This document shows positions 1 through 37,840 of a stretch of 37,840 nt of DNA, one piece after another. Source of the DNA: Chlorobiota bacterium (GTDB taxonomy: Bacteria > Bacteroidota > Bacteroidia > Bacteroidales > VadinHA17); the NCBI GenBank assembly GCA_013152085.1, contig JAADHC010000051.1:1-37840 (forward strand). The letters run 5' to 3'. The number at the start of each line of letters is the position of its first letter. Positions within the stretch are counted from its first letter, which is position 1. Position numbers and translations under genes: made by a program. The notes beneath the pieces are model-generated. The model saw nothing but the letters and a program-made list of their open reading frames with translations. It did no database searches and was not told the DNA's origin.

Positions 1-81
1 AATCAAATCTTGCGAAGTAGTACATGTTTTGGTCCGGATTCCTGCCTGAAAATGCAGGTGCGTGTTTTAATAACGGATTTT

Positions 82-105
82 AACTACGTAGTTAACTACG
101 TAGTT
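82..105. repeat. Tandem 12-bp palindromes upstream of smpB
   Basis: The perfect palindrome AACTACGTAGTT occurs twice back to back (82-93 and 94-105). A third short palindrome, ATTACGTAAT, follows at 112-121. All three are centred on TACGTA or ACGT. They lie about 100 bp upstream of smpB, so they could be an operator, a cruciform, or part of a repeat that begins outside the window. The palindromes are read directly from the sequence; any regulatory role is inference. Confidence 0.5.
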
Positions 106-219
106 CGTATTATTACGTAATAGACGGAAAAGCACAGTATATAATGGAAAAATAAACGGAAAACATTTGTAAAACCGGATAATAGCAGTTTATATTACAG
201 AATGCTTAATTTTGCTGTG

Positions 220-672
220 ATGTTTGAGAACAAGATCAACATACGAAATAAAAAGGCATCCTTTCTTTATGAATTCATAGAGAAATTTACGGCCGGTATT
301 GTGCTTACCGGAACCGAGATCAAATCGATCCGGATGGGAAAGGCAAACGTGGCTGATTCCTATTGTTTTTTCCGGGATCATGAGCTGTGGGTCCGGAATA
401 TGCACATTGCAGAATATGACTGGGGCACTTACACCAATCACGATCCTTACCGCGAGCGTAAACTCCTCCTCACACGCCGGGAGTTAAAACGACTGGAAAA
501 AAAAGTAAATGAGAAGGGGTTAACGATCGTGGTCACCCGGTTGTTTTTAAATGATAAAGGTCTTGCCAAGATTGAAATCGCCCTGTCACGCGGTAAAAAG
601 GAATACGACCGGCGCGAAGATATTAAACGGCGGGATAACAAACGCAATCTCGACCGGTTGATGAAACGTTGA
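220..672 (+). CDS. smpB: SsrA-binding protein SmpB (trans-translation)
   Basis: SmpB binds tmRNA and delivers it to stalled ribosomes in the cytoplasm, so that truncated proteins are tagged for degradation. The product has the typical family order: an N-terminal NKKASFLYEF stretch, the GTEIKSIRMGKANVADSY core, HDPYRERKLLL in the middle, and a very basic tail (KKEYDRREDIKRRD) of the kind that sits in the mRNA channel. I chose the ATG at 220 (150 aa, MFENKINIRNKKA) because family members begin close to this motif; an upstream in-frame ATG at 202 would add six residues. The gene stands alone on the plus strand and converges on the GH20 gene. No tmRNA gene was recognised in the window. Confidence 0.95.
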   Translation: MFENKINIRNKKASFLYEFIEKFTAGIVLTGTEIKSIRMGKANVADSYCFFRDHELWVRNMHIAEYDWGTYTNHDPYRERKLLLTRRELKRLEKKVNEKGLTIVVTRLFLNDKGLAKIEIALSRGKKEYDRREDIKRRDNKRNLDRLMKR

Positions 673-906
673 AACCGGATCCCTTACTTTACGAATACAT
701 GAATGATCTCTTTTGAGATCGGTGGTTGAAAAAAAACAAAATTTTATGGAAAAATCTCATCTTTAACTATTCTGTAAGGGCTAAGATGAATCACCCCGCT
801 GACGCAGGCAACGACCGGGCAGCAAACCCAACAACTCCAAACCCGGTGTATCCCGGAGGGGATAAACAAGTTCTTCAAGCAATGGAAAAACCTGACAGGT
901 TATCTT
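673..906. other. Intergenic region between convergent smpB and GH20 genes
   Basis: No convincing gene was found here. A 6-bp-arm hairpin (GATCTC-TTTT-GAGATC, 705-720) follows smpB but has no T run after it, so it is at best a weak terminator. The stretch near 790-815 (CACCCCGCTGACGC) resembles GC-rich intergenic repeat text common in Bacteroidota genomes; that resemblance is from memory and unverified. Confidence 0.35.
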
Positions 907-3333
907 CTACTTATTTTGCGCCAAAAGTTCTGCCAGTTGCTGAAACCCGGGATCCACAGCCAGCAGGACACCGGCAACAGGTTTGGCGGCTTCCAGGGCA
1001 AGAGAATCCATTTTTTCAGTGATATTTCCGGGAATATTGCCTTTCTCAGACCGGTTAAACGCTTCGATCCCCGTAGCCGACAATTCAGCCAGCAGGCGTG
1101 CCAGGGGCATCACTTCAGCTACCTGCGGTGATCTTGTGGCAAACGGCTTAAGTAATACGTCAATCCCGCTCCAGCGATCTAACAAGAAAACAAGACTGTC
1201 TTTGCGCACAGAATCAGCAGGATCAGTTACAAAACGTGCGACAAGCCTGTTAAAATCCCGTGCCGGGTAACTCTCCGGCCAGGCTGCATCCACTACTTTA
1301 TTCAGGGGAGTACGCACGGTCAGGTTTTTATAAATTCTCATCCGGTCATAATATTTCACCTCTTCGAGCAGGTCAACAAAGGATTTGAGGGATGAAATAT
1401 CCTTACCACCGGCCAGTATTTCAAGTTGCCGGATATAATGGGCATGGTGCTGCAAGCCAAAACCGGTGAGCAGCTTGTCGGTAACCGCCAGACGCCTGTA
1501 CATATCTTCCGTATCGCGGGTCAGGGAAGCCGGTGTCCAAAGCTTTTCGGCAATTGCAGCCGTACGCGGCCATATCCTTGATTCGATTGTTGTGGAATCC
1601 ACCAATTCGCTCCACATACAGGCTTCTCCGCCCAGGATACGGGATTTTTCCTCCGCTGATAACGGTTTGATTCTTTCCAGCACCGGGGGAAGCGTCCCCG
1701 GAAGATCATCACTTCCGGTAAGTTTACCGTGAACACTTATGCCAATAACACCCAGGGAAGCTTTTCCCGAGAGTGAATCTCCCTGCTGCAATAATCTGAA
1801 TTTAATTTTGCCGTAATCCGATTGCACGGAAAAAACCAGATTCCCATCCTGTAGTCCGGCTTCAGGAAAAGCAATCCGGCCATTCATGATGGAAACGAAA
1901 CCTCTCAGGTTTTCCGGTTGTCCGTATATTGTCAGTGACCCGTCCAATACATTTCCGGTCACATCAAGTGTGATTTCGTAGGTTTTCCAGTGTAAACTAT
2001 CGGGTTCGATATCCACTGCACCGGGAAGAACCTCCGGATCGACGGAATAATGTTTTCCTGCCGGCAATTTATGGTCGAGGTAGTATCCCGCCGAGAGCAC
2101 CGCGTTTCCGCCTCTCCTTACCGCTTCGAACAAGGATTTCTGATTGCGCCAGGATTGTACCACGATATCCTTTGGCAATGCAGGACTTAAAATTTCATCC
2201 CAGCCCATCATCTTTTTGCCGTGCCGTTCCAGAATCTCCTCCAGCCGGCGGTTAAAATAAGCCTGTAACGCGTGGGCATCCTGCAGGTTGTGCTCTTTCA
2301 TAAACTGCCGGACATGTTCACTTTCGTTCCATTGTTTCGGATTCACCTCATCCCCTCCGATATGTATATAGGGATCGGGAAACAAGGATGCCATTTCACC
2401 GAAAAACCGGTCCAGAAACCGGTAAACTTCTTCACGTGTCGGATCCATAACGGGGTAGAGAACACCGAAGGTTGTATCCGGTACGTATTGTCCGGGTATT
2501 GTGGCAAGTCCGGGATATCCCGCAAACCAGCTCGTGCAGTGACCGGGAAGGTCAAATTCGGGAACCACCCGGATTCCCCGTTCTGCGGCATACCGAATGA
2601 TCTCACGGATATCATCCTGTGTAAAATAATTCCCGTCAGACCCTTTCTCCTGCAAAAGGGGAAAAACCTTACTTTCGATACGGAATGCCTGGTATTCGGT
2701 AAGATGAAGATGCAGGACATTCATTTTCACCGCAGCCATGGCATCAATATTCCGTAAAATGACCTCTTTGGGTATCCAGTGGCGACAAACATCAATCATC
2801 AGTCCCCGCCAGGGATACCTTGGTTTGTCGTGAATTACCGCTGCAGGGATGAAGGCAGTATCCGTACTGTTGTCCACCAGCTGCAATAATGATTCCAGTC
2901 CGTGCAATACCCCCTCGTAACCCCCGGCATGCAGAACAATTAAGCGGGGTTTGATCTTCAGATCATAGCTTTCCTTCTCCACAGAAAGTAAGGAATCAGC
3001 AAGATCGCCGTTGCAATAAATCTCCAGAGGGATACTGTGCATGTCCTGTTTCCCGGAAGGAACCAGCTTTCCCATTCTCTCCGTAAAGCGTTGTACGGCT
3101 TTTTCTATCTTTTTTTGCTTATCCGGGCATCTCAGCCGCACATCAAGTTTTACAGTAAGGAGGAGCTTTTTGCCTGTCAGTTTCATCTCTGCCGGCAAAG
3201 GCATGATGTGGACAGCCGCCCGGTCGGCAGAAGATACCGGTTGCGGAGCATTGATGTATTTCCTGTACACTATCGCAATTACAACAGCAATGATAACCAC
3301 TGCGATTACCAAAACGATCCATTTTTTTCTCAT
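907..3333 (-). CDS. GH20 beta-N-acetylhexosaminidase with extra inserted domain
   Basis: Family GH20 enzymes remove terminal beta-linked GlcNAc or GalNAc from glycans by substrate-assisted catalysis. The 808-aa product has an N-terminal hydrophobic segment (about 5-23) serving as signal or membrane anchor, a GH20b-like N-domain (about 40-160) and a catalytic TIM barrel. The catalytic Asp-Glu pair is visible in YIHIGGDEV (D328, E329). MMGWDEI and the late-barrel motif GGEACMWSELVD are also present. Between YLDHKLPAGKHYSVDP (about 418-433) and LSAEEKSRILGGEA (about 558-571) there is an extra beta-rich segment of roughly 120 residues not present in ordinary GH20 proteins. A further ~200-residue C-terminal region follows the barrel. 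It is the last gene of a four-gene minus-strand block with a ChbG-type deacetylase just upstream, which suggests GlcNAc-containing substrates. Confidence 0.93.
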   Translation of the reverse strand: MRKKWIVLVIAVVIIAVVIAIVYRKYINAPQPVSSADRAAVHIMPLPAEMKLTGKKLLLTVKLDVRLRCPDKQKKIEKAVQRFTERMGKLVPSGKQDMHSIPLEIYCNGDLADSLLSVEKESYDLKIKPRLIVLHAGGYEGVLHGLESLLQLVDNSTDTAFIPAAVIHDKPRYPWRGLMIDVCRHWIPKEVILRNIDAMAAVKMNVLHLHLTEYQAFRIESKVFPLLQEKGSDGNYFTQDDIREIIRYAAERGIRVVPEFDLPGHCTSWFAGYPGLATIPGQYVPDTTFGVLYPVMDPTREEVYRFLDRFFGEMASLFPDPYIHIGGDEVNPKQWNESEHVRQFMKEHNLQDAHALQAYFNRRLEEILERHGKKMMGWDEILSPALPKDIVVQSWRNQKSLFEAVRRGGNAVLSAGYYLDHKLPAGKHYSVDPEVLPGAVDIEPDSLHWKTYEITLDVTGNVLDGSLTIYGQPENLRGFVSIMNGRIAFPEAGLQDGNLVFSVQSDYGKIKFRLLQQGDSLSGKASLGVIGISVHGKLTGSDDLPGTLPPVLERIKPLSAEEKSRILGGEACMWSELVDSTTIESRIWPRTAAIAEKLWTPASLTRDTEDMYRRLAVTDKLLTGFGLQHHAHYIRQLEILAGGKDISSLKSFVDLLEEVKYYDRMRIYKNLTVRTPLNKVVDAAWPESYPARDFNRLVARFVTDPADSVRKDSLVFLLDRWSGIDVLLKPFATRSPQVAEVMPLARLLAELSATGIEAFNRSEKGNIPGNITEKMDSLALEAAKPVAGVLLAVDPGFQQLAELLAQNK

Positions 3334-3392
3334 AATTTTCAGGCTTAATTTTAATTATACAAACTGTACGGAAGGATGATCATACCATTCTA

Positions 3393-4343
3393 TTATTTGT
3401 TTTCAGGAAATGTCGCTTTTTTAATTTCCCTCCAGGTAACCATGTGCAGGTTGTATTTTTCAAGCATGGCTTTACATTCATCAGAAGAGACAAAATCAAA
3501 ATCCCGTTGCCGCCAGGCCGCATCAAAGGCCGGATGATTTTCGGTAACCGCCTGCAGTTCATCATTATCTTTCCCCAGGTGGACAATCAGTTCATTCAGT
3601 CCCGGTTTCATATCTTTAAAAATGCCCTCATAAGTTTCCGTCCATTTTTCAGGGGGCACATCTTCATTCATCATATAAAGATTATCCACATACCACATCT
3701 CATCACTCAGAAAAGCCTGAAACTGCGGATACATAACGATCATGTTTTTCGGGATCAGAACAGGTAGCCGGTATTCTTTTCCAAGTTTTAGATAAAGCTG
3801 AAACAGCTCGGGGGTCCTGAAAAGGGTTCCCATGTGTGAATCGAGGTGTGTAGGTTTAATTCCAAGGGCAATTGCCCGGTCAACCTGGGCGCTCAGCTCA
3901 GCTTCTGCCTCACGGAGATCCGCCTGTTTTGCCGCCACCTCGTCGGAAGCGGGGAAGTACCCCTTTTCATCCAACAAAGACGGGATCTTATCCGCCGGTA
4001 AAACGCCATCCCAGCGATAATGATCCCACTCGGCTGTCAGGGTCAGGTGTATCCCAACATCAGCATCCGGGTGACCGGTAACCCATGCAGCAAAGGCATT
4101 ACTCCATGGACACGGGACCATAACACTTGTGGAAGATATCGAACCTGATTCAAGGGCAGATTGTGTGGCCATGTTTTCCGCATTGCACATCCCGGCATCA
4201 TCCGCATGAATGATCAGTAACTTGGCATCTTTTTCATATCCGAGCTTCTCTGCAAGGGTTTTTCCGCTCTGCCCGTATGACTGGAATACCATAAAGATGA
4301 CGGAAAACATTGCCGCCATACGATAATAAGTAATATTTCTCAT
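3393..4343 (-). CDS. ChbG/YdjC-like carbohydrate deacetylase, exported
   Basis: This belongs to the ChbG/YdjC family of metal-dependent deacetylases that act on acetylated amino sugars such as chito-oligosaccharides. The 316-aa product has a hydrophobic N-terminus ending near FQSYGQ, consistent with a signal peptide. The family's metal-site motifs appear in order: HADDAG (H46, D48, D49), GIHLTLT, and THLDSHMGT. The gene lies 59 bp upstream of the GH20 gene and 25 bp downstream of the GH42-like gene on the same strand, so the three are probably cotranscribed. Its position next to a hexosaminidase supports a role on GlcNAc oligosaccharides, but the exact substrate is inferred only. Other members of the broader family have other sugar substrates. 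Confidence 0.85.
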   Translation of the reverse strand: MRNITYYRMAAMFSVIFMVFQSYGQSGKTLAEKLGYEKDAKLLIIHADDAGMCNAENMATQSALESGSISSTSVMVPCPWSNAFAAWVTGHPDADVGIHLTLTAEWDHYRWDGVLPADKIPSLLDEKGYFPASDEVAAKQADLREAEAELSAQVDRAIALGIKPTHLDSHMGTLFRTPELFQLYLKLGKEYRLPVLIPKNMIVMYPQFQAFLSDEMWYVDNLYMMNEDVPPEKWTETYEGIFKDMKPGLNELIVHLGKDNDELQAVTENHPAFDAAWRQRDFDFVSSDECKAMLEKYNLHMVTWREIKKATFPENK

Positions 4344-4368
4344 ATTCTTTAAATTTAGAGTTAATCAT

Positions 4369-6381
4369 TCATTCCCATTTAATTATAACGGTTTCATCCG
4401 GGAGAATATCCACAATATAATTTTTAAGCGATGCGGATACGGAACCGCCGGTTAACAAAGCAGGTGTTTTTTTCACTTTGGGAATTAAAACAACACTGTG
4501 TTTTTTATTGTCAGTGTTTATAAGCACAGTCAGAAAACTTTGTCCGGATTTCATTTCTTTTAAAATCACAAGCGGATAATGAGCTGCATAAACAAACGGC
4601 AGTGAACCGGAATAACCTGCTGTTTCTTTTTTTAACCAGGCAGCAAAAGCTTCGTTATCACGCTGCCAGGAACCAAGCCCGATAAGGGATGGAATAAATA
4701 CCACCTCACCTTTTTTAAACCGGTAACGGACCGCTACTACTTCATCCTCATATTTTCCTGCAGGTATTGCATGCAATGGTTGTATCTCACCACGCCAAAG
4801 GTGTGCCGGAAGGGTCACCGGCGGATCCTCCAGAATTATATTGAAATAACTTCCGGTGACTTTGAATTCCTTTACACGCGTACCCAGAAGATGTTCCAGG
4901 GGTTGAACACTGTCCTGGAGCACATTGTGGAGATACTCATCATAGAAACCGCTTAGACCGGTGATGATTAATTTATTTCCATTCTCGACAAACCGATACA
5001 AATCATCCCGGTATCGGGACGGGATCGTTACCATATCCGGGAGAATGGCAAGGCGGGGAGACGGCGAATGTTCTTTCCAGGGATAGTTGCCCATTTCAAT
5101 GATGTTGGCCGGGAGTCCGAGTTCCAGCAAAGTCTGATAATAGGAGAGTGCCGATTTGATATGTGCTCCTGTTTTCCTGCCTGCTTCATCATCCTGAAGA
5201 TGCATATCCTTAATGTTCTGTGTAATCATACTTTCAGCACAATAAAGAATCGTGATATCTGATGTAACAGGTTCGGCTGAAGCAAAAAAAATATTATTGT
5301 CACTGATGATCCTGGAAATTTTTGCCGCTTCAGTTAATCGTTCGGAAGGTTCATTCTGGTAGGTAAGCATACTCCACTCTCCGGCCTCGGGTCCTGTAGA
5401 CCGGGGATTCAGGGTCCAGAAGATAATCCCTTTTGCCCCTGATGCGACAGCCGACCAAACCCATTGTCCTATATCTTCCGGCGTGGGACACATCGGGCGG
5501 AAAGCACTGAAAAGATTATTGCCTCCCTGCAGTTCCGTAACCCAAAAAGGTTTTGGTGCAGCGCCACCCCGTATGATATCACAATCGGCATTTATAGCCA
5601 TGGCATATTGATTACGGTTAAAGTAGCCCAGGTGCCAACCGGCATGAATGGATGCTCCCAGATGTGACAGAAAAGGCATCCATGACGGAAAATCATATTG
5701 CCACAGGTTTACAAAAAGCATGTGATTATTCACATGATACTCATGTATACTATCATATTGTTGAATCTGATCATGGATCCAGTGAAGATACCATGTCGTA
5801 TAATACCTGATAAACAGATAATCGTCCAGCGATTCTTTATGGAAAGGTATCCGGTATGGATTCTCAGTTTTCTGTTCTTCCCACTCAGCGTACATCTTCC
5901 GGGAAAATGAATTATCCGGCAATGCCCCTACCCCGGGTTCATTTTGCAGAACCCAGGCCTGCAGGGCAGGATGATCCCTGAAATGAACAACTACGGCATG
6001 GATGTATCCGGCAATCTGTTGTAAATGATGTTCACTTTTCGGAAATTTGAATCCTCCTACATCTCCGGTAGCCGTAGCCGGAAATAAAGTGGCAAAAATT
6101 TTAATGTTATGCCGTGCGGCCCTGTCAAAAGCATCATCATAGATCGAAAAATCCCAGGTCCCGTCTTTTTTCTTCATATGAGTTTCAAACATACGTATGC
6201 GGCAAACATTCATATGGGATTCCTCCAGAAGTCTGAACCATTTCTCAACATCTTCCTTCCTTTGGCCAGGTTCAATAAATACCTGGGCCCCGATAGCAGG
6301 AGCAGAGAACTGAGCTTCCACAGGGCTCCCCGCAAACAGAATCAAACCTATCCATATAAACAGATATAATAATACCTTCAT
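4369..6381 (-). CDS. Exported GH42-like glycoside hydrolase (beta-galactosidase type)
   Basis: The 670-aa protein begins with a signal peptide (about 1-23, ending at VEAQ) and a TIM-barrel clan GH-A catalytic domain. The likely acid/base glutamate is in WVLQNEPG (E148) and the likely nucleophile is in FWVTELQGGN (E283). This spacing and context fit GH42-type beta-galactosidases. A Rossmann-like trimerisation-type region follows (about 370-540, with LAILPDMVTIPSRYRDDLYRF), and a small C-terminal beta domain ends the protein. Being exported and monomer-like in layout, it could act on galactosides or on other beta-glycans, so substrate is not assigned. It sits 13 bp downstream of the GH16-derived gene and 25 bp upstream of the deacetylase gene, apparently in one operon. 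Confidence 0.8.
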   Translation of the reverse strand: MKVLLYLFIWIGLILFAGSPVEAQFSAPAIGAQVFIEPGQRKEDVEKWFRLLEESHMNVCRIRMFETHMKKKDGTWDFSIYDDAFDRAARHNIKIFATLFPATATGDVGGFKFPKSEHHLQQIAGYIHAVVVHFRDHPALQAWVLQNEPGVGALPDNSFSRKMYAEWEEQKTENPYRIPFHKESLDDYLFIRYYTTWYLHWIHDQIQQYDSIHEYHVNNHMLFVNLWQYDFPSWMPFLSHLGASIHAGWHLGYFNRNQYAMAINADCDIIRGGAAPKPFWVTELQGGNNLFSAFRPMCPTPEDIGQWVWSAVASGAKGIIFWTLNPRSTGPEAGEWSMLTYQNEPSERLTEAAKISRIISDNNIFFASAEPVTSDITILYCAESMITQNIKDMHLQDDEAGRKTGAHIKSALSYYQTLLELGLPANIIEMGNYPWKEHSPSPRLAILPDMVTIPSRYRDDLYRFVENGNKLIITGLSGFYDEYLHNVLQDSVQPLEHLLGTRVKEFKVTGSYFNIILEDPPVTLPAHLWRGEIQPLHAIPAGKYEDEVVAVRYRFKKGEVVFIPSLIGLGSWQRDNEAFAAWLKKETAGYSGSLPFVYAAHYPLVILKEMKSGQSFLTVLINTDNKKHSVVLIPKVKKTPALLTGGSVSASLKNYIVDILPDETVIIKWE

Positions 6382-6394
6382 AACAGAACTTTCT

Positions 6395-7126
6395 TCAATT
6401 AATAATTATTCTTTTTTGTACCGATCCTGTGGGAGTGCATATACGAAGAATATATAGTCCTCCCGGTATATGATTCACGTTCACTTTCCAGGTATTGGTG
6501 TTGACAGGGATCATTTTTACAAGTATAGGTTGACCCAACAGGGTATAAATCTCAATCTGTTCAGGGTCGTTCATACTATAGTTATCCAAATCCTCAATGA
6601 CAAAAAAAGGTCTGGCAGGATTGGGATATACCTTAAAATGGTTTGAATTATTACTGAGACGTTGCCATTCAGGAACATCCGCCAGCATGGCAGAATCAAC
6701 ATATACCCTGACATAATCCGCCTTCATGGTCTGCGGAAAAACCGTTGATGCGTCAGGGGAACCGGGCCAGTTACCCCCGACAGCCACATTAAGGATTATA
6801 AAAAAGTTCTCGTGAAACTCGGATGTTCCGGGTGTGGAAATCTGCATAGTGTGATACACCTGAAACGATTCCTTTCTGGCCGTGATTACCAGCATGCTGT
6901 CTTTTACTTCTGCATTCTCTATTCGTTTTTCCGTATAATACTCCAGCTCATTATTCCCCCATCCTCCGCCGCCAATATCATAGGCCCATTTCGTTGAATC
7001 GGGTAATCCCGGTTCACTGAATTCATCCGACCAAACCAGAATCCAGTTTTGGCCCTGTACGGGTATGGTAATGATTAACAGAAAGAAACAAAAAAACGGT
7101 AGCCGGAAAAGATGAAGTTTTCTCAT
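6395..7126 (-). CDS. GH16-derived protein lacking its catalytic core, with T9SS sorting domain
   Basis: The 243-aa product has a signal peptide (about 1-25) and then the start of a GH16 laminarinase-like domain: VWSDEF and WGNNELEYYT, up to ITARKESFQ. It then jumps directly to the end of the same domain, YHTMQISTPGTSEFHENFF and ILNVAVGGNWPGSPD, up to ADYVRVY. The central part of the fold, including the ExDxxE catalytic motif of family GH16, is absent; normal domains have about 110 or more residues there. The junction lies near residue 89-90 (about 6859). The C-terminus (about 165-243, VYPNPARPFFV to KRIIIN) is a type A T9SS sorting domain. The reading frame is intact across the deletion, so a shortened protein may still be made and exported, but it should be inactive as a hydrolase. 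It is the first gene of the carbohydrate block. Confidence 0.85.
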   Translation of the reverse strand: MRKLHLFRLPFFCFFLLIITIPVQGQNWILVWSDEFSEPGLPDSTKWAYDIGGGGWGNNELEYYTEKRIENAEVKDSMLVITARKESFQVYHTMQISTPGTSEFHENFFIILNVAVGGNWPGSPDASTVFPQTMKADYVRVYVDSAMLADVPEWQRLSNNSNHFKVYPNPARPFFVIEDLDNYSMNDPEQIEIYTLLGQPILVKMIPVNTNTWKVNVNHIPGGLYILRICTPTGSVQKRIIIN

Positions 7127-7272
7127 GGTAAATTATATATCCTACAGCAAGATATTACGCTGTAAAATTAATTGAAATGAAGGAGAAAAGATACTGCTCT
7201 GTCTATTAATTTAAGTAATACCACTTCATGGCATTGCTTTCCAACAAGAGAAAATGGTTTTAAATCCCAGGC

Positions 7273-7289
7273 CGGCCCTGACAGGGCCG
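7273..7289 (-). terminator. GC-rich hairpin after the outer-membrane barrel gene
   Basis: CGGCCCT-GAC-AGGGCCG forms a perfect 7-bp stem with a 3-nt loop. It starts 16 bp past the stop codon of the minus-strand barrel gene that ends at 7305. No strong T run follows on the minus strand, so it may be a weak terminator or an mRNA-stabilising hairpin separating this gene from the GH block. Confidence 0.45.
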
Positions 7290-7304
7290 AATGTGAATTA
7301 TCAG

Positions 7305-8624
7305 TTACTGTGAAAAATAGAATTCGATAAACTCATAAATATCCTGTAGCGATAGGAATGTCCGGTAATCAAAATATTTATCAACAGCATTAAGGAGTTC
7401 AGTAAAAGAAATATAATCATCCTTGTTCTGGTCAAATTCCCTGAATTTAAGGGGTACGGATATTCCCGGTTGTTCGCCTGCAGAGCTGGTAATGCCACCA
7501 ATGTAATAGTTAAGTTCACTTCTGTTTATGGCTTTCATGGAATCGAGCATTTTCGCAAAGGTCGTATCCGGCAGCAATCTTCCCTGATCATCTACAAAAT
7601 TTCCTGCAGGCGTCCGGAGCTCTTTATCCAAATAATTGGGGATCCCGTCATGATCACTGTCAATCGGACACCCCAGAGAATCTACCTCAACTCCCGGCGG
7701 GGAAGCCGGGCACTGATCTCCGAAATCAAGGACCCAGTCGTTATCTTCATCTGCCAGAAGGGTTTCATCCGTTTCATAATCGGCAAAAAGTTTTTGTACC
7801 TCCACATACTCCGGTTCGGAAAACAGGTCAAGATGAAGGGTAATATAGGTAAACGTAAACATATCGGTCATACTGCCTGCTCCGGTAACACCGCTTGCTT
7901 TATTCACATTGTCTATCAGATCGGTATTTGTGATATGCAGGGAGATCCCGGCGCGCAGCATCACGCGTTTGCTGAGTAAAGCTTCCATCCCCATGTCAAC
8001 CGGGACGGCAAAACCCATTTGGGTATAGTTTCCCGAACCATACAGGTTGAGTTTCCGAAGGTCGGACTCATAAACGAAATCCCGGCTGCTGATCATTCCT
8101 GTTTCATTCCGGATGGTACCATCAGGTAAATAGCGGTAACGGTTCCCCCCGGCATCAAAAAGATCCCCTTTTGAATTAAACCTGAATGTTTCAATCCCCA
8201 CACCTACAAACGGAAATACCCGCGGATTTTTTTTATAAAGGTGGGCAAAGCCGTAATGTACACCTACCCCGAAGGCAGTAAGATCGGTAAAGAAATTGAG
8301 ATGATTGCCTTCTGTGCCCTGGTTTGCACTGAGGGATCCGGAAAGAAGGTTAAAATCGAGTTTATAGTAATGATTTTTATCCAGGTACGTAGAAACCGTA
8401 AGCCGTACACCGGGATTTCCCGAAAAGAAGCTCCAGTTGGGATCCTTCACATCACCGATAAAGGAAAAAGCCCCGTATCCGAGGCCCACCACAGGCTTAT
8501 AAACAGGGTTTTCCACTTTGACTTCCTCGGTAAGGAGGCTGTCAAAGTAATTTTCCTGTCCGTAAAGAAGACCGCCTGGCAGTATTATCAGAAAAAATAG
8601 CAGATATGGAATAGTACGCCTCAT
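7305..8624 (-). CDS. Outer-membrane beta-barrel protein with TSP3-like and EF-hand calcium motifs
   Basis: The 439-aa product has a signal peptide (about 1-22, GGLLYGQ). A region rich in alternating aromatic beta-strands (about 43-268) looks like an eight-or-more-strand outer-membrane barrel. A thrombospondin type 3-like calcium-binding stretch follows (about 292-335: DEDNDWVLDFGDQC, then DSDHDGIPNYLD). Near the C-terminus there is a canonical EF-hand loop, DQNKDDYISFTE (398-409). Unlike many similar Bacteroidota proteins it has no OmpA peptidoglycan-binding domain at the end. The function is not known; the motifs suggest a calcium-stiffened surface or periplasmic extension. It is 18 bp downstream of the SPOR-like gene and probably cotranscribed with it. 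Confidence 0.75.
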   Translation of the reverse strand: MRRTIPYLLFFLIILPGGLLYGQENYFDSLLTEEVKVENPVYKPVVGLGYGAFSFIGDVKDPNWSFFSGNPGVRLTVSTYLDKNHYYKLDFNLLSGSLSANQGTEGNHLNFFTDLTAFGVGVHYGFAHLYKKNPRVFPFVGVGIETFRFNSKGDLFDAGGNRYRYLPDGTIRNETGMISSRDFVYESDLRKLNLYGSGNYTQMGFAVPVDMGMEALLSKRVMLRAGISLHITNTDLIDNVNKASGVTGAGSMTDMFTFTYITLHLDLFSEPEYVEVQKLFADYETDETLLADEDNDWVLDFGDQCPASPPGVEVDSLGCPIDSDHDGIPNYLDKELRTPAGNFVDDQGRLLPDTTFAKMLDSMKAINRSELNYYIGGITSSAGEQPGISVPLKFREFDQNKDDYISFTELLNAVDKYFDYRTFLSLQDIYEFIEFYFSQ

Positions 8625-8642
8625 AAAAGGCTGTCATTAGGG

Positions 8643-10019
8643 TTATTTAAACCATTTCTGACCTGTAGTATTCAGGGCTTCCCGGACAGATATTCTCCGG
8701 TCTCCTTTATAAGCTGTAACAAATGCTTCCTGAATATCCGTCTTTTTAAACAGGTCATCAATAAATGTTCTTGCCTCACGGTACAGGGTAAACGAGCCAG
8801 TCGTATATTTATACAATCCGCCTATATATTCCCGGTAAATTCTTCCGGGAATCCGGTGTTCTTTGAAATAGGCTTCGATCTGGATGGGTTTACTGGTTGC
8901 AATAATCTGCACCCTGAAATAGATTCCTTCTTTAGGTTCCGGGCTGTGGGTAACAATTTCTGTTTTCTGCCCGGGTTTATTCTCACTTTCTCCCGTAACA
9001 GGCTGTGAGGTTTCTTTCTGCTGTTCTTCGGCAAGAAGTGTTTCAGCAGATTTTGCTCCCTGGCTTGGAGCCGTCTGTAGCATTTCAGAAGGCACACCCT
9101 TCTGGATCATCTCTACCGAAACATCTCTGATAAGAGCGGTATATAAATCTTCAAGCCCCCGGTTGTCAAGGCCTGATGTAATATCCCTCTCTGTCGGAAT
9201 GATAGGGATACTCCTGGGTTCATTATCCTTCATAAAGGAAAACAATCCGTCCATGGCAGGCATCCCCCCTGTTCCCCCGGCAGGTTTAACCCGGTATGTA
9301 ACCACAAAAAGCGGTTCTTCAGGAAGTGTCATCCAAATATATTTCAGTTTTCCGTCTTTATAAGAAAAGATGGCTCCTTTCCCATCCACATTTTCAGCTC
9401 TGAAACCCTTAGGGATACTTTCTTCTATTCTGCCCAGTTTTTCAATATTTGCACGGCTTACCAATAAATGCACAATCCAGCCGTTCCCGTCAGGTTGTCT
9501 GACCGGCTGTCCTCTGAAAACGGCCAGTTTATAGGATATTGATTTCCCCTGTACCTGATTTTCCACGGCTTCGGCCGGGGCTGTAATTTCAATTTTCTTA
9601 ACCGGTGCCACTACTTCATCCCTGTCATTATCATGAATAAAGGAAAAACGGCCGGAAAATTTAAAAATCCCCGTTAACCTGCTGTCAGGAATAACCATAT
9701 ATTCCAAAGTAATGGTCTCCGTTTCCGGTAGTTTCAGCCAGATAAAATCTGCCGTCTGGTTACGGAAACTGAAATCGGCATTTGCCGTATTCACCGGCCG
9801 GATTTTAAAACCATCCGGAAGCGGTTGTTGAAACCGTGCAAAATCGCTGTTCTGACCTTTATGGATGGTAACCTTTACAGGCACTTCTGTTCCGGCTGTG
9901 GCAGTGGCCGGGATCTCCAGAGTACAGGACACCTCCTGGGCTATTCCGGGGAAACATGTGGCAAAGCTCAAAAAGGCAAGCGTGAGAAACAACTTCGAAG
10001 ACTTAATTTGGACCTTCAT
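8643..10019 (-). CDS. Exported protein with duplicated N-terminal domain and SPOR-like C-terminus
   Basis: I do not recognise a named family for the whole 458-aa protein. It has a signal peptide (about 1-27, FPGIAQ). Two related beta-rich segments follow (about 28-145 and 160-275), each with a similar sub-pattern: PLPDGFKI, then ADFIWLKLPE, then GRFSFIHDND in the first; SIPKGFRA, then LKYIWMTLPEE, then GLFSFMKDNE in the second. These look like an internal duplication. A low-complexity linker rich in Glu, Gln and Ser (about 320-360) leads to a C-terminal segment (YFRVQIIATSKPIQ to FVTAYKGDRRI) with the look of a SPOR-type fold, which in other proteins binds denuded peptidoglycan. It lies between the LOG-family gene (10-bp gap) and the calcium-motif barrel gene, suggesting a cell-envelope role. 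Confidence 0.7.
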   Translation of the reverse strand: MKVQIKSSKLFLTLAFLSFATCFPGIAQEVSCTLEIPATATAGTEVPVKVTIHKGQNSDFARFQQPLPDGFKIRPVNTANADFSFRNQTADFIWLKLPETETITLEYMVIPDSRLTGIFKFSGRFSFIHDNDRDEVVAPVKKIEITAPAEAVENQVQGKSISYKLAVFRGQPVRQPDGNGWIVHLLVSRANIEKLGRIEESIPKGFRAENVDGKGAIFSYKDGKLKYIWMTLPEEPLFVVTYRVKPAGGTGGMPAMDGLFSFMKDNEPRSIPIIPTERDITSGLDNRGLEDLYTALIRDVSVEMIQKGVPSEMLQTAPSQGAKSAETLLAEEQQKETSQPVTGESENKPGQKTEIVTHSPEPKEGIYFRVQIIATSKPIQIEAYFKEHRIPGRIYREYIGGLYKYTTGSFTLYREARTFIDDLFKKTDIQEAFVTAYKGDRRISVREALNTTGQKWFK

Positions 10020-10029
10020 ATCTGATCGT

Positions 10030-10740
10030 TTAAAAGTTCGGGCTTAACAGATATTGCGAATAAAAATGATCTATTTCATGTACCGCTTCATCAGCAGTAT
10101 CTACCAATTTAAACAAATCCAGATCTTTTTCCCTGATATTTTTTTCCTTCTCCAGCATAACTTCCTTAATCCAGTCTATCAATCCCGTCCAATAAGACGT
10201 ACCGACAAGAACAATGGGAAACCGGCCGATTTTTCCGGTCTGGATCAGGGTTATGGCCTCGAATAATTCATCGAATGTACCGAAACCTCCCGGAAGGACA
10301 ATAAATCCCTGGGCATATTTCATAAACATTACCTTGCGAACGAAAAAATGATCAAAAGTGATCAGTTTATCAGGATCAATAAAAATATTGGCTTCCTGCT
10401 CAAAAGGCAGGGCAATATTTATTCCTACCGACTTTCCACGGCCTTTTTTGGCCCCCATATTGGCTGCTTCCATGATCCCGGGGCCTCCACCGGTAATTAC
10501 GCCATAACCTTTCCGGGTGAGTTTAAAGGCAATTTCCTCGGCAAGCTTAAAATATTTATTCTCTGGACCGGTGCGTGCGGATCCGAAGACAGAGACACAA
10601 GGCCCTATTCGGCTTAATTTTTCAAAACCTTCAACAAATTCGGATAAAATTTTAAACACCTGCCAGGAATCGGATGTTTTAATTTCCTGCCAGGATTTCT
10701 CTTCAAAAGCTTCTTTTATTTTTTCCTCACTGCTGGTCAT
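10030..10740 (-). CDS. LOG-family (TIGR00730-type) nucleotide phosphoribohydrolase-like protein
   Basis: The 236-aa cytoplasmic protein has the two hallmark motifs of the Lonely Guy family: GGGPGIMEAANMGA and the substrate-binding/catalytic PGGFGTFDELFE. Characterised members cleave cytokinin riboside 5'-monophosphate or other nucleoside monophosphates such as AMP to free base and ribose 5-phosphate; older annotations call them lysine decarboxylases, which is misleading. The N-terminal ~30 residues (SSEEKIKEAFEEK) extend beyond the core, as in many bacterial members. It appears to be the first gene of a three-gene minus-strand unit with the SPOR-like and barrel genes. A -7-like box lies about 39 bp upstream of its start. 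Confidence 0.88.
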   Translation of the reverse strand: MTSSEEKIKEAFEEKSWQEIKTSDSWQVFKILSEFVEGFEKLSRIGPCVSVFGSARTGPENKYFKLAEEIAFKLTRKGYGVITGGGPGIMEAANMGAKKGRGKSVGINIALPFEQEANIFIDPDKLITFDHFFVRKVMFMKYAQGFIVLPGGFGTFDELFEAITLIQTGKIGRFPIVLVGTSYWTGLIDWIKEVMLEKEKNIREKDLDLFKLVDTADEAVHEIDHFYSQYLLSPNF

Positions 10741-10778
10741 CGGTTTATTTAAATTTAAAAGGTGATTCTTCCGTTCTA

Positions 10779-10786
10779 CAAATATA
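10779..10786 (-). promoter_or_regulatory. Bacteroidota-type -7 box for the LOG-family gene
   Basis: On the minus strand the sequence TATATTTG matches the Bacteroidota -7 consensus TAnnTTTG, 38 bp before the ATG at 10740. No clear -33 TTTG was found at the usual spacing, and the region is AT-rich, so chance matches are possible. Confidence 0.4.
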
Positions 10787-10842
10787 TGTATTTTTATATA
10801 TATTTCTCATATTTTTTCAGAAACACTTTTCTCGCTGCCATA

Positions 10843-13623
10843 TCAGTGTTTAATAAATATTTTAAAGTGACCTGACAAGGATACCCCATCCAGTTTTAAA
10901 ATAACGATACCACCGGGGATACCAGACACATCCAAACGACAGGATGTACCGGGGGAAGCAATGATAATATTTTGTTGTCTGATCAGTTTTCCGGATACGG
11001 TATAAAATCCGGCAATATAACGGCCCGGAATCTCCGTGCTGACGAAAAGTTCATCTTCTGCCGGATTCGGGTATGCTGAAATCCGAAGTGCATTGACATC
11101 CTGAGATTTCCGTATTCCGGAACTCAATCCCGATGTGGTAAAGATTCCCCGGCCATGGGTAGCAGCCAGGATTAAGCCGTCAGAAGGCCTGTACTGCAGC
11201 ATATCCGTCCTGACATTAGCCATTCCGGTATTTACCGGATACCAGGATACGGAACCCGCATCCAGGTTATCACAAATCCAGATACCCAACTCGGTAGCAA
11301 TCAATGCAGACCTGTCATCCAGCGGATTGTATAAAATCCACCGAACAGGCATATCCGGAAGATCCCCCTCAACATTTTTCCAGGATGTACCGCCATTTAC
11401 CGTTTCCCAGATTGACGGTACACCATAGTTGCTGAAGGTTACCAGAATATGATCTTTATCGCTGCCAATGTTTATACAGGAAATATTAGCCGCGGGGAAA
11501 TCAGTATCGCCAATTTCGGTAACCTGTGGAATCATATCGGCATTTTCTGCGCGGAATAACTTTCCCGATTGTGTTCCGGCAAATAATGTGGTATGATCCT
11601 GAGGGGAGAAAGGGGATACCTTTATCGCGGAGAAATAAACCTGTGTGCCGGTGCTCATCGTCAGGAAATGTCCCTCAGGAGCTGTCACCATATTGTCAAT
11701 CCTCAGGATCTGGTCGGCAAAATTGCCTTCAAAACTTACTGCATTGGCATACAGCTTATTTAACCGGCTGTCATAATCCGCAGGGTTGATAAAAACTCCA
11801 CTGTAATAATTATCAATGTAATGTTTCATACTGGTAGACAGCGCAGATATTGTCTGATAGACATAATACCTGTTATAATAAACGGATGTTATAAAGTAAT
11901 CCGCCTGATCTGTATCAAAGAAACAATAGGCCCCGTCCCCTCCGGATATCATATCCGGTAAAGATGCCGGTATACCTTTATAAAAAATTGTACCGTTATC
12001 CTGGGTGCCGGCAAGAAAGTGATCGGAACCGGCAACAGGATCGATGGCGCAGGTATAAAATTGCAGGGTATTATAAGCATCATTCCGTTCAACAAAGTCA
12101 GGATAGTCAGCCGTACCGTTTTGAGTGTAAAAAATTCCGCCATCCGTTGCAAAAAGGATTTCATCAGAACTATGATTCCGGAAAACAACCTTGTGCTGGT
12201 CGGCATGGATGTACGGGGAACCACCTCCGTCATACATACCGAACCAGTCGGATATTTTATGCCATGTCTGGCCGCCATCCGAACTTTTGTGCTGATCCAG
12301 TCCGCCGGCATAAATAGTGTTCGGGTCATTGGGATCAACGGCCAGCGTCAGGGCGTGCCAGGCCAGCATGGCCCATGATCCGTCATCTGCGGGCATGGTT
12401 ATTTTCTTCCATGTCACCCCGCGGTCATCGGAACGAAGGATGGTATAGGCTTTATAAAAAATAAACCCTGCCAGTGTAGGGCCTCCGCCGGCCACTACGG
12501 CATACACCCTTGCAGAATCAGACGGGGCGGTCGCCAGGATCACTCTTCCGGGAACGTTTGTTTTTGAATCCGGCAATTGAATGATCTCCTGATAAATTGA
12601 ATCATAAATTTGCCAGCCGGTGCCATTGTCACTATACAGGATAGTTCCGCCACCCTGTCCGTTCAGGTTTCTCATCGTACCTACGAAAATCCTTCCGTCA
12701 GGTCCGATTTCGATATCCGCCGGTGCAAATATTTTTTTCCCTCCCGGGATTTTTGGCAGTACCTGCTGCCATGACACCCCACCATCTGACGACCGGTACA
12801 GTCCATCAGACGGTTGGCTATAATGATATGATTCTTTATAATAACCCGAAACAACAGCGGCGTAAACTACAGTAGTATCTTGTTCCACACGGGTTACGAT
12901 ATCCGTGACATAAGCAAAACCGGCAGTGGAAGAGAGAAAATCCCAGGTTTTGCCTCCATCGGAGGATTTCAATATTCCCGAACCCAATCCCGAAGATTCC
13001 CGGTAAATGGTTACGGCTGTCTGTGCTTCTCCCGTTCCGGCAAATAACACGTTGGGATTTTGGGGATCAAAAGCCATGCAGGAAATAGAGAGATTTTCCA
13101 GAAAGTCGTTCACCGGATGCCATTTTTCAAAAGGACTTGTAATATCCTCATTCACCCATAATCCTCCTGTAACCGATCCCGCCCAAAGCTTCTTTTGTAA
13201 CGAATCAGCAGGATCAAACATCAGCGCCCTGGTACGTCCACCCATATCAGAAGGCCGGCTGGTCCATGAAAATTCCCACTGCTCCGTTCCCTTTTTTGTC
13301 TTGTATCCCTTCAATACCCTTTTAGCTTCGGTAAGCCGTTCTTTTGGGACAATGCCTGTGGCGGGATCAACAGTCATCAGGAAATCCTGGTAAGCAGCCA
13401 GTTCCGGGCTATCCGGACGAACATATACATCCTGCCCGGATTTTGTCAAACCGGCAATATCCCGGTAATTTTCAAGAAGAAACGCTTCATATTTCTCACG
13501 ATACCGCACCACTGAATTCCGGTGTAAACCGGAGTATACCACCCATACGGCTGCCCCTGTTACAACGCCGGAAATAATCAAATACCGGAAGGGATGTTTG
13601 CCTGACCTCTTATTTTTTAACAT
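10843..13623 (-). CDS. Large Asp-box (BNR/sortilin-like) exported protein with T9SS sorting domain
   Basis: The 926-aa product has an N-terminal hydrophobic segment (about 13-32) and a long region of beta-propeller type with repeated Asp-box motifs: SSDGGKTWDF, SSDGGVSWQQ, SDDRGVTWKK, SSDGGQTWHK, and VNGGTSWKN. This is the pattern of BNR/VPS10-sortilin-like propellers. The C-terminus (about 848-926, AYPNPAEDELFVST to FKIFIKH) is a type A T9SS sorting domain. The protein is therefore expected to be secreted or attached at the cell surface. Function is unknown; Asp-box propellers occur in sialidases, binding proteins and exported proteins of unknown role, and no sialidase arginine triad was assigned. 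Its start overlaps the 3' end of uvrA by 14 bp, so it is translationally close to that gene. Confidence 0.85.
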   Translation of the reverse strand: MLKNKRSGKHPFRYLIISGVVTGAAVWVVYSGLHRNSVVRYREKYEAFLLENYRDIAGLTKSGQDVYVRPDSPELAAYQDFLMTVDPATGIVPKERLTEAKRVLKGYKTKKGTEQWEFSWTSRPSDMGGRTRALMFDPADSLQKKLWAGSVTGGLWVNEDITSPFEKWHPVNDFLENLSISCMAFDPQNPNVLFAGTGEAQTAVTIYRESSGLGSGILKSSDGGKTWDFLSSTAGFAYVTDIVTRVEQDTTVVYAAVVSGYYKESYHYSQPSDGLYRSSDGGVSWQQVLPKIPGGKKIFAPADIEIGPDGRIFVGTMRNLNGQGGGTILYSDNGTGWQIYDSIYQEIIQLPDSKTNVPGRVILATAPSDSARVYAVVAGGGPTLAGFIFYKAYTILRSDDRGVTWKKITMPADDGSWAMLAWHALTLAVDPNDPNTIYAGGLDQHKSSDGGQTWHKISDWFGMYDGGGSPYIHADQHKVVFRNHSSDEILFATDGGIFYTQNGTADYPDFVERNDAYNTLQFYTCAIDPVAGSDHFLAGTQDNGTIFYKGIPASLPDMISGGDGAYCFFDTDQADYFITSVYYNRYYVYQTISALSTSMKHYIDNYYSGVFINPADYDSRLNKLYANAVSFEGNFADQILRIDNMVTAPEGHFLTMSTGTQVYFSAIKVSPFSPQDHTTLFAGTQSGKLFRAENADMIPQVTEIGDTDFPAANISCINIGSDKDHILVTFSNYGVPSIWETVNGGTSWKNVEGDLPDMPVRWILYNPLDDRSALIATELGIWICDNLDAGSVSWYPVNTGMANVRTDMLQYRPSDGLILAATHGRGIFTTSGLSSGIRKSQDVNALRISAYPNPAEDELFVSTEIPGRYIAGFYTVSGKLIRQQNIIIASPGTSCRLDVSGIPGGIVILKLDGVSLSGHFKIFIKH

Positions 13624-16486
13624 GGGCTTCCCCGATGATTTCGTTCCGTAAAAACTCTGCCGTATATCCTTTACCGGATAAAGCTACTTTTTCAGGGGTA
13701 CCGGTAGCCATTACTTCACCACCCTCGTTTCCTCCTCCCGGGCCCAGGTCAACGATATAATCGGCTGTTTTAATCACATCCAGGTTATGTTCAATAATGA
13801 TGACCGTATTCCCTTTATCTACCAGTTTACGCAGCACACTGAGCAGGACATTAATATCTTCAAAATGAAGGCCTGTGGTAGGTTCATCGAGGATATACAA
13901 GGTATGGCCGGTATCTTTGCGGGCCAGTTCGGCAGCGAGTTTTACCCGCTGGGATTCTCCGCCGGAGAGTGTCGTGGAAGACTGTCCCAGATGAATATAC
14001 CCTAATCCAACTTCCTTAATGGTATTCAGTTTCTTATAAACGGACGGAATATTTTTAAAAAATTCCGTGGCTTCGTTGACGGTCATATTCAAAACATCAC
14101 TAATGGATTTACCTTTATATTTCACCTGCAGCGTTTCTCTGTTATACCTGGCTCCATGACAGGAATCACACTCCACACTAACATCAGGGAGAAAATTCAT
14201 TTCAATAATTTTCACTCCGGCGCCCTGACAGGTTTCACATCTGCCCCCGGGAACATTGAATGAGAACCTGCCGGGTTTATAACCCCGGATCTTTGCTTCG
14301 GGAATCTGGGCAAACAACGCCCGGATATCGGAAAATACCCCTGTGTACGTTGCCGGATTTGAGCGTGGCGTCCGGCCCAGAGGCGACTGATTCACTTCAA
14401 TGATCTTATCAATATATTCCAGCCCTGATAATCCTTTATAAGGTAACGGGTCTTTTACCGACCGGTAAAGTTTTTTGCTTATGGCCGGATGAAGGGTCAT
14501 ATTTACCAGGGTTGACTTACCCGAACCCGATACACCGGTAACACAGATCATCAATCCCAGGGGAAATTTGACGGTAATGTTTTTAAGATTATTCCCTGCG
14601 GCCCCCTTCAGCACAATTTCTTTCCCGGAAGAGACACGCCGTTCAGCCGGAACGGCAATTTTTTTATCTTTTCGTAAATAACGGCCGGTGAGGCCATCGG
14701 ATTCTGCCACTTTTGCGGGAGGCCCGCTCACCACAATCTCTCCCCCTTTTCTTCCGGCAAACGGCCCCATATCCACCACATAATCTGCCGACTGTATCAT
14801 CTCCCGGTCATGTTCAACCACGATGATGGAATTACCGGCATCCCGCAATTTTTTCAGTGAATTGATCAGGCGTATATTATCACGCTGATGGAGGCCTATA
14901 CTCGGTTCATCCAGGATATAGAGCACATTGACCAGCCGGGAACCAATCTGGGTGGCCAGGCGTATCCGCTGGCTCTCTCCTCCTGAAAGTGTTCTCGCCG
15001 AACGATCCAGCGAAAGATAATTCAATCCGACATCCAGCAAAAAACGAAGCCTTACCTGGATCTCTTTTAGTACCTCACCGGCAATCTTCTGCTGCTTTTC
15101 AGTAAGGTAAGGGGGTAATTTTTCAATCCAGTCAGCCAGGGACCGGATATCCATGGAAGCCAGCTCAGCAATGTTTTTATCATGAATCCTGAACCAGAGG
15201 GATTCTTTCTTCAGTCGCGTACCGTTGCATTCCGGACATGTAACATATTTAACAAAAGCCCCGGCTTTTTTATTTTTTTTACCGTTTTGGCCGGTGTTAA
15301 TGCTCAGTAGATAATTAACAATCCCCTCAAAACTCAGGAAATAGTTCGTGGATATTCCAAGATTACTGTTCTTCAGGCGAAATGACTCTTCAGAACCGTA
15401 TAGAATAATCTGTAAACCATCATCGGGAATATCTTTGACCGGAGTATCCAGGGTAAATCCATATTTCTGCCCGATGGCCTCAATTTGCCAAAAAATCAAT
15501 GAACTTTGATACGAGCCTAACGGCTCAATGGCACCTTTCCGAATAGACTTTGCCGTATCCGGAATAATCTTCTTTATGTCTGCATCGGCAACCGTCCCCA
15601 GACCGTTACAACCCGGACAGGCTCCCTGCGGCGAATTAAAAGAAAAATTATGTGGCGCCGGTTCATTATAGGAAATTCCTGTAGTAGGGCACATCAGTTT
15701 AAGACTGAAATAGCGCAGGTCATCGGAAACAATATCCCACACCTGCATGGTTCCGTCACCTAACTCCAGGGCAGTTTTTACCGATGATCCAAGCCTTTTG
15801 TGACCGACAGGCCCGATAACCAGTTTATCTACGACCAGTTCAATATTATGCGTTTTGTAACGGTCGAGTTTCATTCCCGGTGACAGGTCAGACAATCCGC
15901 CATCAATCCTCATGGAGAGGTACCCTTTGCGCATCATTCTTTCGAACAATTCCCTGTAATGGCCTTTTCTTCCCCGCACCAGTGGCGCCAGGATCATTAC
16001 CTTTTTCCCGGCATACGAGCGGATCAGCATATCCGTGATCTGAGGTTCCGAATATCTTACCATTTTTTCGCCGGTCCGGTAAGAATAGGCCACTCCGGCA
16101 CGAGCATACAAAAGGCGCAGGAAATCATAAATTTCGGTGATCGTTCCTACCGTCGACCGCGGGTTTTTACCGGTTGTTTTTTGTTCAATGGCAATCACCG
16201 GAGAAAGTCCGTTGATTTTATCCACATCAGGACGTTCCATACGGCCAATAAATTGCCGCGAATAAGCTGAAAAAGTTTCCAGGTACCTGCGTTGTCCTTC
16301 GGCATGGATGGTATCAAAAGCCAGGGATGATTTTCCACTTCCGCTCAAACCGGTAAGTACGGTGAGCGTATTCCGCGGTATGGTAACATCAATATCTTTC
16401 AGGTTATGCACCCTTGCCCCAAGCACTTCAACCGTTTCCTGCTTTTTCGGAGCAGGTTTGATATTATTTCCTTTTCTGACTGCCAT
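13610..16486 (-). CDS. uvrA: UvrABC excision nuclease subunit A
   Basis: UvrA is the damage-recognition ATPase of nucleotide excision repair; it loads UvrB at DNA lesions. The 958-aa product has both ABC cassettes: Walker A motifs GLSGSGKSS (N-terminal) and GVSGSGKST (C-terminal), and signatures LSGGESQRIRLA and LSGGESQRVKLA. Cys pairs for zinc binding are seen in CPGCNGLG, CPECNGTR, CETCQGAG and CDSCHGAR. The first zinc module has CPTTG where many UvrA proteins have CxxC; Bacteroidota UvrA proteins commonly look like this, so it is not treated as damage. Its start lies 3 bp after the lytic transglycosylase stop codon, and its end overlaps the Asp-box protein start. Confidence 0.97.
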   Translation of the reverse strand: MAVRKGNNIKPAPKKQETVEVLGARVHNLKDIDVTIPRNTLTVLTGLSGSGKSSLAFDTIHAEGQRRYLETFSAYSRQFIGRMERPDVDKINGLSPVIAIEQKTTGKNPRSTVGTITEIYDFLRLLYARAGVAYSYRTGEKMVRYSEPQITDMLIRSYAGKKVMILAPLVRGRKGHYRELFERMMRKGYLSMRIDGGLSDLSPGMKLDRYKTHNIELVVDKLVIGPVGHKRLGSSVKTALELGDGTMQVWDIVSDDLRYFSLKLMCPTTGISYNEPAPHNFSFNSPQGACPGCNGLGTVADADIKKIIPDTAKSIRKGAIEPLGSYQSSLIFWQIEAIGQKYGFTLDTPVKDIPDDGLQIILYGSEESFRLKNSNLGISTNYFLSFEGIVNYLLSINTGQNGKKNKKAGAFVKYVTCPECNGTRLKKESLWFRIHDKNIAELASMDIRSLADWIEKLPPYLTEKQQKIAGEVLKEIQVRLRFLLDVGLNYLSLDRSARTLSGGESQRIRLATQIGSRLVNVLYILDEPSIGLHQRDNIRLINSLKKLRDAGNSIIVVEHDREMIQSADYVVDMGPFAGRKGGEIVVSGPPAKVAESDGLTGRYLRKDKKIAVPAERRVSSGKEIVLKGAAGNNLKNITVKFPLGLMICVTGVSGSGKSTLVNMTLHPAISKKLYRSVKDPLPYKGLSGLEYIDKIIEVNQSPLGRTPRSNPATYTGVFSDIRALFAQIPEAKIRGYKPGRFSFNVPGGRCETCQGAGVKIIEMNFLPDVSVECDSCHGARYNRETLQVKYKGKSISDVLNMTVNEATEFFKNIPSVYKKLNTIKEVGLGYIHLGQSSTTLSGGESQRVKLAAELARKDTGHTLYILDEPTTGLHFEDINVLLSVLRKLVDKGNTVIIIEHNLDVIKTADYIVDLGPGGGNEGGEVMATGTPEKVALSGKGYTAEFLRNEIIGEAHVKK

Positions 16487-16489
16487 AGG

Positions 16490-17476
16490 TTACTCCATAT
16501 TTGTATCTCCCTGATCAAGTACTTCGAAATACTTACGGGTCCGGGCACCAGGCGCCGGAAGAGTAATAGTATAGGTTTTCCCGCTTTTATTACTCAGATA
16601 AGGTTTGCGGAGCCATGGGTTGAAATATTTCAGCATCTTGTAATTAGTCTGAAAATGCCCGGCAAAGCCGGCAAAATCATGAACCGAAGTATCCACCTCT
16701 ACATGGTAAGTATCAATTACCGGGTAAAGTTGATCGGTTTTAATCCGAAAACCGTATTCCTCCGGATGTTTCAATATCAGTTTTAAAGCCAGAAGGCGAA
16801 ATACATACCTTTCGGTTTCTTCTCCGAGCAAAAGGTTATAATAATTCGTTTCTTTTTGTGTATTTATCTGGTTTTCAATGCCTTTCTTTCCCATATTAAA
16901 TGAAGCAGCAACAAGTGTCCAGTTCCCAACCTGTTCATAGGCATCGTGGATATACCTGCAGGCAGCTTCTGTGGATTTTTCGAGATGATACCTTTCATCA
17001 ACTTCACCGTTCACTTCCAGTCCGTAATCTTTTGCCGTACCTTTCAGAAACTGCCAGTATCCCACGGCCCCTGCCGGGGAGGTGACATTCAATAATCCAC
17101 TTTCAACCAGGGGGATATATTTAAAATCCTCGGGGACCTTGTTGTTCCTCAGGATTTCTTCGATAACCGGGAAATAGCGGTGTGAACGTTTTATCAACTG
17201 AATGGTTTGTGAATGCCAGTATGTATTTACCAGGAGTTCCCTGTCAAGGCTCTCACGCGTATCAAAATTATCGAGCGGTACCGGTTCGCCGGCAAAATCA
17301 ATCTCACCCGGCATTTCAGGCATAAAAATGGAAAAATCCGTCGAATGTCCTGTTAAATCCCTATCCTGGTTTAAACCATTTTTATTAAGCGTAGCAATAA
17401 AACCACTCACAACCAGACCGGCCATCATGATCAACAAAAACAAACCGGAATTTTTCACCCATTGCTGTCTGGACAT
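16490..17476 (-). CDS. MltD-like membrane-bound lytic murein transglycosylase
   Basis: Lytic transglycosylases of the GH23/SLT group cleave the MurNAc-GlcNAc bond of peptidoglycan to give anhydromuropeptides. The 328-aa product has an N-terminal membrane anchor (about 11-31) and an SLT domain (about 110-240). The catalytic glutamate is visible in YIPLVESGL (E125), followed by GAVGYWQFLKGTA and the conserved VAASFNMGKKGIE. It resembles the MltD catalytic core but lacks the C-terminal LysM repeats of E. coli MltD; the C-terminal ~70 residues are a LysM-like or unassigned tail. It is the first gene of a unit with uvrA, which begins 3 bp after its stop. Confidence 0.88.
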   Translation of the reverse strand: MSRQQWVKNSGLFLLIMMAGLVVSGFIATLNKNGLNQDRDLTGHSTDFSIFMPEMPGEIDFAGEPVPLDNFDTRESLDRELLVNTYWHSQTIQLIKRSHRYFPVIEEILRNNKVPEDFKYIPLVESGLLNVTSPAGAVGYWQFLKGTAKDYGLEVNGEVDERYHLEKSTEAACRYIHDAYEQVGNWTLVAASFNMGKKGIENQINTQKETNYYNLLLGEETERYVFRLLALKLILKHPEEYGFRIKTDQLYPVIDTYHVEVDTSVHDFAGFAGHFQTNYKMLKYFNPWLRKPYLSNKSGKTYTITLPAPGARTRKYFEVLDQGDTNME

Positions 17477-17633
17477 ATCTATACATTTTAATCATCACTT
17501 TCACGATTCATCGTGCAAAATAGGTAAAATTAATCCATTTTCCGATAACCCGGAAATAGTAGCACAATGAATTACAGATGTTCTTTTTTTATAGGAACAC
17601 TTTAATAATGGGAGGAGGCCTGTATCTTCATGA

Positions 17634-18044
17634 TCAGAACCCAGATTCCCAACCCGGTTTATAGATCCTTCCCCATAATTTCATGGCTTCCTGATCCTTA
17701 ATATGTCCGTTACCGGTATCACATTTCAGGATCCTGCCTGTCCGGCTGGCAATATTGGCAAGGTGACAAAGGAGGGTACTTTTACCGCCTTCGTCAATCG
17801 GGGAGTGCTGACCGGTTTTCCCCCGGATAGCATCAAAAAAGTTTTCGATGTGAAGGGCAGTCATCCCGCCGCCACCTCCGAGTGCTGTTCCGTCCTCGCC
17901 CGGATCGGATTTACTGTCTTTTATCAGTTTCCCATTCCGGTCATATAGTTTATAACCACTCCTGTCAAGAAAAACGGTCCCTTCCGAGCCATATATGATC
18001 GTTCCGCGACCACCACCATAAGTATTACAGCCATTTCTGCTTTT
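17634..18044 (-). pseudogene. 3' remnant of a Gfo/Idh/MocA oxidoreductase gene
   Basis: Minus-strand translation gives about 136 residues matching the C-terminal part of exported Gfo/Idh/MocA dehydrogenases: GGGRGTIIYGSEGTVFLDR, GYKLYDRNGK, HIENFFDAIRG, GGKSTLLCHLANIASRTGR, and EAMKLWGRIYKPGWE at the end. The NAD-binding Rossmann domain and most of the protein, normally around 300 further residues, are missing. The remnant is in the same reading frame as the upstream double-DUF1080 gene and is separated from its end by that gene's TAA stop (18045-18047). It looks like the product of a deletion that removed the 5' part of this gene. An internal ATG at 17864 could start a 76-aa peptide, but that would not fold as a functional enzyme. 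Confidence 0.88.
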
Positions 18045-19445
18045 TTATTGATCAAAACAGTTGTTCAGTTCCAGGATCCTGATGTTCCTGAAAGAGACCT
18101 TATCACCGTGATCCTGTAAGAGGATGTGGCCTTCTTTTGCTTCACCGAAATGCGGCCAGACTTTGTATTTACTGTAGGCAACCAGGGCTTTCCACATTTG
18201 GCCACACCGGTCATATTCCACTACTTTTACATTATTGATCCAATGTTCCACATGACAACCCTTCACCACAATCCGTGCCCTGTTCCACTTCCCGATTCCG
18301 TTAAAAGTGTATCCCTGCAACTGCGCCGTAGCAGCTTTTGCAGGGATAAGATCATACAAAGAGGCCAGGGTCCGGTTTCCTTTCATACCTTTTTTCGCAT
18401 CCGGATGATCTTTATTATCCAGTATCTGAAACTCACAACCAATGGCCGACCCCGTACCCTTATTCAGTTCAGGATCGACAAAATATTTGATACCGCTGTT
18501 GGCTCCTTTGGTAATTCTGAAATCCACTTCGAGAATAAAGTTCCGATAGGTTTTTTCGGTAATGATATCACCTCCGTTGGCAGATTCCGCTCCCCCGGAA
18601 GCCTGCACGGTCAGCACACCGTCACTGATGGTCCATCCTTTATCAGGGAAATGATCCAATTTGGCCCCCCGCCAGCCTTTGGTGGTTTTTCCATCCCATA
18701 ATAATTTCCACCCCTCCGCTTTTTCACTCTCTGTTAACTGATTATCCAGATAGCTGATTACTGCTACTCCGGGGTCTTGTTTAAGTCGATGAGATTCCGG
18801 GGCTGTGGTCATAATACGGATATTCCTCCAGCGGATTTTCTTACCTGCCAGCTCTGTATTTTTACTACCGATATTATGTACCTGTAATCCGATAAACCCG
18901 GCAGGTGTCATATCATCCACCAGGTTCGCACACTGAACACCGTTCACCCAGGTTCTTATCGAGTTTCCGAGGGCTTCTACCCTGAAATGATTCCATTGTC
19001 CCATCAGGAAAGCCTCTTTTCCCTTTGGATTACGTTCCAGGTTATAGAGCCATCCCCTTCGGGCTTCATCATATATTCCCCCGGTCCATCTTCTGATACT
19101 GGGATCAATTTCCACCTGATAGCCATGTACACGGCCATTCCTGTAATCTTTCGTGCTTTCACTTCTGATCTGTACACCGGAATTAACCGCCGCTTCGAGC
19201 ATTACATCAAACTCAAGGATAAAATCACCGAATTTTTCTTTCGTACACAAAAAACTGTTAGGAGATCCCGGTACCGTTTCTCCCACGAGTACACCATCCT
19301 CTGCATAATATTTTGCTGTTCCGTTAAGTTGTACCCAGCCATCCAGGTTTTTACCATTAAATAAATCTCTCCATCCATCTTCGGCATATAACGAAAAATG
19401 AACGCTGAGAAGCAACACTCCGATAATGATTACATTTCTTTTCAT
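18045..19445 (-). CDS. Exported protein with two DUF1080 (3-keto-disaccharide hydrolase-like) domains
   Basis: The 466-aa product has a signal peptide (about 1-21) and two DUF1080 jelly-roll domains. The first runs about 22-213 ([13 protein letters not shown] to [11 protein letters not shown]) and the second about 238-460 ([17 protein letters not shown] to [12 protein letters not shown]). DUF1080 members include 3-keto-glycoside hydrolases and many exported proteins found next to Gfo/Idh/MocA oxidoreductases, which is also the neighbour seen here as a remnant. The last residues after FRNIRILEL (NNCFDQ) go beyond the usual end and may come from the junction with that remnant. The enzyme activity is inferred from the family, not shown by visible catalytic motifs. 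The gene has a 354-bp AT-rich region upstream with candidate promoter boxes. Confidence 0.88.
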
Positions 19446-19512
19446 TTTTAAAGGCTTTTATATGTTCGGTATCAAAGAATAAATATCTTCACATTGCGAA
19501 TTATAAATTAAA

Positions 19513-19520
19513 CAAAATTA
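19513..19520 (-). promoter_or_regulatory. Candidate -7 box upstream of the DUF1080 gene
   Basis: On the minus strand TAATTTTG matches TAnnTTTG. A TTTG lies 17 bp further upstream, slightly short of the usual 19-21 bp. A second match, TAAATTTG, is at 19546-19553. Either could drive the DUF1080 gene starting at 19445. Confidence 0.4.
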
Positions 19521-19647
19521 AAGATAAATATGTTATCCAAAGGTCCAAATTTATAATAACCTGCATTCAATATATAAATTTGCTTAAATTTGACGTTCCC
19601 GGGATAAATCCGGTATTTATTGATTATCAGAAGATCAGCGTTGACCG

Positions 19648-19687
19648 TATTTTTATTTATGTCGAATCCGATTAATAAATAAAAATA
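19648..19687 (-). terminator. Perfect 13-bp AT-rich inverted repeat
   Basis: TATTTTTATTTAT (19648-19660) is exactly complementary to ATAAATAAAAATA (19675-19687), with a 14-nt loop between. It lies about 115 bp after the stop codon of the barrel gene on the minus strand and could end that transcript. The stem is nearly all A-T, so it is less stable than a typical intrinsic terminator and could instead be a protein-binding site. Confidence 0.45.
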
Positions 19688-19799
19688 TCCTGCCCCAACG
19701 GACCGGGGAATATTATGGCATCAAACCTTCCTGATCTCAAAATATAAGGAAGGAAAATAAGGAAGGATTGGTTAAACAGTACCGATTTGGGTGAGAGAC

Positions 19800-21203
19800 T
19801 CAGAATGACAGGCAAAGCCCGCTGTACACACCAATGGAGTACGGGTGTGCATGAACCGAGCTGTATTTGTTCAGGGGATTCAGGTAGTATTTCAGGGTAG
19901 GTTCGAGACGAAAGCTAAACGATTTGCTGATCTTATATGACATTCCAACACCTACGATACCATTCAGATTGGCTGTCCGCAGGTCGGCGGTATTCCCGAG
20001 CGGGATAACATCACTACCGGAGAGCACCAATGATTTACCACTGACAAGGAAACTTGATCCGATACCACCCAGCAGGTTGACACCAAAACCGGCATCAAGC
20101 AGGTTATACCGCAGGATTATGGGAATTTCGACAAATTCAAAATCCTGTTTTAACCGGACACCAACGGTTTCATACAATCCCGAACCTACACGGGTAAGCA
20201 GAAAATCAGACTGGTCCATTCCGGCAGGGCTGGTTTGATTGGCGATAAAAACAGGATTCTCATCGTATGCCAGCCTTCCTTCGGAAACATGGATAAATTC
20301 ATTACCCTTGGTTTCGAGGAGGGCAAGTTCACCGGTTTTTATGCTTTTGAAAGCAATGACCTCATCAGCCATCTGCCCCATTCTGGCATAATTTACTCCC
20401 GTCTGCACGGAAAATCTGCTTTTCCCTTTTGAATAATTGACCGTAAATCCACCGGCATAAGCTACCACCCCGTTTTCCTGGGTATTGAGGTAAGAGATAT
20501 AGTAGTTATCCTTCGAAGTCAGGGTACGGTAAGTATAAAACGGGCCAAAATTACCACCGATGCTCCATTGTGCCTTCGATGATGTTGCCTCAGCAATATC
20601 CCCTGTTTGGGGAAGCATAGACCAGGCAGGAACTGCTTTTCTTTTCACGGACAGATCAATTGGTGCCTCAAGAACCTGTGAACGGGCTGCAAGTACGGTA
20701 AATACATCCTGGTTTTTACCGGTATATTCCTGCACAACCTGTGTTTTATTTTCCGGTAACACAACCATAGCTGCAATAACCGGCTGCGTTTCATGAGCAG
20801 GAGCGTTGACGGTTTGTGTTTCAGAGTTCCGAACTTCTGCAGGACGGGGTTCCGAAGCAACCTGTTTTATTTCCCTCTCCCGGGAAGTAACAGCCGTTAC
20901 GGTTTTTTTCCCTGCCTGAACAGGGGTAACGGGCTTGGAAATTGTCTGCGTATCATTAGATAAAACCGGCTGATCAGCCAGATTCCTGTCCACAGGTTTT
21001 CGCAGAAAGATCAGCCAAAAAGAGCCAATGATCATCGTGAGCAATACAGAAGCAGCTGCCAGCCGATATACCGGTATGAAATTGAATTTCCTCCGGGATA
21101 TTCTCTGTTCAACCGTTTCCCATACGTCGGCCGGTGGGGTAACATTAAGATCTATCAACCCTTCTCTAAAAACCTCATCGATATGTTTGTCTTCACGCTT
21201 CAT
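19800..21203 (-). CDS. Membrane-anchored protein with C-terminal outer-membrane beta-barrel, partner of ECF sigma factor
   Basis: The 467-aa protein has no ordinary signal peptide. It starts with a ~44-residue charged N-terminal part (HIDEVFREGLIDLNVTPPADVW), then a single membrane segment (about 45-66), a ~145-residue low-complexity linker rich in Thr, Val, Gln and Glu, and a C-terminal barrel-like region (about 213-467: WSIGGNFGPFYTYR to YSIGVYSGLCLSF) ending in an aromatic residue as outer-membrane barrels do. Its ATG overlaps the TGA of the ECF sigma gene (ATGA), so the two are translationally coupled. That coupling and the cytoplasmic N-terminus suggest an anti-sigma-like role, with the C-terminal part as a possible envelope sensor. 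This role is inference; no known anti-sigma domain was recognised. Confidence 0.75.
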   Translation of the reverse strand: MKREDKHIDEVFREGLIDLNVTPPADVWETVEQRISRRKFNFIPVYRLAAASVLLTMIIGSFWLIFLRKPVDRNLADQPVLSNDTQTISKPVTPVQAGKKTVTAVTSREREIKQVASEPRPAEVRNSETQTVNAPAHETQPVIAAMVVLPENKTQVVQEYTGKNQDVFTVLAARSQVLEAPIDLSVKRKAVPAWSMLPQTGDIAEATSSKAQWSIGGNFGPFYTYRTLTSKDNYYISYLNTQENGVVAYAGGFTVNYSKGKSRFSVQTGVNYARMGQMADEVIAFKSIKTGELALLETKGNEFIHVSEGRLAYDENPVFIANQTSPAGMDQSDFLLTRVGSGLYETVGVRLKQDFEFVEIPIILRYNLLDAGFGVNLLGGIGSSFLVSGKSLVLSGSDVIPLGNTADLRTANLNGIVGVGMSYKISKSFSFRLEPTLKYYLNPLNKYSSVHAHPYSIGVYSGLCLSF

Positions 21204-21784
21204 TCCGACTGATCAACCGGTTTATCCAGATTTTTAATTTTTTCCTGTAAAATCATACGGGCTCTGGATAAATTGGACTTGGACGTTCCTTCGGAAATAT
21301 GCAACATATTGCTAATCTCCTTATGTGAATATCCCTCAATGGCATACAGGTTAAAAACCATCCTGTATTGCGGGGAGAGGCTCCGGATAAGCCTGATCAG
21401 ATCCATTGCCGACAAACGGTCGATAATGGCATCCGGAACGGCCGGATCCTGGAAATCCACATCTTCAAGAGACGGCGCTGCATTGGACTCCCTGCGAAGT
21501 TTTTCCAAAGCGGTATTCACAATTACTTTCCGTACCCATCCTTCGAAAGAGCCTCTGAAGCCAAACTGTCCAAGGTTTTGGAATACCTTTACAAATCCAT
21601 CCTGCAACATATCTTTCGCCTCATCATCATTCCGGCTGTACCGCAGACAAACTGCATACATTTTTGGAGCAAGAAGCCGGTACAATTCAAACTGGGCTTC
21701 CCTGCCCCCGGAAAGACATGCATCTATGATATTCCTGTAATCCCGGTTCAAAATATGATTTAAGATTAATCCTGCAAATTGCAA
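21200..21784 (-). CDS. ECF-type RNA polymerase sigma factor
   Basis: The product (up to 194 aa) has sigma region 2 (YRLLAPKMYAVCLRYSRND, then DEAKDMLQDGFVKVFQNL and FEGWVRKVIVNTALEKLRR) and sigma region 4 with a helix-turn-helix (YRMVFNLYAIEGYSHKEI, then SEGTSKSNLSRARMIL). This is the group IV (ECF) architecture. There is no ATG before the conserved part: the frame begins with TTG at 21784, and another TTG at 21751 (LNRDYRNIIDAC) is an alternative start, so the N-terminus is uncertain. The stop overlaps the start of the membrane-anchored barrel gene by ATGA. A GCAACC element with a CATC box 16 bp downstream lies upstream, consistent with autoregulation. Confidence 0.92.
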   Translation of the reverse strand: MQFAGLILNHILNRDYRNIIDACLSGGREAQFELYRLLAPKMYAVCLRYSRNDDEAKDMLQDGFVKVFQNLGQFGFRGSFEGWVRKVIVNTALEKLRRESNAAPSLEDVDFQDPAVPDAIIDRLSAMDLIRLIRSLSPQYRMVFNLYAIEGYSHKEISNMLHISEGTSKSNLSRARMILQEKIKNLDKPVDQSE

Positions 21785-21855
21785 AAATTAATCTAATAAA
21801 TCTGCCGGGATTTTCAAAAACAAATCCAATTTTCCCAAAGAACCTGTAAACCTTT

Positions 21856-21881
21856 GATGATTTTCAGTATCTAAAGGTTGC
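21856..21881 (-). promoter_or_regulatory. Candidate ECF-type promoter for the sigma factor gene
   Basis: On the minus strand GCAACC (21881-21876) is followed after exactly 16 bp by CATC (21859-21856). ECF promoters commonly have an AAC-containing -35 and a CGTC-like -10 at this distance. It points to the sigma gene starting at 21784 or 21751. It mirrors the element at 21914-21939 on the other strand. Confidence 0.5.
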
Positions 21882-21913
21882 GTTAAAGAAAAATTAAGAA
21901 TGATTTAAGATAA

Positions 21914-21939
21914 GCAACCTTCTGACGGTCGATTACGTC
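21914..21939 (+). promoter_or_regulatory. Candidate ECF-type promoter for the glycosyltransferase gene
   Basis: GCAACC (21914-21919) is followed after exactly 16 bp by CGTC (21936-21939). The start codon at 21948 lies only 9 bp after the CGTC, so the transcript would be almost leaderless, or translation would start at the in-frame ATG at 21963 (MVSLSVIII). Confidence 0.5.
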
Positions 21940-21947
21940 ATACAAAT

Positions 21948-22793
21948 ATGGCACAAAAAAGTATGGTCTCTTTATCTGTCATCATTATTACCCACAACGA
22001 GGAAGAAAATTTGCCCCACTGCCTGGCATCTGTCAGGGATATTGCCGACGAGATCGTGGTTGTGGATGATTTTTCAACCGACGGGACTATGAAAATCTGC
22101 CGTGAATTCGGCGTCCGGGTTGTTCTGCATAAATTTGAAGGACACATTGAGCAAAAGAACTTTGCCCTGACACAGGCCTCTTTTCCGTATGTTCTGTCTC
22201 TGGATGCTGATGAAGAAGTTTCGAAAACGCTGTATCAATCCATTTCAGCAATAAAAGAAAACTGGAGATATGACGGATACTGTTTCAACCGTTTAAATAT
22301 TTATTGCGGCACACCGATTAAGCACGGGGGATGGTATCCCGATAAAAAACTGCGGTTGTTTGACAAAAGAAAAGCCCGATGGGGAGGGATCAACCCGCAT
22401 GATATGGTAATCCTGAAGCCGGGAAGCAAGACAAAGAAACTAAAAGGGGATCTGCTTCATTACAGCTATGCCTCAACAACAGAGCATATCTTTAAGGTAA
22501 ACCGTTATACGGATATTTTTTCAACAGCATACGTCCGGCAGGGCCGTAAAGCAGGCTTTCTCCATATTGTTTTCAACCCTACCTGGAAATTCATCAGAAA
22601 CTATTTTCTTCGTCTTGGTTTTCTTGACGGATCCAAAGGCCTGTCCATTTGTGTAATCCAGGCATACGAGACTTTTCTGAAATATAGTAAGATCAATGTC
22701 CTCCTGAAGAATGGCGTTGATTACCCTCCCGGGTTCCGCAGTATGAAATCCCCGGAGCTGTCTGTTTCCAAAGAATCGCTTATTGCTCACTGA
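21948..22793 (+). CDS. Family 2 glycosyltransferase, WaaE/KdtX-like
   Basis: The 281-aa product has a GT-A fold glycosyltransferase family 2 domain: SVIIITHNEEENL at the nucleotide-sugar binding start, VVVDDFSTDGT, and the metal-binding LDADEE. The following HGGWYPDKKLRLFDKRKARWGG is typical of the WaaE/KdtX group, which adds glucose or a similar sugar to the lipopolysaccharide core. The protein is expected at the cytoplasmic face of the inner membrane. The exact sugar and acceptor are not assignable. Start is the ATG at 21948; an ATG at 21963 is an alternative that fits the candidate promoter better. The serpin gene follows 46 bp downstream on the same strand. Confidence 0.88.
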   Translation: MAQKSMVSLSVIIITHNEEENLPHCLASVRDIADEIVVVDDFSTDGTMKICREFGVRVVLHKFEGHIEQKNFALTQASFPYVLSLDADEEVSKTLYQSISAIKENWRYDGYCFNRLNIYCGTPIKHGGWYPDKKLRLFDKRKARWGGINPHDMVILKPGSKTKKLKGDLLHYSYASTTEHIFKVNRYTDIFSTAYVRQGRKAGFLHIVFNPTWKFIRNYFLRLGFLDGSKGLSICVIQAYETFLKYSKINVLLKNGVDYPPGFRSMKSPELSVSKESLIAH

Positions 22794-22839
22794 AGTGGCA
22801 TAAATTTTGTTATTCTTTTCAGGTAAAAAAGAAAACACC

Positions 22840-24075
22840 ATGAGAAAAATAATGATTTCAGCCATTTGGGTTGCAATGGTTATTACCGGCTGTTCCAAAA
22901 CCAATCCGGGTCCTGCAGACGGCCCGGTTCCGTTGAATATCAGTGAAAAATCAAAGCAGATCATTTCTGCCGATAACCGCTTTGGATTTGAATTGTTTAA
23001 CAAAATACTCAAAACCGATTCTTCTGAGAACCTGATGATATCCCCATTCAGCGTTTCAACAGCGCTTTCCATGACCCTGAACGGGGCTGACGGACAAACG
23101 CTGGAGGATATGAAACAGGTACTTCATTTTAACGACCTGGTATCGGATGATTTTAATGCTTCAATGAAAGAACTGATCCATGCTATTTTATCCGTTGACC
23201 CTGAAGTCATCATGAATATTGCAAACTCAATCTGGTACCGGCAGGATTTTTTTGTTGAGCCGGCATTCCTGGAAATTAACCGGAAAACCTATGATGCCGA
23301 AGTCAACGCATTGGATTTTAACAATCCGGCCAGCAAAGATATCATCAACGGCTGGGTTGCCGATCAAACGAACAATAAAATTACGGAAATCGTCGACCGG
23401 ATCAATCCGCTGGATGTCATGTTTCTGATCAATGCGATCTATTTTAAAGGAACCTGGAAGTACCGGTTTGACGAAGATAATACACAGACCCTCCCCTTCC
23501 ACATTTCACCATCGGCCACCGTAAATGTGCCAACCATGATACGGAAAGGAGATTTTGCATGGTTTCACAACAACATCCTTACCGCTGCCGAACTGGACTA
23601 TGGCCGGGGGAATTTCAGTATGGTCATTCTGTTACCCAACCAGGGCTATGAACTTTCCGATATTTCTGATGCGCTAACGGCTGAAAACTGGAATAACTGG
23701 ATGAATGGTTTTGATACACTTTATGATGCAAAAATTTTCCTTCCCAGGTTCACATTCAGTTATGATAAACCGCTCAAGGAAACACTGTCTGACCTGGGTC
23801 TGGGTATTGCTTTCAACCCGGATTCGGCCGACTTTTCCCGGATAAACCCGGACAAACAGTTATATATTTCAAGTGTTAAACACAAAACTTTTATTGAAGT
23901 CAATGAAGAAGGAACCGAAGCGGCAGCCGTCACTTCGGTAACTGTAGGTACTACATCTGTCGGGCCTGAAACAGCAATTATCATTGACAAACCTTTCATT
24001 TTTGTGATCCGTGAAAAAACCACCGGCGTCATCCTGTTTATGGGGAAAGTGGCACATCCGGCTTTGGAAGAATAA
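22840..24075 (+). CDS. Lipoprotein serpin (serine protease inhibitor family)
   Basis: Serpins trap proteases by a large conformational change after their reactive loop is cut. The 411-aa product begins with a lipoprotein signal (VAMVITGC, with C18 as lipidation site) and shows the serpin core: NLMISPFSVSTALSMTLNGA, INAIYFKGTWKYRF, and a hinge FIEVNEEGTEAAAVTS typical of inhibitory members. By counting from the hinge glycine (P15) the scissile bond would fall at Thr-Ser in VGTT-SVGP. The end KPFIFVIREKTTGVILFMG is the usual serpin C-terminus. I chose the ATG at 22840 because it starts the signal peptide; the longer frame opens with TTG at 22807. It probably sits on the outside of a membrane and protects the cell from host, competitor or self proteases; the target is unknown. 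Confidence 0.93.
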   Translation: MRKIMISAIWVAMVITGCSKTNPGPADGPVPLNISEKSKQIISADNRFGFELFNKILKTDSSENLMISPFSVSTALSMTLNGADGQTLEDMKQVLHFNDLVSDDFNASMKELIHAILSVDPEVIMNIANSIWYRQDFFVEPAFLEINRKTYDAEVNALDFNNPASKDIINGWVADQTNNKITEIVDRINPLDVMFLINAIYFKGTWKYRFDEDNTQTLPFHISPSATVNVPTMIRKGDFAWFHNNILTAAELDYGRGNFSMVILLPNQGYELSDISDALTAENWNNWMNGFDTLYDAKIFLPRFTFSYDKPLKETLSDLGLGIAFNPDSADFSRINPDKQLYISSVKHKTFIEVNEEGTEAAAVTSVTVGTTSVGPETAIIIDKPFIFVIREKTTGVILFMGKVAHPALEE

Positions 24076-24150
24076 AGGGGGAGGTGGTTCTCGAAAGGAT
24101 GGTTAAATAATTTTTCGCTTCGCTCATAAGATCTGCCCGCAACATTTGGG

Positions 24151-24182
24151 TATTCCAACATTCCACCATTCCCATATTCCAA
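24151..24182. repeat. Four tandem copies of an 8-bp unit
   Basis: The units TATTCCAA, CATTCCAC, CATTCCCA and TATTCCAA follow each other without gaps; the shared core is ATTCC. They lie in the 234-bp non-coding space between the convergent serpin and aminotransferase genes. Short periodic ATTCC/GGAAT tracts of this kind occur between genes in other Bacteroidota (from memory, unverified). Confidence 0.6.
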
Positions 24183-24188
24183 TCTATG

Positions 24189-24280
24189 ACGTTTGGAGCA
24201 CTGCAACAAAAAAATGACTACATAATGACAGTGAACGCAGCGAACGAATAACGTTTGGAGCAAAGTGACAAACAAATGAC
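24189..24280. repeat. Two 30-bp imperfect direct repeats
   Basis: Copies at 24189-24218 and 24251-24280 both begin ACGTTTGGAGCA and end AAATGAC; they differ at 5 of 30 positions. The start-to-start distance is 62 bp. They lie next to the 8-bp repeat tract, so the whole intergenic space appears to be built of repeats rather than genes. Confidence 0.65.
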
Positions 24281-24309
24281 ACGACCGGAGGAAGCTTAAG
24301 TATGATCTT

Positions 24310-25413
24310 TTAAAACCGGCTGAAAAATTCCCTGACTTTTTCGTGCGGTACCGACACACAGAGACGGGCATATTTTTTGGCTTTCTCCTTGTTGTCGCGG
24401 GTAAAAAAGTCTAACGGTACACTTCCTATCTTCTTCTCCAGCAACTCATCAAAAGATTTATTGGCAATGGCAAAAATTCCTTTAGGTTCTGAATTTTTAT
24501 AAAATTCTTCAGCCAGGATCCCTGTTTCGCGCAGGTATTCAATGTTTTTCCTTATATCTTCGGTTGTTTTCTCCCTGAACACTTTTACCGCTTTCCTCCC
24601 CGCTTCGGATGTCAGCAGCTGATATACCAACTGTTGGGCAAAGCCGTTCACTCCATTATGAACATATAAAATACGCAGGTTAAATTCCCGAATAAATTCC
24701 GGATCGTCGGACCAGACAAATCCGATCCGTTGTCCGCTCAGTCCCACACATTTGCTGAAGCTTTCCACGATCAGCACATCCGGGAGTTCCGTCAGTTTAA
24801 CATACATGTCATCATCCTCGTCATAAAATACCCGACGGTACGGACTGTCATAAATAACTACCGTACCATTATCACTGAGTTTACGGACCACCTCAAGGAC
24901 ATCGTCATCAGACAGTTTATTCCCTACAGGATTGTTTGGGTCGCAGATTACCACAGCTGAATTTCTTAATTCGGGCAGCCGTTTTTCCAGTTCTTCGATC
25001 GTATGATACACATCAAACGGCATTTTCCGTATCCTGCATATATTGGCATAAGCCCCCCAGTAAAAAGAAGGGAGCAATACTTTTTCCACATCCAGCATAG
25101 TGAATATCTGATCCAGGGCACTCATTGAACCTCCGGAAACAGAAATCAGGTCCGTATCGGTTTTGTTATGGAAATAGACCCGGTTAACGGCTTCTTTCAG
25201 GTTGGGAGCTCCGGAATTGGGCGGATATACCTGGATGGCGGGAGCATTGAAATCGATCAGGGGAATTACTTCTGTCAGGTCGATAGGAACGACAGCATTC
25301 ACACCCCGGTTCAGAAACAGATATTCCTCGCCGGTTTCCTTTACCAGCCTTCTTAAGTTTTCTCCTATACCAACGATGGCAGAGTAACGGGCACCACTCT
25401 TATGTATGTTCAT
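24310..25413 (-). CDS. PLP-dependent aminotransferase, class I/II fold
   Basis: The 367-aa cytoplasmic protein has the fold type I aminotransferase pattern: SGGSMSALDQIF for the cofactor phosphate site, ICDPNNPVGN, IYDSPYRRVF (with D189 as the pyridine-nitrogen partner), and the Schiff-base lysine in VESFSKCVGLSGQRIGFV (K221, with R229 after it). Substrate specificity is not evident; the family includes aspartate, aromatic and histidinol-phosphate aminotransferases. I chose the ATG at 25413 (MNIHKSGARYSAIVG); a longer frame to 25527 adds 38 residues that look non-coding and contain a terminator-side sequence. It is downstream of lpdA on the same strand but separated from it by a likely intrinsic terminator, so it is probably transcribed independently. 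Confidence 0.87.
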   Translation of the reverse strand: MNIHKSGARYSAIVGIGENLRRLVKETGEEYLFLNRGVNAVVPIDLTEVIPLIDFNAPAIQVYPPNSGAPNLKEAVNRVYFHNKTDTDLISVSGGSMSALDQIFTMLDVEKVLLPSFYWGAYANICRIRKMPFDVYHTIEELEKRLPELRNSAVVICDPNNPVGNKLSDDDVLEVVRKLSDNGTVVIYDSPYRRVFYDEDDDMYVKLTELPDVLIVESFSKCVGLSGQRIGFVWSDDPEFIREFNLRILYVHNGVNGFAQQLVYQLLTSEAGRKAVKVFREKTTEDIRKNIEYLRETGILAEEFYKNSEPKGIFAIANKSFDELLEKKIGSVPLDFFTRDNKEKAKKYARLCVSVPHEKVREFFSRF

Positions 25414-25486
25414 TATGTGTAACTTTTTAGTTGTCGGGCAGCAAAGATAACAAGATAATCCTTGCGGAAAGATGATAAAAATCGTG

Positions 25487-25513
25487 AAAAAAAGCCGCCG
25501 GGATACCGGCAGC
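25487..25513 (-). terminator. Intrinsic terminator downstream of dihydrolipoyl dehydrogenase
   Basis: On the minus strand GCTGCCGG-TATC-CCGGCGGC forms an 8-bp stem with one mismatch, followed directly by a run of seven T. It is about 125 bp after the lpdA stop codon and is the clearest intrinsic terminator in the window. Confidence 0.7.
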
Positions 25514-25637
25514 TTCTCAGATTTCATTTTAAATCAGTGAGACTTTGATCTTAAAAGTTGAAGACGAATTAAGATCATTAAGATGAATTGATCCCGGCTG
25601 TAAAACACGGCGGGGAAGTTCATTAATCAGCGTTCCC

Positions 25638-27029
25638 CTAAAGATGGATTACTTCATCATAAGCCGCAGCGGCAGCCTCCATAATCGCTTCTGACATGGT
25701 CGGGTGCGGATGTACCGATTTGATCATTTCATGTCCGGTGGTTTCAAGTTTCCGGGCTACAACAATTTCGGCAATCATCTCCGTCACATTGGCTCCAATC
25801 ATGTGTGCACCGAGTAACTCGCCGTATTTTCTGTCGAAAATAAGCTTTACGAATCCTTCTTTTTCCCCGGCGGCACTGGCTTTCCCCGATGCTGTAAAAG
25901 GAAATTTTCCCACACGGATATCATAACCCGCTTCCTTTGCCGCTTTTTCTGTCAGGCCTACAGACGCCACTTCGGGGGAGGTATACGTACATCCGGGTAT
26001 GTTCCCATAATCCAGGGGTTGCGGATTCTTTCCGGCAATATGCTCCACACAAACAATACCTTCGGCAGAAGCAACATGAGCCAGCGCAGGACCGGCAACA
26101 ATATCCCCGATAGCGTAGATGCCAGGAATATTGGTACGGTAGTAAGCATCCGTCTTGATCTTTCCGTTCTCCACCTGTATACCCAGTCCTTCAAGACCTA
26201 TCCCTTCCAGATTGGGGGTGATTCCAACCGCCGAAAAGACAATGTCCGCTTCATAAGTCTCTTCCCCTTTTTTCGTTCTTACCGTAGCTATACATCGATC
26301 ACCTGATGTATCCACCGACTCAACCGAAGCATTGGTCATCACCTTAATACCGGCTTTTTTAAACGACCGTTCAAGTTGTCTGGAAACCTCTTCATCTTCG
26401 AGGGGCACAACATTGGGCAGAAACTCCACCAGGGTAACTTTCGTACCGATGGCATTGTAGAAATAAGCAAACTCACTGCCAATAGCTCCCGAACCTACCA
26501 CGATCAGTGATCCGGGCTGTTCGGGCAGGGCCATCGCCTCCCGGTATCCGATAATCTTTTTTCCGTCCTGTTTCAGGTTGGGCAATTCTTTCGATCTGGC
26601 GCCGGTAGCTACAATGATATGGGGTGCGGTAATCTTTTCAGTACCTTTCTCTCCGGTAACTTCGACCGTTTTCTGATCCGCCAGTTTCCCGGTACCCTGA
26701 ACATGTTCAATTTTATTCTTGCGAAATAAAAACTGAATGCCTTTGCTCATGCTATCGGCAACCGTCCTGCTGCGGGCTACGATTTTCTGAAAATCCGGAT
26801 TCACCTTCCCGTCGATAGTGATACCATAATCGGCAGCATGTTGCAGATATTCATAAACCCGGGCACTTTTCAAAAGAGCTTTTGTCGGGATGCATCCCCA
26901 GTTCAGGCAAATACCACCCAATTCGTCCTGTTCAACAACACCAACATTCATCCCAAGTTGTGCAGCACGTATGGCAGCAACATATCCTCCCGGGCCACTT
27001 CCTATGATGATCAAATCAAAATTCTTCAT
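25638..27029 (-). CDS. lpdA: Dihydrolipoyl dehydrogenase (E3)
   Basis: This flavoprotein reoxidises dihydrolipoamide with NAD+ in 2-oxoacid dehydrogenase complexes or the glycine cleavage system. The 463-aa product has the N-terminal FAD motif IIGSGPGGYVAAI, the redox disulfide GGICLNWGCIPTK (C41 and C46), the central NAD-binding VVGSGAIGSEFA, the second FAD motif YAIGDIV, and the C-terminal catalytic HPHPTMSEA. Length and order are normal. No E1 or E2 subunit gene is in the window, so it may serve more than one complex. A -7-like box lies 38 bp upstream. Confidence 0.96.
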   Translation of the reverse strand: MKNFDLIIIGSGPGGYVAAIRAAQLGMNVGVVEQDELGGICLNWGCIPTKALLKSARVYEYLQHAADYGITIDGKVNPDFQKIVARSRTVADSMSKGIQFLFRKNKIEHVQGTGKLADQKTVEVTGEKGTEKITAPHIIVATGARSKELPNLKQDGKKIIGYREAMALPEQPGSLIVVGSGAIGSEFAYFYNAIGTKVTLVEFLPNVVPLEDEEVSRQLERSFKKAGIKVMTNASVESVDTSGDRCIATVRTKKGEETYEADIVFSAVGITPNLEGIGLEGLGIQVENGKIKTDAYYRTNIPGIYAIGDIVAGPALAHVASAEGIVCVEHIAGKNPQPLDYGNIPGCTYTSPEVASVGLTEKAAKEAGYDIRVGKFPFTASGKASAAGEKEGFVKLIFDRKYGELLGAHMIGANVTEMIAEIVVARKLETTGHEMIKSVHPHPTMSEAIMEAAAAAYDEVIHL

Positions 27030-27067
27030 GCGTTTTTTATTTAAAAATAATTTCCTGATTATGTTGT

Positions 27068-27075
27068 CAAAAATA
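27068..27075 (-). promoter_or_regulatory. lpdA: Bacteroidota-type -7 box for lpdA
   Basis: On the minus strand TATTTTTG matches TAnnTTTG and ends 38 bp before the lpdA ATG at 27029. No clear -33 element was found at the usual distance. Confidence 0.4.
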
Positions 27076-27251
27076 ACAATAACTTAAAACTATTCTAAAT
27101 AAATATTTTTTTTCACGACCACAAATGAATCACGGGTATAAACCCCAAAATAAACTTTGAAAACAGGATAAATACCGGCCGGAGTTTTTCGTTTCCCGCA
27201 AAACCATTAATTTCGGTCGGAAGATTTGTTACAGGAACTGTCATTATATCC

Positions 27252-27764
27252 ATGACCGAAAGTAGTACACAGGGAATTCCTGAGAATATCATGAAACTGC
27301 AGGCTTTTTTGCAATGTGATACGAAAGTATATACTTATTTGCATAATACCCCGGGGAAGGAACTGGCTGAAAAGATATTGAAAGAAGGCCTGGTGTTTGA
27401 AAATCATCTTTCCAGCACTACCGATCAGGTATCACAACACGATCTGGTTGAGTTGAACTATTTCAGGATGATCCGGAAATCCTACGGGGATATTACCATA
27501 GTCATCCAGATCAGTTCAAAACTGGTAGAAGATTTCAGCAGGAGGCTGCGACGGACGAAATTTCATTTTTCGGAAGCTTTGAGTAAAACCCGTCCGGTCT
27601 ATAATGAAAATGACTACCCGGTATATCAGTTACCCGAGCAATTTATCAAAGGGTATTTTGATCATCACACAAACGAGGCACGAAAAAATCCGAAATTTGA
27701 TCCGTTTTATTTCCCGCTATATTTTGAAGACAACCTCCAGCGCCTTTTACAACAATATGGATAA
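27252..27764 (+). CDS. Uncharacterised 170-aa protein
   Basis: I do not recognise this gene. The product has no signal peptide or membrane segment. Its N-terminal half has the pattern VYTYLHNTPGKELAEKILKEGL followed by a serine/threonine stretch (HLSSTTDQ); the C-terminal half is rich in aromatic and charged residues (PVYQLPEQFIKGYFDHH). The H-T ... ILxxGL pattern recalls the start of ADP-ribosyltransferase-like folds such as KptA, but this is weak and I do not call it. The codon use and flanking genes look normal for the window. The nitrilase gene begins 10 bp after its stop, so the two are probably cotranscribed and may act together. Confidence 0.75.
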   Translation: MTESSTQGIPENIMKLQAFLQCDTKVYTYLHNTPGKELAEKILKEGLVFENHLSSTTDQVSQHDLVELNYFRMIRKSYGDITIVIQISSKLVEDFSRRLRRTKFHFSEALSKTRPVYNENDYPVYQLPEQFIKGYFDHHTNEARKNPKFDPFYFPLYFEDNLQRLLQQYG

Positions 27765-27774
27765 AATATAACAC

Positions 27775-28701
27775 ATGGGGAAAAAAGTACGTGTTGCCGT
27801 GATCCAGACAGGATCGGTTTTATTTGAAAAAAATGCCTCCGTTGACAAGGTGGTTTCCTGGCTAAACCGGGCAGCACGGGAACAGGCTCGGCTGGTTTTG
27901 TTTCCGGAAGCTTTTATCCCCGGTTATCCCCGTGGAATGCACTTTGGAGCAGCTGTCGGGAGCCGTACACCCGCAGGCCGGAAAAGCTGGGAGCAATATT
28001 ATCATAACGCCATTGACCTTGCAGAGAATGAGCTTTCCCCTGTTGCCGAAGCCGTTGCAAAACATAAATTTTTCCTTTCCCTGGGTATCATTGAAAAAGA
28101 TGCTGGCAGCCTTTACTGCACCCAGGTTTTGTTCACCCCTGCGGGAGAAATCGCCGGAAAACACCGGAAAATCAAACCAACCGGTACCGAACGGATCATC
28201 TGGGCAGAAGGCGACGGGTCAACACTCACTACTTTCAAAACACCCATCGGCATCCTCGGCACGCTGATATGCTGGGAAAACTATATGCCCCTGGCGCGTA
28301 TGTCGCTTTACCGTAAGGGAGTAACCATCTACCTGGCCCCTACGGCCGATCAGCGGGATATCTGGCTCTCATCCATGAAGCATATTGCCGCCGAGGGAAG
28401 ATGCTTTGTTTTAAGTGCCAACCAGTATATCCAACACAAAGATTACCCCGTGGATATCATACAAGCGGAAAACCTCACTCCGGAACAAACTGCCTGCCGG
28501 GGTGGAAGTGTTATCGTTTCCCCGTCCGGGGATGTGATTTCCGGGCCTCTTTATGACCGGGAAGGGATATTACTTGCTGATCTCGATATGGATGCCGTTG
28601 TCCGGGGTAAAATGGACCTGGATGTCGCCGGACATTACAATCGCCCCGACGTTTTCCGGTTTAATGTGCCGGACCAGCCCGGTACAAAAGATATTGGATA
28701 A
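27775..28701 (+). CDS. Nitrilase-family carbon-nitrogen hydrolase
   Basis: The 308-aa product has the full nitrilase catalytic set: Glu in LVLFPEAFIPGYP (E45), Lys in HRKIKPTG (K132), and Cys in GTLICWENYMPLAR (C166). The CWEN context and length fit branch 1 (true) nitrilases and cyanide hydratase-like enzymes, which convert nitriles to acids and ammonia, rather than the amidase branches. Specific substrate cannot be read from the sequence. These enzymes often form helical oligomers. It follows the uncharacterised 170-aa gene with a 10-bp gap. A 6-bp hairpin (GAACAG-GGGG-CTGTTC, 28705-28720) lies just after the stop. Confidence 0.92.
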   Translation: MGKKVRVAVIQTGSVLFEKNASVDKVVSWLNRAAREQARLVLFPEAFIPGYPRGMHFGAAVGSRTPAGRKSWEQYYHNAIDLAENELSPVAEAVAKHKFFLSLGIIEKDAGSLYCTQVLFTPAGEIAGKHRKIKPTGTERIIWAEGDGSTLTTFKTPIGILGTLICWENYMPLARMSLYRKGVTIYLAPTADQRDIWLSSMKHIAAEGRCFVLSANQYIQHKDYPVDIIQAENLTPEQTACRGGSVIVSPSGDVISGPLYDREGILLADLDMDAVVRGKMDLDVAGHYNRPDVFRFNVPDQPGTKDIG

Positions 28702-28704
28702 ACC

Positions 28705-28720
28705 GAACAGGGGGCTGTTC
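28705..28720 (+). terminator. Hairpin after the nitrilase gene
   Basis: GAACAG-GGGG-CTGTTC is a perfect 6-bp stem starting 4 bp after the nitrilase stop codon. It is followed by ATTTACC rather than a T run, so termination efficiency is doubtful. Confidence 0.35.
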
Positions 28721-28816
28721 ATTTACCGTAAAGTAAAAAGGATAGCAATAAAATGCATTTTTTCAGCTTGACAGCATTAAATACCGGCAGATGATACTTT
28801 ATCCGTGACAATGAAT

Positions 28817-28824
28817 TATCTTTG
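28817..28824 (+). promoter_or_regulatory. Bacteroidota-type -7 box for the 81-aa protein gene
   Basis: TATCTTTG matches TAnnTTTG and ends 26 bp before the ATG at 28851. No convincing -33 TTTG at 19-21 bp was found. Confidence 0.45.
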
Positions 28825-28850
28825 TATATCATCAAGATTTAAAAGAGATC

Positions 28851-29096
28851 ATGTTTTTGCAACTCATCATCCTCACGAGTATTCTTCTGGCAATAATAAT
28901 GCTTATTATGTGTGTAAAAATTATTTTCAAGAAGAACGGTAAATTTCCCAACAGTTCTGTTGAGGCCAATCCTGCATTGCGTAAAATGGGAATAACCTGC
29001 CCTAAAGCTGAGGAGATCAGGTGTTTCAAGGGGTTGAAGGACGGGGATATGAGTGCATGTGCCGGGTGTTCGTTATTTGATAAACTGGCCGGTTAA
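28851..29096 (+). CDS. Small membrane protein with four C-terminal cysteines
   Basis: The 81-aa product has one N-terminal membrane helix (about 2-25, LQLIILTSILLAIIMLIMCV) and a soluble tail with the sequence FKKNGKFPNSSVEANPALRKMG followed by four cysteines (CPKAEEIRC then CAGC). I do not recognise a named family, though the KNGKFPN...ALRKMGI part resembles small conserved Bacteroidota membrane proteins. The layout, one helix plus a cysteine cluster, recalls NqrM, the iron-delivery maturation factor of Na+-NQR, and the gene converges on apbE at the end of the nqr operon. The analogy to NqrM is inference only; the cysteine spacing is not the same. Confidence 0.8.
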   Translation: MFLQLIILTSILLAIIMLIMCVKIIFKKNGKFPNSSVEANPALRKMGITCPKAEEIRCFKGLKDGDMSACAGCSLFDKLAG

Positions 29097-29143
29097 TACA
29101 ATTTGCGGGATAATCCGGTTTTCTTATATCGTTCCAAAGGAAC

Positions 29144-29164
29144 TGTCTTAACAACAGTTAGACA
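29144..29164. terminator. Stem-loop between convergent 81-aa gene and apbE
   Basis: TGTCTTAAC (29144-29152) pairs with GTTAGACA (29157-29164) with one bulged T and a 4-nt loop. A second small hairpin, GTTCC-AAA-GGAAC, lies just before it (29131-29143). Their position between two convergent stop codons suggests a bidirectional terminator, but there is no long T run. Confidence 0.4.
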
Positions 29165-29193
29165 TATCTTAATTTCAAATCCGGGAGTATAAA

Positions 29194-30243
29194 TCATTCC
29201 TCCTCAACCATGTATCGGGAAAATCCGTCACTTTCCCAGGTAAGGTAGGAACCATTATCACCGGAATACACCAAATAGGCTTCCAGGCCGGGTTTTGATT
29301 TGATGAATTCCCGGGATTTTTCCACTCCCATCACCATACAGGCGGTAGCATAGCCATCCGCATAAATACATTCGTCAGCAATAACCGTTATACTAAGTAA
29401 CCTGTTCCGTGCAGGATAGCCGGTTTTGGGATTTATGGTATGAGCATACTTCACTCCATTCTTAATATAAAATTTCCGGTAATTCCCTGAAGTTGCAAGC
29501 GCTTTGTCTTTCAGTTTCAGGATTGCCTGAAGATTCTGACCGGGAATAAAATTATTGTCTGTCGGTTTATCCACACCCACTTTCCAGGGATTATTCCAGC
29601 CTTTGGTGCCGCGTGCACGGATTTCCCCGCCTATTTCAACCAGGTAGTTTCTGTAACCGGCATCATCCAGAAACCCGGAAACCACATCAACGGAATAACC
29701 CTGTGCAATGGCATTCACATCAAGGCGGACTGATGTATCCTCTTTAATTACAGATGCACCTTCAAGATGCACCTTATCCATTCCGACGAATCTCAAAAGG
29801 CTGTCGATATTCGGATTGTTTTGTTCATCAGGGCCTCCGGGGCCAAACCCCCAGGCACTTACCAGAGGGGCCACCGTAATATCAAATGCCCCGTCGGATT
29901 CCCGGTATATTTCTTCGGAAACATGAAAAACCCGTTTAAAAAGTGTATCAACGGTTACTCCCGGCTCATTCCTGTTGATCCGTGAAATGATAGACTCCCG
30001 TTGATATGTAGAGAGCGACTGGTCAAAATGGTCCAGTATCGAATCAATCTGTGTCTTCAGGTTCCCGGAAGAGTCCTTTTTAAGAAAAAACTTCAGTGGT
30101 GTTTTTTTTACTACAATATGATAGGTTGTTCCCTGGGCAAACCCGTCTGCAGCCAGGAATGCATTTTGCACATATTCTGTCCTTGCCCAGGCAAAGAAGA
30201 AGATCAATATCATTACGATGATAAAACCTGCTGTTTTCTTCAT
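29194..30243 (-). CDS. apbE: FAD:protein FMN transferase ApbE
   Basis: ApbE attaches FMN covalently, through a phosphoester bond, to threonine in the NqrB and NqrC subunits, using FAD as donor. The 349-aa product has an N-terminal hydrophobic segment (about 4-18) without a clear lipobox cysteine. Family motifs are present: FDQSLSTYQRESIISRIN, GAFDITVAPLVSAWGFG, LDVNAIAQGYSVD, YLVEIGGEIRARG, HTINPKTGYP, and ADGYATACMVMG near the end. I chose the ATG at 30243 (MKKTAGFI); ten further in-frame residues upstream are not needed. It is the last gene of the nqr operon, 62 bp after nqrF, which places the maturation enzyme with its substrates. Confidence 0.95.
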   Translation of the reverse strand: MKKTAGFIIVMILIFFFAWARTEYVQNAFLAADGFAQGTTYHIVVKKTPLKFFLKKDSSGNLKTQIDSILDHFDQSLSTYQRESIISRINRNEPGVTVDTLFKRVFHVSEEIYRESDGAFDITVAPLVSAWGFGPGGPDEQNNPNIDSLLRFVGMDKVHLEGASVIKEDTSVRLDVNAIAQGYSVDVVSGFLDDAGYRNYLVEIGGEIRARGTKGWNNPWKVGVDKPTDNNFIPGQNLQAILKLKDKALATSGNYRKFYIKNGVKYAHTINPKTGYPARNRLLSITVIADECIYADGYATACMVMGVEKSREFIKSKPGLEAYLVYSGDNGSYLTWESDGFSRYMVEEE

Positions 30244-30304
30244 GAGGGTGAAATTAAAAAAAAGTCCCTGCAAAGCAGGGACCGGCTATCATTTTTTTTG
30301 TGTA

Positions 30305-31561
30305 CTATCCGCCAAAATCGTCAAAGGCAATCATTTCATCCGGTACGCCGAGATCATACAGCATTTTCAGTACGGCGTCGATCATCATCGGAGGTCCGCA
30401 GAGATAATACTCGATATCTTCGGGTTCTTCATGCTTGCTCAGGTAATTATCATAGAGTACCTGGTGGATAAAACCGACATAACCATTCCAGTTATCTTCG
30501 GGTTTAGGTTCGGAAAGCGCAATGTTAAAGCTGAAGTTGGGATTGTTTTTTTCAATTTCCTCAAATTCTTCTTCGTAAAAGATCTCACGCCTGGAACGTG
30601 CTCCATACCAGTAACTTATTTTCCGTTGTGTATGCTCGGTAAGGAAAAGATGGAAGATATGCGAGCGTAGCGGGGCCATTCCGGCACCTCCGCCGATATA
30701 CATCATCTCCCTGTCGGTTTCTTTGATAAAGAATTCACCGTAAGGACCTGAGATCATCACTTTATCACCCGGTTTTCTTGAAAAGATATAGGAAGAACAA
30801 ACCCCGGGATTAACATTCATAAAGGCACCTTTTGCCCTGTCCCAGGGAGGAGTGGCAATACGGATATTCAGTTTAACAATATCTCCTTCGGCAGGATGGT
30901 TTGCCATGGAGTATGCACGGAAGGTCTCCTCGGGATTCTTCATTTTCAGGTCCCACATTCTGTATTTATCCCATTCGTCCCGGTATTGCTCTTCCACCTC
31001 AATATCTTTAAAATCCACTTTGATCTTTGGCACATCGATCTGGATATATCCGCCGGACCTGAAGTTAAGATGTTCTCCTTCCGGAAGTTTAACGACAAAT
31101 TCCTTAATGAAGGTCGCCACATTCCGATTGGATACCACCTCGCACTCCATCTTTTTAATTCCGAGAATAGATTTCGGAATTATAAGTTTCAGGGGTTCTT
31201 TCACCTTCACCTGGCAGGCCAGACGCCAGTAGTTCTTTTGTTCTTTCCTGGTAAAGAAACCGGTTTCCGTGGGGAGAATTGAACCTCCTCCGTCAATAAC
31301 CTGGATTTTACACATACCACAGGTTCCCTGTCCGCCACAAGCCGAAGGTAGAAAGATGTTGTTATTGGAAAGGGTTGTCAACAAGGACGATCCAGGACTT
31401 ACCGTATATTCTTTGTCATCATTGATGGTCAGGGTGACTTCTCCCTGAGGTGTCAGTTTTTTCCTGGCATAAAGCAGGATCATAACCAGCAGGAGGATGA
31501 CCACCAGGAATATAACGACAGAAGTCAGGATGATTAACGTAGTGTTGGCAAGGAATATCAT
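30305..31561 (-). CDS. nqrF: Na+-NQR subunit F, NADH-oxidising
   Basis: NqrF is the entry point of electrons from NADH in the sodium-pumping NADH:quinone reductase. The 418-aa product has an N-terminal membrane helix (about 9-31), a ferredoxin-type [2Fe-2S] domain with cysteines C75, C81, C84 and C116 (SACGGQGTCGMC and LACQV), and a ferredoxin reductase-like part with the FAD motif RAYSMAN and the NADH-binding MYIGGGAGMAPLRSH and YLCGPPMMIDA. It ends in the conserved FDDFGG. It follows nqrE by 15 bp. Confidence 0.97.
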   Translation of the reverse strand: MIFLANTTLIILTSVVIFLVVILLLVMILLYARKKLTPQGEVTLTINDDKEYTVSPGSSLLTTLSNNNIFLPSACGGQGTCGMCKIQVIDGGGSILPTETGFFTRKEQKNYWRLACQVKVKEPLKLIIPKSILGIKKMECEVVSNRNVATFIKEFVVKLPEGEHLNFRSGGYIQIDVPKIKVDFKDIEVEEQYRDEWDKYRMWDLKMKNPEETFRAYSMANHPAEGDIVKLNIRIATPPWDRAKGAFMNVNPGVCSSYIFSRKPGDKVMISGPYGEFFIKETDREMMYIGGGAGMAPLRSHIFHLFLTEHTQRKISYWYGARSRREIFYEEEFEEIEKNNPNFSFNIALSEPKPEDNWNGYVGFIHQVLYDNYLSKHEEPEDIEYYLCGPPMMIDAVLKMLYDLGVPDEMIAFDDFGG

Positions 31562-31576
31562 TTCAAAAGATTTTAA

Positions 31577-32194
31577 TTACAGTTTGATACCCATAAAACT
31601 CATAAAAGCGATGCCCATCAGACCGGTAATAATAAAAGTGATCCCCAGTCCTTTCAACGGTGCCGGTACATTGGAGTACCTGATTTTTTCCCTTATGGCT
31701 GCAATTCCGATGATCGCCAGGAACCAACCCAGGCCTGAACCCAGCCCGAAAGCAGTGGCTTCGGCGATGTTGGCATATTCCCGCTCCTGCATAAACAGCG
31801 ATCCACCGAGGATGGCGCAGTTAACAGCGATAAGGGGAAGAAATATTCCCAGTGAGGTATAGAGTGACGGGGTAAATTTTTCCACAACCATCTCTACAAC
31901 CTGTACTATGGATGCAATCACGGCAATAAACATGATAAATGAAAGGAAGCTGAGGTTAACATCTGCAAATTTGGGCCCGAGCCAGGTAAGCGCTCCGGCC
32001 TTCAGGAGATAATTCTGAAGCAGGTAATTAACAGGAACCGTAATCCCGAGGACAAAAATTACTGCAATACCCAGGCCAACAGAAGTTTTTACCGTTTTCG
32101 ATACAGCCAGATATGAACACATGCCCAGGAAATAGGCAAAGATCATATTGTCAATAAAAACAGACTTAACAAATATATCTATCAGGTGTTCCAT
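31577..32194 (-). CDS. nqrE: Na+-NQR subunit E
   Basis: NqrE is an integral membrane subunit that, with NqrD, holds an iron centre in the middle of the membrane. The 205-aa product is almost entirely hydrophobic, with about six helices. The two conserved cysteines are visible in [12 protein letters not shown] (C26) and [11 protein letters not shown] (C126). The gene lies 12 bp after nqrD. Confidence 0.96.
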
Positions 32195-32206
32195 GGTGTG
32201 AAAATT

Positions 32207-32857
32207 TTATTTTTCTTCAATTAAAGCACGGTTTTTTGCCCGTTGCACCCAAATGATAATTCCAATGGTTATCAGGGCCATGGGTGGCAGGATCATCAGT
32301 CCGTTATTTTCATAGCCAATATTGTAGAGACCGATTTTTTGGAAAACCGGATACCCGAAAAGTGTTCCTGAGCCGAGCAGTTCACGGAAAAAAGCAACGA
32401 TGATAAGAATTACGCCATATCCCGAGGCGTTCCCGATAGCATCCAGGAAAGACGGCCACGGTTTATTCCCCATGGCAAATGCCTCGAGCCGTCCCATAAG
32501 GATACAGTTGGTAATGATCAGGCCAACAAAGACGGAAAGTTGTTTGCTCACGTCATAGGCAAAAGCTTTCAACACCTGGTCAACAAGGATGACCATGGAA
32601 GCAATCACCACCAGTTGTACGATGATACGGATACGTGGAGGAATACTTTTGCGAAGTGCAGAAATAACCACGTTTGACACCATTAACACTACCATTACAG
32701 AAATAGCCATGACAATTGCCGGTTTTAGCTTAACGGTAATGGCCAGTGCAGAACAGATACCAAGTACCTGCACGGTAATAGGGTTATTAGAATTCAGCGG
32801 ATCGGTGATCAGCTTCAGATTCTTGCTTGAAAACAATGGTTCTCTTTCTTTATTCAT
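32207..32857 (-). CDS. nqrD: Na+-NQR subunit D
   Basis: NqrD is the second membrane subunit of the iron-binding pair, homologous to NqrE in inverted topology. The 216-aa product has about six helices and the paired cysteines in [11 protein letters not shown] (C35) and [11 protein letters not shown] (C118). Its ATG lies within the end of nqrC (8-bp overlap), indicating translational coupling. Confidence 0.96.
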
Positions 32858-33575
32858 GGGTCACACTGTTTTGTTGTTCTTTAAAATAGGTTACATAACT
32901 CCCCAGGCAATCTTTAAGCATGGCCTGGAGGCCCTTGCTGGTAAGGGTCCCTCCCGAGATGGCATCTACCTGGTTTACCGAGCCGGGCTTGGCACCACCT
33001 TTCACAACCAGGATAGAGGTAAAATTTCCGGTATCATCAAAGATGACTTTGCCTTTGAAATCCTTCTGAAATGCGCGGGTACTGATTTCAGCCCCCAACC
33101 CGGGAGTCTCTTTGTCATGGTCGAAAGTTGCTCCGAAAATGGTTTTAAAGTCATTATTGAAAGAAATATAACCGTAAATCGGACCCCAAAGTCCCTTTCC
33201 CCTGAGGGGAACGATGTATTTCTTTGTCCCGTCATCCAGTGTCCCGATATATATGGGCAAATTTCTTTCTTCATACGGTTTGCGAATTTCATCAGCCATG
33301 TTCACACTGAAAGCATCAACGCCTTCGATCCGTTTCCCCCGGCTGTTAATAACATAACTATCGGTGATATATTTATCATATAACGATTCTGCATTTTTAC
33401 CGGTGCTTTCAATATTGACAGAAGCCAGAATAAATTGCTTTTTCTCGATCTCAATATTTCGTTGCTGTATCGGTTGCAGAAGCATCGCTGTAGTAGAGAG
33501 GATAGCTGCCACGATGATCACCATCACCGATGAAAAAATAAAAATGTAGGTATTACTGAAATTTCTCATGGTCAT
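32850..33575 (-). CDS. nqrC: Na+-NQR subunit C, covalent flavoprotein
   Basis: NqrC carries a covalently bound FMN on the outer side of the membrane. The 241-aa product has one N-terminal membrane helix (about 9-32) and a periplasmic FMN-binding domain. The flavinylation motif SGGTLTS (about 207-213, with T210 as the probable FMN-linked threonine) is intact; a Gly replaces the more usual Ala of SGAT. The gene overlaps nqrD by 8 bp and follows nqrB by 5 bp. Confidence 0.95.
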
Positions 33576-33580
33576 AAAAA

Positions 33581-34741
33581 TTAGGCAGTAACTTTTACGC
33601 GTTTTAATCTCCGTTTGATATTGGCTTCAATCACATAATGATCAATCAGCGGGGCAAAGACATTCATCAGAAGGATCGCCAGCATCACACCTTCGGGGTA
33701 AGCCGGATTCAGGACCCGGATCAGTATGGCCATGATGCCTGTGAGAAATCCATAGATCCACTTCCCGGTTTCGGTTTGTGCGGCAGTCACAGGGTCAGTA
33801 ACCATAAAGACCATTCCAAAGGCAAAGCCGCCCATAACCAGATGTTCCCATGCCGGTACCTGCATATAGGCATTGGCCCCCCACAGGTTTAGGATTAAAC
33901 CCATGATCAATCCACCACCAAAAGCAGAAACCATAATTTTCCAGCTGCCCACCCCGGTATAAATCAGGATCAAGGCACCAATGAGGATAGCTATGGTTGA
34001 CGTTTCACCGACAGAACCGGGGATAGTCCCTGCAAACATACTCCATGCGGAAGGCAGATTTCCGAGGTGTCCGGCAGCGGCCTCGGCAAGTGGGGTGGCT
34101 CCGGAAAAACCATCAACAGCCCGGAGCCCGTGTTTCAATCCGGCAATCCATACCTGGTCGCCGGACATCCAGCCGGGATAGGCAAAAAACAGAAAAGCAC
34201 GTGCGGTAAGGGCAGGGTTCAGAATGTTCATTCCTGTTCCGCCGAAAACCTCTTTACCTATAATCACGGCAAATATAACAGCTATGGCAAGCATCCATAA
34301 CGGGATATCAACCGGCACGATCATGGGGATGAGGATACCACTTACCAGGAATCCTTCATTCACCTCATGTCCCCGAACCTGGGCAAAGAAAAACTCGGTA
34401 CCCAGTCCGACAACATACGAGACCACAATTAACGGAAGAACTTTCAGGAAACCAAACCAGAATGATTGCCACAAACCGGTAGTTTCACCCAGGGCCAGAA
34501 AATGCTGATGCCCGACATTCCACATTCCGAACAGCAGCGCCGGGACCAGAGCAATAACCACCAGGGCCATGGTACGTTTCATGTCATTGGCATCCCGGAT
34601 ATGTGAGCCTCTGGTAGTTACTGTATCCGGAACAAAGAGAAATGTTTCAAATGCTTCGAAGGTAGATCGTAGCTTTTCATATTTTCCCCCTTTTTCGAAG
34701 TTGGGTTTGATTTTGTCAACATATCTGCGTAATGCTTTCAT
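33581..34741 (-). CDS. nqrB: Na+-NQR subunit B, sodium channel subunit
   Basis: NqrB forms the sodium pathway, binds riboflavin and carries covalent FMN. The 386-aa product has about ten hydrophobic helices, the soluble N-terminus KPNFEKGGKYEKLRSTFEAF, and the FMN-attachment motif GFSGATPLA (T216). NILNPALTARAFLFFAYP and FMVTDPVTAAQT are characteristic of the NqrB/RnfD family; length and N-terminus favour NqrB. It is 31 bp after nqrA. Confidence 0.97.
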   Translation of the reverse strand: MKALRRYVDKIKPNFEKGGKYEKLRSTFEAFETFLFVPDTVTTRGSHIRDANDMKRTMALVVIALVPALLFGMWNVGHQHFLALGETTGLWQSFWFGFLKVLPLIVVSYVVGLGTEFFFAQVRGHEVNEGFLVSGILIPMIVPVDIPLWMLAIAVIFAVIIGKEVFGGTGMNILNPALTARAFLFFAYPGWMSGDQVWIAGLKHGLRAVDGFSGATPLAEAAAGHLGNLPSAWSMFAGTIPGSVGETSTIAILIGALILIYTGVGSWKIMVSAFGGGLIMGLILNLWGANAYMQVPAWEHLVMGGFAFGMVFMVTDPVTAAQTETGKWIYGFLTGIMAILIRVLNPAYPEGVMLAILLMNVFAPLIDHYVIEANIKRRLKRVKVTA

Positions 34742-34772
34742 GAAATATTATTTTCAAATGTTCATGTTCAGT

Positions 34773-36128
34773 TTAGCCAAGTTCTTTAATCAATGACCTG
34801 AATCCCTCGCGCAATATCGTCTGCATTTCAGTTTTGGAGACATCAATAAATTCGCACAGTGCAATATCCTCTTCCACAACTTCATAAATACCCAGGTTTT
34901 CCATCATATCAATATCATCCACCAGAATAGCCTTTATCAGGTGCATGGGGTAAATATCCATGGGTAAAACCTTTTCATACTGCCCGGTAAGGACAAATGC
35001 GCGACGTCCGCCATGCAGGTTTGTATCCAGGCGATAAGGTTTCTCAGGAGTCAGCCAGGAGAAGAAGGTGCGATAGAAACTGAATTTACCGAAACCGGGT
35101 AAAGCCCATCCCAGTAATTCAAATTTGTTTCCTTCGGGGATCACTGACACCAGGGAATCATAAAAACCGATATATCCTTCTCTTGAGATTTTCTTTCCCG
35201 TTAAAACATTCCCGCTGATATAACGGTTGTTACGTCCGACCAGATTTCCATCAAGAATACCTTTAACGGATGCCCCGATTTTGGTCACATAATATTTTGG
35301 GCTTTTCACTTCGCTACCGGCAAGCGCCACTATCCGTTCCGGATTATAAACACCTTCGGTAAACAACCGTCCAATCACCAGGATATCCTGTGGATTAACC
35401 ACCCAGACCACCTCACCTTTATTTATGGGATCAATATGATGAATCTGCACACCTGTATTCCCGGCAGGATGAGGACCTTTAAATGCATGGGTTTCAACAT
35501 CTGTTAATCCGGAAACAAATGATGCATCGGATTTTTCGGGATGATAACCAACATGTACCGGTTTTCCGCCGGTAAGTTTGGATAAAACATCCAGGCCTGC
35601 CTGAAACAAGGTGTTTTTATCCTTCAGGATAAATGCATAATCCGGGGCAAGCGGAGCCGTATCGAAAAGAGAGATAAAAATAGCCTTGGGGGTATCTTCC
35701 GGATTGGCAATCAAATCAAAAGGACGTTGGCGTATGAAAGGCCACACACCGCTTTTTAGCAGGATGTCTTTGATTTCATTACCGGAAAGGTTCTTCGGAT
35801 CCCCTTTTTTAAAGGATACTGCCTCATCTTTACCGTCAGAATCAATGACGACTTCCAGGATACGTCTTCTCTCACCACGGCTCACGGCTTTTACCGTACC
35901 ACTTACCGGCGAAGTAAATACAACTTCCGGTCTGTATTTATCATAAAACAAAGGCGTCCCGGTTTTTACGGGTTCGCCCGGTTTGACAGATAATTTTGGA
36001 GTCAGATCCGGAAAATCATAAGGCTTTACCGCATACGTCTCAGATGCCGGAGCCGTTTCCAGGGATTTTTCCGCAACCCCTTTTAAATGGATATCAAGCC
36101 CTCGCTTTAAATTAATTACCTTTGACAT
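34773..36128 (-). CDS. nqrA: Na+-NQR subunit A
   Basis: NqrA is the cytoplasmic, cofactor-free subunit linked to ubiquinone/menaquinone binding. The 451-aa product begins with the typical INLKRGLDIHLKG and has no membrane segment; it contains YDFPDLTPKLSVKPGEPV, GRNNRYISGNVLTG, and MDIYPMHLIKAILVDDID near the end, as in the family. The ATG at 36128 (MSKVINLKRG) is preferred over an upstream in-frame ATG at 36155. It is the first gene of the operon nqrABCDEF-apbE, with a -7-like box about 24 bp before its start. Confidence 0.96.
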   Translation of the reverse strand: MSKVINLKRGLDIHLKGVAEKSLETAPASETYAVKPYDFPDLTPKLSVKPGEPVKTGTPLFYDKYRPEVVFTSPVSGTVKAVSRGERRRILEVVIDSDGKDEAVSFKKGDPKNLSGNEIKDILLKSGVWPFIRQRPFDLIANPEDTPKAIFISLFDTAPLAPDYAFILKDKNTLFQAGLDVLSKLTGGKPVHVGYHPEKSDASFVSGLTDVETHAFKGPHPAGNTGVQIHHIDPINKGEVVWVVNPQDILVIGRLFTEGVYNPERIVALAGSEVKSPKYYVTKIGASVKGILDGNLVGRNNRYISGNVLTGKKISREGYIGFYDSLVSVIPEGNKFELLGWALPGFGKFSFYRTFFSWLTPEKPYRLDTNLHGGRRAFVLTGQYEKVLPMDIYPMHLIKAILVDDIDMMENLGIYEVVEEDIALCEFIDVSKTEMQTILREGFRSLIKELG

Positions 36129-36152
36129 AGAGGATTTGTTTTTTTGATAACG

Positions 36153-36160
36153 CAAAAATA
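36153..36160 (-). promoter_or_regulatory. nqrA: Bacteroidota-type -7 box for the nqr operon
   Basis: On the minus strand TATTTTTG matches TAnnTTTG 24 bp upstream of the nqrA ATG at 36128. The region further upstream has T-rich sequence but no exact TTTG at 19-21 bp. Confidence 0.5.
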
Positions 36161-36205
36161 GTCCTTTTTTAAAATAAACATAATAAACTCTTTTTAGAAT
36201 GGGTA

Positions 36206-36213
36206 TAAATTTG
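36206..36213 (+). promoter_or_regulatory. Bacteroidota-type -7 box for the T9SS plug-like gene
   Basis: TAAATTTG matches TAnnTTTG on the plus strand, 117 bp before the chosen ATG at 36331. Together with the nqrA box it suggests a divergent promoter region. The leader would be long, so another promoter nearer the gene is possible. Confidence 0.35.
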
Positions 36214-36330
36214 ACGATTCATCCTGTTTTCAATATTTAGTGCGTATTTCTTATTCGGAATAAATAGATGTTTTATAACATACTTAAGTCATCCGCATAT
36301 CGTTTAATTGTAAAAAAAATCAAAAAAGGG

Positions 36331-37617
36331 ATGTTCAAAACCACTTTACAGGCTCTATGGGTTATCTTAATGACTGTCTTCCCGGAAATCCTGAAAGCAC
36401 AGGAAGTCCCGGATTCATTAATCACACAGGGAAACATATTCAGGCAAAGTATCCACACAGCCATGGTGTACCGCAAAGGGTGGCCGCTCTCCTACCCTTA
36501 TCTGAATCTCAACGGTGAGGAGAAACTCATTCTTGAATTTGACGATCTTGCCGAAGATCCGATGAACCTTTCATACACCCTGATCCATTGTGACGCTTCA
36601 TGGAACCCTACAAATATTTATAGCGGCGATTACCTGGAAGGATTTGCTGATAATCCAATAACAAATTATCGGTTTTCTACCAACACTACCATTCCATATA
36701 TTCATTACCGCATCCAATTCCCTAACGAAGATGTGAACGTCACGCTTTCGGGAAATTATATTATTTCGGTATTCGAAGATGGAGCCAGGTCACGGGTTTT
36801 GCTGTCTCAGCGATTTATTGTTTATGAAAATCTTGTGTCTATAAGGCCGGATGTCCTGCAAGGCCAGGATAAGTCAGGAACAGGTTCGGGACAACAAATC
36901 ATCTTTGATGTGGGTACATCTTCCTTTTCCGTTAACGATCCGCACAGGGATATCAAAGCGGTGGTTTTGCAAAACGGAGACTGGAGCAATGCCAGATTCA
37001 GGAAATCACCTGATTTCGCCGGAGGCAACAAATTTTCCTACACCCTCTCTTCCGGCCTGGTTTTTCCGGGAGATAATGAGTTCCGTCATTTCGAGATGAC
37101 CGATATCCGTTTTATCTCAAAAGATGTTGCCGATATCAGATACGTAAGACCCTGGTATAATGTAATATTAAAACCGGGAGAGTTCCGGCGTTTTAAGCCC
37201 TATTTTTACCAGGAAGATCTGAACGGACGTTTTTATATCCGTAATTCACGGGGTAGTGATCCTTCAGTGGATGCCGATTATGTAAATGTTTTCTTTACTC
37301 TGGCTGCCCCTTTCCCGGTAGAAGGTACGGATGTTTATGTTTTCGGAGGGCTTTCAGGGTGGCACCTTTCCGGTCAATACAAAATGCACTACAATATGGA
37401 ACAGCACCAGTATGAGTTGTCTGCCATATTAAAACAGGGGCATTACGATTATCTGTTCGCCACGGTATCGCCGGATTCGACGCCGGATCTCAGCCGGCTT
37501 GAAGGCAGTCATTTCGAAACGGAAAATGATTATACCATCATCCTGTATTACGCCCCGCCCGGATCGGATTATGACCGGATTATCGGGCTGCGCACTTTCA
37601 ATTCGAAGTCTAAATAA
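36331..37617 (+). CDS. DUF5103 protein, probable type IX secretion system plug protein
   Basis: DUF5103 proteins are exported proteins of Bacteroidota; characterised relatives plug the SprA/Sov translocon of the type IX secretion system on the periplasmic side. The 428-aa product has a signal peptide (about 1-25, ending near LKAQ), then the family features: MVYRKGWPLSYPYLNLNGEE, LSYTLIHCDASWNPTN, YLEGFADNPITNYRFSTNT and VYVFGGLSGWHL. I chose the ATG at 36331 (MFKTTLQALW) because it starts the signal peptide; a longer frame to 36268 adds 21 charged residues. The gene is divergent from the nqr operon. It agrees with the two T9SS-tailed proteins in this window. Confidence 0.87.
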   Translation: MFKTTLQALWVILMTVFPEILKAQEVPDSLITQGNIFRQSIHTAMVYRKGWPLSYPYLNLNGEEKLILEFDDLAEDPMNLSYTLIHCDASWNPTNIYSGDYLEGFADNPITNYRFSTNTTIPYIHYRIQFPNEDVNVTLSGNYIISVFEDGARSRVLLSQRFIVYENLVSIRPDVLQGQDKSGTGSGQQIIFDVGTSSFSVNDPHRDIKAVVLQNGDWSNARFRKSPDFAGGNKFSYTLSSGLVFPGDNEFRHFEMTDIRFISKDVADIRYVRPWYNVILKPGEFRRFKPYFYQEDLNGRFYIRNSRGSDPSVDADYVNVFFTLAAPFPVEGTDVYVFGGLSGWHLSGQYKMHYNMEQHQYELSAILKQGHYDYLFATVSPDSTPDLSRLEGSHFETENDYTIILYYAPPGSDYDRIIGLRTFNSKSK

Positions 37618-37774
37618 CCCGGGATCACCATAATAGATTCCGAAAGTCAAACCATATTTAATAATTATGTATTATTATATGTATTTTATTATATATTTTA
37701 ATACATATTTCTCTATTTTTGGGACATCTGCTTCATCACCTGTAAGTCAGGGAAATTAAGGGAGGAGCAATAAG

Positions 37775-37793
37775 CCACGGGCGCAGCCCGTGG
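37775..37793. repeat. REP-like GC-rich hairpin at the right edge
   Basis: CCACGGGC-GCA-GCCCGTGG is a perfect 8-bp stem with a 3-nt loop. Close by, GCGC-TGAAG-GCGC (37817-37829) forms a second small hairpin. This pair resembles the repeats that flank REP-associated (IS200-like) tyrosine transposases in Bacteroidota. The window ends here, so any transposase would lie outside. AT-rich DNA (37660-37725) separates it from the plug-like gene. Confidence 0.6.
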
Positions 37794-37840
37794 TGTCAGT
37801 ACAACCAAACCGTAAAGCGCTGAAGGCGCGAAAGCAGTAG

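Follow-up and report, generated by a model that had tools for sequence, protein, structure and literature searches.

In enterobacteria, the envelope-responsive ECF sigma factor sigma-E drives its own expression, together with that of the small RNAs RybB and MicA, from its own promoter type.

In Bacteroides thetaiotaomicron, Dma anti-sigma factors are encoded beside ECF21 sigma factor genes and comprise binding helices, a transmembrane helix, a disordered tether and a C-terminal barrel (PMC13088901). That report places das2 among the most induced genes in a dma2 mutant, which is what an autopromoter predicts. According to an earlier study, in 2020 no motif was known for any B. thetaiotaomicron ECF factor (PMC7366714). 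SM6 of Flavobacterium psychrophilum is reported to have one sigma/anti-sigma pair among its targets, and these also include several T9SS components (PMC9723704). In the literature searched we found no published promoter for the sigma group considered here (an ECF21 motif may have been predicted in other publications) and no ECF-driven small RNA in Bacteroidota, and the matches listed included no serpin controlled by an ECF sigma factor.

The window analysed here, a stretch of 37,840 bases that represents contig C2 of a 3.38-Mb assembly, carries a locus resembling the Das1/Dma1 and Das2/Dma2 pairs of B. thetaiotaomicron. An ECF sigma factor gene is followed by a gene for an anti-sigma factor predicted to span both membranes, and contact between the two proteins would be expected by analogy (PMC13088901). 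The systems differ in their targets, which in the available part of the Bacteroides report are nigD1 (Dma1) and BT_1555-1557 (Dma2), with no promoter motif, serpin, glycosyltransferase or small RNA named there.

Between the sigma factor gene and a divergent glycosyltransferase gene lie two short elements that are very probably independent, outward-facing ECF promoters, arranged back to back and serving one membrane-sensing regulator. Like enterobacterial sigma-E, this regulator is a candidate for a self-driving ECF sigma factor with dedicated small RNAs made from its own promoter type, whereas its sigma group, anti-sigma architecture, promoter and RNAs are unlike those of sigma-E, RybB and MicA. 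The part that appears to be new is the ECF-driven small RNA arm, through which the switch would turn on RNAs as sigma-E does in enterobacteria.

Paired elements and the genes they flank

The minus strand carries GCAACC-N16-CATC from position 21881 to 21856, between the sigma factor and glycosyltransferase genes, and the plus strand carries GCAACC-N16-CGTC at 21914-21939. These are the only two matches to GCAACC-N16-CRTC in the window, where dinucleotide shuffles predict 0.10; two matches were reached by 1 of 100 shuffled windows. The two GCAACC blocks lie in an 8-bp inverted repeat with arms AAGGTTGC (21874-21881) and GCAACCTT (21914-21921), which are 32 nt apart. Both the facing pair and the repeat had been pointed out in a first-pass annotation of this DNA, and each is present as described there. 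The features of the locus are as follows.

19800-21203, minus strand: Dma-type anti-sigma factor, assigned by its AlphaFold2 layout; no match in Pfam and NCBIfam searches of the product
21200-21784, minus strand: ECF sigma factor, ECF21/Das-like by gene context; Pfam regions 2 and 4; orthologs in relatives
21856-21881, minus strand: predicted ECF promoter of the sigma/anti-sigma operon; -35 box GCAACCTT preceded by AC, N16 spacer, -10 box CATC; kept in orthologs
21874-21921, no strand: 8-bp inverted repeat formed by both -35 boxes; read as a by-product of two promoter copies, not as an operator
21914-21939, plus strand: predicted divergent ECF promoter of the glycosyltransferase(-serpin) unit; -35 box GCAACCTT, N16 spacer, -10 box CGTC
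21963-22793, plus strand: GT2 glycosyltransferase (PF00535); start moved from 21948
22807-24075, plus strand: miropin-like serpin (PF00079); best PDB match 5ncs

The sigma factor of 194 amino acids matches PF04542 and PF08281 above cut-off and contains regions sigma2 and sigma4 only, as expected for an ECF factor. Translation could begin at either of two TTG codons (21784 or 21751, codons 1 and 12). Among the NCBIfam matches listed, only the general model TIGR02937 passes its cut-off, and the protein is filed in the ECF21/Das group by gene context.

The anti-sigma gene overlaps the sigma gene and lies downstream of it. An AlphaFold2 model based on 39 aligned sequences predicts helices at residues 7-38, a transmembrane-like helix at 42-66, disorder from 67 to 207 and an eight-stranded beta-barrel at 211-465. 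In the barrel 20 of 26 ten-residue blocks exceed a pLDDT of 85, while the model overall has a mean pLDDT of 68.3 and a pTM of 0.55, with low confidence at the N-terminus and in the tether. Foldseek matched the C-terminal part to OmpA/NspA barrels (TMt 0.62-0.64), and the best E-value came from a Legionella porin with a TMt of 0.33. Judged by this modelled architecture, the sigma/anti-sigma pair is a member of the known Das/Dma kind. A P0002-like gene (E <= 1e-6) is present in 42 of the 80 named sigma loci that were compared.

On the other side, the glycosyltransferase is better started at ATG 21963 than at 21948, since its relatives begin at that methionine; this start leaves a leader of about 15-20 nt after the plus-strand promoter. 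GCAACC lies 49 nt before the start codon in the window, versus 127-147 nt in four relatives from genus g12. The serpin, which among solved structures is closest to miropin-type proteins (5ncs and others), likely begins at ATG 22841. No terminator-like plus-strand site was found between the two genes, and the serpin is probably co-transcribed with the glycosyltransferase.

The spaced motif was searched for genome-wide, as the first-pass annotation had proposed, in its bare form and in a longer one. The bare GCAACC-N16-CRTC pattern occurs at 22 sites in the window genome versus 4 for the reversed pattern, a difference that is only mildly informative, and 15 of the 22 sites fall within ORFs of at least 70 amino acids. 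The extended pattern ACGCAACCWT-N14-CRTC, derived from sigma promoters, occurs at three sites versus none for the control, all three outside ORFs: the sigma promoter itself, C11:86988 and C70:17754. The plus-strand element of the window is not among them because AA, not AC, precedes its GCAACC. Scans for sigma-70 promoters were uninformative (6 found versus 9.5 expected).

Conservation of the two predicted promoters

The mark of an ECF autopromoter is a pair of conserved blocks, a set distance apart, that precedes the sigma gene, and this is what the orthologs carry. When sigma orthologs were sought in 59 genomes of the same family and the best 30 loci were fetched, 29 had a strict GCAACC-N16-CRTC on the sigma strand, and the thirtieth (L030) has just 2 nt of upstream sequence. 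AC precedes GCAACC in 27 of these 29 autopromoters and AA in the other two. Of the 80 named relatives, 34 have the strict element no more than 350 nt from the sigma gene, compared with a shuffle mean of 0.036 and a maximum of 2 in 500 rounds; family and named counts overlap, as some assemblies are shared (for example L221 and G011). When spacers of 12-20 nt were compared in the named loci, N16 was observed 34 times and all other lengths together four times, and the reversed control pattern was found in none of the 80. The other 46 named loci have no strict element before the sigma relative, Chitinophagaceae loci included; some of these have short upstream DNA and some carry GCAACT, N15 or N17 variants. 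Conservation at this exact spacing argues for the earlier proposal that the sigma factor drives its own operon.

The facing of two GCAACC words by accident has next to no probability, since conservation across genera with exact spacing, set against shuffles, refutes it even though the pattern is short and most bare matches in the genome lie inside ORFs.

The outward element is likewise conserved. Specifically, it is present in seven of eight loci with a divergent glycosyltransferase: the window, four of five in genus g12 (the exception is genome G021, whose locus lacks it) and both in genus g14, where GATC replaces CRTC. The pattern GCAACC-N16-SRTC faces outward in 15 of the 80 named loci, versus 0.05 expected and a maximum of one in shuffles. 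This retention supports the further proposal that the divergent glycosyltransferase would be under the same type of sigma promoter.

The gene that diverges from the sigma gene is not constant. A serpin occupies this position in nine of the 15 outward-element loci (L206, L207, L231, L232, L247, L257, L269, L274 and L280) and a glycosyltransferase in two (L221 and L224); L205 and L253 have a divergent frame of 60 or 306 amino acids, and L255 and L258 have no called frame. Among all 80 named sigma loci, two contain a glycosyltransferase relative, 18 a serpin and 15 lpd, and many g7 and g10 loci have an lpd-like frame followed by the sigma gene on the same strand. The glycosyltransferase is a candidate target in three genera, and a miropin-like serpin is the commoner divergent partner. 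No outward element was found for seven of the 16 serpins located within 700 nt of the sigma gene (L204, L209, L218, L236, L238, L259 and L261), nor in the g13 sigma loci. Two of these seven belong to cultured relatives, Sunxiuqinia dokdonensis (L236) and S. indica (L261), and both do carry the autopromoter.

The first-pass annotation also treated the inverted repeat as a unit, and this did not hold up. Between divergent genes, a perfect 8-bp inverted repeat is a classic form of operator, and the repeat could be taken for the binding site of a dimeric regulator situated between the genes, with neither half acting as a promoter. We regard this as very improbable. The facing -35 boxes are separated by anywhere between 22 and 147 nt in the 15 named loci with outward elements (32 nt in the window), which indicates that the repeat is a by-product of two facing promoter copies and not a fixed operator. 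Moreover, single copies of the element precede many lone genes and RNAs, the conserved unit takes in CRTC at a fixed N16 outside the repeat, and the family A RNAs described below start 7-8 nt after CRTC.

The proposed link from the regulator to LPS through the glycosyltransferase fared less well. Relatives of this enzyme located elsewhere were considered as independent targets and rejected: none of 26, a lower bound on the relatives that exist, has GCAACC within 350 nt upstream (only about 83 nt were available for L075). The promoter therefore belongs to the locus and not to the enzyme, and for the same reason the suggested LPS connection is weak.

Candidate regulon and proposed response

The extended promoter is sharp enough to be searched for, and it yields a candidate regulon by computation that includes lipoproteins, receptors, a serpin and small RNAs. 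In the 59 family genomes it matches 101 sites in 52 genomes, versus three for the reversed control (sums by hand); 42 of the 101 are sigma autopromoters by their coordinates and are there partly by construction. All 59 remaining sites were examined, and 57 of them lie outside ORFs of at least 100 amino acids. They precede genes for propeller-type proteins and lipoproteins, five SusC-like receptors and two RNA families. Pfam searches of ten representative downstream products returned PD40, TPR, LVIVD (two), YCF48/BNR, Reg_prop, a TonB plug protein and sigma-70, with none for two products. The signal weakens when the search is widened to the order, where 55 of 247 genomes contain a match.

In the window genome, the site at C11:86988 (L104 1999-2321) precedes a 72-codon frame that has no Pfam match, and the site at C70:17754 has no convincing protein gene downstream on that strand. 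A putative LptF/G-like permease at C25:75062 (L090) was rejected as a target; GC, not AC, precedes its GCAACC and the site is close behind the preceding frame. One further genome site, which precedes a 338-aa frame (C1:1086, L001), was set aside.

Two arrangements in relatives may be recorded here. In genome G016 the extended promoter precedes a gene for a primary-type sigma factor with sigma-70 regions 1.2 to 4 (L151, G016:C30:6382). In g10 genomes (L162-L174) a recurring lipoprotein of about 332 amino acids, with PD40 in the one copy scanned, faces a TPR protein gene, and the promoter is on the lipoprotein side.

We infer that these promoters are recognized by the product of the sigma factor gene at 21200-21784. 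Alternatively, they are genuine ECF promoters whose main reader is another ECF sigma factor, or more than one, which we judge unlikely. No close sigma ortholog was found in five of the family genomes (G003, G007, G026, G029 and G041). Three of them (G003, G007 and G041) nevertheless carry the strict promoter, G007 being listed as 96% complete, and G029 has a variant ahead of its RNA; explaining these cases requires a paralogous sigma factor or gaps in the assemblies. Overlapping ECF regulons have also been raised for Flavobacterium SM6 (PMC9723704). Weighing against another reader are the presence of the autopromoter in all 29 family loci with enough upstream DNA and the absence of the element within about 350 nt of any of the 14 other ECF genes in the window genome. 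Furthermore, the listed completeness of the five assemblies is 68-96%, and the ortholog is perhaps missing from them by chance.

We consider it highly likely that this sigma factor, upon its release from the Dma-type protein, reads the two elements as promoters placed back to back, and that they control the flanking units as part of a response with distant targets, small RNAs among them. The minus-strand promoter would make the sigma/anti-sigma operon self-amplifying, and the plus-strand promoter would bring the glycosyltransferase into the same response, probably together with the serpin that follows. The anti-sigma factor would hold the sigma factor while crossing the inner membrane and connecting the cytoplasm with a barrel in the outer membrane. 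Because it reaches that barrel, a disturbance of the outer membrane would be expected to free the sigma factor, by analogy with Das1/Dma1 and Das2/Dma2 of B. thetaiotaomicron. Once freed, the sigma factor would activate both flanking units, the small RNA at C70 17789-17957 and the 72-codon frame on C11, and in relatives the propeller lipoproteins, SusC-like receptors and a second RNA family.

A more ambitious version, which we hold to be doubtful, would make this system the Bacteroidota counterpart of sigma-E: the Dma-released sigma factor would raise envelope proteins, the RNAs of families A and B would silence mRNAs for outer-membrane proteins, and the serpin would inhibit a protease that cuts the tether, thereby closing the loop. 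The promoter makes it testable whether small RNAs form the repressing arm of envelope-stress control in Bacteroidota, as they do in enterobacteria.

Candidate small RNAs

Two conserved RNA families emerged from promoter sites that have no protein gene; a few such sites fit neither family (for example L121, L157, L158 and L160). Family A, found in the window genome and genus g13, is 157-169 nt long and ends in a terminal hairpin. The window-genome copy spans C70 17789-17957, or C70:17754-17957 with its promoter (L102 1999-2202), and is convergent to a putative thioredoxin-like frame. Apart from this copy, plain BLAST returned just two short matches, including the copy's own terminator on the other strand, and a covariance model was therefore needed; it finds family A in seven of the 59 family genomes, namely the window genome and six of the seven of genus g13. 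Among 247 order genomes, the only hit was the genome's own copy.

All seven copies of family A have the promoter, with the RNA starting 7-8 nt after CRTC. Six of them are training sequences that were found through the promoter, and the seventh (G029) was found by the RNA model. The G029 copy, which is absent from the promoter list, has ACGCAACC-N16-CATC 8 nt before the RNA. Of 33 predicted base pairs, six show changes in both partners in one or more sequences, and five of these six belong to the terminator stem. Several pairs of the central stem are broken, and the RNAalifold covariation term (+0.87) is not favourable overall.

Family B occurs in 12 of the 59 family genomes (g4, g11, g12 and g14). 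Ten of the 12 copies have their own promoter, which holds by construction, as all ten are training sequences found through it. The model alone found the other two copies (G011 and G003), and both overlap the final 17 nt of a lipoprotein frame with an ECF promoter of its own. Family B sequence therefore lies downstream of an ECF promoter in all 12 cases, of which only these two are independent of the promoter search. The family B model, R2, is in effect a sequence profile because its RNAalifold structure has just four pairs.

We infer that both families yield transcripts and that these act on other RNAs. They might instead be leaders, short peptide genes or mRNA 3' ends and not trans-acting small RNAs, an interpretation that we find the less convincing of the two but that deserves some weight. 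An invariant ATGTTA opens a frame in all seven family A RNAs. This frame has 7-9 codons in six copies and 52 in one, which makes a family A peptide less likely, and neither its length nor its residues are conserved. The hairpin that closes family A at 157-169 nt, with stem changes that keep pairing, and the lack of a convincing same-strand gene downstream in the window genome also favour independent RNAs. For family B, a point in favour of mRNA 3' ends is the overlap, noted above, of both promoter-independent copies with an ECF-driven lipoprotein frame.

The same two copies (L194 in G011:C88 and L203 in G003:C1) lie at the 3' end of an LVIVD-type lipoprotein gene without a promoter of their own, and it is possible that they reflect a small RNA moving between an mRNA 3' end and an independent gene.

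An Rfam search of 11 loci gave no match above the gathering score at the positions of the family A and B RNAs. An anti-hemB match below threshold overlaps the L132 family B RNA on the same strand (23.1 bits, gathering 49.5, E 0.25). A BTnc060 match on L118 is on the opposite strand (29 bits, gathering 228.9) and was taken as chance. At L160 2643-2687, on the minus strand, an Acido-Lenti-1 RNA match exceeds the Rfam gathering score with 39.1 bits.
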